Origin: Monosiga brevicollis MX1
Taxonomy: Eukaryota; Opisthokonta; Choanoflagellata; Craspedida; Salpingoecidae
DNA: 61,560 bases
Direction of reading: 5' to 3'
NCBI RefSeq assembly: GCF_000002865.3
Contig: NW_001865089.1
Span: 104,232-165,791 of the forward strand
Under the pieces are notes generated by a model. The model saw only the letters and a list, made by a program, of their open reading frames with translations, made no database searches and was not told where the DNA came from. Position 1 is the stretch's first letter; every line of letters starts with the position of its first letter. Below, in pieces: positions 1 through 61,560 of this stretch. The position numbers and the translations under genes were made by a program.

Positions 1-300
1 TGTGCTTTCACAGCACAAGACGGCAATTGATGTTATCCTTGCTTGAATAAGATGAACAAAGCTTGCAACATGTACATGTATAGCATAATCAATTTATAAT
101 TAAATTTTTATCATTATGAGGCATCTGAAGTGGCGTGGTGTTTGGGGAATTCGCCAGGGGTTGGAAGCGTATAGGTGGAGCCAGCAAAGCCTTTCGGTTG
201 TATCCATCCATGGAGCCCGCAAGGACTTGATATTTGTAAAAAACTTATTGAACAAGAAAGCCCACTCATCATCAATCGTCCACCAATCGCCAATCGCCGA
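1..300. other. 3' flank of the receptor kinase; nothing recognised
   Basis: This is the downstream flank of the minus-strand kinase, whose stop codon is at 301-303. I see no protein-like frame, repeat or RNA gene. The many AT-rich words fit a 3' UTR or intergenic spacer. Confidence 0.5.
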
Positions 301-3300
301 TCATAGACTACTCTCATCCTCCAACAACTCGTTTCCAAACGGAGCCGCATACAGCTGGACGTGCAAGAAACTTCGCACATCCCGAGCGACGGGGCGATCC
401 CAAGCCTCGCGCAGCCACATGCGCTTCATCAAACTGCACCCCATTTGTTCACAGCGACCAAGCAAGCATGAGATGACCCTGCCTTTTTTGCCCTCCACAT
501 GGAAATCCTGCCCCTGCCTTGTCTCTTCTTCCGGGGGTGGCTGGTCTATTCCCTCCAACCTTGCCAGTTCGGTAAATCCGCGAGCGTCGTCGACGGGCAG
601 CCGGTTCCCCGCCATCAGTGACTCCATGATGTGCTGCAAGGAAAGACTTCCGTATGGCGTCCGGCCATCGTGTACAATCTACTCATAGATGAATAAAAGT
701 AAAGCACCGGCAACAGATACGAGTATTCACGGGCGTCGAGCACACAAACCCCTTTGGCAAAGAACGCCGCAACCATCGCGAGATTCATACCTCCCAAAAG
801 ACCACCCCCAGTGACCAAATGTCCGAGGCCGTGGAAAAGGCGCCGCGTGCCAACGCTTCCGGTGCCATCCAACTACAACAAAAACAAGAGTGTCAAGAGC
901 AATACATTTGACTAACATGTAAATGTCACCAAGACATCCATCGTTTCAAAAGGAACCTTGGGTCAACATCGGGTCCACGTACCGGAAAGGCATATCATCT
1001 AGCTCGGCGGCTTTGTAATAATCCTTGTCTCGCGACACATAGCGACTCACTGTGCCGAAAAAGTGTCTTTCGAGTGAGGAGACCTTTGACAATCCCAGGA
1101 AACAACCGCCAACAAAACACAAAGTACGCACGGGACGCAAGTTGCCCATCTAAACCGACAAACACTGGCACCACTCTTGGCAAATACACACGTGACCACC
1201 ATGCAGAAGCTACACACGTGATCACCATGCAGGAACAACAAGGGTCAGACCACACATGCAGGACGTACAGCCAAAGTCCGCCAGCTTAATCACAGGATGT
1301 TGTGACGCCTCGCCGGGAAAAAGGAGCATGTTGCGAGTGGCCAAGTCCCGATGGATCAGATTGCGATAATGCAAGAAATACGTTGCTTCCGCAATATCCA
1401 GCATAAAATGAAGCTGCGCACGAGTTGCAAGAGTCGTTACACAGCGTCAAATTTAGCACCTCTCACCCGGGTGCCCTGCTGCCCCCCTCCCCAAAAGGGC
1501 AATACCTCAAGCCTCCCGAATGACACACAAGTCGTGCAAACTTACCTTGGCCTGCTGTGAGCAGAGACTTGTGCGCAAATGCTTGCGCAGATCCCCCAGG
1601 GGTGTGTACTCCAAAACCAGTTGCACCGGAGTCCTGTCACCACAAACACCGTGGACGGCCCCATTGGTGTGAGTCCGAATAGCAAAAACAAAAGCATGAA
1701 TTAGGAGAGCGGCGGGCGACTCCTGACTCACACGTCCGAGATGATTCCGAGCAGGGAGACAATGTTCGGGTGTGCCGACACCACGTGCATCAGTGCCGCC
1801 TCTAACATAACCGCTCTCGTGTCCATCACCTAAACCAAAAGCGAAGGACTGAGGACTGTCCGGGCCAGTCGAATGCCATTGAATGCCCCGTTTGGCTTTG
1901 CCCACGATGGAGAAACTTACCTCAATCTGAGGAAAAGATTTAATCGCTATCGTGCCAAGGCTCCGATGCCCTCGCAAGGTCGCCTGCGCGAGCACCACAT
2001 GTGAGCGCCATGAAAAGTGCCCGTGCATGCCTCTGCACTTCTAACGACATACCGTAGTCACCACACCAAAGTTGCCCCGGCCCACCAGCTGCTGTAGATG
2101 TACATCAGCCCTGAAAAAGACAGATTAGAATTGCGCATGGAGTGTGAATGAGAGGCACAGCACGTCTCTTTCCCCTTACTTAAAACCTCATCTGCGACTG
2201 GGCCCCTGCAGCACGCACTGCATAAAGGTCGGGAGACGACGTGAGACCAACAAAGCTTCCAGCTCCGGTATGTGTTCGGCATCAGCAGCGTGTTCAGCAG
2301 CTGTGAGTTTTGATTGAAACTCGTGGACGCACAGCTCCACGTGCTCCAGTGAAGACATGGGTACGGTATCGGTTCCATGCTCCAACACTGCAAGCCTTCT
2401 ATTTCGTTGGCGTTTATCCCGCAGCCGCACAAGTACAGTCCCAGCTATCAATACAAAAACCAACCCCACGACAACCCCAATCACAAGGCCCGTGCTGTCG
2501 GTATTGCGCACTGAAGCTGCGCCAGCGCCACCCGACGCGGTCGTGAGCTCAGGTCCCATTGAGGACGAGGAGGCAGTTGAAGGCGTTGGGGCCGCCGTCA
2601 CATCAATGAGGCTACCATTGAGCAAAGTCACAGCAAGAAGCGCCTCGGCCTCCTGCTCACTGGCGAGCACGTTGCCCTGAGCCATTCCCAAACCAGCCAG
2701 ACTCATACGCGTCAGGTTGCGCCCTTGGCCAACAAATGCGCTTGTAGCAGTGCAGCTCAGATGGAGCGTAGTATCAGCCGACCAGGAGCCCAAGGTAAAG
2801 TGACGCCATTGGGCGTTCAGCAACAGACCATCGACACGGCGAGTACCATCAGAGTGTGAGCAAACAAACACAAGCGTCCCATTGACCAGAGTCATCTGGT
2901 CTACGCTTGTGCAGTTTGGCACACGCACACACTCCACTGCGCCTGTCCCACGTGCGATCTGGCACACGATTTCGTCCCCCATGTCCATCGCGCCATGTAT
3001 AGCCAGCACCACCCGAGCGCCGTCAACGGCCTGCTCGCTACGAAACCTATACAGAGCATTCGCACTCTGGACCACCATCTCGGCCATCCAGTCTGCACCC
3101 GTATCTTGCAAAAGCCAGGAGACGGCGCCATTATACATGAGCAGCTGGGTGCCATCTGGCCCCGATGCGCGAAACAGATTCGGGTTGCCATAAGCTGTGA
3201 GCGTCGGAAACTGAACAGTGGCTAATGGCACACCGCTGGCATCTACACGGCCATATTCCCAGAACAAAAACGCCCAAGTCTGCTCGTGTGCCTGATACGA

Positions 3301-6300
3301 CGCGTACGCTACCCCTCGCGCGGTGGCAGCAATGCGCAGGCTGCTAGTGCCCGTTGGCAAAGCGATTGCCAGGCTTCCATTGTAGATGTAGTTCCGAACG
3401 CGGCGCGCATACGCATGCACGGCTGCAATTTGGGAATATGTATTGGTCTCGACCACTAGAATATAATCTTGCGCGGCAATCACTTGTCGTCCGTATTGCG
3501 CCATCAGCGTGGTTGTTTCATTTTGAGCCAGAGTCGCCATCACAGTCCATGGCCACGGGCCAGTCAGGGGTAAATTAACGAGCAGCTGCACCGCCCCTCG
3601 CTCCGGAATATGAGCCGTGGGGTCCTCTTCTCCGACCCACACTTGAGGCCCAAAAGTGGCTTCGTCCACAAACACATCCCCATGGAGGCTTTGCAGCGGC
3701 ATGTCCAAAGTTGCAGGTGAGGTCCAGGCCGCCTGACACCTAGGAAGGTCATATGTGGTGCAAAACAACGGAAAAAAAATAAACGCATGCCAAGCACGGT
3801 GAGAGACTCGACGCTGCCATATATCCACACCCAGGCACATCGTCCTGCCCCCCACCCTCCCCCTTTGAACCAACGCAACTCAATACCTACATCCACGCCT
3901 TGGCGCCGGCCATCGCGTTGGTCGGGCAGACAGCACAAGCCGCGGCCAAGTCGGTGACATTCAAACGAAAAAAACCGTTGATACCACAATCAGGAAAGGC
4001 AGAGCATACGCAATTTCTGACTGTTCCTGTCGTGAATGGGTAGGCGGTCGAGATGTGATCCAAATGCACACGCCCGCGTCCTTTGATCCAGACCTCAAAA
4101 ACTTGTGGCTGGTCAGCGGTGCCCGACAGCGCGAGCCACAGGCTGACTGGTCCAGCCTCATCGACGTACGTGTGCGCATGCACGTTGTTCGCATCGTCCC
4201 GCAGGTTAATCACACCCTCGAAACGTACACTCAACACGACCTCATGCAACGCCGGTGTATCCGTCATCAAAGAAAAGTTGGTAACAAGCTGCCACACGAC
4301 TGCATCGAGTGGGTATGTCTCCAAGCCCGGGGAAAACTGCCGAAGCTCGCGCTGGGCAGGCAGAGGCACCAAGCTAGCGTCCGTTGCCAATGCCTCAACC
4401 TTGAGCTGGAGATCCAAAGCGGCGCCAGGCCAGACGATCAAGGGTGCAGCACTCAAGAGTTGAGCGGAACATGTCCAGTTCCAGGAGTAGACCCCAGACT
4501 TCAGCCAAAGAGTGCTGCCCTTTGCCCCAAAGGCATACTCGCTGGCATTGGTCCAGGCTGCCGTTCTGAGGTCTGCCACTACCTGCCCCTGAGGACAGCC
4601 TGCTAAGGGCAGTAACAACGGAATGGGCAGCAGTGTGTCCACGCCGGTTGGGGTTGGCCGAAACATCCCGACGGATGAGACCGCGGACACCCATCGCACA
4701 GTACAATTTACATGGGCGTCTAGCAAGTTGAAGAGTGACTGGGATGCTAGATGCCGTTGCAAATTTGCAAGCACGCAAGTGGAAGCCGAACCACTGCCGC
4801 CGGGTGTCTCAACACAACCTTGCAGCAACGAAGACGGAGGTACGGCACTAGGAAGGCAAGCGTCACACGCGCGAACGACGCTCATCGCCCCCGGTGTTTC
4901 AAGTGCCGACAGGCCGTATGGCGCTGAGAGGGAAATGTTATAACTCAAGGCTTCGTCTAGCGTAGACGACAGTGTGAGTACTACGTCAGATGTGCTGTAT
5001 AGCTCAATGGGGATGCGAAATCTTGGCGTGACTGGGCGCGAGGTGAAGTTCGCATTGAGCGACGATAGGTGAACGACGATCACGAGACCGTGCGCCTCGG
5101 CGTTTGAAGCAAGCTCAAACTCCAACAGCACCGGGGCCGGCACAGCGCGAATCAAGTGAATTTGCGGTACACCAGGGCAGAGAACCAGACCCGTTGCGTT
5201 CCGACTCGTCACAAACAAGGGCGCGCTGTTGTCGATCGATGGTATGGGCTCGCATGCTGAAAAGTTTGTTGGCTGGGTGGACGTGCTTGGCAAGTTGGTG
5301 ACAGGCGGGGCTGTTGTACTCATGACACCTGGCCAATCTGACTGGGGGGGCGACAGGAGCATCCAGACGCCATTTGCAAACTGCGCTCGAACGGCCGCAG
5401 CCCCTGCTCGCTCTAATCGGGTGATGACGCTGTCTGTTGGCAAGTGACACAGCGATCCGTGTTCAGGTTTGACAAACTCTAGGCGCTTCCCATCGGCGAC
5501 GACGATAGTGGGCGTTGTGTCTGTCATGAACATGTCAAAGGAGTTCACCTCATCATCGTAGTAGCGGTCGTCGCTGCCTCCGTCATCTGCACCGTCATAG
5601 TCGTCACTCCCAGTGACAGCGAGGTTGCTCACTTGATTGCTGCCACTGTTTTCTCTGGTGCCTGTCCTGCGAGCAGGAGGTACCACGATGAGCAGCTCCG
5701 CGTTGATGCAATCCAGCGCTACAAAATGTGCTCTGATCAACGTTGACAGTTCAGGATTCCACTCATAAATGCTCAGAAACACCACTCCAGTTTCCATCTC
5801 CAACACGGCCAAGTGAGATGCGTTTATGAAATCAAAGGCACCTCGAACGTTTTGCAAGACGGGCACGGTTCGACGGTCTGCAAAACTCCAACGATACAAA
5901 CACCGTGGCGCGGCAGGCCCATAACCCGGGCACTCGGCTGTATACCAGAGGCTCCTGGTATCCAGCCTGGCTACGACACGCGTGACGCTGCTTGTGATAA
6001 CGCGCAGATGACCCAGTGTTGGACTGGGCACGGCGGGCACCAATACCAACGAGCCTAGCGTTGCATTATCCGCAGTGCCAGAAGTCTCGGTGACTGTACT
6101 CTGGCACCACAAAGCGGCCATGGTATCCGTCAGCGCCAAGATGACAACATCTGCACATTGGAGAGCCTGAAGGGCCTCGGAAGCGTGGACAAAGCCGGTC
6201 CAGGCAGTCGAGGCTAAAAAGTAGCGGTTGTCGAGAAGCACCACGCTCAACACACTCCAGTCCAAGGCTGCGCTGTCAACAAGCTCGGCGGTCGCGCCGG

Positions 6301-9300
6301 TGCCGTTGAAAACACCATCGATGGGACTACCTGGACACGCAGTCGACAAGACATGCACAACTTGATCTTGGCCTTCGTCCACCAGCACCGGTTTGCACTC
6401 TATCATAGACACGACGGGAGCTACGGGGCAGAGGCTGGGGGTATAGGCAATGTACGCCGTCTGCTCAAACATGCTCATGTCAACGTACAAGACCGGAAAT
6501 GTACCTCGCGGGCATGAGATACTATCCCGCTCCACGACGCACGACGTTGCAGCACAATCAACGCGTGTGGCCAGGGAGAACGCCTCAAATGCGGGCCCTG
6601 CGACGCATCGTCTGGCCGCCATGGTCACTGACCGCAATGCAGCGGGCACATGCACAGTGACGTGTCGAACAAACTGCAGGGATATGGCCATGTGCCAACC
6701 CACACCGGGCGCACAGAGCGTTGTTGTGACGATTTGGTGCTCCGCGGGCAACACTATGATTTCAGGAGACAATGTGGCACACGGTAAGGAGTAGTTTGCA
6801 GGGAGGCCACCCGTTTGAAGAATGACGTCGGTCACAAGTTCGTGAGGCCGGGCGTTCAGCGGCAGGACAGCAAACTCGCTGGTTATGGCGCGTAGGCGCA
6901 GCGTGGAAGCTGTTGGGGTCAGGGAGCCGTCGGCTGCATCGGGTAGGCTGTAGATAACCGCTGCCTGGCAAGCCGCCGTGGAAAGCTCGGCGGCCTCGAT
7001 GCGAACCAACACGGTGTCAAAGGAACGAGGCCGTTGTCGAACCAGAACGTAGACGGCACTGCCAACAACGGCGCGTGAGAGCACCGTCCCCCAATGCGTC
7101 GGGCAGGAGGTTAGAGAGCCCTCCTCCAGCCCCAAAAGTCCCACGCGCCACGCACGCGTGGCGACACTTTGTTCGACAACGGCAAGCACGGGCTGTTCAG
7201 CGATGCGCAGGGTGCCAGCAGGCGTCCAAACACCAGACAGAAACGTGGTTACGTTTCGAACAGGAGAGGACAAGTGCACAATGCGCAGATTAGTCATGAC
7301 CGTGCTTGAAATCGCGTCTTCGTGGTGCTTGAAAAAAATTGCTACGGGCTCCGTCAAGGCCGCTCGGAACAGCCTCAACCCGCTGTGCGCGTTGAAAAAT
7401 ATTTGTGCATCTCCCTCCGCCACACCTGAGTCGCTGTTCACTGAGGTGACAGAAAAATGGTCGTCCTTGTGCTCGACAACGACAAACAGCGCACCGTTTG
7501 AAGCATTGACTCCGCTGGCAGTTGCGTTTGCAGGCTGGGCGGCGGAAGCCAGAAGAACCAAGTCTACCACACTCACGCCTATTGTCCACATGCGCACAAT
7601 CATGAAGCACGGCTGGCCATTGCTTCCGAGCGTACGACATGGCGCGCTCCACAATTGATCAGTCAGCCTGGTGGGAACACCTGTAACGTTGACCTTGACC
7701 TGATACTGGTATCGGTCTGGGGCCAAGCCAGACGCTGTCAACTGCCATTCGTTACGTGGCCCCGGGGAGCGCCAAATAGGAGTATGCTCAGTCGGAGACC
7801 AGCTAGCAAAAACATGACCCGTCCAAAGTGCCGAGGCAGCCAAGCCATCGGGTATGGGCATCGACGGAAACGGCAGCGCACAGGAGCAGGACAAGCCATC
7901 GGCAGATATGTCGAGAACATCATACGTGGCGAGTGGGGCGAGGTGGAGGATGATATGCACATGCTTGTGTGCTGGTATCAAGGTCGGCACCAACAGTTCC
8001 TTGTGTTGGGGCAAGTTCAACTCAACGTCATCAAAGATGGTGGAGGTGTTGACAGCAAGCGTGGTACGGCGGATACCTCGAGAAGCACCAAACCGACTGG
8101 TAATGGAGAGACTGATGGGCTCGAGGGAGCACCAGTCCAAGCGCACGTGGGCTAGCGGATTGCTGTTATCCAACATGACCACCGTTTGTTGCTGCGGCTT
8201 GCACGGAAAGGTGCGGAAAGGCGCCAATTGAGACAAAATTGATCGCACAGCCGCTGTGGTTTGTAGCATCACCACAGAGAAGCCCAGGCCTGGGTGCATC
8301 ATGGTCAAGATGTTTAGGTTGAGATGGGCACGCCACCCTGCTCTGAGTCGCATAAGCGTTATCGCGTTGGTCCTCACTGAAACAAAATACGGGAGCTCTG
8401 TTTCGAAACAGCCCAACCACTCATCCTCGGCCAGCAGAATCACAGGAAGCGTGCAGTTGTTCGCCAGGATGGGAAGAGATGTTACGTCATCTCCATTGAG
8501 TAGCATATCTGGATTGTCAAACACGATGACGCTGGACTTGACGCCGCGGGGCTCTGTCACGTGCCAGAAAGTCATGTGATGACGCAGAAAAATTCCAGAA
8601 ACGTGACCATCAATGCCGAGAAGCTGACGCGAATTTGAGGTGGTCAACCGGAGCACAGCTTTATTGCTGTCAACCATCATGATGTACAAAGCCACCGAGC
8701 CCCCCGCGGTGCTGGCTTGAACAAAGACATGCGAGCTGTTCAGTGCAACCATACCAAGCGATGCGCCATAACCCAAACCATCGTAGCCGCCGCCAGAAAA
8801 GACGTCATTTGTTTGCGGTAAGCTGTCATGGGCTGCGACAATGTAGCCTTTTAACACATGACCAATTTGCGCGCGGCTCCAAGGCATACTCATCATTTGA
8901 AACTGATTGCTGCGGAGAGCATTTCGCAGAAATGGGTCAGTATCGGTTATGAGGAAGTTGTCCGTGTCAGGGTAATACTTGACAATGAAGTTGCGTAGAT
9001 CAGGGAATTCAAAGGGGCTGCGGTTGCGAATCATAAAGATAACCTCCTCGTTTGTGTCCACGCGCTTCAGCTGCGCCCCAAACTGGTAGCGGTCACTCTT
9101 CAGAGCAGAGGCTTGTAACAAGTCCCATTCTTGGCCCGAGTTTTTGGTTTTGGCGGCCAAGCTGGATAGATTCAGCGCCTTGGATATGGACAAATCGAGT
9201 GGGCTCAAAGCTAGGATGACACTCTGCTCGTCCGTGCACAAGCAAGTCGTCTCGCTGCACTCACAATGATGCAGAGCCATCGTGTCGAATATGGTCATGG

Positions 9301-9908
9301 CGCCGTAGACTTGAAAGGTAGAAAAGGCAGTGGCGTTGTCATAAAAAGTGAAGCCAATCGCTCCTGTTTGGAGCGGCGTTGTCTTGAACCATGACATGTT
9401 GTCAAAATTGAGCAAATCTGGGTAGAAAAAACAAAAGGTGATCAAGCGCACATTGCAGGAGAAAGCCCAGATGCAGTCGCAAGTGAGGGAGTGTGTGCGA
9501 TGGGAGATTGTGTGCTTGTGAAGCGGAGAAACTAAACAATTGGTAAAATAAAATAAAAAAAATAAAGACCTCTGGCGCATCAAAGAAAACCTACCTAGCG
9601 CCTCATAACTGTCGCCGTTCACAATGCAGATCACTCTTGCAAAGGTTCCGCATTGGTCTTGTGCGCAGACAGCGACGGCCGTGCACACACCCAGAAAGGC
9701 GTAGCTGTCCGCCAAAGGAAGGTGTACGGTGGAGGAAAGTGGCCAATGCGTGAGATAGGACCAAGTCTCGCGGATTGTGTAGCGTTGATAGCTCACAATG
9801 CCAAACACTACGTCAATCATCAAATGTGAGAGCGAGGGGCCGCCATGCCGAAAAAAAAATATCCGTTAGCTCCCTAGCATCCAAACATATGAAACTCAAG
9901 TCCCCCAC

Positions 9909-9951
<43 letters not shown>

Positions 9952-11705
9952 AGAAAAAAAACAGAAAGTAAAATAAAAAAACATGCAACATGCATGCGTC
10001 GGCAGTTGTAAAGTACCGACCTGGAGCAATGGGATTGGAATGATCAACATGCAAGTGCAAGCCGTACAAGGCCCATGTGGCTGTCACCATTAGAACAATG
10101 TCTTGTGCAGTATTGTCGGTGCTGGGGATGGATCGGGAGACCAAGACAGCACGGCCAAAGTCAACGCTAGGGGCAAATACATGCTGTGCAATTTCACGAA
10201 GGGTGGTGCCGTAGCCTAACGAGACCGCGTCCATGAGCCGACAAGAGGTGAGCAACCTTATTACCCATAGCGATTGTCATTCAAGAGATACAGCCGGCCG
10301 GGCCGACGACTCGGCCAAAATGGTCCGACCAACCAGTAGAAGTCACGATTAAAACATTTCCTGGAGGAGAGTCCCCCGGGTCTAATGTCTCATGAACGTT
10401 GAAAGCAAGCGAGGAGGCGATAAAATAGGTTTGCATGGCTGCCAATGGTTGACGAGGGAGGGCCAAACGAAAGAGGAACGCAGTGAGTCTATCTCGATCA
10501 GAGCAGAGGGCAGCACTTGACACACTCACTCTGCGGCCTGTGCAGGTCAATGGATTGAGCCACAGCAAGCGAATGCCCCATTTGAGGCAAGCTCCAATTT
10601 GCAATGGTCTAGGTGGCCAGCAGCCGGATCCTGAGTGAAAGCCAAGCAGAGGCACAGGGTCGCTCGGGTAGAGTGTCAGAGTTCGCAGGCAAGTACAGAC
10701 CGGAATCTTTGCAACAGAGTCGAAGAATAGGCGCTGCCAGATCGGGGTAACAAGAGTAGCAGGAACTGTTCACGAAGTTTGACACAACACAAGGTCAGCC
10801 TTTGGATCGAGAATGAGGTTAAAAGGGCTTAGAAGATGAGCGCGTGGCACGCACGGGTAAAGTTCAAGGTCACACGATAGACAGCGCCGGAGAAGTTGAA
10901 GGCCCCGGGAGCCGACACTAGAATGCTTAGCTGTATCGGAGATGTCATGTTAATGAAAAGGAAAAGGCCAAGGGTGAGCCTGGAGGTTTCATCACGGATG
11001 AGTGCCAACGAGAGCGATGGCGTACCTCTGCTTGCTCATAAGAATTGGAGCTGGAGACAAGCGATTCGATAATGACGCTCGCACCAAACAGAAGATTATC
11101 ATGCAAGCCCATTTCCTCAAGTGGACACAAAACGTGCTTTGCTGCGAGATCAGTCGTCCCGTCGAGACCTGGCGGCATTTGGAAAGTTGAGAAATTAATC
11201 AGCGCACAGAACCCAAGGCCGTAACGCCAAGCCCACGCACCAAACCAAGTAATGCTGAGCTCAACATGACCATGCCGATGAGGCGAGGTGCATGGGCCAC
11301 TGCTACGCGTGTAGCTTTCAAACGCCACGCTCACGTTGGACTGGATAGGATTGCACGAGCCGGTGTGAGAAGCCAGGGGGATAATGGTGGGGCCTGCGCA
11401 GGTGCGCAAAAGGCTCGGTTTGGTGGGGTTGATCGAAGCGTACCGTCACTCGCTGGGTGTCGGCGTGATACGGAGGCACGTAGTACGGCTCGGAGGCAAG
11501 AGCACTGGCGCCGGCATAACCAATCGTGAGGGCTGCCTACGGTGGCTGATAGCGACGCCATTTGACGCAAAAGCCGACGGGCTCACCTGCCAGCGAGGCT
11601 GAGAATGGCGAGCCCGAGCATCCAAAGGCAAGGGCTCCCGCCCACGAGAAGCAGAGGCCGGATTTGCAAGGCCAAGCAGCCCGGTGTATGCTTGACGGGC
11701 CGCAT
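301..11705 (-). CDS. Receptor tyrosine kinase with giant ectodomain (17 exons)
   Basis: Predicted single-pass plasma-membrane receptor that phosphorylates tyrosines. Exons by descending coordinate: 11705-11587, 11504-11335, 11168-11026, 10930-10855, 10765-10292, 10215-10021, 9807-9595, 9417-3891, 3739-2180, 2110-2053, 1983-1921, 1829-1732, 1633-1546, 1413-1269, 1049-983, 872-791, 678-301. All junctions agree in phase (9,456 nt, 3,151 residues if the TGA is read through). Residues 1-39 form a signal peptide ending ILSLAG. The ectodomain matches no family I know; it has many N-glycosylation sites and an acidic Asp/Tyr-rich patch. The membrane span ([18 protein letters not shown]) is near residue 2721. 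The kinase has glycine loop GRGNFGVV, lysine in [24 protein letters not shown], a YY activation loop, WMAPEA and [11 protein letters not shown]. Odd point: an in-frame TGA at 2188-2190 separates the membrane span from the kinase, unless a different splice is used. Confidence 0.85.
2422..2493 (-). other. Transmembrane helix of the receptor kinase
   Basis: About 24 uncharged residues, rich in Val, Leu, Ile and Gly, are followed at once by a basic stop-transfer stretch (RDKRQRNRR). This orients the kinase to the cytosol and everything upstream to the outside. It is the only such segment after the signal peptide. Confidence 0.85.
9909..9949. repeat. Homopolymer A tract in a kinase-gene intron
   Basis: About 39 consecutive A bases on the plus strand (poly-T in the minus-strand transcript), between the exons ending at 10021 and starting at 9807. 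It lies in a pyrimidine-rich intron and does not affect the coding phase. Confidence 0.9.
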
Positions 11706-12247
11706 GCTGCCGTTTGCGTGTGGCACTCGGGAACGTTGAGCACAGCGGGCTCGAGGCAGCCCCGCGCCTCACTCTGCACCTCGAGTCTCGGCCACGCAGC
11801 CACCCATCACACGCTCACACGCTCAGACATACACACAGAGAGCCAGCTCACAAGGATCCCAGTGAGCCAGACCCACCGCCCACCGCCTACAGGCCATGCA
11901 TCATGGCACGCTGCGCTGGCTGCCAACCTGCCTCTCTCTCTCTCTCTCTCTCAATTCATTCTCTCTCTCTCTAAATCTAAATCTAAATCTCTAAATAGGC
12001 TCCTACGGAAACAGCGTTTTTAAGATAAACAAGGGGATTAAAATACGAACATTTAGTAGCGCCCGGGATGCTGAAGGATGCTGGCTAAAATTAATCTCTT
12101 GAGACGCTGGAAAGCTTGTCTAAACCTGGTGGGTCAGAAGATAAAATAATGACCGTTAGAAAATGTCATACTTTTCGCTGATCGGCGCCATGGAAGCGTC
12201 GGTAGCTCGGCGCTCTGTTGCGGAAACATCTGGTCCTCAAAGCGTTC
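11706..12247. other. Spacer between receptor kinase and Harbinger-like gene
   Basis: Divergent intergenic region holding both 5' flanks. It contains a CT tract at about 11934-11972 and a short AAATCT repeat at about 11972-11998. No coding frame is supported. A short frame from 12191 to 12253 starts with ATG but is out of phase with the transposase and looks accidental. Confidence 0.5.
11934..11998. repeat. CT microsatellite and AAATCT tandem repeat
   Basis: Two nearly adjacent CT runs are followed by about three copies of AAATCT. They lie roughly 230-290 bases upstream of both the receptor-kinase start and the Harbinger-like transposase start. Confidence 0.85.
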
Positions 12248-14016
12248 ATGTCTAGCAAGAACTATGATACTCTCGAGAAGGCCACGATTCGCCGTTTGGC
12301 GGTGAAGAAGTACTGGGCCGTGTTTGAACAGGTGTTGTTGCGTTTGCTTGATTCGACTCGCCCCGATCAGTATGATTGGGCTTGGCGTTTGGCTAGCGTG
12401 ATCGCAGCAGAGCAGGCATCTCGAATATCGCTGAGAGATTTTGAGACCATACGACCGAGGATTGTTGCCACTTTTCGCGGTCAGCATTTGCCCGCAGCCC
12501 TCCACGACATGGACCGATTCCGATCCCTGTTTGCATTTCATTCTTTGGCTGCGATACACGAGGCTGTTGAGGCAATGGAAGACGCCGCACAATCCCCTCT
12601 TGTTGAAGCGTATGTTATCACCCTGTCTGCACGTTCCTCGATATCATATCTGCTTAAAACTTCGATATCATGCAATGATGTCTTTCGTGGTTGTGGCTGC
12701 TCCACCATAGGTATCAATCTGCTATGCGTGCCAGAAAGCAGCGTCCACTCCCTTTTAATGTCGCTTTACAATGCACCCTTGCATACAACACGAGTTGTGA
12801 GCGGACATACCGCGATATCGTGGAACTGATGGGGCTTGTTGTGAGTGAAGTGGTTGTCAGTGCGTGCGTAGCGAGCATTGAGGATGCCGTTGCCACCGCT
12901 TTCAAACCGCTAGTCTTATGGCATCCTTGGCTGACGATGCATGAGTATGTTGCGTGGAGTGCAAGACACATCGAGGCATACCAGGGCAAAGGTGTTGGCC
13001 ATTTCCTCGCTCCCCGACTACGCGCAGAACCCGATTGCCCGCCACGCATCGCTGCCTTTGTCGACGGAACCGTGTATCCGATCTTCAGGCCCAGTGGTCG
13101 CAACCGTAACCAGCGGGTGAACTACGACGGCAATCATCGTGTGTGTACCGTTGTTGTGTTGATTTCAGCTTTGGGCTGAATCTCATTGATGAACGCGTCT
13201 TGTTGTGTTTCATCTTTGATACGAACCAGATGCATGCGCTCAAAGGCCAGATTATCACTGACGCTAGTGGCCTTGGGGTCAGCGTCCACGGCCCATATCC
13301 TGGGACTGTCAACGACAAGTAAGGTTATTCGCATTCTCCCTACAATACACGTCCAATATGATTCAAATTATCATCTTTGTTAATTCACATTTTAGGAAGA
13401 TGATACGTCTGAGTCGCACGCTTGAACTGGTCCAGGAACATTGGCCGGCCCATCATGTGCTTCTTGGAGACTGCGGCTATACGCACACTCCAACTCGCGG
13501 GCTTGTAATCGCAAACCCATCGTCGAATGCCGACTGCCACGTGCGCTCTAATCTTGTCTTGAGCGCTGTCCTCTATCGAGTACCCTTGCTCACTTGATTT
13601 GAGTTTCGCAGGACTATGAGCGTCAAGCCAAGGCTGTCCGTGTCAGCGTTGAGCACATCATTGGAGCAGATGGATACGGTTCGAACCAATCCTGCTTGCC
13701 TGAAATCGTAGCTTTGAGTTCAATGCTCATGCTTTCCTATGTGACGATTGTATCAACAATGCATTCAGGTGTCAAGTTCTTCTTCCGACGCTTGAGAAGC
13801 AAATCATGCGGCATCGCACAGTCAGATCTGAACAATCGGTTTATTTTCATTCACTTGATGCACAACCTGGTCATATTACAACGATGGAAAACTGGAGTGG
13901 TGAATATGACAGCGGATCGATTTCAGGTTGCCAACGGCCCAACGATGCAAGAATATCTCACAGGCTCATGGCCGACGAGCATGTGTGGCCCCCGGCCCTT
14001 GAGCCATGACTCATAA
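12248..14016 (+). CDS. PIF/Harbinger-like DDE transposase, intact, six exons
   Basis: Predicted DDE transposase, or a domesticated HARBI1-like nuclease. Exons: 12248-12609, 12711-13140, 13230-13318, 13396-13540, 13612-13678, 13769-14016; every phase matches (446 residues, no internal stop). The fold is of the DDE_Tnp_4 type. The first aspartate is in FVDGTVYPI and is followed by NYDGNHR and MHALKGQII. The second is in LLGDCGYT, and the glutamate is in VEHIIG. A YPGTVND motif and a C-terminal helix (DLNNRFIFIHLMHNLV) are also family-like. The start was chosen because it is the first ATG in the frame that splices correctly. A convergent gene ends 87 bases downstream. Five introns are unusual for a young transposon. 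I found no terminal inverted repeats by eye. Confidence 0.85.
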
Positions 14017-14103
14017 ATTCACTACTTTGTCTTGATCAGACACCGTCATTCATATGACATGCTTCATTTGAATTGATTATGCTATGTCCAGGCTGCCCCC
14101 ACT

Positions 14104-16152
14104 TTATTTGGTGATCATTTGTCCAATGTCACCCCCGATGCGAAAATACACGTTTCGTGTTGGGGAGGAAGGGGTGGGTGGCGATGGACCTCCCGATGCG
14201 GATGCCACAGTCGGCGGCGCAAGGGTTTTGCAAACCGCCAAAACCTCTTTCATCATCTCGGCTTGCGCTACGCTCTGCTGCTTCATCATCTCGGCTTGCG
14301 CTACGCCCTGCTGCTTCATCATCTCGGCTTGCGCTACGCTCTGCTGCTTGATCACCTTCATCGCCTCGCGCAGAAGTGCTCGGTCTTTTTTGGAGCGTCG
14401 TCGATCTTTTTTTCGACGGCGCGCGTCCTGAGCCTCCCGGTCACGCGCATGTGCCTCGCCGTAATCTTTGAAATCCTGCAAAACACGCTTGATTGGGATA
14501 GGCAAGTCGCCGTTGTTCTCATCCAAAAAGTCGATATCTACAACCAGTTCAGATCACATTATTAGACGCCTACGACGGCTTGTCACAATGTGACAGACGC
14601 ATGGGAAGCCTGCATCGCACCAATACTATCGCGTTTGGCACGCGAGCGAGACTTGACCCGCCGCCTAGTTTTTTTTGATTGGCCATCGTTGAGTACTGGG
14701 ACTTCGCTGTCGGTGTGCCCCGAATCAGACAGATCGGCTTGAAGACAGAACAGCAAAGCTTTCTCAGGGATGGAATTTGCCATGATGGTGCCTTGCTCTG
14801 CATTTGCCCGGTATTTTTTGAGCGCACCGATGGATACGCCATGTAATACGGCGTTTCGCATGCGTCGCATGGACTCCCATGTTTTGGAATAATGGCTCAG
14901 CTACAAAGCAACAACAAAAATTAGCTTGTCACGTGCATGTGATTCCATTATGATATTGCGGTTGGCCGAGCATCATCTTACATGTATCCAAATAGCAGCT
15001 GGCTGGTAACCAGATGTGCCTTGTTCGCCAGGTTCACAATTTTCAGGGAAATCCTCCGAAAACCAATCCAATAGAGAACCAAGTGTTGCGAACAAGACCT
15101 TCAAAATCCGGTTTGAGGTCTGATTATTGCGCGACAAGTGCATGGAGATGGACAACATATCTGCCCGCACCGACTTCAGGTGCAGATACGTGCTGGCGAT
15201 CATGGCCTCTGCGAAAAACAACAACTCGGCTGCTTCTTCCGCAGGCCCCAGTCCAGGCGCGGGAGGCCGCCCCAGTTCGTGTTGTTTCTCACCCGAAAAA
15301 GCAGCTCGGAGCTTATTCACGAAAGGGCGCAGACTACAGCGTGCGACATGGGAAGAAAAATAAGACTTGCTCGTGTTTATGCCAGCAGCGACGATCAAAC
15401 AAACCTGGAGCCGAGGCAAGTCAGAAAAGCACAGATCTGGAGGTGTCGCTGTGCGTAGATGATTTCGCCTTTCTCGGCAATATCCTTTGAAGGCACCTTG
15501 CGCACGAGGCCAACTTCTTGACCTTGTCCGTTGTCGACCCGCTTATCACATGTATACCGCTCTCGACACAGGGCGAAAAGACGTTCGTCGCCAGGACTAC
15601 ACCGAGGATAATAAACACAAGGTCAGACATCAAGACATATCATCAGAATGCAAAAACTGCATGTACCTCGTTTGATATCTTGCGAGTGTATCTGCTAGGC
15701 TCGGATCGAGACCCCGAAAACGCGAATAACCTGGTCCCAAGGGTATCTTGAGACGGGCACGACGTCCTTCCTCATTGTTCGATGCCCACATCGCAAGCTT
15801 GAACTCGTCTGCAATCCGAACGATATGAAATACCGCCGAGATAAATGCTTGCTCCCGAAGCGCCGTGGCGTTCGGAGCAGAAGGGATACAGACATCGTCC
15901 GGAAAAGGGAACACGACGAAGAAATCCTATGTGCCGAGGGCATATGAGGAACCACAGGGAGAAGCGATCTCTCATTATGTTGCACACATCTAACATAACA
16001 GGGTCGATTGCGGTTGAGCACTCGCGCAGACACGAAACCGAAGACTCTCGACTCACGTTCGAGACACATCCAGTGGCCTCCAGGAGAGCCATCATAACGG
16101 TCAAATGCACAAAACATATGTTTGCAATTGGACATGAGGGCAGAGAGAACAC
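14104..16152 (-). CDS. Multi-exon protein of unknown function, convergent with the transposase
   Basis: I do not recognise the family. Exon 1 (16152-16057) ends at a GTGAGT donor in phase 0; exon 2 starts at 15926 and contains FPFPDDVCIPSAPNA. Exon 3 includes PGDERLFALCRERYTCDKR and a Cys-rich end. A later exon (about 15380-14983) encodes an alanine-rich helical segment ending PAAIWIHV; another (about 14870) holds the basic stretch KKTRRRVKSRSRAKRD. The last exon (about 14526-14104) encodes a charged coiled coil with three copies of an 11-residue repeat (KQQSVAQAEMM). Middle junctions are partly unresolved. Harbinger elements usually carry a second DNA-binding ORF beside the transposase, so this could be that partner, but I see no clear Myb/SANT motif. 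It could equally be a host gene. Confidence 0.6.
14255..14355 (-). repeat. 33-base tandem repeat (three copies) inside the coding region
   Basis: Three near-identical 33-base units encode successive KQQSVAQAEMM-type repeats in the last exon of the 14104-16152 gene. Because the unit is a multiple of three, the frame is kept and a coiled coil is extended. Confidence 0.85.
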
Positions 16153-16408
16153 ATGTTCACACCGGTGAAACTTATCATCTCAATTTTATCTCCTCCGCAG
16201 GAACAAAACGAGTTAAGACAACAAAATTGTGACATTTGTCTTATCTCCTTCAAAACTATCATTTCCGTAGGAGTCTAATCTCCTAAATCTCTCTCGTTTG
16301 AAAGTAAAATACTTACCTCTATACAATGTCATCTTTTTCTTGTTATTATCTTACATTTTATGTCATCTTTTTCAGAGTTGTTGAATTTTATCATTTTGCT
16401 CGTATGAC

Positions 16409-18705
16409 ATGATTGCGAATTCATGCAACCACACACACCCCTGCTTGCCCCCTGCCTCACATGCACTCCCTCGCCCTGCTTGCCGCTTCCGCTTCCCCAC
16501 ACATGGCCTCGGACCTCACCTGCTTCATGCTCTAGTCGTGTCTAAGATACCCATGCCTAGTATTTGTCTGATGCCCAGTTCCTCATGCTCATTGTTTCAT
16601 ACCCCGTATCTCCTGCCACGTACCTGTTCCTTGGCATCGGAATCGTCAAGTTGCACGTCTCACGGTCGGGCTTTTCCAAAAGTCGCCGTCATGCGCCCGA
16701 CGCCGGCGCCTCTTACGCATGTGAGCGTGATCCGCCACATGTTACACCCACGCTTTTGCACTGCGGGTTTGACAGAGAATGACCGCGAACGGGTCAAAGG
16801 CTTGGTTGTGCTTGGAACCGCCCAGCGGCCCATCCGTGGCCAGCTGAAGGAGGTGTTGTTGCTGGTCCATGGATCGGTCGATGACGAGCTGTACACGCTC
16901 AGGTGGTGCATCGAGACTTCTCCCGCCCCTCAGGAAACGTTGACCCGCGCCCGCGCCCTACTCAGCTCGCAACCCAACCCGGCCGGCTTGGAACCAGCCG
17001 CTGGCAGCATCGCCGTTGAAGACCCTGATGCGGCCCCGCCATTGGTTGCACGCGTCAAGCCACCGCGGCACCGACTGGCCCCTATGTCGGTCGGCGAACT
17101 GGACTTTGACGTGGCAACGGATGAGGAAGAGGACAGCGCCACTTGGGCTCCAATGGATGGGGCACCAGCCGTTTTTGAGGCTTGGGGGAGTGCGACCATC
17201 GACCCTGGCCACGAAAGGGCAAATTTTAAAGCACGTGCTCCGCAACTTGATGACGCCTTTGCGCTTGATGCCTGTGACCCTGGCCACGTCTTCTTGCACT
17301 TCCTCCCCCCGCGAATCCTTGAAAACATGCTTCGTGGGAGCTCAGTCGCTTCCTTATCCAAGGAGGAACTGCTCGGATTCTTTGGCTTGCAGCTGCTCGG
17401 CGCCAATCACGCTCGGGCGACCGAGGATCTGTTCAAGCCGTCGCAGTCGCAGTTTGACGTCTTTCCGGACTTTTCCTCCATCATGAGCCAACACCGCTTC
17501 CGCGAGATTGCCAAAGGCCTTCGCCTCACTGACACCAAGCCTCGGGGCGGAGCCGACCCTTTCCACGCCGTGCGGGAGATGGCCGAAGCTTTCAACGATC
17601 ACATGGCTAAGAGTAGTGTATTCCGACCGTCTTCACTCGTGTGCCTGGACGAGTCCATGGTCACGCATCACCAGGAGGAGGACCCAGGCTTTGTCTTCAT
17701 TGGGCGCAAACCCCATCCGGTCGGCAATGAGTACCATGCCATCTGCGATGCCGAGACCGGGATCGTCTATCGCATTGAGATGGTGGAGGGCAAGGCTCGC
17801 CCACGACAGCTCCCACTGAAATATGCAGAGCACGGGCAGACCGGTGGCCTCATCCTGCGCATGACAGAGACCAGCGTAGGCATGGGCCGCGTTGTCGTCA
17901 TGGACAGCGCCTTTTGTGAGCTGCAACCGCTGGTTGAGCTGCGCAATCGGGGTACGTTTGCGGTCACAGTTGCTGAGAAGCGGCACGACTGGCCCAGGCA
18001 TGTCCCTGGCGATAATGTCCAGGCCCACATGGCCGACAAGCCGGTGGGGCAGCTGCATGGGCGCCGTGGGAGCCTCGATGGTGTTCCCATGTGCCTTTTT
18101 GCCGTCAATCATCAAAAGTATGTCTTGCTCATGATATCGTCCTATGGAAACACGGACCAGAGCGCAAGGGTCGCGTGGATCGGGACATAATTTCCTACCA
18201 CCGCAACCAGCCCCTCGATGACTACTATAACGGGCGCCACGCCGTGCACGATCACAATCAGCTGCGTCAGTGCCAGAAACGAGATCTGGAGATGGCCTGG
18301 GACAGTAAGTTTTGGGACATCGACCAACTAGTGTTCGTGGTCTCGACAACCTTGGTGAACACGCTCTTGTGGTACAACCGTCGCTATTTGGCTCCGCGCG
18401 GCCGCCAGCCCTTGTCACTAAGTGAGTTGCGGAGCAAAGTTGGCGAGCACCTTGTGCAAATGCTCGTCAACAGCCGCCCCGGCATGTCCCCGGCCTTGTG
18501 CCAACCCCACGCCCAAACCGGAACGCTTCATCGACTTATCAGCATTCCGCCATACCAAGGCTCGCGCCCAGGAAAACGCGTCAAGGCCAGGTACCAAGCC
18601 GTGCGCTGCCGTGGTGAAAACTGTCATAAAATGGTGCGCAAGTATTGTCTGTGTTCGCCTGTCCTCTTCCTCTGCATCGAGTGTTTCGCCCTGCACATTC
18701 AATAG
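16409..18705 (+). CDS. piggyBac-like transposase with one frame break
   Basis: DDE_Tnp_1_7-type transposase. An acidic N-terminal region (about residues 215-260) is followed by FLHFLPPRILENML and KEELLGFFGLQLLGA. The catalytic core has DESM (in SSLVCLDESMVTHH) and MDSAFC, then KYVLLMISSYG. The frame then breaks near 18110-18170. It continues one frame over with GRVDRDIISYHR, a YYNGRHAVHDHNQLRQ box matching the family's YN..MGGVD..DQL region, and a Cys-rich C-terminal finger (RCRGENCHKMV ... CIECFALH). The true start is unclear: the first 110 or so residues from 16409 look low-complexity, and a start near 16690 is as likely. The break could be a real frameshift or a very short unrecognised intron. 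Terminal repeats were not found. Confidence 0.8.
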
Positions 18706-19408
18706 GTCGCCAGCGAGCAATAAAAAAAATTCATTTTCTCGATTTATGGTTTTTTTTCTCATTCTCGATCGACATCCTCTCTGGGACCCTGCTTTGCCTG
18801 CTTGGCGAGATAACCCCTTGTACAATGAGGAAGGTGGGGGTTTATGAAAAGCAAGAATTCCTCTGAGCTAACGCCCCTTCACAACATTGAATATATTTGA
18901 CGACGTTTGTCTCTTCAAGTCTTTTTTTTTTTTTTTTTTTTTTTTAATTGTTTCAGGGACAAGGACTCGGTCCTCTCTCGGAATTGAGCGGGTTGTCTGT
19001 TGCTGTAAGGCGATCGATCTAAAGTGAGGTGCTCAGGCTGTCCTAATGATGCCTTTGTTCTTCTGAGCGAGGTTTTCGCAACCCTTTTCGCACGTCGCAA
19101 ACGTGTCTCAATTCTGCGGTACAACGCCTACAACGTGATTGCTCACAAAAGTTGTCATGCAACCGGAACAATTTTCCACTTTCAAGCGTTCAAACGAGCG
19201 AGAGGATGCGAGTCGTATAGGGAGAGGAGGAGTCGCTCCAACACGTCGCTCAAACCTGACCCACCGCACTGCGGCAGGCCTTTTAAAAATAAGGCACAGC
19301 CCTAAAATTATGCTTTCGTTACATTTTCACGTTTTTGGAGGTTCTGTCACAACGAGCCGGCGCACTGGTGAGGCAATTTCAGCCTCTGGGAGCATCGTGA
19401 CACCGTGG
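18706..19408. other. Spacer between piggyBac-like gene and GT25 gene
   Basis: Contains an AATAAA-type polyadenylation word at about 18718 just after the transposase stop, a T homopolymer at 18921-18945, and a TTAA at its end. The frames here are short and do not look like protein. It is the shared 3' flank of two convergent genes. Confidence 0.5.
18921..18945. repeat. T homopolymer followed by TTAA
   Basis: About 25 T bases ending in TTAATTG. TTAA is the known target duplication of piggyBac elements, but I could not find a matching TTAA and inverted repeat on the other side, so this is only a possible element edge. Confidence 0.5.
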
Positions 19409-22113
19409 CTATGCTTTGCTCGATACATACCGGATCGATGGAAACCGAGAATTGAATTCCAGCTGCAGGTCGTGACCAGCGCAGAAAACTTTGAACTCTT
19501 GCAAAAACTGTTCGTTAATCAACGTTTGCGAGAGGTCGCGTCGGATGGGCAAGAGGTACTGAAACAAGCGACCCACGGCCTTGGAATTGACCAGATATGC
19601 CATGGGCGAAATGTTGCACTGCATCAGGCAACGGTGTCGCAAGCATGCATCAATGGTCAGACTGAACTCGACGCACCCAGCAAATCAAAGGAAAAAAAAG
19701 CTGCTGAGAAACATACGCTTCTTGCCAAACAAACCTCGGCGCGCGGTGCGGGCACTGGATAGGCGCTCGATGTGGGCGGCTTGGTGCACGCCGCTGCACA
19801 GTGGAACGAAAACAGGTCCCAGTCAGACCGTCCCAGGCGTTCCAGGGCTCGCTCAAGAAGTGTCGGAAAATTCGGTGGCAAAATGGCATCATCTTCAAAC
19901 ACGGCGTGGGCCACAATCTCGCCATTTGATGCGGGTAGTTTGTGCAGTTTCTCGTGCAATAGCATGTGGGACAGCGTGCGACCCACATCGCCACGTTGGC
20001 GGCTCGTCAAGGGCACTGTCAAGATCAGAAGTAGCAGCAAACACCCCACAACGTTAGATGATTCGGCGATGGCATTGGCCATGGCACACACGCGGAGAAG
20101 GCTTCGTACCCGCCACAACGTTGCGTTCAAAGAGTTTGTCCATCATCAAGGAGCTACCATCCGTACCTACATGCCAAAACATGCTGATGCCGGCCTGATA
20201 ATTGATGGATGAGGGCTGTCTTGCAGAGCCAAGTCAGGAGCAATTCAAAGTAAAAACAGGAGTGCCAGATCATGACGCGCACCTGGCGAAGGTTGGCTTC
20301 AAAGGCGGCGCGACGTTCTTCGTCAGATTGTAGGCCGATGAAACTCAAGGTCACCTGACCGCTTGTTACGGGCCATGCCGATGACTGTAGATCAGCACTG
20401 AACATGGAGGCTGGTGAAAAGACATAGGGCACAAAACAAATCGGCAAGGGTTAACCTCATGCGTAACTAAAGGCGATAGGGGGGCGGGGGGGACCTCGGA
20501 TGCAAGCACAGAAAAAGGTCAAATAAACATGCTTGCAAGTCGTACTAGATGAGGTCTCGGCGGGTTCAGCTGCGTCAGAGGCCGACTGTAAGCTTGGCGG
20601 CACAGGTGGTGCGGCGATGGAGGGCTCGGTCTTGGCGGAGGCGGGCTCAGCCTGAGAGGGTATAGCTACAGAAGGGTCGGCGACGGGTTCTGGGGAGGCG
20701 CGTTCGATCGTGGGCTCTGTTTGGGGCTCTGGCAAGACGGCCAAATCAAATTCAACATCCGAATCGCGGCCATGAGCCATTGTAAAGTCCACTGGAGGCT
20801 CGTTGGCGGCAAGGGGGTGCAGGGCGTAGACTTGGTCCCACTGGCGCATGGCCTTGAGCAGCATGATGTCGGGACTCTAGGGAACAGCATGCGCGTGTGT
20901 GAGGACGGAGACATGGGGGGACTAGGCAAACGTTCAGAAGCTGTGTACCCACATAGCGAAAGCCTTTTTTGGAGACAAGCTGCACCAGACTTTGAGCCGC
21001 ACGGCTTGAGAGAATGTAGGCGCAGGGACGGTAGTGGAAAGCGCGGGTGGGGGTGGTGGCGTCGCCTTGGTCCAGCTCGGGGTCCCAATCGGCGTGAAAG
21101 AGCGTGGTCGGCTCGTGCAAGTTGAAGTGGCGCGAGACACGACGAAGGGTGCTGGCTTGACTGTAGTAGGCTCGGTTGCCAGAGGAGAGGCCACCGAGGA
21201 AGACAACATCCGCGTCTGACGGAAAGGCATGCTGAATTTGTGCGTTCCAGCGCGCCACAAAATCATGGGCTAGTTGGACGTCATCTTCAAGAATAAGGTG
21301 GTATTGCTGCTCGCTCGTGGCAATGTGGCGCCAGAGAGTAAAGTGGGAGAGGGCCTTGGCGATGACGGCACGGCGAGAGTGGAAGCGGTTGCCGGCAAAA
21401 AGACGGCGTAGGCTTTGGCTCCAGGCCAGTTCACGCTTATCAAAGGCGGAAAAGATGTGAATGCTGTCTGGGTCGACGTTGGAGCGCTGCAAAAAGCCGT
21501 GCAAACGGTCAGGGCGACGGCGCAGGTTGATTACATAAACGCCATCAATGCCTTCCAAGAGTGGGCGCTGGGGAAAATAGGTCAAGTACTTGCTGACGTC
21601 TGAAGCGCCGAACCCATCAAGCGCGTGAGGTATCGGCTCGGTCACGGGCTCCAATCAGGTCTTGGTCAGAGCCAGGCAGCAACAGGCTGAGCCAGTCAGG
21701 CTCAAGCTCGGCCTGGAGCTGCCCGGCCGTTTCCATTCCCTGATCAAGGCCGGGGGAGGGACAAGACAGAGACGCGGGGCGGGCAAGTATCAACGTGTGT
21801 ACGTACGAGGCTGCCAGGGGCGGGCACAGAGAATGTTGTACACGTTGGGCAGGCACGGGCCAATACAGGCCTGCACGTCGTCGTGCTTGAGGATGCAATC
21901 ACACTGCACGGCATTTCCACCGCCCCGCGCGGCCACACAAGCCAGAAACGAGTCGCTGGCCTTGGCACACTGTGTCACTGTCTCAACCACAGTGTTGTTG
22001 GGGCACAGCGCTTCATTGTGTCCCTGAGCTGACAACTCGCTCCCCGCCACCCACCCCACCCAGGCCAGTAGCAGCCACATCCCCCTCACCCAGCCCACAC
22101 CTCCAGATCGCAT
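19409..22113 (-). CDS. Secretory GT25-type glycosyltransferase, two domains, seven exons
   Basis: Resembles collagen/LPS glycosyltransferases of family GT25, acting in the ER or Golgi lumen. Exons: 22113-21807, 21599-20932, 20876-20546, 20410-20283, 20194-20110, 20015-19735, 19618-19409; phases agree (669 residues). The N-terminus has a signal peptide (WLLLAWVGWVAG) and a short Cys-rich module of about 65 residues. Domain 1 starts GVYVINLRRRPDRL and has the acidic metal site LILEDDVQL. A Pro/Glu-rich linker (about residues 360-430) follows. Domain 2 starts VTLSFIGLQSDEERR, has AGISMFWHVGTDG and VFEDDAILPPNF, and ends SIRYVSSKA without a KDEL-type signal. The least certain junction is exon 1 to exon 2: an alternative coding-looking frame lies in that intron near 21640-21740. 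The acceptor sugar and substrate cannot be told. Confidence 0.85.
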
Positions 22114-23101
22114 CGTGCCTGTCGTCAACGCGCCCGTCCACTATCGATCGCTCAGGGCGCGCGCACACACACACTCCACACACTCCGCGCGCGCTCTCTC
22201 TCGCTCACACACTAAAAAGTTGAAAAATACATGGCCGTTTTTGCCCAGAATAGAATGAGCTTTTTGACCCCTTGAGAATGGATTCTGAGGGGGTCGGCAA
22301 AAACACAAGAATGAGTTTTCGAAAATTTCCAATTTCTCCTTCCGAATGAGAAAATGATCGCATTTGCAAGGGAAAAAACCAGCACCATAAAAAGTGGCGC
22401 TAGTTTTTTTTTGGGAATAAGAAATCGAATTTGGAATCAGTTTGACACCACTCAAACGCAGAAACACAATGTCATTCTCATTCTTGGGTTGGCAAAAACG
22501 GCCCATTACATGTAAATTTCGAAAGAGATGTTACCATTTGTTCATTCAACTTCTACTACTACGGGTGGTAAACTGATTTAAAATCCCTTCCCCTCTCCCT
22601 CTCCTTGTTCAACGATTGCGCGCTATCTCCCTCGGCATGTCTCTGTCTCTCACTGGCATTGTTAACGATCAGGACAGGTCGGGCAGAGGGGCAGGCAGAT
22701 CGACATGTGACGTGAGCTCGGCCCTAAGGGGGTGATGATCTCAGCCCCAAAGGGTTTGTGACCTCAGGCCTAAGAAAAGCACTGCCCCAAAGAGTTCATG
22801 GGCAATCGGTAGGCAGTTGGTCACAGAAAGAAAGAGAAACAGGGGGAGGATAGAGACACTGTGATGTCACAGGGACGGGGAGAGGTATTGCGTAGGAAGC
22901 TTTGATTGATGATTTCAGAACGGCCATCTCGTTATAGGCGGGCAGAGGTCCTCACCCGTGGCCCATTTGCCCAGCGCTCGCCCTGGGTCTGTCAAATTTA
23001 ATAAGATGCTGTTGAATTCATGCACAGGTTTATACACGAGCACGTCCAAGACCGAACAAGCACAGCATTGATTGGTGGCCCACAAATCCTGCGGTTGGGT
23101 T
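22114..23101. other. Spacer between GT25 gene and LamG gene
   Basis: The first 110 bases upstream of the GT25 start are CA/CG/CT-rich simple sequence (about 22150-22212). The rest is unique, with short GGCCTAAG-like words near 22730-22770, and no protein-like frame on either strand. Confidence 0.5.
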
Positions 23102-26100
23102 TCAAAGAGCCATGTTGGCCAGTTGCGCCACTTCGTTCATGGAGAGAGCATGATCGTAGATGCGAAGATCATCCAGCACCGCGTCCAGAGGTGCGTCTGA
23201 CACCGCAGCCGCCGACTTGCCAATGTAATTGACGTCAAGCCAGCCGACAGGCATTTGCAACATGCCTACGTTGCTGCCCACCAACTGCCATACACACATA
23301 TAGAGGTCGATGAGACACAATCCAAGCGTTCCACGAGGCAAGCGTGATGGTTCGGAATAGAGGGGTGAAGCTTTTGGAACAACCACAAGAACCACCAACA
23401 ACAACATCAAAAGACGTTGGCTCCGACCTCGCCGTCGATGGCCAAGTAGCCACCAGTCGAGTTGCTGAACCCGCACACGTGAATAAACACATCGGCCTTA
23501 TCAGCAGGCAGGTTGGCCCGCACGACTTCACCATTGATTTCCATGAAGAGCTCTGCGTTGGTATTCCAGCGTGCAATGTACATGCGGTTGGTCGAGTTGC
23601 CAAAGTCCACAATGCGTCTGAAAACAGCGTTGCGTGATAGGCCCAACAAGCCAACAAGCCGGTCAGCCACCCGTGCAATCGTAATGGAAAAAAGAAAAAA
23701 AAAAGAAAAAAAAAAAAATTGCACTCTGTTTCGTTTTTCTGTGTGGAAAGCTGTGCCGAGGCGTGAACGTACTCCCACATTCCGACACGCCGGGTTTGAA
23801 TCCAGGAGCAAACAGTAAAGTCACCGCCAAAGTTGCGTGCAGGCAGCTGCACCCAGCTACCATTACCAGGCAACAAGAGAGCACCCGTCCCGACGGCTAC
23901 ATTCGTGTTCTCAAAGAATAGATCTTTAGCCTAGGTAGTAAGTCACATAACAAGGAGGCCAAGGAGCAGATCCGCAATCAAAAGAATGCGCCATGGGAAA
24001 GGGCGCTGCACACCAGCGAAAGTGGCTAGGAGGGCAATTGATAAAGGGCGACAAGCCACGAATCGTACCCGAATGTTGACAGGCACAAGCTCGCCATGCC
24101 ACTCATTGCCGCTAGCATCGCGGACATTGCCGTCAAATTTGAAGTGGGCCACGAGGCCCACACAATCAAGGTCGGGCCGGCCCTGGCAGAGGAGATGATG
24201 AACATCTTCGGCTGAGAGTGCGAAGTTGTACACGCGATAGTCATCCAAATTGCCACCAAAATAATCATCACCGGCAAAAGTGGAGCGGCCAATGAAGATG
24301 TTGCGGTACTCAGTGCTATTGCGGACGCGCATGTTGCTGTTGCGGCCAATTTCGCGACCTTGGCGATAAACGATGGCAAGAGGACCTTCGAGGGTGAAAC
24401 AGTAGTGCTGAAAGCCACCATATGCCCAGTCAAAGCCACCAGCCACGATCATGAATGTATCGAGTGAACGATCCTCGAACAAAAAGGTGAACTCAAGTGT
24501 TGTGGTTTCATGAGAGTTACCGATAAATATGCTCTCAACTGCGCGCCAGGTGTGCCACCACTTTGAGATATGCAAACGTACAACGGGATAACACACATTG
24601 GGCTCAAGTCACTCACCACCGCCGTTGTTAAAGTCGGCCACGCGACTCCAAAATTGGAGACTGCGGTAACGGACCCAGGAGCATACCTATGGAGTAGAAT
24701 TGATCCAGACAAGGTTGGGGAACAAGCTCATGAGCGATGCCATTGATGTGCGCAAGGGAAACAAGTGCACCCACTGTGAAAGCATTCTTCAAGCTCAAGG
24801 ACGGCGCAATAACGTAGTCATTGACACCATCCAGATACAAAGCCATGTCGCCCTAAAGAAGATCAGGGCATTAGGTAGACAGTGCAGGACTATCAGAGCG
24901 TCTCAAGATGAAAGAGGCAATGCAAGGGTCCAGAAGTTTAGGCTCGACACTGTCAGTAGCTTGATATCTTACCTCGGGTGCATTGACTTGGTACAAATTC
25001 ATGTTGTGGTGGTTGAATGCCACACCATTGTTATCCAAACCTGAGGCGTCCTGCAATGTGTTCTCAAAGGTGTAGTGTAGTAGCAGTGCGTCTCCAGCGG
25101 TCATTGCAGCGGGACGTTGAACACCTTGTGACTACAATAATCGTCCTCGAGGTTAGTTTGGGCCACTGCTTGGAACATGCAGGGTCCGAGGAAAAGACGG
25201 CGGCGTTGGACCAAAAAAGGTCTTACCTCGAGGAACAGGTCGGCAATTTGTGATGAAGTGAGAGCGCGCGACCACATGCGCAAGTTGTCAATGGCACCAT
25301 CAAAGTCAGGGTTGCTGCAAACAAGGAAGGGACAAGGAGGCGGGGGGGGGAATTAGACGGGGCTCAGTTTTGATAAACACAGCCACACGAGCATTAACGT
25401 GGTCAACAAACTCGTTGAAGTTGGAGCGACCGATGTAGTTGGAAGTACGGCGTAAGTAGGGGATGGGTGGGGCGTTGGACATTTGCATTGTCTGAACACC
25501 ATTTTTATAAAGCTATGCCCAGGCATGCACGGCACAAAAATAGCAGTCACCACGTGCCGGATCAGGTACATGGCCCAATCAGGGAAAAAACGTGGAGGTG
25601 TTTCTGTCAGGGAAATAGAGACACAGAGGCTCCTGGTAGAGGCTTGACGGACCGTGTAAGTGCCGTCACTAGTGGCCGTGACGCAGACGTGAGCCCAAAT
25701 GCCAGCTTCGAAAAAGTTATTGGATCGCAGCTGTGTAGCGATGTGGTTGCCTTGGTAGGCCTCAAATCTTTGATACACAGTTTACGCCAGAAGGGTCAAG
25801 GGTAAAGTGAATGCTGGAGCGGCCATGATGGTGGTGCCTGTTGCTATCAAGCGCTGTGACGTCAACTCGCGTTGAGTCGGCCAGCAAAGGGGTTGGAGCT
25901 TACAGGATGTCGTTGCTGTCATGACGGTTGAGCATAAGGAGGTTATTGTTGGCACCTAGTCGGGTGCCTTCCTCAGACATGCTAAAGTCGAAGATGCGCG
26001 AAGAGAGGCCAAAGGTGTCAAACATCACATCCACACACACGGAAAAGGCGCCACCGATGACATTTGCGGGGGCACGCAGGTGCTGATCAGCGCCGCTCAG

Positions 26101-26970
26101 CACAAGAGCGGGCGAGCCATCGGTACCATCCTTTCATGATGTATGGGTTGTGGCCACGCGAAAAACGCCGCGAAGACAAAAATGTGAGGAAAAGGTCGAA
26201 GGAAGAGATGACTGAAAGCCTTACAAGCCCTGCTCTAAGATGTGGCAGCCGACCAAAGTCGGCTTCAAAAGCAACTTACACGTCCAAATAGGTTGTCGGG
26301 GGCAGCGCCGTAGTAGAGGATGTTGCGACGGTTGTAAGAAAGGTCCAAGAGGTTGTTGTCAAAGGATAAATGGAGGAGGTCAGCTTGGATCTGGCAAGGG
26401 GCTTTGGGAGCCTGGGAGGTGGTATAGCCAGGAATGCACTGCGTGCAGGAGGAGGTTTGGACATCACCAAGGATGCAATACTGTGGCAGGCCTCTGGGGT
26501 GCCAAAAGTAAAAGTCTCCATCCCAGGTCTCGGCGCGGCGGCACGTCTTGAGAACGAAAATGGAATGGTTTGGGGTGGGTAGCAGGTGACAGTCGCAGTC
26601 AGTTCGGTCCAGAAGGGGCGGGCTGGCGGGATTAGGTGGATGATGAACCAACCTCAGGGTTCTGAGTCTGAGTGTTGCAGCGTGCCACGCCGAGAACCGT
26701 GGCATTGCAGGGCCCAGTCACGTCGGTGACGGCAACGGAGTCTGGGAGATTGCAGTGCTTTGCGGATGCAAGGTCGCCTGTGATGTGGGCGAGGACATCT
26801 ACGCCATTGATGACCACGCCATTGGTGGCATTGATCAAGAGCGTGCCCTTGTGGTCCACGACCATGAATGGCTTGGCAACATCAGCGGCGGTGCAAGTGG
26901 CAAGGGCAATCAACATGAAAAGCCGGCGGCCTGCACCGGAGTTTGTGAGTCGTGGCAAGAGTCGGGCCAT
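23102..26970 (-). CDS. Secreted protein with three LamG/ConA-like domains (14 exons)
   Basis: Predicted extracellular adhesion or carbohydrate-binding protein. Exons (descending): 26970-26653, 26546-26280, 26130-25904, 25837-25786, 25730-25653, 25512-25379, 25314-25227, 25131-24973, 24852-24775, 24686-24617, 24538-24069, 23930-23773, 23617-23428, 23284-23102. All phases agree (823 residues). A signal peptide (LFMLIALATCTAADV) leads a short Cys-containing region (residues about 30-145). Three Laminin_G_3-type jelly rolls follow. Each opens with a LHLSFDNNLLD / LLHYTFENTLQDASG-type strand and closes with a conserved YIGRS...F.G.IDNLRMW / LDDYRVYNFALS / LDDLRIYDHALS strand and helix. The first domain has a clear W.HVCVTA box. 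No membrane segment follows, so it is probably secreted. Tiny exons (52-88 nt) cut the first two domains. Confidence 0.85.
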
Positions 26971-27031
26971 TCTAATCAATCGGATCAAAACAAATCACAG
27001 GCGACTTGATCGCCCCAGTAAAATGGATGTT

Positions 27032-27107
27032 GCAGCGAGAGTGGTAGCAGCAGCGAGAGTGGTAGCAGCAGCGAGAGTGGTAGCAGCAGCGAGAGTGGTA
27101 GTAGCCA
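27032..27107. repeat. 18-base tandem repeat, about four copies
   Basis: The unit GCAGCGAGAGTGGTAGCA repeats about four times with almost no change, starting about 60 bases upstream of the LamG-gene start codon. It would lie in the 5' UTR or promoter of that minus-strand gene. Confidence 0.9.
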
Positions 27108-27307
27108 GTGTGTGACAACACGCTACACAACACACACACGGTCTCTCTTTCGTTCACTGAGAAAAACGAGTCCGATATGCAACTCACCCATAAGTACCAT
27201 GTGTGATCCAAAAAATGATGACAAATTTTGAAACACCATGACACAACTGCTGTTTGAGAATAAAGGGGTGATTTCAGATACTAAAAGCTGTTGCAAGCTG
27301 TTGTTGA

Positions 27308-27332
27308 TTTTTTTTTTTTTTTTTTTTTTTTG
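27308..27332. repeat. T homopolymer
   Basis: About 24 T bases in the divergent spacer between the LamG gene (-) and the OGFr-domain gene (+), roughly 140 bases upstream of the latter's start. Confidence 0.85.
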
Positions 27333-27469
27333 TGGACGCGCGGACGGGCTGCAGCCGTCGATTGACTGCATATTGCCTTCAGGCGGCTGCTGTTTAGGGG
27401 GTTTTGGGTAGTGGATTGCATTTTTGGGTTGCATCCTTGTGGATCATTGCGCGCGTTGGCTGCGCAGGC

Positions 27470-29652
27470 ATGGCGGCGCGTGATTCGGCCAAGCGGCGGT
27501 CGTGGGAGCGATCGGACCTTGGTGAACGAGAACAGAACGGCCGAGATGAGCGCAGGCAAGACCAGCAGGATCAGGGCCAACATCAACAGGACCGGCGCAA
27601 AGGGTTTCAACATGAACAGAAGCAGCATCAAATGGCCCGCAATGAACCGCCTCGAATGGAATCGGCTCAAAAGGGCAGCAAGGCCAAGTCTGGTGGTTTG
27701 ACCACCCAGCAGCGCACCTTGTCCTCATACTTTGGCCATGACACCAGCCACAAGCACAAGCCTATGCCTCCGCCCATTGGCCGAAAAGCCTCAGTTCTGG
27801 GTGCCACTGCTGGATTGGGTCGGCGGGGCAATGTGACACCGACCCTGTCACGCCAAGCCACCGCCGAGAGCGCCGACTCTCATGAGTTGCGTGCTCAGCT
27901 CGATCAACTCAAACACATTTGTCATCGTATTCTTGGTCAGGAGCACCGCCACCTCTCGACCCTTGACCGCTGTCTAGCCGAGCTCAGCAAGGTGGTAGAG
28001 GATGTCTTCAACGTGCCCAATGCCTTCAAGAGCCGCGCTGCGGCTGATAACCGAGATTGCATGTGCGTTCGTGCCCAGTCCAGGGCCCGACAACGGTCAC
28101 CAATGCATGTCCAGTTTAGTGAAGTGAAGCTCCATTTCTCTTGACTCACAGCGACTCGTTGCTGCGTTTTGCAGGGAGTTTCGTCAAACTTGGGACCAAT
28201 TACAGTCCCTTCCCAACCAACGTGATCTCTCGATGAACCTCGACTTTTTCCAAAATAAGATCAAGTCTGCCCCCGAGGGCGCTTTCATTGAAGACATGCT
28301 CAGGTATCGCCAGCTCGCTCTGCGACACCGAGATGAACGAGCCAACATGTCAATTCACCCTTGTGTCTCATCAAACTTTTAGCTCTTGGGCCTCGCGGCA
28401 CGATTTACTCGAGCGACATCATGTGAGCCTCCCCATGCCCACAGCCTCCAACTTGTATCGCCATCCTCGCCTGCGCTGATGGAACCCATTTCGTGCCTTT
28501 GCGCTCTTCCAGGGATACATTCAATGGCTGTTTCCTCTACACAAGGTATAACCACACACTCACTTGACAGCGTGTGCGCGCCCCACGGTGTGTTGGTGCA
28601 CAGAATCCCGCGGTGCTCCACTCATGATGACGCCTTGCTCCTCACTCCATAGCATGGCATGTCCTTTGATGCCGTTCCACTGCAAGTCCACGAACGCATC
28701 ACGATCAGCAACGATCACGAGTGCATGGATCGGTTCGTCACGCCGATGCACACCCACGGCTTCTTATTTCCCCCATGGTATCTGATCGTTGTTGTCAGGC
28801 AAGGTCCGCTCCTGTATCTCTCACGCGCCATGAATTCCTTGCACCTCTTCTCCTGGGCAGTTTTGTGCGTGGCTACAGCATGATGCTCAATTTTTATGGG
28901 TTCAGGCTGACCGGCCCGTGCGTCATTGTGCTGGTCCTGAATGGCGTGCAACCCTGACTTGCTCCTGCTTGTACCCAAGACATGCCACTGTCCTCATGGT
29001 CCATTGCTACCTACTCCCCAGGCTTGCAGAGCAAGGCGAGGTCCACTGTTGTGAGGATCCAAGCCAGCAATGGAAAAATCTTCGTTTCGCATATCACAAT
29101 GCACTTCGTCTCACCCGCATCCTACGTTGCCTAGCGCTCATGAACTTGAGCCATTACCAGGTCTGCTTAGCCTCAACTGCCACGTCCCCTCGTGTTGCAG
29201 GTCTTGGCCCTCGCGTGCTCACTCGTGCTGGGGTCACTGGGCTTTGCTGTCACAGTTTCCGCTGATGCTAGCACTATTACAGCCCATCGTCTCGGGTCAG
29301 CTCAGGTCGTATGCCAATACGTATGTTGACATTTGGCTCTCTGTTTCGTGCCCTCCTCTCTGTTTCGTGCCCTCGCGTACTCGTTGCAGGAGTATGTTGA
29401 CGCGTGGCTTGCCGTATGGATAGGTTTGCCAGCTACTGGCTCTATAGTTTAGTCGATAAGCAGGAGCGAAAGTGTCTGTTGGCCCTGGTAGAGTTTTTCA
29501 ACAGTCCCTCCCGGCGTCACGCGTTTTTATCTGATAATGCACCAATCCCGGCGACGCTTGACGCGGACGCAGCTGCCAGCGCAGAGCCAGAGTTGGCAGC
29601 AAGCGCAGATGTGGCGGACAGTCGCGAGGCCCTTGAGCGGTTGAAAACTTGA
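27470..29652 (+). CDS. OGFr-domain protein with N-terminal PIP-box-like motif (nine exons)
   Basis: Contains the conserved domain of the opioid growth factor receptor family, a nuclear-associated family of unclear biochemistry. Exons: 27470-28062, 28175-28303, 28383-28422, 28513-28545, 28653-28732, 28861-28917, 29022-29160, 29256-29320, 29424-29652; all phases agree (454 residues). The N-terminal 200 residues are basic, Gln-rich and disordered, with QRTLSSYF at residues 81-88, which fits the PCNA-binding pattern Q-x-x-hydrophobic-x-x-aromatic-aromatic. The domain follows: SWASRHDLLERHH, GYIQWLFPLHK, GYSMMLNFYGFRL, AYHNALRLTRILRCL and SYWLYSLVDKQERK, in the family order. The C-terminus is Ala/Glu-rich. 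The ATG at 27470 is the first in the frame; a competing frame from 27411 runs in parallel but does not splice into the domain. Human-type imidazoline-like repeats are absent. Confidence 0.85.
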
Positions 29653-29814
29653 TTGGGCTCATTTTGACTCACATGTCAATACCAAACTTGATTGTCCTCA
29701 TCATGTCTATTGCCGTGCCAATTTACATGTAAAGCATACACACAAACAACGGGCAAGCATTGCGGCTGCTCTCCAGCCATCGAACCGCTCGAGCATGTAT
29801 CACGCCGCAGCCCT

Positions 29815-31488
29815 TTATGTGGGCGTCGGGGCGACGCCAGTCAGGTCGACAGGCATGGCGAGGAGCTCGGCTCTTAGGGCGCGCACGAGTTGGTTGGCTT
29901 CACGAATGCCAAAACACATGGGAGGTTTGATGACCATGACGTTGTCATGAGGGCCGTCTAGGGATGTCAGAATGTGGTGCTGTAACCGAAGCTGCGTACA
30001 GAGATGGGAGGCCGCTTGGGTGGCGGGGGTGGGATGCTGAATGTGGGTCACAAACTCGACACCCACAAAAAGGCCACGGCCACGAACGTCACCAATGTGA
30101 CAGGGCAGCTCGGGGTGCTGTTGGGCTAGTGATGCCTGCAGTTTGCAAAGGCAGGACATGAGATGGGCACCCACGCGGGTCGCGTGAGCTAGCAAATTGT
30201 CGGCTTCGAGGGTCTCGAGCACGGCGAGGCCGGCAGCACACGAGACGGTATTGCCACCAAAAGTGTTGAAGTATTCTGGACCGCGGGCCAGGGTGGCACC
30301 TATATCTCGGTGGCAGAGAACGGCAGCGAGCGGCATGCCATTGCCCATGGGCTTGCCAAGTGTGATGATGTCGGGTGTGACGTCGGCCCACTCAAAGGCA
30401 TACCAAGCGCCGGTGCGACCGAGACCTGTTTGCACCTCGTCGCAAACGCACAGGCCACCGGCTGCGCGAACGGCGGCAAAGGCAGCCTGGAAGTAGTGAG
30501 GCGGGGGCAGAATGACGCTGGCCACTGACATGCCCGACTCGACAAAGAGTGCGGCTAGTTGTCGATCGTACTGGTCGCAGAGGTGCCGTAGCGGACGGAG
30601 GGGGTCAGCGCGTGTGGGGTCGCCCGGACGGGCGGCACTGGGCACTGGTAGGACGTGTGTGTGAGTGGGCGGAGAGGGCTGTCCAAGGGCCGAGTATCGG
30701 GGATGGAGAAACTTGTAGGGGGAGAGCTCGAGGGTGGCCGTGGTGTTGCCATGATAGGCATGGTCAAGCACGGCCACGTGTTGGGCCCCGGTGTGGGCGC
30801 GGGCGAGGCGGAGGGCAAGGTCGTTGGCTTCCGAGCCCGAGTTGACAAGAAACACGACGTACTGGTCGCGCAGGGCAGGGGGCAGGGTCGTGAGAAGCCG
30901 TTGGCAGAGGTCGTTGTAGGTGGGATGGAGATAGCGCGAGTTGGTGTTGAGGGTGGCCACCTGCTGCTGAACGGCGCGGACCACGGCTGGGTGGCAGTGG
31001 CCCAGGTGCGGCACGTTATTTCGGGTGTCGAGATACGCCTGACCAGCGTGGTCAATGAGGTAACAGCCCGTGCCCCGAATAATGACGAGGGGGGCGGACG
31101 TGGCGTAGGACACGCTCAGGGCTGCGCTGGTCAAGGCCCGTCGCTGGGCATGCAGGCGCTGCGGTTCATGGCTGATTTCTGGGCATCCAAAGCGCACCCA
31201 TGCCCACCTGAGCCCCTTTGCCAGAAGCCACCCGCCAAGGACTACACTGCCTGTAGCCGCAACAACCTTTACAAGCGCGCTGCGATCCGGAAGCAAGAGT
31301 GATCGGGGCATCCTGATCTTCAATTTGGGCGCCAGCGCCATTTTTTTTAGAATCTTTGTCAGCATTTCCGATGATTTCGCTGACATTTTGATCGCGGGGA
31401 TCGGTATGTAGGGAGAGCTACCATTTTGACCCCCCTCGAGTCGGATCGCAACAGCTGTTGACACCACCTCTTTACACCAATCACTCAT
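29815..31488 (-). CDS. Class-III PLP aminotransferase-fold phospho-lyase, membrane-anchored
   Basis: Resembles ethanolamine-phosphate / 5-phosphohydroxylysine phospho-lyases (AGXT2L group), which use PLP to eliminate phosphate from phosphoethanolamine or phosphohydroxylysine. The gene has no introns (up to 557 residues). Family boxes in order: [66 protein letters not shown] (the PLP lysine is in LGKP), [13 protein letters not shown] and [11 protein letters not shown]. The [11 protein letters not shown] signature separates it from ornithine aminotransferases. Unusually, about 100 extra N-terminal residues hold a basic stretch and a hydrophobic segment ([19 protein letters not shown]), suggesting a membrane or mitochondrial anchor. 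The start is ambiguous: ATGs at 31488 and 31386 both fit. The substrate is inferred from family resemblance only. Confidence 0.85.
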
Positions 31489-31536
31489 GTGTACCCAAAT
31501 TACACTTTCATGTCAACCACGCGGAGGACGTCAAAT

Positions 31537-31572
<36 letters not shown>

Positions 31573-31632
31573 CGTTCTCTCTCTCTCTTCACACACATCT
31601 TAACTCTCTCTCTCTCTCTCTGTTAACTCTGC

Positions 31633-31683
<51 letters not shown>

Positions 31684-32148
31684 TTTTCTTTGTTGAGGAG
31701 GTTCGTGTCACATCGTGGAGCTGGTGAACCTGTTGTTGGGGGTGTACCTCTGCTTTGGGTTGGGTCTTGGTCTTCCTTCTCTGGTTTACGCTTTGGTTTC
31801 TCTCTGTCGGCTTTCCTGCTCGACGCGCTCTCTCTGGGTGGGCTTTGCGTTGGGTACCGTGTCTCTGCCCGTTTCATGGTGAAATGGCAGCGCCCTCCAT
31901 CGGGCGTATAGAGCCGGGCCAGACTGGCAACACAACGGAGCGATGGGGAAAAGAGCAAACAATGCCAGGGTCACAGTGCCCTGTCCTTGCGTGATTGTCC
32001 TGTTGTGAAGCGTATCTATCCCAGCCGCGACCTCGCCCACGCGCTCAAATCTCTTCACTCACTCACACACACGCGCGCGCGCGCCTTGTCGGCTGTTTTT
32101 GGGGGGTGGCGGTGTAGATTGAACTCGACCCCAACAACTCGGGCAAAG
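31489..32148. other. Divergent promoter region, phospho-lyase and fibrillarin
   Basis: About 660 bases between two genes read outward. It carries a GT run, long CT runs and a CA/CG run close to the fibrillarin start. No protein-like frame is supported. Confidence 0.6.
31540..31682. repeat. GT and CT microsatellites
   Basis: A GT run (about 31540-31571) is followed by three CT runs (about 31576-31680) broken by short interruptions. It starts about 50 bases upstream of the phospho-lyase's first ATG. Confidence 0.9.
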
Positions 32149-33597
32149 ATGGCTTATGACGGTGGTCGTGGTGGTGGCCGCGGACGCGGTGGCGGACGGT
32201 TAGTGAATGCACCATCTCATCTCTGTCGTGTTTTTCTTGCTTTCTCCCCCTCTCTCTATCGCTTCCTTTGAACCAAGCGGGGCATGAACCTGGCATGGTG
32301 GTCCTGGCTTTGTTGTTCTGGGTGCACACCTACCTGGCAGACCCCGAGTTGCACTTGTTCGCTTGCTCATCACGTGCGGCCCTGCTGTGCCTTTTGCATG
32401 CTTGTTTCTCGGCGTCTTGTTCATCACAGTGGTGGCGGCAGCTTCCGTGGCCGGTACGTATCTTGATCATCTCCCTTTGGATGGATGGGTCGTTTCAATT
32501 CGTTGTGGGCGCTCGTACTCGTTTTGAAGCATTTCAAGTGTGGACAATGCCGCTTCCCCTCACCAATTTGTCTCCCTTGTGTATTCGCTCCTACAGTGGT
32601 GGTCCCGGTGGCGGCCGTGGTGGCGGCCGTGGCGGCGGTTCTTTCAAGCGCGGCGGTGCTCCCGGTGGCCGTGGTGGCGGTCGCGGCGGTGGCCGTGGAC
32701 GCGGTGGTCCCGGCGGCCGTGGCCGTGGTGGCCGCGGTGGTGGCCGTGGTGGCAGCAAGCAGGTCATTGTCGAGCCCCATCGTCACGGTGGTGTCTTCCT
32801 GGCCCGCGGCAAGGAGGATGCTTTGGTCACTCTCAACACGACCCCCGGCGAGTCAGTGTACGGCGAGAAGCGCATCTCTGTTGATGCCGCTGAGGGTCAG
32901 AAGGTCGAGTACCGTGTCTGGAACCCTTTCCGTTCCAAATTGGCCGCCGCCATCCTCGGTGGTGTCGACAGCATTCACATGGGCCCCGGCAGCAAGGTCC
33001 TTTACCTCGGTGCTGCCTCTGGCACCACCGTCTCTCACGTTGCGGATCTTGTCGGCAAGGTATGTTCCCCTCCGGTCGTGTCCCTCCGTAGCGTTAATGC
33101 CCGTGCGAGAATGTATTTGTCTGCCCAGTCTTATCTCATCAACTCACGCGCCAACCCATGTGCTCTCTACTCGTGTTCAGGACGGTCTCGTCTACGCCGT
33201 TGAGTTTTCTCACCGCTCCGGTCGCGACTTGATCAACATGGCCAAGAAGCGCACCAACGTTATCCCCATTATTGAGGATGCTCGTCACCCCCACAAGTAC
33301 CGCATGCTCGTGCCCATGGTCGACTGCATCTTTGCTGATGTGGCCCAGCCCGATCAGACCCGTATCGTTGCTCTCAACGCGCACAACTTCCTCAAGAACC
33401 AAGGCCACTTTGTCATCTCCATCAAGGCCAGCTGTATCGACTCAACTGCCCCTGCTGAGGCCGTCTTCGCCGCGGAGGTGCAAAAAATGAAGGCTGAGAA
33501 GATGAAGCCCCTCGAGCAGCTTACCCTTGAGCCCTACGAGCGTGATCACGCCGTCGTCATTGGCACCTACAGGCCGCCCTCCAAGAACAAGAAGTAA
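32149..33597 (+). CDS. FBL: Fibrillarin, rRNA 2'-O-methyltransferase (four exons)
   Basis: Nucleolar methyltransferase of box C/D snoRNPs that 2'-O-methylates rRNA using SAM. Exons: 32149-32198, 32430-32453, 32597-33059, 33181-33597 (317 residues, the usual family length); all phases agree. The first 80 residues form a glycine-arginine-rich RGG domain spread over three exons, one only 24 nt long. The methyltransferase follows: [36 protein letters not shown], the SAM-binding [43 protein letters not shown] and [13 protein letters not shown]. It is transcribed divergently from the phospho-lyase and converges on the Unc13-like gene. Confidence 0.97.
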
Positions 33598-34320
33598 ACT
33601 GGCTTTTCTTTGCCGGCTTGCTGCTCTTGTTCCGTGCTTGTCCTACACGCCACCACTCGTGCTGTTGTGTCAATTGTCCTGTTGCCGCCTGGCCCGTGCT
33701 TTTTGCTCGCTTGTATCTCGATCCCTGTTGATGTTCTCTGTTGCTTTTGTCTTCTTGTCCCATGTCGTCAACGAAAAGCCGCTCTGCGCCAGTCGCAGGC
33801 CCACATAACTTCTTTTGCCCCTTCATCTCCCTCTTTTCCACTCCTGCTTCCGTTTGGCTAATTTTTGTTTGTGTTTTGTCAAGTCCATGTGGATGCTGTC
33901 TGGCATCCTCCGTGCTCTCCCTCCAAATCTCGGGAAGGGAAACGCGACTCCTCGTTAGTGAGAGGCTTCTTTCCCACCCTTTTTCCTTCATTCAGAACTT
34001 TTTTTTTTTTCTTGCCTGCTTTCCTCGTTATTTGTTTTGTTGGCGAGTCGCTTGGTTCGGCTGCTTGTCACGCAGCCCATCAAGGAGCATTCAGTCGCTT
34101 ATTTGCAATTGCGATGAACAAACCTGGATCCAACTTCTTGCTGAAGATCCTTTCCAAAAGTGGCCACTGGCAACTCTTCCCTCGCTCTTCTCAGGCCTTT
34201 TGTGTCAACACATACACATACACACAAAGGGGGGGGGGAATCCAGATGTTGCTTTCAATTTGTACTATGTGTCATGCTCTGCATGTCAATCCAAACAGCA
34301 TTCAAGCCCTTTGGCGTAGT
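33598..34320. other. Convergent 3' flanks of fibrillarin and the Unc13-like gene
   Basis: Pyrimidine-rich unique sequence with a T run near 33997-34009, a short CA run and a G run near 34228-34239. The plus-strand frames are open but have no family signature and biased composition; I treat them as chance. Confidence 0.5.
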
Positions 34321-37300
34321 CTAGAACCGCGCCCCCGTCCCAGTCGCACAAGGTGCAGCAGAGACATGGCAACGCTTGTGCACCGTCTCAAAGCAGAGCT
34401 CGCACTCATACGCAGCTTTGCCCAAACCCAAAATAAGCTTGTTGCAGACCGCGCACGAGGGCGGCAACGCGTGCCGGCTGGCACGGAAAAAATGCCCGTG
34501 CACAATGTGCAACTTTGAGCCGCTGGCATCCCCGCGATCGCCCACCTCACCCATGCGCTGTTGAACAAAATCCCGTGCCACTGCCACCCAACCAGACATG
34601 CGCGCGCAGGTGAGACAAGACACCACAAAAGACGTGACCTGGCCTGCAGCTTCAGGGCTTCTAGCCACAGACTCTCACCTGGATCGCCTGCTCGCATCAG
34701 CAGTACGCGAAGCAATGTGTGCGCACGCCGATCTAGAAGTGGGACCAAGGGTTGCTCCAACTCCATGTCTTGGTGTGCCGCAAAATCCATGTCCTCGAGT
34801 GTGCATGTAGCCTCGCCCAAGAACGTGCGCTTGCGACCGTCGATGTGCGCAACCTCCAAATGCACGGTGCCCCGTAGCTCAAACAGCTTAAACTCACAAC
34901 TTGCGTTGAGCTTGGGATTGAGACCCTCCTGCACGGGCGCCAAGGCTTTCGTCTCCAGCTAAAGCCAAAGTACATTTGACAACAATCAAGCTTGTGAGAA
35001 ACAAGGCCCAAAACCCACGATTAATAAGCGGGGCAGCCTCTAGCTTACATTGGTGGCGCCTGAGGCCAGACGCTGGCGCACCGTCACGTTCACCCCAACA
35101 TTCATTTGGCCAACGCTGGCCACGGCCGGCAGATTACGGCAACCGTGCACCGTCACCACAATCTAAGATTCAAGCCACATGTGATAGCGTCAATAAGATG
35201 GGCGCGCGTAAGCACTGACAGGCACCTTTCGGGTACGCTGCATCCCAAAAGCCATGCCTTGTCGTTGAGATGCAGGCCGCCATCCAGCAACAGCCGAACT
35301 TGAAAGGTCATCGAGGCCTTGTGCGCCGTCTCAGGTGTTAACATTTTCTCTGCCTGATACCCATGGTACATCCACATAATCTCCTCCGTCGTGTGCTGGC
35401 CCAAGCGTAGTTGGTGACAAATACCATCATAACTCCGCGTCTACCCCAGAACAGGAGGCCCAGGGCCATTTAGTTTTTTTCCGTTTTCTTGAGATACCAA
35501 CATGGCACTCGGGCTTTTGGCAGTGCACAAACCTCCAAGCGCACAGACGGCAGTCCTTCGCCGTCCGCCATGAAATATGCCTTCAAGATCTGCGCCAGGC
35601 AACAAAGGACATGACATGTTACCATTGTTAATTGGACAAATACAGTGACAAGCAGAGTACCAGGTGCCCCCACCTCGAGGAAGTTGAGCATGGTGGTCGA
35701 CTGATGCATGGTCAAAATGCCTGTGCGAAAGCTACTAAGACGAGCCTGTACGACCATCAGGACCATGTCCCAAAGACGGGCCAAGACATGATTGAAGACA
35801 TCCTGTACAATGCAAGGCGCAGCTGATTAGTTCCCCCATCAGGAAGCGTCCTGTGCTCGATTCGGATGGTTGTTGACAGCGAAAACCTACCTCGTATAGA
35901 TTATCGGACATGATCTGAAAGGATTCATCCAGGTAGTCGAGCAGTGGCTCCATGGAAATGCGTAGCTTGTGCTCATCAAGAAGAACCTCCGTTTCGGAGC
36001 GGGAGCGCCCTCCTTTTGCGGTTGGCGGCTTGCTAGGCATGGCCAATGCTGGATCAGCGAGTCAAGGAAGGCAAACAAACTCCAATAAGAAAGAGCAAGC
36101 CCAGCCCAGAAGCGCCAGCCCATGCATGACACGGGACGCGACCTACGTCCGCGCGTGGTCTCATGCCGCCTCCAGGTAGCTCGCCTGCTCTCCCTCATCA
36201 TGCGCTCCATGCGCCGCTTGACTTTCTGTTCACGCACAGGAGCAAGTGCGGCATCAGATTGTGCAGTCAAAGTCGAGTTTAGGAGAGAACAAGGTCAGAT
36301 ACAACAACTTCTCGGCCAAGACTAACATCCATTTTGCGATCACTCAAGCCTAAGATTTTGTCTTTGCCGAATTTGGCCTACAAAATTCCAGAGCAGGTCA
36401 AGCACGGGAGAAGCGACCATGAGATCGGGACGAGCGTCAAGCGTCTGCCGAGTCTGGTTCGGATCATCACGCAACGAGCCAGTACCTTGGTGGTGGAGCT
36501 GAATGTATCCGCCTTGAATACCTACAGGTACCGCAGCAACAGAACCGTCAAAGCAAGCCTTCCAAAAGTTAAGACAAAGAGTGTTGGTAGTGGGACAGAC
36601 CTCAGCAAAGAGAGGCTTGGACTTGCGAAAACCCAATAGGAACCCCAAGTATTGGTCCACTGTCAAGCGAAACGTTGCTGTAATCCGATCCAGCAAGGGC
36701 AAGAGTCCCCTGCACAGGCAAATGCCAAGGGCAGCACAATTTAGAGATGAAGCACACGCCTACCAAAATGCAAGTCTGCTTTTAGATCTTACCCTGAAAG
36801 CTCTTCAGCAGCCAGTTTGAAGCTTTGCTTGACGGCTGCCACGGGGTCAATGGCAACATGTGGGCGGGCATCTGCAATGATCATTTTAAGAACCGATACC
36901 AGAGTTAGATATCATAAAAACAGAACAAACAAACCTCTGGAAAAAACAAACAAACAAAAAACGTACTGTTGGCATCTCGCTCCTGAAGGTCGTCGTCGTC
37001 GTCGTCAGTGCTGCCATCCGAGTCGTAGTTGTGAGAGGTGTTTGAAGCAGACGGCGCTTGTCCAACGCTACGAAATCCCAATCGCAATCCAATGGCGCGC
37101 AAGCCGGTGGGGCGGGGTGGCTCGCGAGCCAAGGGATGCAGCTCGTAGCTGCTTTCACCTTCCAGCTCGGCTTTGCGATTTGCCTGCTCGGTTTGGAGCT
37201 GGAAGAGATGCTTGAGAACACTCTCTTGCAAGTCCATGATACCATCGCTCAACTACATGCACAAGCCATCCAAAGTGTCACACAGGACCCTAACACATGC

Positions 37301-39774
37301 ACATGCCAGCGCCTGGACTCGTGATTTGATGACTGCTCATTCATGGAAAAACCTACCTGGGCAATGTTGTTGATGGCAATGCAGAGCGCTGACGTCAGGG
37401 GCTGAAATTGGCTCGCAGCAGAGGGTGGTGGAAAGGGGGCGCGGAGGAGAGTTGAATAGGTGTGCACGGTTTGTACGACGACTTCGGCAAAGAGTTGGTA
37501 AAGAGTGCCGGCCGTGGCGAGATCTTCCCACCCGAGCTCAACCAGCTCGTACACGTTTTGAGTAAAAAAGGTCAAGAGATCCACGACGGCAGTTGAATGG
37601 AGGTGGCGGTCAGAGATGGGTTGACCAGGGTCCAGTTTGTAGGCTCGTTCGGCATACTTGACGCCCTGCTTGGCCAAATTCTGCAGCCATCGAGAAGCGT
37701 GGGGAAGGAACCAGGTGTAGAGATCGCCATAAACCTTGGCGCACTGGCCCGTGGTCAAACTTTCAATGTACCGTTTGCGGAAGGAGCGAATCTTCTTGAG
37801 GAGATCGAAAAGCTCAAAGGGAAGCGGAACACTGAAGGCTGGATCAAGGAGAAGCTCACGGCATTGGGCGGCGTGGGGCTGACACAGGCCCATCACGTTG
37901 AGCGCCACAATGTCGACGAGGGCGTGGCGCTGAAAGTAGTTGATGTAGAAGACGAGGTCGTATTTGAGTTCAGCGTCAATCATTTCGCACATGGTTTGGA
38001 GCTGGAGAACCGGCTGATCAACGTTTTCGGCTTGCGCGGAGGCCCAAATGAGTTTGTACATTTGAGATTTGCAGGTGAGGACGGCCTTGCTCACCACGTC
38101 AGCGACAGCCGGAGCCACGGGCCGAAAGTACTTGATGAGCCGGCAGGCTAGCACAAAGACTGAGAGGAAGTGATCAAAGATGGGCGGTACGATGCGACTG
38201 TGGGCTACAAATTGAAACTTGTACTGCTCCAGATCAGGCCGCATAAAGTCCACCAGATCCTCAAGTGACGTTGTGATGGAGCCGACGATGGCAGTGGTGA
38301 GACGGAGACAGGACATGGTTTCCTCGAGATCCGGGTGGGTGATGGGCTGGAAGGAGACTTGGTGGGTAAGGAAGGAGAGCAGGGCCACCATCTGCGGCCA
38401 TTCGAGCTCGGCATGTGGGCTCTTGGTGAGGACGCGCACGTATTCACTCACAAGCAAAAGCTAAAGCAGTGGCAAGCAAGAGGGACGTAAGGGCATAATG
38501 AGTGACACCACCGATGCGCGTGCAATGGCAAACAAGACGGGTGAAGAATGAGGAGAATTGTGGCGGTGGAGGAGGGGAAAAAAAAAAAAGGCAAGGCACA
38601 TACCATGACATTTGCGCTTTTCTCTGGTTTGAGTTTGCCAAGAACCGCATCCATGACCCGCTGCGCAGGGACGGCTATGCACCGAGCCTGCTGCATGTCC
38701 ACGTCCTCGGCCTAAGGATNNNNNNNNNNNNNNNNNNNNNNNNNNNNNNNNNNNNNNNNNNNNNNNNNNNNNNNNNNNNNNNNNNNNNNNNNNNNNNNNN
38801 NNNNNNNNNNNNNNNNNNNNNNNNNNNNNNNNNNNNNNNNNNNNNNNNNNNNNNNNNNNNNNNNNNNNNNNNNNNNNNNNNNNNNNNNNNNNNNNNNNNN
38901 NNNTGGGGGGTGGGCATGAAAAATTGAAGCGTGCTCGCGCAAGCGAGAAATTTTGTCTTGCCTCGATTCGCTGGGCTTCATGATCAAGAACATCGTGACA
39001 GACGTGCCAGGCCAAAGCATCTTCCTTGCCAAGTTGTTGTGGCACGGCCCAGAGTGGGGAGACGGCATACTCGACGGCGTCGGGGCGCAGCTTGGCGGTA
39101 GTGACGTTCATCAATCGAAAGGCGACGGTGAGGGTGCCGCGTACATGGGATCGTGGGTTGCGCTTTTGTAGAGCAAGTTCGACGGGTTTGCCGCTCTGGG
39201 CGAGCTCGGTGACCTCGGCCGGTTTGAGGGCGGCCTGGCCGAGGAAGCGGACCTTGCCCTCGCGGACCTGCTCTTCTGCGCGGTGCCAGGGAGCAAAGCT
39301 AAAGCGGCTGGTGGAGGAGGAGATGGACACATCATCAAGCTCGCCATCGGCAGGGGCATCGCACCAGACGGCCAGCTTGAGCGGTGCCGTGAGCTTGGCG
39401 CTGCCGAGCGGGATTTGAAGCTGACAGTCAAAGTCGGGGTCGAGCGTGTCCTCGATGGTCGGAGTTCGGCGCATGGCGTTACCGTAGACAGCGGTGGCAA
39501 AGGGATGGCTCGTGATCTTTTTGTACTTGGGCAGCAGGTTGCGAGCATGCTTCATGTGCACGAGGAGGTGGTATTTGGGAGCGTGGCGCTCGGCCTGTGC
39601 CAGCTCCTCGCGATACAGTTGCCGCACGTACGTCTCGGCCTGAACGCGCTCGCAGACATTGGACGTCCCCAGCGGCTTGACATGTTTGATGGCGGACAAA
39701 GCAAAATCCGCCACCTCGGCCCGATTCAGCCCCCCATCCTCCACAGAGGCAGCAGCCTCGGCACCTTCGGCCAT
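34321..39774 (-). CDS. Unc13/Munc13-like protein: C2, MUN, C2 and C-terminal C1
   Basis: Predicted vesicle-priming factor that binds SNAREs, Ca2+/phospholipid and possibly diacylglycerol. Firm exons: 39774-38962, 38711-38604, 38460-37357, 37252-36967, 36871-36793, 36709-36601. Later exons are visible but not all bounded. N-terminal C2 (LLVHMKHARNLLPK ... PFATAVYGN ... TLDPDFDCQLQIPL). MUN/MHD1 (MYKLIWASAQAENVDQ, DLLTFFTQNVYELVELGW), then a second MHD part (LLDYLDESFQIMSDNLYE, HVLARLWDMVLMVVQA). A second C2 (IVVTVHGCRNLPAV ... VNVTVRQRL ... FLGEATCTLEDMDF). A zinc finger at the very end matches C1 (H, then CAVC, CELC, H, C, C) but with a shorter last spacing. In Munc13 the C1 precedes the central C2, so this order differs. 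Intron 1 has a GC donor and contains the assembly gap. Confidence 0.82.
38720..38903. other. Assembly gap (184 N)
   Basis: A run of 184 N bases. Flanking exons of the Unc13-like gene end at 38962 and resume at 38711 in phase 0, so the gap lies within an intron; an unseen exon inside it cannot be excluded. Confidence 0.95.
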
Positions 39775-39816
39775 CCCGATCCAGTCCAGTCGCCGGGAGG
39801 CCGAAGCGCGTTCGTC

Positions 39817-39817
<1 letters not shown>

Positions 39818-39847
<30 letters not shown>

Positions 39848-39880
39848 GAGAGGAGAGAGAGAGAGAGAGAGAGAGAGAAG
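39818..39880. repeat. GA microsatellite
   Basis: Two GA runs separated by a short interruption, starting about 45 bases upstream of the Unc13-like start codon (CT on the transcribed strand of that gene). Confidence 0.9.
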
Positions 39881-40082
39881 AAATTGCACATGAAAAGGAG
39901 AGAGAGGGGGAGAATGGGAAGAACCTCTTAGCTTAATTTCAAGCCAAATACAGAGATATGGGTATGAGCCATGGTCACGAGCAGAGACACGGAGAGCAGT
40001 TCGTTTTGTCATGTACGACTCCAAGATGGTTTGGCTCTAAATTTAGAGTACAAGAACCCGCTAATTTTATCGGACGCTGCAA

Positions 40083-40183
<101 letters not shown>

Positions 40184-40348
40184 GCCGCGCGCACATGTGT
40201 GTGTGTGTGCGGGTGTGAAACGGCAGCGGGCTGATTGGTGGCAGTGGTGAGGGAGAGACAAACGGGACTCACCCAGGGTCTCCGGTTTTGATTGTCTTCT
40301 GTTCTCCAGGCTTGACGATCGCGACCAAGTCGCAAGCTTTGGGCTAGG

Positions 40349-43233
40349 ATGGCGACCTTATCCGAGGTCAAGCAGGAGCCTCGGGACGATCGGTCCGGGC
40401 CGGTCTTGCCGTACGATCCGGATGCACTGACCTGGAATGCCCACCACACACAGGTCAGAGTGCGCCAGGCGATGGGTATCTGTTCTCGGCATTCTGACGG
40501 TTGGGACGGGATGAGAACAGCCTCGCGGGACTCGAGTGATGATGAGGCCAGGAGCGGGAAGGAGGTGCTGCAGGCGTGGTCTGTCTGTAGTCCCGTCGAC
40601 CCCCGGACACGCAAGAGGCCTGCAAAAGGCTTGCCCCCTAGTCACCCTTTTCACCACATTTCATCTGATGAGGCTTTTTCTATCGTGAACCCTCACTGTT
40701 CATCACCCCTTCTGTCTTGCCGGTTTCCCTGCTTTCGCTTGAGCGCGTAGAATGAGCAGCACCGCTATTGCTACTGGTAACACCCTCTCTGCTCGCTGCT
40801 CGCGCGCGCGTCCTGCGCACCAGGGACGATGATGCTCACGGCTGCTGTCTCCTTGCCCAACCATAGTGGCAAAGACTTTTGCTTCAAGTCTCGCGCCTTT
40901 TACTGCGAGCGCTGTCGCAACTGGTTTCACTACGAATGCATCTCCGAGCCACCCAGGTGCCGGTGCCTTGCTCTGCCCACCCTGCTCTGGCTGTCCCGTG
41001 CCATTCCTCACCTCACTTTTCTCCTGCCCACGGCGCACAGTCCCTGGGCTGTTGGCCAAGTCAACTATCGCTTCACCTGCGCCAATTGCAATGAAGGCAC
41101 TGAACACATTGAACTGGGTGAAACTTGTCAGTGCCTTGCTGTCATCCGACTTCCGCGGCCGTTGACCCGGCTTGTCGCCGCTCAGCTTGACCTTTTTTCA
41201 CGCTTTATATCGTGTTTTGGGGTTCAGCTTTTCGTAGCGGTGCCATCGCGGCACTCAACGCCCTGCACGCTGAGAAGGAGGAAGACGAGTTTTCATCCGA
41301 GCAGATTAGCCAATGGTTGCAGGAAAACTGGGAGGCCGTCCGCAGTAGCTCGCGCAGTCGCAGTAACCTGCAAGGCACCGTCGTCTCCACTCTGGTTTGT
41401 TTCTCTCCTACCAACGGTCGTTCAAACTAGGCCCATAGTGCCCATTGTTTAATCCTGGCTTTACACCCACACTTCACCCCGCCCTCAGCGCTCACACGGA
41501 CTCCTCTATTTTTTTTTTTTATTTATTTTTTTTTTTTTTGCTCGCACCCTGCAGCGTCGACTCGGACCGAGCGTGTCTGAGCGAGGTGATTCGCGCTGCT
41601 TTCGGATGACGCATCTGGAGGTACGGTCATGTGCGCGCATCGCCGCTATGCCTTCACCTACGCCATGCGGGCTTGGCAAAATGACAAAATAAAAATCGTT
41701 TTCGGCTGTGCCTGCCTGCCCGCCCGTGGCTCACATGCGACTGGTCTCAGGATTTTGTGAATTGGCTCCCCTCCACTCACAAACTCAAAATGGCCACGAC
41801 CGGCTCGCACAAGAGCAAGCGCCGCCACACTGAACCCACCCAATCGAACGATCATGCCGCCCGTCGTGCCAAAAAGGAGGTGCTGCAAGATGCACATGCC
41901 TTTAATCAAGAACGCTTCCGATTTTACTCGGCCGAGGCTGACCCATATCGGCCCAATCACTGGCGCCTCTGTGGCTATGATCGGCCTCTGGCGCTGAGTG
42001 AGCAAGATAAAGCGCAGCAACTGACCCTCCTTGATGACAACGCCGTACTTGTGGGGTCCAAGGGCTACTGTTCGGCGCGGGCCGGATTGGGCGTTGCGCA
42101 CGGGTGCTGGTACTGGGAGGTCGAGGTCTTGCCCCGAGCCACGCCCCTGGCGCCCAATTATCCCGAAGGCCATGTCCGCGTGGGCTGGTCTCAGGGCGGA
42201 TGTACGTGCTCCGACGCCCCTGCTCTTGTGCACAAAACATCCGACATTCGTTTCCATCTCACCCGTCGTATCTTTTGGCACTGCACATGCTTGGCTTTGG
42301 GCTGCGGTCTCATAGGCGATGTGCAGTACCCATGTGGCTTTGATGGTCTTTCATTCTCATGGCGAGACAAGGATGGTGCCTGCTTTCATCGGGGGCGTGG
42401 CGACAAAACCCGTCTTGGGGAGCAAGGCGCGTTTGGGCCTGGCGATGTGCTCGGCTTGGCCATTGAGCTGCCCGGCCAAGAATCGCTGTTGGATCTCTCT
42501 CCCGCGCCTCCAGAAGCAGAGGCCGTGGACCTCAAGGGCCTGGCCTATCTCGAGACGACCCTAGTCACGCGCGTCGATGAGGTCGGGAACGGGTGCTGGG
42601 GCGCTGGGTTACAGGGGGATGCAGAGACGCAGGGACAGGGGGGGGTTGGAAAGTTCAAGCAACGGCTTCTGCTTGCTTTAATGGGAGCGTGATCTGACGG
42701 ATGTGGACTGTCTGCTTGTACTTGCGTCTCAGGTTTGCGTGGGTTCGCGGATGATGTGCTACAAGAATGGTCAGCTATTGGGTAGCATGGCCCTTGACGT
42801 ACCCAAAGGGCGATACTATCCAACCGTTTCACTCTATTTCAATAGCCAGGTACGCAGCATCAGTGCAAAGTGCCGCGCCGCACTGGCCGCCTTGCTCCCG
42901 AGCGTTTGAGATTCCGGGGTGACTGTTTCCTGATGACTGAAACTCGACACAGGTGCGCGTCAATTTTGGGCCCAAGCTGCGCTACCCGCCTACCGATGGG
43001 CGCTTTCGACCACTTGCCGAGTTTGTGCCGCGCTACAATGCCGGGTTGGCCCTTTTCGATGCCGTTCAAGAGGTTGGTCCACAGTGCCTCGCGCGAAAAG
43101 TTTGCCTCTGGCACGTCTGATGATGCATGATAACTCCCGACAGGCTGTCAACCGAGTGGACCAAACAGCATCGACGGCTGCAGCGCCCACGCCTGTGCCT
43201 GCTCGACCCGCTCCATTGACCAAACCAGCATGA
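40349..43233 (+). CDS. ASH2L: ASH2-type COMPASS subunit: C4 finger, winged helix, SPRY
   Basis: Core subunit of SET1/MLL (COMPASS) histone H3K4 methyltransferase complexes. First exons: 40349-40453, 40751-40776 (26 nt), 40867-40956, and one starting at 41041. They join in phase to make the C4 zinc finger RYCYCGKDFCFKSRAFYC, CRNWFHYEC and FTCANC. A winged-helix part follows (AIAALNALHAEKEEDEF ... QWLQENWEAV), then a basic linker (SHKSKRRH). The SPRY domain starts NHWRLCGYDRPLAL, with GSKGYCSARAGLGVAHG, WYWEVEV, RVGWSQ, GFDGLSFSWRDKDG, GDVLGLAIELPG, MCYKNGQLLG, KGRYYPTVSLYFNSQ and VRVNFGPKLRYPP; the last exon ends LTKPA. The order and the split SPRY match ASH2L. An intron with a GTACGT donor inside the SPRY (near 42200-42312) joins GWSQGG to DVQYP in phase. 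Confidence 0.92.
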
Positions 43234-43254
43234 TAACAGTCTTGGCATGCCTTG

Positions 43255-43262
43255 AAAATAAA
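43255..43262 (+). promoter_or_regulatory. Probable polyadenylation signal of ASH2
   Basis: An AATAAA word lies about 22 bases after the ASH2 stop codon, the expected place for a short 3' UTR. Confidence 0.5.
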
Positions 43263-43688
43263 GGATGAAATCATTATAGAGAGGGAACGAGAGGGAGAAA
43301 GAGAGGAAGGGAAAAGAAGCAATCCGGGCTCGTCAATGTTAATGCCCTCGCCAGCGGCAAACCCCTCCTGATTTGTCGCGTGGTGGCGTGAGTACGCATG
43401 TTGTTACGGCGCCCCATGTCTGTTGGTGGGCAGGTCGTTTTGCTCCCCATCTCTCAATTTGAAGCTTTCTCTCTTGTTCCCGAGTCTTCGCCTTTCTGCC
43501 CCATTGCTCCTGAAGGCCAGGTCCTTGTGCAGATTCGAGAATCAACGCCCTGAACATCCCTGAACCCCCACGATCCGTGGTTCGACGCTTCGCTTGACCA
43601 CCACCCCCGACCCAGAGGCTCGTAGAGAAAGAGGACGCCTTCATGACTTGACGTCTTCATGAACTCTATTCTTGCACACACACACACA

Positions 43689-43768
<80 letters not shown>

Positions 43769-44422
43769 ACTCACTCTCTCTCTCTCTTCTCTCTCTTCTC
43801 TCTCTCTCTCTCTCTCTTCCACTCTCTCTCTCACTCTCTCACACTCTCTCTCTCACACACATTGCGTAAGAAATGGCTCCAGAGTATGATGGACATGGGA
43901 ATTCGTCTTGAACCGCGAATATAGCGACACCAACGCGTCGCCCGTTGCAAGCTTGTAAGGTGGGCGTGTAGCGGATCGGCGCATCTTCTCTGCGATCAGC
44001 AGCCTCAACTCTCATGGGGTGGTTTACATCATCAAAGCATGGAGTCAAAGCATGGAGTGAAAGAGAGTGATTCGAGCGTCACGATCGCCGCGACCCACGC
44101 ACACACTGGCACGCTGGTGCGCACTCACACACATTTGCAGTAGTTGGCAGCAGAAGCATATGATACAACAACGGGGGGGTTTACAACGCTTGGTGGAAGT
44201 CACAGACAGACGCCTGGGTGTGAGGCGAGGCAATTTCTTCTCGAGCCGTGCTCGACACACACGGACACAAACTCACACATACATCTGCCCACTATCCGCC
44301 ACCCCGGCACTTGACCCGTCCCGATACACTCGGCTTACTGGCTTGCCCCTTGAACTTGCATCACTCGCTGCCAGACCCGACTGTGCTGAGACCCCTTATC
44401 CACCTGCTGCTCAGCCGCAACA
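43263..44422. other. Spacer upstream of the FAD-DUF1365 fusion gene
   Basis: About 1.16 kb with a long CT/CA microsatellite block (43674-43861) and otherwise unique sequence. The frames crossing it are dinucleotide-repeat artefacts. A short repeated phrase (TCAAAGCATGGAGT, twice) occurs near 44031-44058. Confidence 0.55.
43674..43861. repeat. CA/CT microsatellite block
   Basis: A CA run, about 40 CT units, then broken CT/CA runs. It ends about 560 bases upstream of the FAD-DUF1365 start codon. Confidence 0.95.
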
Positions 44423-47233
44423 ATGAGTGAGGGGGCAGACGCACCGCTTCGCGTGGCGGTGGTGGGTGCTGGCATTGCTGGCCTCAGCACAGCCTACCAT
44501 TTGGCCAAATACGGCGGGGGCAACGTGCGTGTCTCGCTACTCGAGCAAGAAGATGTGCTTGGAGGCCATGAAATGCCCTTGGCCACCAAGTATGGTACTG
44601 TCGACCTTGGATACATGGTAAGCCTTCACATCATGCTTCCACCTCAGGTCCGTCCACTCTTGTGCGCACCCAAATCAAAATCACTAACACTAGGATGCTG
44701 CTCGCCCCACGCAGGTGTTCAACGCGGAAACCTACCCCAACCTGCTCCGCTTTTACCAAGAACACCACATCCCGATCGAGCCCACTGATATGAGCTTTGC
44801 TGTTGAGACCCCGTCTCTGAGCTGGCGCTTCGGAGGTGCCCTGTCCGATTATTTGCGTCTATTGACCAAGCCCGAATTTCACAGCTTCTTACGCGACAAG
44901 CATCGCTTTCACCACGAGGCCCGCCAATTTCTCAAGCAGCACACCAACACCGACACCCCACCTCCTGCCCTTACCCTGGGTGAATTCTGTGCTCAGCAAG
45001 GCTACGACACCCCCTTTGCCGAGGGTTGGCTGCGTCCCTTTTGTGAGGCCGTCTGGTCAGCCAAGCGCACCGCCGCCTTTGACATGGAGGCTTGGACCAT
45101 CCTCCAGTTTTTGCGCAACCATGGCTTCCTGTCCTGGTCTTCTCCGCAATGGTACACCCCGAAAGGTCGAACCACCGTTACCCTGGAACGCTTTGCAATG
45201 CTTCTGGAGCAGCATTCTGTCCAGGTGCAAACTGCCACGCGTGTCACAAAAGTCCAGCGGCGCCCCGACGGCCGCCTTGATCTCACAACTCAGAACGAGC
45301 ACAACAGCACAACGCCAATTACCACAACATATGACAAAGTGGTTCTGGCCACCCCTGCTGGTGTGGCGCAGCACCTGCTTGCCGAGCTCGACGAGCGGGA
45401 CGCTGCGATCCTCGGCGCCTTTGCCACCAGCCGCACTCAGCTTTGCGTCCACCGAAACCGGCAACTCATGCCCAAGTAAGGCTCTTCATGCTTCAGAACT
45501 GTGTTTCTATTCCCCCTCCCGTTGTCGCCCTTGGTTTGGTGGATTTACCAGCTCGCACAATGAAATAGGAACACCCATCATTGGGCCTCGTGGAACGTCT
45601 TGGACCGCGAAGACAAAGCAGCTGCCCCAGTTCTGACTTACTGGCTCAAGCCACTCCAGCACGTGGCCGAGCACGATCTCTTCATTACCTTGAACCCACC
45701 CAACAAAGCCTTTGCCGGTCCAGCCCAAGAGCTGCTTCTTGAATCTCGCTCAGTCGTGCACCCAATCATGGGCATAGCGGCCGCCGAAGCCCAGCGACAT
45801 GTCTGGTCGTCCTACCAAGGCCATCGTGGCATCTACTTGGCCGGTGAGTTCCGCAGACTCGAAGATGTTTGCTTGGCATCCCACCTGCACTCTTGACTGG
45901 GCACCGGCCCTGGTTTCTCCATAGGCGCATATCTGCACTACGGATTCCACGAGGATGGCTTTCGCAGCGGGATTGAAGTTGCAAGATGCCTCCTCAACTC
46001 AAAGGCCATTCCTCTGCTACCCGTACGTCTAGTGGGAGCAAGGGAGTCTCTCTTTTTTTTTTTTCTTTTTTTTTTCCTGTCGTTTGTGTGCATCTCGTTT
46101 AAACCTTGCAAGTAACTTTCTCAGGCTTGCCACCAGACCTCGATTGCTCAAGATAAATTGCCCCTCTCCTGATGTTAGGTGGTTGATCACTTTGCACCCA
46201 CGAGTGTACTGATGACAGGAGTTACAAACCATACGCGGTACTTTAAACCCCCGGGCATGGCCCTGTTTCTTCCAGCTGACACATTCTGCCAGTGCGCCTT
46301 CACTTATTCCGACTCGTGAAAATTGGTTGTGGTCCGTGTCGTTGCCCGCTTCCCCGGGCATAGGTTTGACGCATCGGGCAAGGTGGTGCATGCTTTCAGC
46401 TACCAGCTGGAGTACGACTGTGTGGACATTGATGCCGGCTTCTCTAAATGGTGGGGTGGACTCTGTCGTGCCGACCACTTTGGGGATTCTGAGGTAAGCC
46501 CACAGAACACGCGTATTCTCTTGCCCCGTTCAGCATGCAGGCTTCCTTGATCATTCACGTCAGCGCCGGTTTGATGAACCTGCAGCGCTCTTTAAGCGAG
46601 GTTGTGCGGAATGAGGTGTGCCGGCAAACGGGAGAATGGCCCACTGGACCCATCAGCCTAGTGACCCTGCTTCGGCGCTTTGGATTTTGCTTCAATCCCA
46701 TTTCCATTTTCCTGTGCTGGGCGGATGATGCTCGCACCAGCGTCACACACCTTGTGGTGGAAGTCACGAATACGCCGTGGAAGGAGCGCACCGTCTTGGT
46801 CATTCCCACCCGGGGCGAACGGACCGCCTCAAACATTAAGCTGCCCAAATCCCTGCACGTTTCTCCCTTTAACACTGTTCCGGACGGACGAGCCCATTGG
46901 CGATTCGCCTACAGCTTGCCCGCCAATGGGAACATGTCCTCCTTCTTCTTCAAGGTTGATCTGCTACCAACGGCCACGGCCACGCAGCCCATTGTCACAG
47001 CCTCGATGAAATTGGCAGCCACGACTCGATCTCGGCGCTGGTTCCCATCGGCCCTCTGGACCTCCCTCCTCATTCACTGGGAGGCCGCCCTGCTCAGAGT
47101 TGTCCGAGGCATGGCCTTTTACGATAACACGGGTCGAGTCACCGCTACCCGTCAAGCCAGCCCGGCGTCACCGCTACGTTGGCTGTTTGTCGCCTGCCTA
47201 GTGGGTCTGATCCTCCAATTTTTCGCCTTTTAA
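44423..47233 (+). CDS. FAD oxidoreductase fused to a DUF1365 domain (seven exons)
   Basis: Predicted flavoenzyme acting on membrane lipids. Exons: 44423-44617, 44715-45475, 45569-45843, 45925-46022, 46179-46237, 46364-46493, 46541-47233; all phases agree (736 residues). Residues 1-443 are an NAD(P)/FAD-binding oxidoreductase (COG2907 type): dinucleotide fold VAVVGAGIAGLSTAYHLAKYG, LLEQEDVLGGH, WTILQFLRNHGFLS and a closing GIYLAGAYLHYGFHEDG flavin motif. From about residue 444 the chain is a DUF1365 (COG3496) domain: GVTNHTRFDASGKVVHAFSY, then FGFCFNPISIFLCW, VVEVTNTPW and LHVSPFN. The C-terminus is hydrophobic (RWLFVACLVGLILQFFAF) and probably anchors the protein. In bacteria the two families are often separate neighbours beside a cyclopropane-fatty-acid-synthase-like gene; here they are one chain. 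Confidence 0.88.
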
Positions 47234-47559
47234 GTAAACGACAAACCAAACGCTATGCCACGCCTGGCCACATAATGTCCCTCCAGTTCCCACCACATAG
47301 AGAAAAGGAAGGCACGAAGGTGCATGGCTTGCGGTGAGATCATCACCATAACCATAAGGACTCCACTTCCTTCTTGTTGCTTTCAAGTGTGACGAATAAC
47401 AGAAAAACAAAATCCAGTCCAAAAAGGGGGTAGCCTGCCACGTTGCGGTTACGATCCCTCCCCTCCCTACGTCACCACCCGAGGTCATCATGAGTCGTGT
47501 CAATCGACATTGCATTGACACTGGCCCCACCTCCCACCTCTGCCCCCCATCCCTCCCCC

Positions 47560-47617
<58 letters not shown>

Positions 47618-47834
47618 ACACGTGCCATGAAAGCAAAACCAACGAGTCTGACATTTGTTCTTATGAGAAGTGCGTGTTTTGTGTTGTGGATGTGTGTGGG
47701 CGGACTGATGTGCCAATGCCGCCTCCTCGATCGAACGAGGGGCTTTGTGCCTTTTTCCCTCTTGATGAGCAAGTGGCATTTTCTTTCTCTTCAAGCTTCA
47801 GGGGTTGATGCGATCGAATCCATCACTCACAAGG
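47234..47834. other. Spacer upstream of the giant ATPase gene
   Basis: About 600 bases with a CA run in the middle. No frame looks like protein on either strand. Confidence 0.55.
47561..47617. repeat. CA microsatellite
   Basis: About 28 CA units, roughly 220 bases upstream of the start codon of the giant ATPase gene. Confidence 0.95.
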
Positions 47835-50800
47835 ATGGCTGCCCGCCAAACGTGGCCCATCGACTTGATGGTTCACCCAGAATTGCCCGAAGAGATGGTG
47901 TCTGGACTGACATGTTCGGCCCAGGCGCTTGATGCCATTTTGGGGCAGCCAAAGGGTGGCAAGCCAAGTCAACGCAAAGGGCTTTACGAAGAATGCTTGA
48001 GCTTGCTTGTAGCCTTTACAAAAGCCGCGCCAGCACATGATGCCAACACACCACTGGCCGAGGATCGCCGCTTGTGGCAGTTGCTTCCCCAAGCTTTGCT
48101 CATGGTCCAGCCCCTTGCCGATCAAAAGAATGAGGCCAACAGTGAGGCCGACTGTGAGGCCAGCAGTGAGGCTAACGTCGAGACGGCGCGGACACCGCAA
48201 GACCTGGCTGCCAACCTGCACCGCCTTGGCAAGCCGTGTCTGTTGGTCCATGCTCTCTGCTTGGAATATGGTTGTGCCATCGTCAGCCGCACCAATGCTG
48301 GTGGTGATTATCACCTCGAGGTTCTGAGTCTCGATGTTCATGCCTTGCAGTACCTCACACCTCCCAACAAGCCGGTCCTGCTCAGCCGAGGACAGCAAGC
48401 TCTCCCTGTTGGCGTGGTTTATGAACTGGAAAAAGCGCAAGAGGTGGCCGAGACGGCTCTGGAGGTTGCTGGAAAGCTTCGCTATAAGAGCAAAAAGTCG
48501 CAGAACCAGGAAAAGAAGCACCACAGTACCCCAGGCTTCATCCATGGGGCTTGCAAACATGCACTTACTGCACTGCAAACCTCAAAAACACCAGTCGATG
48601 ATTCCTTTGAATTTACCGGTACGCTGTATACTTGCTCTTCGGGCAACTTTTCGGTCGAAAATGAACTTCATGATAAGCCACTGCATCTGCCAGCCACATG
48701 ATGTGGGAGTGTATCCTATGACTGACCCTTGCTGTGCTATTTGTCGGTAATAGATGGTACGCTGGATTTTGGTCAGCACACCCACACGGCTCACAAGCCG
48801 ACTGCTTGGCCAGTGCTGCGGGAGCTCGTGCTGTATGCCCTCCGAATCAGGCAAGAAGATCCATGGGCCAGCCCACCACCGAAACGAGCAAGTCCCCTGG
48901 CCGAAGAACTCCTTCTTCTGCGCTTTGCTGCCTTTGTTACCACGTCCAATGCACCAAGTCAGTCTCATTTCCCGAAACATCTTCAGGCTTTTGAACCCGA
49001 ACCCGACACACTATCTTTTACCAAACCGAATAATATGTTGCCTTCGTATCTTCATCTCACCACGTGTACCATGATCGATATAGGAAAAATCGATCAACCG
49101 CATCATAAGGCCTTGCAGCGCTGGACGATGCTTGCAAATACCTTCGGTCAGAAATTACGTGCAGTACATGATCCTCTGCTGCACGCCAGCTTTTGTGAGC
49201 TCTGCCATGACATGCAAATCTCATGGCCAACGCGAGATGAGGCGATCTCTTCCACCGAGGCATCATGCTTACCAGACTTTGACAATCTCGACTTTGATCA
49301 AGTGTCTCGCCATTTGCCTCAAGATCTAGCTGAGCGGCTCAATGAAACAATTGCCGATTTGACTCAGTGTATCCCAGCTCCGCTGCAAGCACTCGACCTC
49401 GAGGCAATTTGCCAAGACCTCGGCGAAAGCATACCGCATGACACAGACTTATTCAATGAGTTAAACTCTGGACAAGTGACCATCGAGACATGCACTGCTT
49501 ACAGGCCAAACGCAGTGTCACGCAGCCAAAAATTGTCCCAGACAATACGTTTCAGGTTGCTCTTTGAACAGTTGGTGCATGGCTTCCTTACGCGTGTGGA
49601 CAACGAAGAAAACTTGTTGCTGGAAGAAGGTCAAGATCAACGCCTCATGGAGTTGCTGGCTTGTTATCGGGAGAAGACAGACGAGCTTATGGACATATTG
49701 ACAGCTCCAGAAGAACCAGACATTACCACGCCGTTTGTGGCAGAAGTTTTAGCTCCGCCAGGCGTTCTACGCTCCAAAGTCGCCCTAATGGAGGCTGGCG
49801 TGTTGGTGATTCTGCGTTGCGCTGCAGAGCAAGTTTATGAGCGACTGGGTTGGACCAAATACCCCATGCCCCAGATTGACGAACAGGTCAAGACATGGAC
49901 GCTCCCGTATTCCAGAGACCAGCGCTGCTGCCAACAGATCGTGCGGTTCTTACGAAGCAGAGTTCACCGCGCTAACCAAGATCCGCTTGGCTGGTGCAAA
50001 GGACACTTGTTCGGGCTAGATTCGGATTTCGCGCAAAATTATGCAGATTGGTCGTCCAATACATACAAAGCCTTGCGTTCTCGCCTTGTGCTTGAGCGCA
50101 AGCATGACGAGGAGAAGAAGGCGCGACATTGGAAAGAAACTTTGGAAAAGCAAAAGACGGAGCGTTTGGAAACAAAGTGGCTGCAAGAAAACCGTCCACA
50201 CCTAAAAACCGCTCATCGGGAGCTTGAATCGGCGTTAGCTGAGGCAGATATGAAAAGGCGGCTGTATGAACGCCACTACGGACAGTGTCCAGTGTACTAT
50301 TGCATCAAATGTCAAGCCCTTTCCGGGGACACGGACAGTGCTGCCGATGTTCAAGAGGACAAACAAAGGCAATACGACCGGTGGAACACCACAGTCGAAA
50401 GCCACGAAGAGACGCGCATGACGGCTCGAAAGCCACCTTACCCTGTTCAGCTTTCACTGCCAAAAGATGACCTTAGCGGTCTTCAAGCACTGTTCATTCT
50501 TTTCACGCCACTTCGCTTTCAGGTCTTGATGAAAGCAATGATTACTGTAGTGCTTCAGACGCATGATAAAGATCAGTCGCGGCCCGACCAGTACAAAAGT
50601 AGCAAATCCTCTTTCACCCCCATGCAAACGTTCTTCAACGAGCATAAGGCAGGGGACCAGGATCGAGCGCAAGCCACCGACGCTTGTTTTCCTGCATTTT
50701 GGTATGTGCGTGTTGCACGCACCACGTCCCAATATTCCAACGTCGGAGCGCTTGACGGCCGAGAAGATGATGTCTACTACATGCGTCCTGAGGAAGGCCA

Positions 50801-53800
50801 GCCTTATGCTGTTTACAAGCGCAAGTCTCTTGCAGAGATCGTTGCCTTGTATGGGGCTCTGCCACCCGATGACAAGAACCAAGCTGATGACAGCAGCAGC
50901 CACTTTCGACACATTGCAGACACACCTGTTCTTGAGGACGATGAGCCCAGAAACGACCGAGGCAACTATGGCAAGGCTTTTCCATACGCTCTGGGTTGGA
51001 ACGACAGCCTGGAGGCGAGTGAGGCCATTTCTGCCCTGCGTGCTGGTGCCCTAGCACAATGGCAGCAATTAGCTGCTGTTCTACGCACAGGTGTACTACC
51101 TCTCAGCGATGCCAGAGTGGCGCGAACCTGTCTGGCCATTCTTGCGGAGGTGGGCCCTGTGAACGTAACAACGGAGAACGACAAAGCGCACGGCAGACGG
51201 TGGGCATGGACGACGCAAGATGACCACGCACACAAGGCCTTTCTTGTGGCCCTCGACGGCGCAATGGCCCGTCTGGGTCGAGCCACAAAGCTGTTGCCAG
51301 ATGCAGCAACGCTGGGTGCCTTGGCTGGATGTCTCACCGCCTTTGACAGGGATGAGGACGCAAGCAGTGAATATTCACCTGGTGACAATGGTCACAAGGC
51401 CAGCCTGACTGCCTTTGATCTCCTGATGAAGCTCACAGATTTTCTGCATGAACATGCACGAGAATGGGCCAAGCAGCTGAACCACGCGATTCAAAACGGT
51501 TACCACAAAGAGGCCGATGACTTGACTCAGCGACGTTTTGACGCCTTCAGCTTAGCTCTTCTTGCTTTTCGTTTTGTGGACTGGCGAGTGCTATCGCCGC
51601 CAAAGCGCCAGCGGGCACTCCGACGCTTGGTTTGCCTGCGCATTCTCAGCAGCCGTCAGAGTCTGATGGCCGAGGCGCCTAGCGAAGCAGTGAGCTGCCG
51701 CAATCGTGTTTTCTCCGATGCCACCAATACACTCATGACCGAAGCGCTGCATTTTTTGCATCCAGAGCTCATGGACGCTCTCAATGATGCAAGTTTTGCG
51801 GCCCAGGTGGAAGCCTGGTGTCAGGAAAGCTTGAATCGCCCTGGCGGTGAAGCATCTACTTCACGCAATGGGACATCAAGTTGCAAACTGGGTCGAAACC
51901 GCTTGACTGCGTTGGTGATCAACGAAGGCGAGATTGCCATCAACATGCTGACGGGGGACATGCTCTTCAACGGCAAACCGCCTGGCCTCCTGCCCCCTCG
52001 CATGCTGCAAGATGATTCTTATCGCAACCTCTTTGGTGACCGACGCTTCAAGGTGACTTCAGACCGGGACGGCAGGACGTATCGATCGGTTGCGCCTTTT
52101 GATGGGCATCACTATCGCTTTACAGTGAAGAACAACCGCTTGAACATTTATCAGACCCCTGAGGATCATCGAGACGACCCCGAGCATGAGCTGCTCTACG
52201 CACCAGAGATAAAGACTGGGGCTAAACCGATTGATGACCTCCATGTTCCATGGATGTCACCAGCCACCAAGTCTGTCGTTTGGCGCAAAGACCCTACCCA
52301 AGGCGCGCTCAATATACAAGCTCAGGTAGCTGCGTACGTGTGCGTCGCCGATGAGAACCAGCGCCGCTCTCTGTTGAGGGTACCATCAAATCAGGATGGG
52401 TCATCCATCCCCAAGCTATTCCACAAGGCCTGGGAACATGTGTCAACCAACATCAGCAACAGCAATAATGACAGCAGTTGGTTCACCTGGATCTGGCCAG
52501 AGGCTGTGCAAGCCGTTCCAGAGCTGTTACAGCTGAGCAAGGTGCTGAAGCGGGTGGATAGTTTGGCGTACATCACTTGGCATCTGCCCACGGAGGGTGT
52601 TTCTCAGCTTGAGATTGACTTGCTCCAATGCGGCACACAGCTATCTCTGATACCAGCAGAGGGACTCTTGTCCATTACACATCGCGGTTACCGCCTGGCC
52701 AAAGACCAGCTGCTGCACAATTTGCTACCTTCACACACTGCGTACCTCGTACTCGAGCGGCACGATGGGGGTTCACGTCCAGCTGACCTACTGCAACTTG
52801 CGCGACAGGTGGTGCTAATGCCAGATCGAGACGGCGAGTCAGCGAAGCCCAAGCCTGGGCAGCTGCCACGCATTCGTACCTTTATTTTCAGTATTCATGG
52901 CATACTCGGCCATCTCGAGGCAGCATCGCGGATGTCACGTCTCTTTCTTGCTCGCGAATACAGTCGGCTGCCAATGCACTTGATGGAGAAGAATTCAGGT
53001 CTGTTCGTGGCGGACAAAGCCGCGGAGCTTCTTCGAGAAAGTTCGCATTGGGCGCAAGCCCCCACAGAGTCAACACTTGAGGAAGAGGACTACATCTGGC
53101 AAATGGCCGACAAGTCAGAATCAGAATTTGCTCTGCTACGGCTTCGTGCCCTTGCCACGCTGCGTCAAGGACGGTCTTGGGACAGGCAGGCAGACGATCC
53201 TTGCAAAGAGTGGAACACGCCCAGTGAATTGGCGTGGTATCAGATGGTCGAACAGGAGCTGCCCGTTACAGCAAGACTTGATCGCTCAGAGCGTGACGTA
53301 TTGGAAATGCCGCAGCCGAGTGGCAGGGCCCTTCCTCGACCCTTTCTCGGCGACTGCGAGCTTGATACGGATGGGTCGCGCATATCAAATGCCGATAGGG
53401 CATCTCATGGTAGCCACACCACTCAGACTTTGCTTGACGCAGCCCGAACCGAAGCCGACAAAATCCCATCCGTGCGAGCTATGGAGGAAGAGCTCTTGCA
53501 TCTTGTCACTCAGCGACCTGTGCCACGTATGGGTGCCACTGATTCAACGACAACGTGGGCAGCAGAGCTGGACAATCTTAAAAACAATAAGAATATATTG
53601 CCCGAACATCGTGAGCGTCTGACCTCGCTGTTGCTCGAGATTGCTAAGGCGAGCCGTGACAAAACAACCAAACCAGCGGCCACCACATCCATTGGTCGCC
53701 ACCTGCATCAGCAACTCGAGAAGAGCAAAGAGCTCCATGATTACCGTGCAAGCGTGCAATTCGACGTGTCGGAGCAGAGCGTCGAAGCTATTCTTGCTAA

Positions 53801-56800
53801 ACAACGCACTAGGATTGATTCTCGACAGGCGTTATGGCAGGCCATTGCAGCCGTACTCAACCCAACAATGAGCGAGAATGTCTTGAACGACGATCCCATT
53901 TGTGCCCGGTACCAACTTCTTTTGACGTCGGGCCATATGCGCCAAGCCTCCCCCCGAGGGCTGCTGTATATATGTGCCGGGAGGGACGCCCACGAGTGCT
54001 GGTCGCGGGCATGCGAATTCAATTTTTTTATCAACCTTGAAGACATGCATCATCTACTGAAGTTGGCAAAACAATGGATGGAGCTTTGTGTGCTCGAGCA
54101 GCGGGTTGATCGCCTGTCGCGCCTGGTTCAATGCATGTACGCTGTGTCAAAAGACGAGCAAGAAGGCTTACGGCAACTACTGCTCCTGGAACTCACCACG
54201 ACGCGATTGATCTGGCAGCAGCCTGCAGACCATGAATTTGAGATGCAACGCCACCAAACGGGGGATGATGCAATTCGCCGGGCGACAGAGCGTGCCTGGC
54301 TTGTTTTTGAGGTTGAAAACCAACTTCAGATCCGACCCAAGCAATACCATGTTGCCTGGACGTTGATTCGAGACTCAAAAGCCGGCAAAGCTCCCTTGCT
54401 ACAGCTGAACATGGGAGAAGGCAAAAGCAAAGTGATTCTGCCGTTGCTTCTGCTACATCAGCGCGTTCGTCGCCGCTCACAGCGTCCACTACCTTTTGTC
54501 TTCTTCTTGCCTCAACTGGTGGACCAATCGCTTGACCATTTGCAACGCACGCTGACGGCCAGCGTCTTCCAGTTGCCACTGCTGCAGCTGCACTTTGACC
54601 GCCAAGTCACGGTTGAGGCCAACTGGCTACCTCGGGCTAGACAGCGCCTTGAGGCATTGCGCCGAACTGATGGTGGTGCGGTTGTATTACGCTCCAGTGA
54701 CCTGCTATCGCCGGAGCTCAAGTGCATCGAGCTGAACTCCTGTGCTCCGGCCTTGTCCAAGGGACTGCGCGATTTATTGAAAACCATGCCGCGTGTGCAT
54801 ATTTACGACGAGATTGACAAGATTTTGGACTTTCATTATGAGCTCATCTACGCCGATGGGCCCCGCCAAGCCGTTTCACGCCGTGCTGAACGCGTGGCAG
54901 CTTGTCAAACTTTGCTCAGCTTGCTTCATCACCCAACCGATGACATGAATGAGGCAATGCTCATGTCTGATGGTACCAAATGGATTGTTGCGGAACATCG
55001 CGAGCAGTGCAGTGACCCCAGTGCGTTCGCGGTGCCCTTGGTTGTCAGCGACTCCGTGCCTTTGGAGAAAAAGATGCAGCTTCTTCGAGCCATGTGTCGG
55101 GCACTCTGCTCGACAGAGCATGACACCCGACCTGAACTCAAATGGTTGCAGGGCCTCACAAGCTCTGACAAGCATCACGTAGAAGAGTTTTTGTGCGAGC
55201 CAACAGCCTCGCTGCATGATTCACTTGGTGGCGCTCTGGCCGAGGACAAAAGGGCCCAATTGTGCGTGCTGCGGGGTCTGCTGGCACATGGAATATTGGT
55301 CCAAGTGTTGCATCGTCGCGTCAATGTCAATTACGGGTCAGACAACCGACGCAAAAAGCAGCTGTCGGTTCCCTACGAGGCCACGGACTCACCCACCACG
55401 CGGAGTGAGTTTGCTGACATTGACAAGTTGTTGGTCATGACTCATCTAACGTGGTACACGGACGGCTTATCCCTCGAAGGCATGCAAGATGCGCTTCAAC
55501 GCCTTGGCCGACTCCAGCCTAGTCGGCAAGAGACCGTTTATCAGAGTTGGCGACGCGCGGCTGGCGAGCACATCAAGCAGCACCAGCGTGTGCCTGACAA
55601 GGCTGATGAGTTGGACGTCAAGGACTCTAACCAAGTGCAGCGAGTGTGGGAGTGCTTTCGTCGCAATTACGAGTGCATTAACTTTTGGCTGCGTGAGGTC
55701 GTGCTGCCTCGCGACACCTGCGAATATCCCAAACGACTGCAAGCAACCCCTTGGCACTTGGCTGACGTGCCGGAACAGATGGGCTTCTCTGGAACCAACG
55801 ACACCAACCTCACTCTTCCCTTTGCCGTTTGTCCGGTGCCAGACATGAACGAGCTCGTCGGTGCCGCTGCTAGTCTGCGACCGACAAAAGAGGATGTTGA
55901 TCGTGAGCTCGCCGCAACCAACGGCATGATGGTGCGCGCACTTGAAGCCCACTGCGTGCGCAATGAGGTACTCTGCCTCGACAACATTGCAGAGGGTCCC
56001 GACACTCCCGTCATGGAGCTGGTGCTGGCAGCCGTGCTGAAGGAGGGGGCCCACGCCTTGATTGATGTGGGGGCTCAGCTTGCAGGCAAGTCGTTGAGCG
56101 CGTGCGCCAAGTACATTTTTGAGAACAGCACGTGGACCCATGTGGTGTACTCGCTGCGTGATCCACGGCAACGATGGGTCGTGCATCACCGCAATGGCGT
56201 GATAGAAAACCTGCGACAAAGTGCAGTGGCCTCAGCCGATGCCCTTGTCATCTATGACCAATTTCAATGCCGAGGAGCAGACCACAAGCTAAAACAACAA
56301 GCCAAGGCTATCATCACGTTGGGGAAGAACGTTTGCAAGGATGAGCTCATGCAAGCAGCAGGTCGCCTGCGACAGCTTCAGCGTGGCCAAAAGTTTCTAT
56401 TTGCGGCACCCAAGTATGTGCTGGATGCGATTCAAAAGTTGCCAGGCCGAAACGCCTCTCAACGTGTGGAAATCCAAGATGTGATCGAATTCGTCATGGC
56501 AAATACGAAAAGTCGCAACTTGGGCGGGCTTCATTTGTGGGCTAAGCAGGGCCTTCAGTTTGCATATAGCAAAGTACATGAAGGCATGTTTGTACTTGAC
56601 GAGATAAATGAGCCTGAATCCTGCTATGGCATGCCTAATGATACACTCACTGTGAAAGAAGCTGCCAAGCGCTACAACAAAGAAGTGCTGGAACCACAGT
56701 ACTCAACGCTTCATGCAGAATGTGATCGTGCAGAGTGTGAAGATGGGCTCCAAAGGGGCATTGCGCGCGTGCTGAAACATTGTGGACGCTATGGACTAAC

Positions 56801-57581
56801 GCAAGAAGAGCTAAAGGCTGCCTCCGCAGCAGCCTTGGGCGAAGACTTGGAAATTGAGCGTGAAGAGCAACAGGAGGAAGAAGAACAGGAAGAGGTGGAA
56901 CAAGAAGTTTTGAGTGTGGAGCCTAAGCAAGAAAGCCTCTGGAACGTGGAGATTCTGTTGCAAGGCTCTCCTAAGGAGCTGAAGACGCTTCCTCTGAAGA
57001 TGCTGAAAACCTGTGCGGCCTTGAAAGATTTGCGCTTGAATTGGCCAGCAAACACTGAATTCTTCTGCACTCAGAATTGGTACCAATGGTCTGCAGGATT
57101 AGAGCACGAGACGCGGCTCCCCTATGTGCGCGCGTGTGTTGTGCGCTTTGAGGGGGGGGAACGACAAATCACGATTGTTACAGAGCGCGAGGTGGACCGC
57201 CTATACCAGCACGAGACCGATCCCTATGTGCGCTTGCCTCATGCTTGGCCCCACGATGAAAAAAAGGCTTGCATCGTCCAATTGCCACAGACGTCGACAC
57301 CTCGTGCTCTAGAGCTGTTGGGGAGCGATGGACTCGGCATGTTTTTGCTGATCAATGGCGAGGTTGACGTCAAAGCTGAGGATGAACGTGGTGCGCCGCT
57401 GGTAGGCAGTGCCTATGATGAGATTAAGAAAGAGCTCGAACGAGCCTGGATGAACGCTTTGAGAGAAAGCGAAGATCCGCGGGAAGTGGTTCAGAAATTG
57501 CTAGCGCCACGAAACGCACAATTGCGTTATCCCGAAAGCCAGGTAGCTGCTATCTGCGATCAACTCTCAGTTGGCAAATAA
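47835..57581 (+). CDS. Giant DUF3638/DUF3645-type ATPase, 3,203 residues
   Basis: Very large protein with SecA/superfamily-2-like motor motifs; the family's function is not known to me. Exon 1 (47835-48618) and exon 2 (48754-57581, 8.8 kb) join in phase 1. Residues 1-2100 are mostly helical with no family I can name beyond possible DUF6606-like similarity; there is a basic coiled coil near residues 710-770. The motor: motif I LQLNMGEGKSKVILP (GEGKS at 2149-2153), motif II YDEIDKILD (DEID at 2280-2283), GFSGTNDTNLTLPF (about 2605-2618), DQFQCRGADHKLK (about 2763-2775), and motif VI QAAGRLRQL (GR at 2798-2799). An acidic Glu/Gln coiled coil follows (about 2945-2975). The order fits DUF3638 then DUF3645. 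There is no signal peptide or membrane segment, so it is probably cytosolic or nuclear. A 9-base direct repeat flanks its single intron. Confidence 0.85.
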
Positions 57582-58688
57582 GAAATGTCTTGATGCCACG
57601 CGTGAAATGCAATGGTGATGTGAGCACTTTTTTTAAACATGCATTGATCGATGTGTGCCGACCCTCTGCAGTGGATTGTTCGCCTTGATTTCGCATGATA
57701 GACAAACAAGACTTAAATTTGTCAATTCAATTGTTCAATCTCTACGCATGCTCAACACAAACGCGCGTGCATGGTGTGCGCGCACATGCTCACATACACA
57801 CAACTTCGAAGCCAGTGATGAGTTGACCTAAGAAACAAAGCTCAACGAGGAGGTCCACAAAAGTCAAGTACCCGAACATCACGAGTGAGCTCATCGATCA
57901 ACCAGATATGCATGAGCTCACTGACAACGCCCGCTACGTTCTGCTTTTTGGTTCAACCACGAACAAGGTTTTGGCTTATCCTTGCCCAAACATTTTCACA
58001 CAACATTGCGAAGGAAAGCCAATTATGATTTCAGTCGGGGTAATACAACTCGAGGTTTGTTGGCAACGTATGAAATCACAAGTATTGTCACGCTTCCCGT
58101 GGGAGCCTGCACAACAAGCTACTGAAAGACGATTTGAGCTGAGACAGTTCAGTCACCATGGGCGTTGCTGCTCTTGGACATTTGTCACCAAATTTGTTCC
58201 CAAAAACTCATTGTGGCTGTCAACGCCGACATCGCGTAATCGTCCAGTCACCGCTTTACATGGTAACCAGCTCATCACCAGATAGATTTCCCATGGACGT
58301 GTTTAAGTGTGCGCAAAGTGTTGTCAAACATGGTCGAGGGAGAGGTGATCGCAATTGAAAGGGATGAATAGTAAGTTAGATGACGATCAGTGTTGATCGT
58401 GTTCAAATTGTAGGCTGTTTAAGATCGTTTGAACCACGCAGATCCGCTGAATTTATCAATGCCATTTTTCTTAATAAATCTCCAACGCATTTGAACACTC
58501 TGACTGCTTATGCACACACCCAGCAACATCCACAATAGGTTTTCCCACAGAAACCTCCAAAGCTGATACAACTTCACTCCCTGACAAACACAAAAGGCCA
58601 CATACAGACCTGCTGAACCTGTCAGGATCTGAGGCGCCTGAAACCAAGGATTTGACTCTAACAGAGCCTGACCCCTCCTGGGAGGTGC
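57582..58688. other. Spacer between giant ATPase and retrotransposon remnant
   Basis: About 1.1 kb of unique sequence. No clear frame, RNA or repeat. The 5' break of the retrotransposon copy should lie near its right end. Confidence 0.5.
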
Positions 58689-60032
58689 ATGCGTAGGCAG
58701 CTGAACGACAAGGCGAAGCACATTGCTGGCAAGCTCAATGACATGCTGGCGACCGGTGTCTCGCTTCAGGCCCTCCTCACGGCCATGCAGTACGTGCCAA
58801 GCCTCATCAACCACCTCTACATCCTGCCCCCAAGTCTGACGTCGGGCTTGTCCGAGGTCTTGAACCGTGCTTGCATGGACACCTTTGTCAAAGCCTTTTT
58901 TGCCAAGGTAAACCTGTCTGCACCGGCTGGAGCTGAAGGTCATGACGTTACGCTAGAACAGCTCCTTGAGGCTCGCCTCTTCACGCGGGCCAACACCGGG
59001 GGCTTTGGCCTGCACGACTTGGTTGAGCGCGGTCCGGTGGCTTATGTCTGCAACATGGCCAAGCTGGCCACTCACTACCCTCGGGTCTACGATCGGCTCT
59101 TGGAGGATGCATCGAGGGCTGCCGACTTTGAGGTCCACGTGCAGCAAGCTGGCTTCCAGATGGCCACGGTCAAGGACGCAGCGACTCAGCGACCAGCTGA
59201 GATCATTGCCCTCCGCTCCAAGGCGGCACTGGATGACCTGATGGCCAAGTGCGCGCTGGACCTGCAGCAGGCATATCTGGCCTGACGTGAGTGGGGCGTC
59301 AGCACTGTCTTGACCATGCGGGGTCGAGACAAGTTGCGTCGCTTGAGCGACACGACCTTTGCCATTGCGGTCGTGTCCATGATGGGTTTTGGCCTCCATG
59401 AACTCATCAACGTCAAGCCGACGGACAAGTGCCCGCTCTGCAGCAACAAGACACCTCAGCCGCGACTGACCCGCGAGCACCTGCTGACCTGCCGTCCCAT
59501 CAAGCGTCACAACGCCCTTCGCGACGAGATGGGCCGCCTGCTCAGGTACGCCACCCTCTCCCATGTCTGGGTGGAAAAGTCTGGCTACAACGCCAACGGT
59601 CAGAGCTGCCGCATCGACCTGCACTGCCGCAACCCCTTTCCCGGCGGTGCTCTGGGCCCAGCTCTGCCCGACCTGGGCATTGACGTGACTGTGCGCACAG
59701 CCCAACCCCCGACCATCTCGCAAGCCTGCATCAAGGTGGGCGCTGCCCTTCGCCGAGCCGAAAAGGAGAAGCGCGACTACTACACCGGTTTCAACCATGG
59801 AAAAACTCTGATCGTCCCTGCGGCGATGACGACAACCGGTGGGTTCGCCTCCTCCTTTGTGGATCTGCTTGGTCAGCTCGCCCGCTGCGCCGAGGCCCGT
59901 GGTGTGTACCAGCCGGGGCTGGACGAGGCCTTTGTTCCTCGGTGGAAAAGTCGCTTTGCGGCGCTGGTCCATCAGATGAACGCTGACCACATCCAGCGCC
60001 ACTTTGGCGGTGTCTGCCTGCGCTCGTCGTAG
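58689..60032 (+). pseudogene. 3' part of a non-LTR retrotransposon ORF, 5' truncated, one stop
   Basis: Two blocks in the same frame (58689-59285 and 59310-60032) are separated only by a TGA and read as the C-terminal part of one retrotransposon protein. The first has the RT-thumb-like GGFGLHDLVERG motif. The second has a zinc knuckle (CPLCSNK ... REHLLTC), then RIDLHC, a PDLGIDVTV segment and AEKEKRDYY. This order, a CCHC knuckle followed by a PD...D motif, is what restriction-like-endonuclease (R2/CRE/NeSL-type) elements carry after the RT. The RT catalytic palm is missing, so this is a 5'-truncated insertion, typical of LINE-type target-primed copying. The family assignment is an inference. 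Confidence 0.65.
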
Positions 60033-60570
60033 GTAGGCACCGCCTCGGGGGTCCCTCTGTGGGGATCCCTGTGTGCACCTGTCCCTCCCTAGGTGGTTCT
60101 CGTTGTGATCTTTTCATGGCTTGACTTGTATTTTTGTTTTAATTTTGCTTTAATTTTTACCGTATTTGTGTGGTATTTTTCCTGAATTTTTGTAAAGTCC
60201 GTTGTATGATGTCTTGTTCTTCTGTGGTCGGTTCTTTTCTCAATCCGGCGTTGTGCCTTATTGTATGTGAGCGTGCCGTGGTGTTTTTTGTGTGATCGTG
60301 CTGTGATGGCTTATATTTGTGATGCTTGACTGCCGTTTTTGGGTGTCTAGTGTTTGAAATGGCTGTATCTCTTAATATACTTGGTCGTTTTTTATGATTT
60401 TTGTTTCTATGGGCGTGATTTTTGCGCTTGTACTTCTCGGCATGATAGAAGCCGGTGAATGTGTCTTGTTCTCTTGTGTTGTTTTGCGTGACGTAGTGAT
60501 TTTGATGTCGGGGTTGCACAGCTTGGCTTTCAGCTCTGAGGTTCAAACACCTAATTTATTTGTTTGTTCT
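60033..60570. other. Probable 3' UTR of the retrotransposon copy
   Basis: AT- and GT-rich sequence between the end of the retrotransposon ORF and the repeat block, with no frame that looks like protein. No long poly-A tail was seen. Confidence 0.4.
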
Positions 60571-60827
60571 GCTCGGGTCTGATCTGCTCGGTCCTGATCT
60601 ACTCGGGTCTGTCATTGTCAGGCCTGATCTGCTCGGGTCTGATCTGCTCGGGCGGGACTTGATCAATGTTGTTCTGCTTGGGTCTGATCTGCTCGGGGCC
60701 CGTCTTTGTCGGATCTGATCCGCTCGGGTCTGTCCTTGTCAGGCCTGATCCGCTCGGGCCCGTCCTTGTCAGGCCTGATCTGCTCGGGTCTGATCTGCTC
60801 GGGCGGGACTTGATCAATGTTGTTCTG
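60571..60827. repeat. Tandem and direct repeats upstream of the retrotransposon ORF
   Basis: Built from copies of a 10-15-base unit around CTGATCTGCTCGGG, with variants containing CCTTGTCAGG. On a larger scale a segment of about 57 bases, including GCGGGACTTGATCAATG, occurs at about 60621-60678 and again at about 60771-60827, 150 bases apart. The second copy runs directly into the open frame of the next feature. Confidence 0.85.
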
Positions 60828-61558
60828 CCCCACTTGGCGAAGTCAGTGAAAGTGAAACACACAATACAGCGGGCGAACACAGTGAGAGTGAGCAAGATGT
60901 TCTTCTCAGCGATCCCGCTCCGCCCATCGCTGCCAACGTGCTGGATGCCCAGCGCAAGGTCCTGCTGAAGACATCTGGCCACAGGCAACTCCTCGCCTGC
61001 CCATTTGGGCTTTGCAAATGCAAGGGGCCCCGCCTTGACCGCAAAGCTTGGGTCAATCATGTACTACGCGAGCACCCCTACGACGAGCAAGCCACTGATC
61101 TGGTCAAGCAGGTGATGGAGGCCAAATTGGTCGCCCAGTGCAACAAGTGTCACCTCTTCTTCGAAGCTGCTGGTATCAGTCAACACCGCTCCCGATGTGG
61201 TGCCAATCTGAAGCGAGCGACCGAGGCGTTGTTTCATGCGGCTGGACACGACCTGCTTGAGATTATGCGTGGCGCTTGGCCCCAACAGTGTGTAGGGTCT
61301 CGCATCAGTGTCTGCGAGCTGCTCAAGCTCGCCCGGCATCCACTGATGCAGCGCAGCCGCTACCCATCCAACGCCACCGAGACCAAGCTGATGGCTGCCA
61401 CCTTGAGCCAGCTGTATTGGTCTGCCGTCCACTCGGACTATACCGCTGAAGAGCGAGAGATGTGCTGNGCTTTGATTTTGGCCTTGCCTAGCATGTTGTT
61501 GTCTGCTCCCTCGACCGCACTGTCTACGATTGACCTGCGCAATATGTTTCACGATCGT
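60794..61558 (+). CDS. N-terminal zinc-finger part of a retrotransposon ORF (partial)
   Basis: Open from just after a TGA at 60791 to the window edge, with no ATG near its start. It encodes a Ser/Glu-rich leader (VSESETHNTAGEHSESEQ), then two zinc-finger-like units: CPFGLCKCKG followed by H and H (WVNHVLREH), and CNKCHLFFEAAGISQHRSRC. After this comes a helical region (VCELLKLARHPLMQRSR). Paired N-terminal fingers before an RT are typical of R2-type and related site-selective LINEs, which may start without an ATG. It probably belongs to the same family as the truncated copy at 58689-60032, but no shared segment is in view to prove it. One N at about 61468 is an unresolved base. Confidence 0.55.
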
Positions 61559-61560
61559 CT

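What the first reader, a model, noticed from the sequence alone, without database searches (positions are those of the whole stretch)
47835..57581. A 3,203-residue SecA/helicase-like motor of unknown function
The gene encodes a GEGKS motif I, a DEID motif II and a Q-x-x-GR-x-R motif VI, like a SecA or superfamily-2 motor, inside a protein with over 2,000 unassigned N-terminal residues. Motif order matches DUF3638 and DUF3645. Such proteins have no agreed role. The size, the conserved motor and the acidic coiled coil suggest a large translocase or remodeller.
Basis: partly seen in the sequence, partly recalled or inferred. Interest (0 to 1): 0.8.

Follow-up and report, generated by a model that had tools for sequence, protein, structure and literature searches.

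The report
Giant SecA-like motor protein in choanoflagellate
A single-celled eukaryote, probably a close relative of animals, carries a giant gene whose engine is predicted to fold like the bacterial protein-pumping motor SecA, and the same giant protein family is common in chlamydia-like bacteria.

Summary
Window 47835-57581 (+) reads as 3203 aa with one 135-bp GT-AG intron and contains GEGKS, DEID and QAAGRLR. Pfam: DUF3638 5.8e-38, DUF3645 1.7e-11; DUF6606 not found. The genome, 39.5 Mb with 114 SH2 matches, is probably a choanoflagellate's. Of two paralogues, one carries three UBA domains and a sub-threshold RanBP zinc finger.

The family is over cut-off in 94 of 232 Chlamydiota genomes, and in 0 of 398, 0 of 288 and 0 of 294 of three other phyla. 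Chlamydial members and one paralogue share an N-terminal domain; the chlamydial one folds like Legionella LegA15/AnkH. The window protein lacks a recognisable one.

Best reading: a SecA-type ATP-driven polypeptide-threading motor, perhaps ubiquitin-linked. Fold supported; substrate inferred.

The parts
47835..48618 (+). exon 1 (aa 1-261); no Pfam domain
   Evidence: start codon not proven
48619..48753 (+). intron, 135 bp, GT..AG
   Evidence: of the three splice pairs tried, the only one that leaves the frame open
48754..57581 (+). exon 2 (aa 262-3203 and stop)
51918..53294 (+). central region (about aa 1317-1775) homologous to chlamydial giant proteins
   Evidence: profile-profile E 4.8e-14
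54288..54941 (+). DUF3638 (PF12340), first RecA-like half of the motor
   Evidence: 5.8e-38
54342..54344 (+). Q-motif-like Gln, aa 2125
   Evidence: Q in 56 of 56 rows
54414..54428 (+). motif I, GEGKS, aa 2149-2153
   Evidence: G2151 and K2152 in 56 of 56 rows
54807..54818 (+). motif II, DEID, aa 2280-2283
   Evidence: D-E in 56 of 56 rows
55344..55442 (+). DUF3645 (PF12359)
   Evidence: 1.7e-11
55782..55796 (+). GFSGT, motif-III-like, aa 2605-2609
   Evidence: T in 54 of 56 rows; aligned by hhalign with SecA GMTGTA (E 0.13, weak)
56352..56372 (+). motif VI, QAAGRLR, aa 2795-2801
   Evidence: Q 56, R 56 and R 55 of 56 rows
56835..56906 (+). glutamate-rich stretch after the motor
   Evidence: most glutamate-rich window after motif VI lies at offset 140-210 in 30 of 58 chlamydial proteins, but reaches half glutamate in only 1 of 58
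56937..57578 (+). C-terminal domain
   Evidence: profile-profile E 5.8e-5, 52 columns, with chlamydial proteins
54012..57578 (+). region modelled by AlphaFold2 (SecA-like fold over about model residues 16-908)

Best explanation
The gene encodes an ATP-driven motor of SecA-like fold carried on a very large scaffold. SHOWN by computation: family DUF3638/DUF3645, intact ATPase motifs, SecA as closest fold in the predicted model, and kinship with giant chlamydial proteins from about aa 1300 to the end. INFERRED: ATP binding between two RecA-like halves drives opening and closing of a clamp made by the long insert between motifs II and VI, so that a polypeptide is pulled or unfolded, as in SecA. 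INFERRED from the sister gene with three UBA domains and a zinc finger, and from the protease-like N-terminal domain of the chlamydial members: the substrates are ubiquitin- or ubiquitin-like-tagged proteins. In the window protein the protease-like domain is lost or unrecognisable, so it would act as a remodeller, not a protease.
Confidence: 0.5

Rival explanations
1. A nucleic-acid-dependent superfamily 2 motor (RIG-I/MDA5/RecG-like), for example an RNA sensor or remodeller in antiviral defence.
Against: The best SecA rows exceed them by about 4 Z units, with 427-549 residues aligned in the top 12 rows against 350 for the best RIG-I row; no nucleic-acid-binding domain found by Pfam.
Confidence: 0.25
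2. The family moved between intracellular chlamydia-like bacteria and protist hosts, and the protein serves host-symbiont conflict (effector, or host gene captured by symbionts).
For: 94 of 232 Chlamydiota over cut-off, up to at least 11 matches in a genome; none over cut-off in the samples of three other phyla; effector-type N-terminal fold. Giant eukaryotic secA-domain genes moving into Wolbachia and Amoebophilus are in print (PMC3639933, passages).
Against: The tree does not resolve direction: in the careful tree the three choanoflagellate copies need two changes and are one group in 38% of bootstrap trees (the quick tree had one); no other eukaryotes could be included. Not exclusive of the best explanation.
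Confidence: 0.35
3. Inactive relic or mis-modelled gene.
For: Start codon unproven; one intron inferred only from the frame.
Against: 8.8-kb open exon, collinear paralogue at 34% identity, intact motifs.
Confidence: 0.03

Closest known systems
Pfam DUF3638 / DUF3645 proteins (PF12340, PF12359)
   Same: Both domains far above cut-off
   Different: DUF6606 (PF20255) not detected; here placed with a SecA-like fold and a chlamydial expansion
SecA / SecA2 preprotein translocase ATPase
   Different: No SecA Pfam match; 3203 aa; motif II to VI spacing 515 aa; 8-12% identity in the structural alignments of ranks 1-24
Eukaryotic 'secA-domain' giant genes of insects, ciliates, slime moulds and Salpingoeca (PMC3639933)
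   Same: Giant, SecA-related, shared with endosymbionts (passages)
   Different: Whether they are the same family was not tested here; the window protein gives no SecA_DEAD match
Legionella effectors LegA15/AnkD and AnkH (PDB 7kj6, 7ew8, 6mca)
   Different: That domain is not recognisable in the window protein; that these effectors have no such motor is recalled

Membership tests
DUF3638/DUF3645 family | PF12340 above its cut-off | tested here: met
   130.9 bits against 31
DUF3638/DUF3645 family | PF12359 above its cut-off | tested here: met
   43.7 bits against 25
DUF3638/DUF3645 family | N-terminal DUF6606 (PF20255), as in fungal members (recalled; not a defining feature of every member as far as recalled) | tested here: not met
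   0 matches
SecA | PF07517 SecA_DEAD match | tested here: not met
   no match at E up to 1; a local SecA HMM against the 59 chlamydial members gave best E 0.28
SecA | SecA-like two-RecA core with substrate-clamp insert | tested here: inconclusive
   best fold match is SecA; insert-by-insert comparison not done
SecA | moves polypeptide, works with SecY | not testable with these tools
   needs experiment
Superfamily 2 helicase/translocase | motifs I, II and VI intact | tested here: met
AnkH-type cysteine-protease-like domain | His, Asn/Asp, Cys triad domain present in the window protein | tested here: not met
   HMM E 5.5, hhalign E 0.38. Present in chlamydial relatives; degenerate in paralogue C53 (His position is Asn; Asn and Cys kept)

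The most novel reading that the evidence does not exclude
Eukaryotes and intracellular chlamydia-like bacteria share an unrecognised class of giant SecA-fold machines that thread ubiquitin-tagged proteins towards a clan-CE-like protease or pseudoprotease domain: a single-chain, proteasome-like unfoldase built on SecA rather than on AAA+ ATPases.
Probability: 0.15. Interest if true: 0.93.

Novelty: new variant of a known kind. Interest (0 to 1): 0.66.

Why it matters
The passages seen in the four papers found give DUF3638 no function. Placing the motor with SecA, and tying the family to ubiquitin-binding domains and to a protease-like effector fold, turns an unnamed giant into a testable protein-threading machine. 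It also shows a large expansion in Chlamydiota, a phylum of intracellular bacteria (recalled); no paper holding both Chlamydiae and DUF3638 was found in the open-licence library.

Tried and rejected
No relatives in IMG/VR, in GTDB contigs by a two-pattern search (it missed the chlamydial members found later by HMM, so such searches are weak here), or in plasmids; two records of one phage at E 0.1 taken as chance. NCBIfam (best 0.1), PADLOC (none) and PHROGs (best 0.28) gave nothing usable. PDB sequence profiles gave only weak matches (best 1.1; best 0.012, Snf5; best 0.07). Sub-threshold DUF3638 hits in Planctomycetota (23 of 294): the two checked are RecG. Sub-threshold hits in Chlamydiota genomes of about 1.0-1.3 Mb were not checked. 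The first third of the window protein showed no significant kinship to chlamydial proteins. I first took the chlamydial N-terminal domain for a circularly permuted papain; the fold search and PMC6712400 point to the AnkH type. Extra SecA_DEAD ORFs in two chlamydial genomes scored at best 1.6e-4 with the motor HMM. One paper held two of the terms DUF3638, SecA, eukaryotic SecA, PF12340, and it held neither DUF3638 nor PF12340. Two further literature searches gave one symbiont-toxin paper.

Rows dropped: of 59 chlamydial ORFs, 53 entered the motor alignment A4 (two dropped by length, four long ones, L163, L165, L203 and L207, left out by me). The 30 chlamydial N-terminal rows of A5/A6 were chosen of 48, mostly for holding the motif, so their triad counts are biased; the less biased figure is 52 of 59 ORFs with HMM E under 1e-3, the HMM having been built from 35 of these ORFs.

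Full report
1. The observation. The frame 47835-57581 (+) is interrupted by two stops near 48700. GEGKS, DEID and QAAGRLR lie at aa 2149, 2280 and 2795. Pfam finds DUF3638 (5.8e-38) and DUF3645 (1.7e-11) in the exon-2 frame, and nothing in exon 1. DUF6606 is not found.

2. Source and paralogues. The window is part of a 39.47-Mb genome in 57 contigs with 114 SH2 matches. DUF3638 occurs at three loci. C56 is a full-length paralogue, 34% identical. C53 is divergent: its ORFs, on one strand and in order, carry an N-terminal domain shared with chlamydial proteins (E 3.7e-17), a thioredoxin-like domain (2e-18), three UBA stretches (1.1e-20), the motor (DUF3638 5.8e-26), and a RanBP-type zinc finger (7.2e-4, below its curated cut-off); a second finger-like copy is visible by eye. 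That these ORFs are one gene is inferred.

3. Spread in bacteria. With a chlamydial genome as centre, PF12340 was over cut-off in 94 of 232 Chlamydiota genomes (110 of 232 at E up to 1e-3), up to 11 matches in a genome (a lower bound), often in open frames of about 3000 aa. The same search gave 0 of 398 in Pseudomonadota, 0 of 288 in the phylum of a Kiritimatiellae genome, and none over cut-off of 294 in Planctomycetota (23 sub-threshold, two checked, both RecG). Those samples are partial, and other phyla were not searched. Of the 15 genomes, 5 had a match, all five reached through loci with chlamydial titles; 5 other chlamydial ones and 5 non-chlamydial ones had none.

4. How far the kinship goes. 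Profile-profile comparison of the window protein and C56 with 59 chlamydial ORFs gives E 6.7e-93 overall, with confidence uneven but concentrated from about aa 1300 to the end. By segment: aa 1250-2090 E 4.8e-14; motor E 1.4e-51; C-terminal part E 5.8e-5; aa 1-330 (0.38) and 330-1300 (0.8) not significant. In 30 of 58 chlamydial proteins the most glutamate-rich 24-residue window after motif VI lies 140-210 residues downstream, as in the window protein (160), but only 1 of 58 reaches half glutamate (my count from the list; one of the 59 ORFs gave no motif VI).

7. Mechanism. Shown by computation: an intact SF2-type ATPase of predicted SecA-like fold on a giant scaffold with cross-kingdom kin. 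Inferred: it threads or unfolds polypeptides; its clients are tagged with ubiquitin or a ubiquitin-like protein. The main rival is a nucleic-acid motor of the RIG-I type.

8. What is in print. Four papers mention DUF3638; the passages seen give no function: a large family in Nematocida, new Tetrahymena genes, an A. oryzae lineage-specific gene, an expansion in Hypomyces. [quoted passage not shown] PMC3639933 (passages) describes giant eukaryotic secA-domain genes in insects with relatives in ciliates, slime moulds and Salpingoeca, and transfer into Wolbachia and Amoebophilus; I did not test whether they are the same family, and they lower the novelty. No paper with both Chlamydiae and DUF3638 was found. 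The library holds open-licence papers only.

Noticed in passing
L251 (G109:C4:130000-149500) and G109:C1:867505-867930: A chlamydial genome also holds SecA_DEAD domains in giant open frames of 5178 and 3323 aa, without a motor-HMM match to DUF3638 listed.
   Followed up: partly
L252, L253 (G115): Two extra SecA-like ORFs of 1134 and 1118 aa beside the normal SecA.
   Followed up: partly
window 16409-18190 (+): DDE_Tnp_1_7 (piggyBac-type, recalled) transposase ORF, 7e-61.
   Followed up: no
window 37249-39891 (-): Adjacent ORFs with a MUN and a C2 domain, Munc13-like.
   Followed up: no
window 3887-9823 (-): A 1978-aa open frame with no Pfam match.
   Followed up: no
L007 4274-7000 (-): Thioredoxin_8 domain inside the N-terminal ORF of the C53 paralogue, after the AnkH-like domain.
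   Followed up: partly
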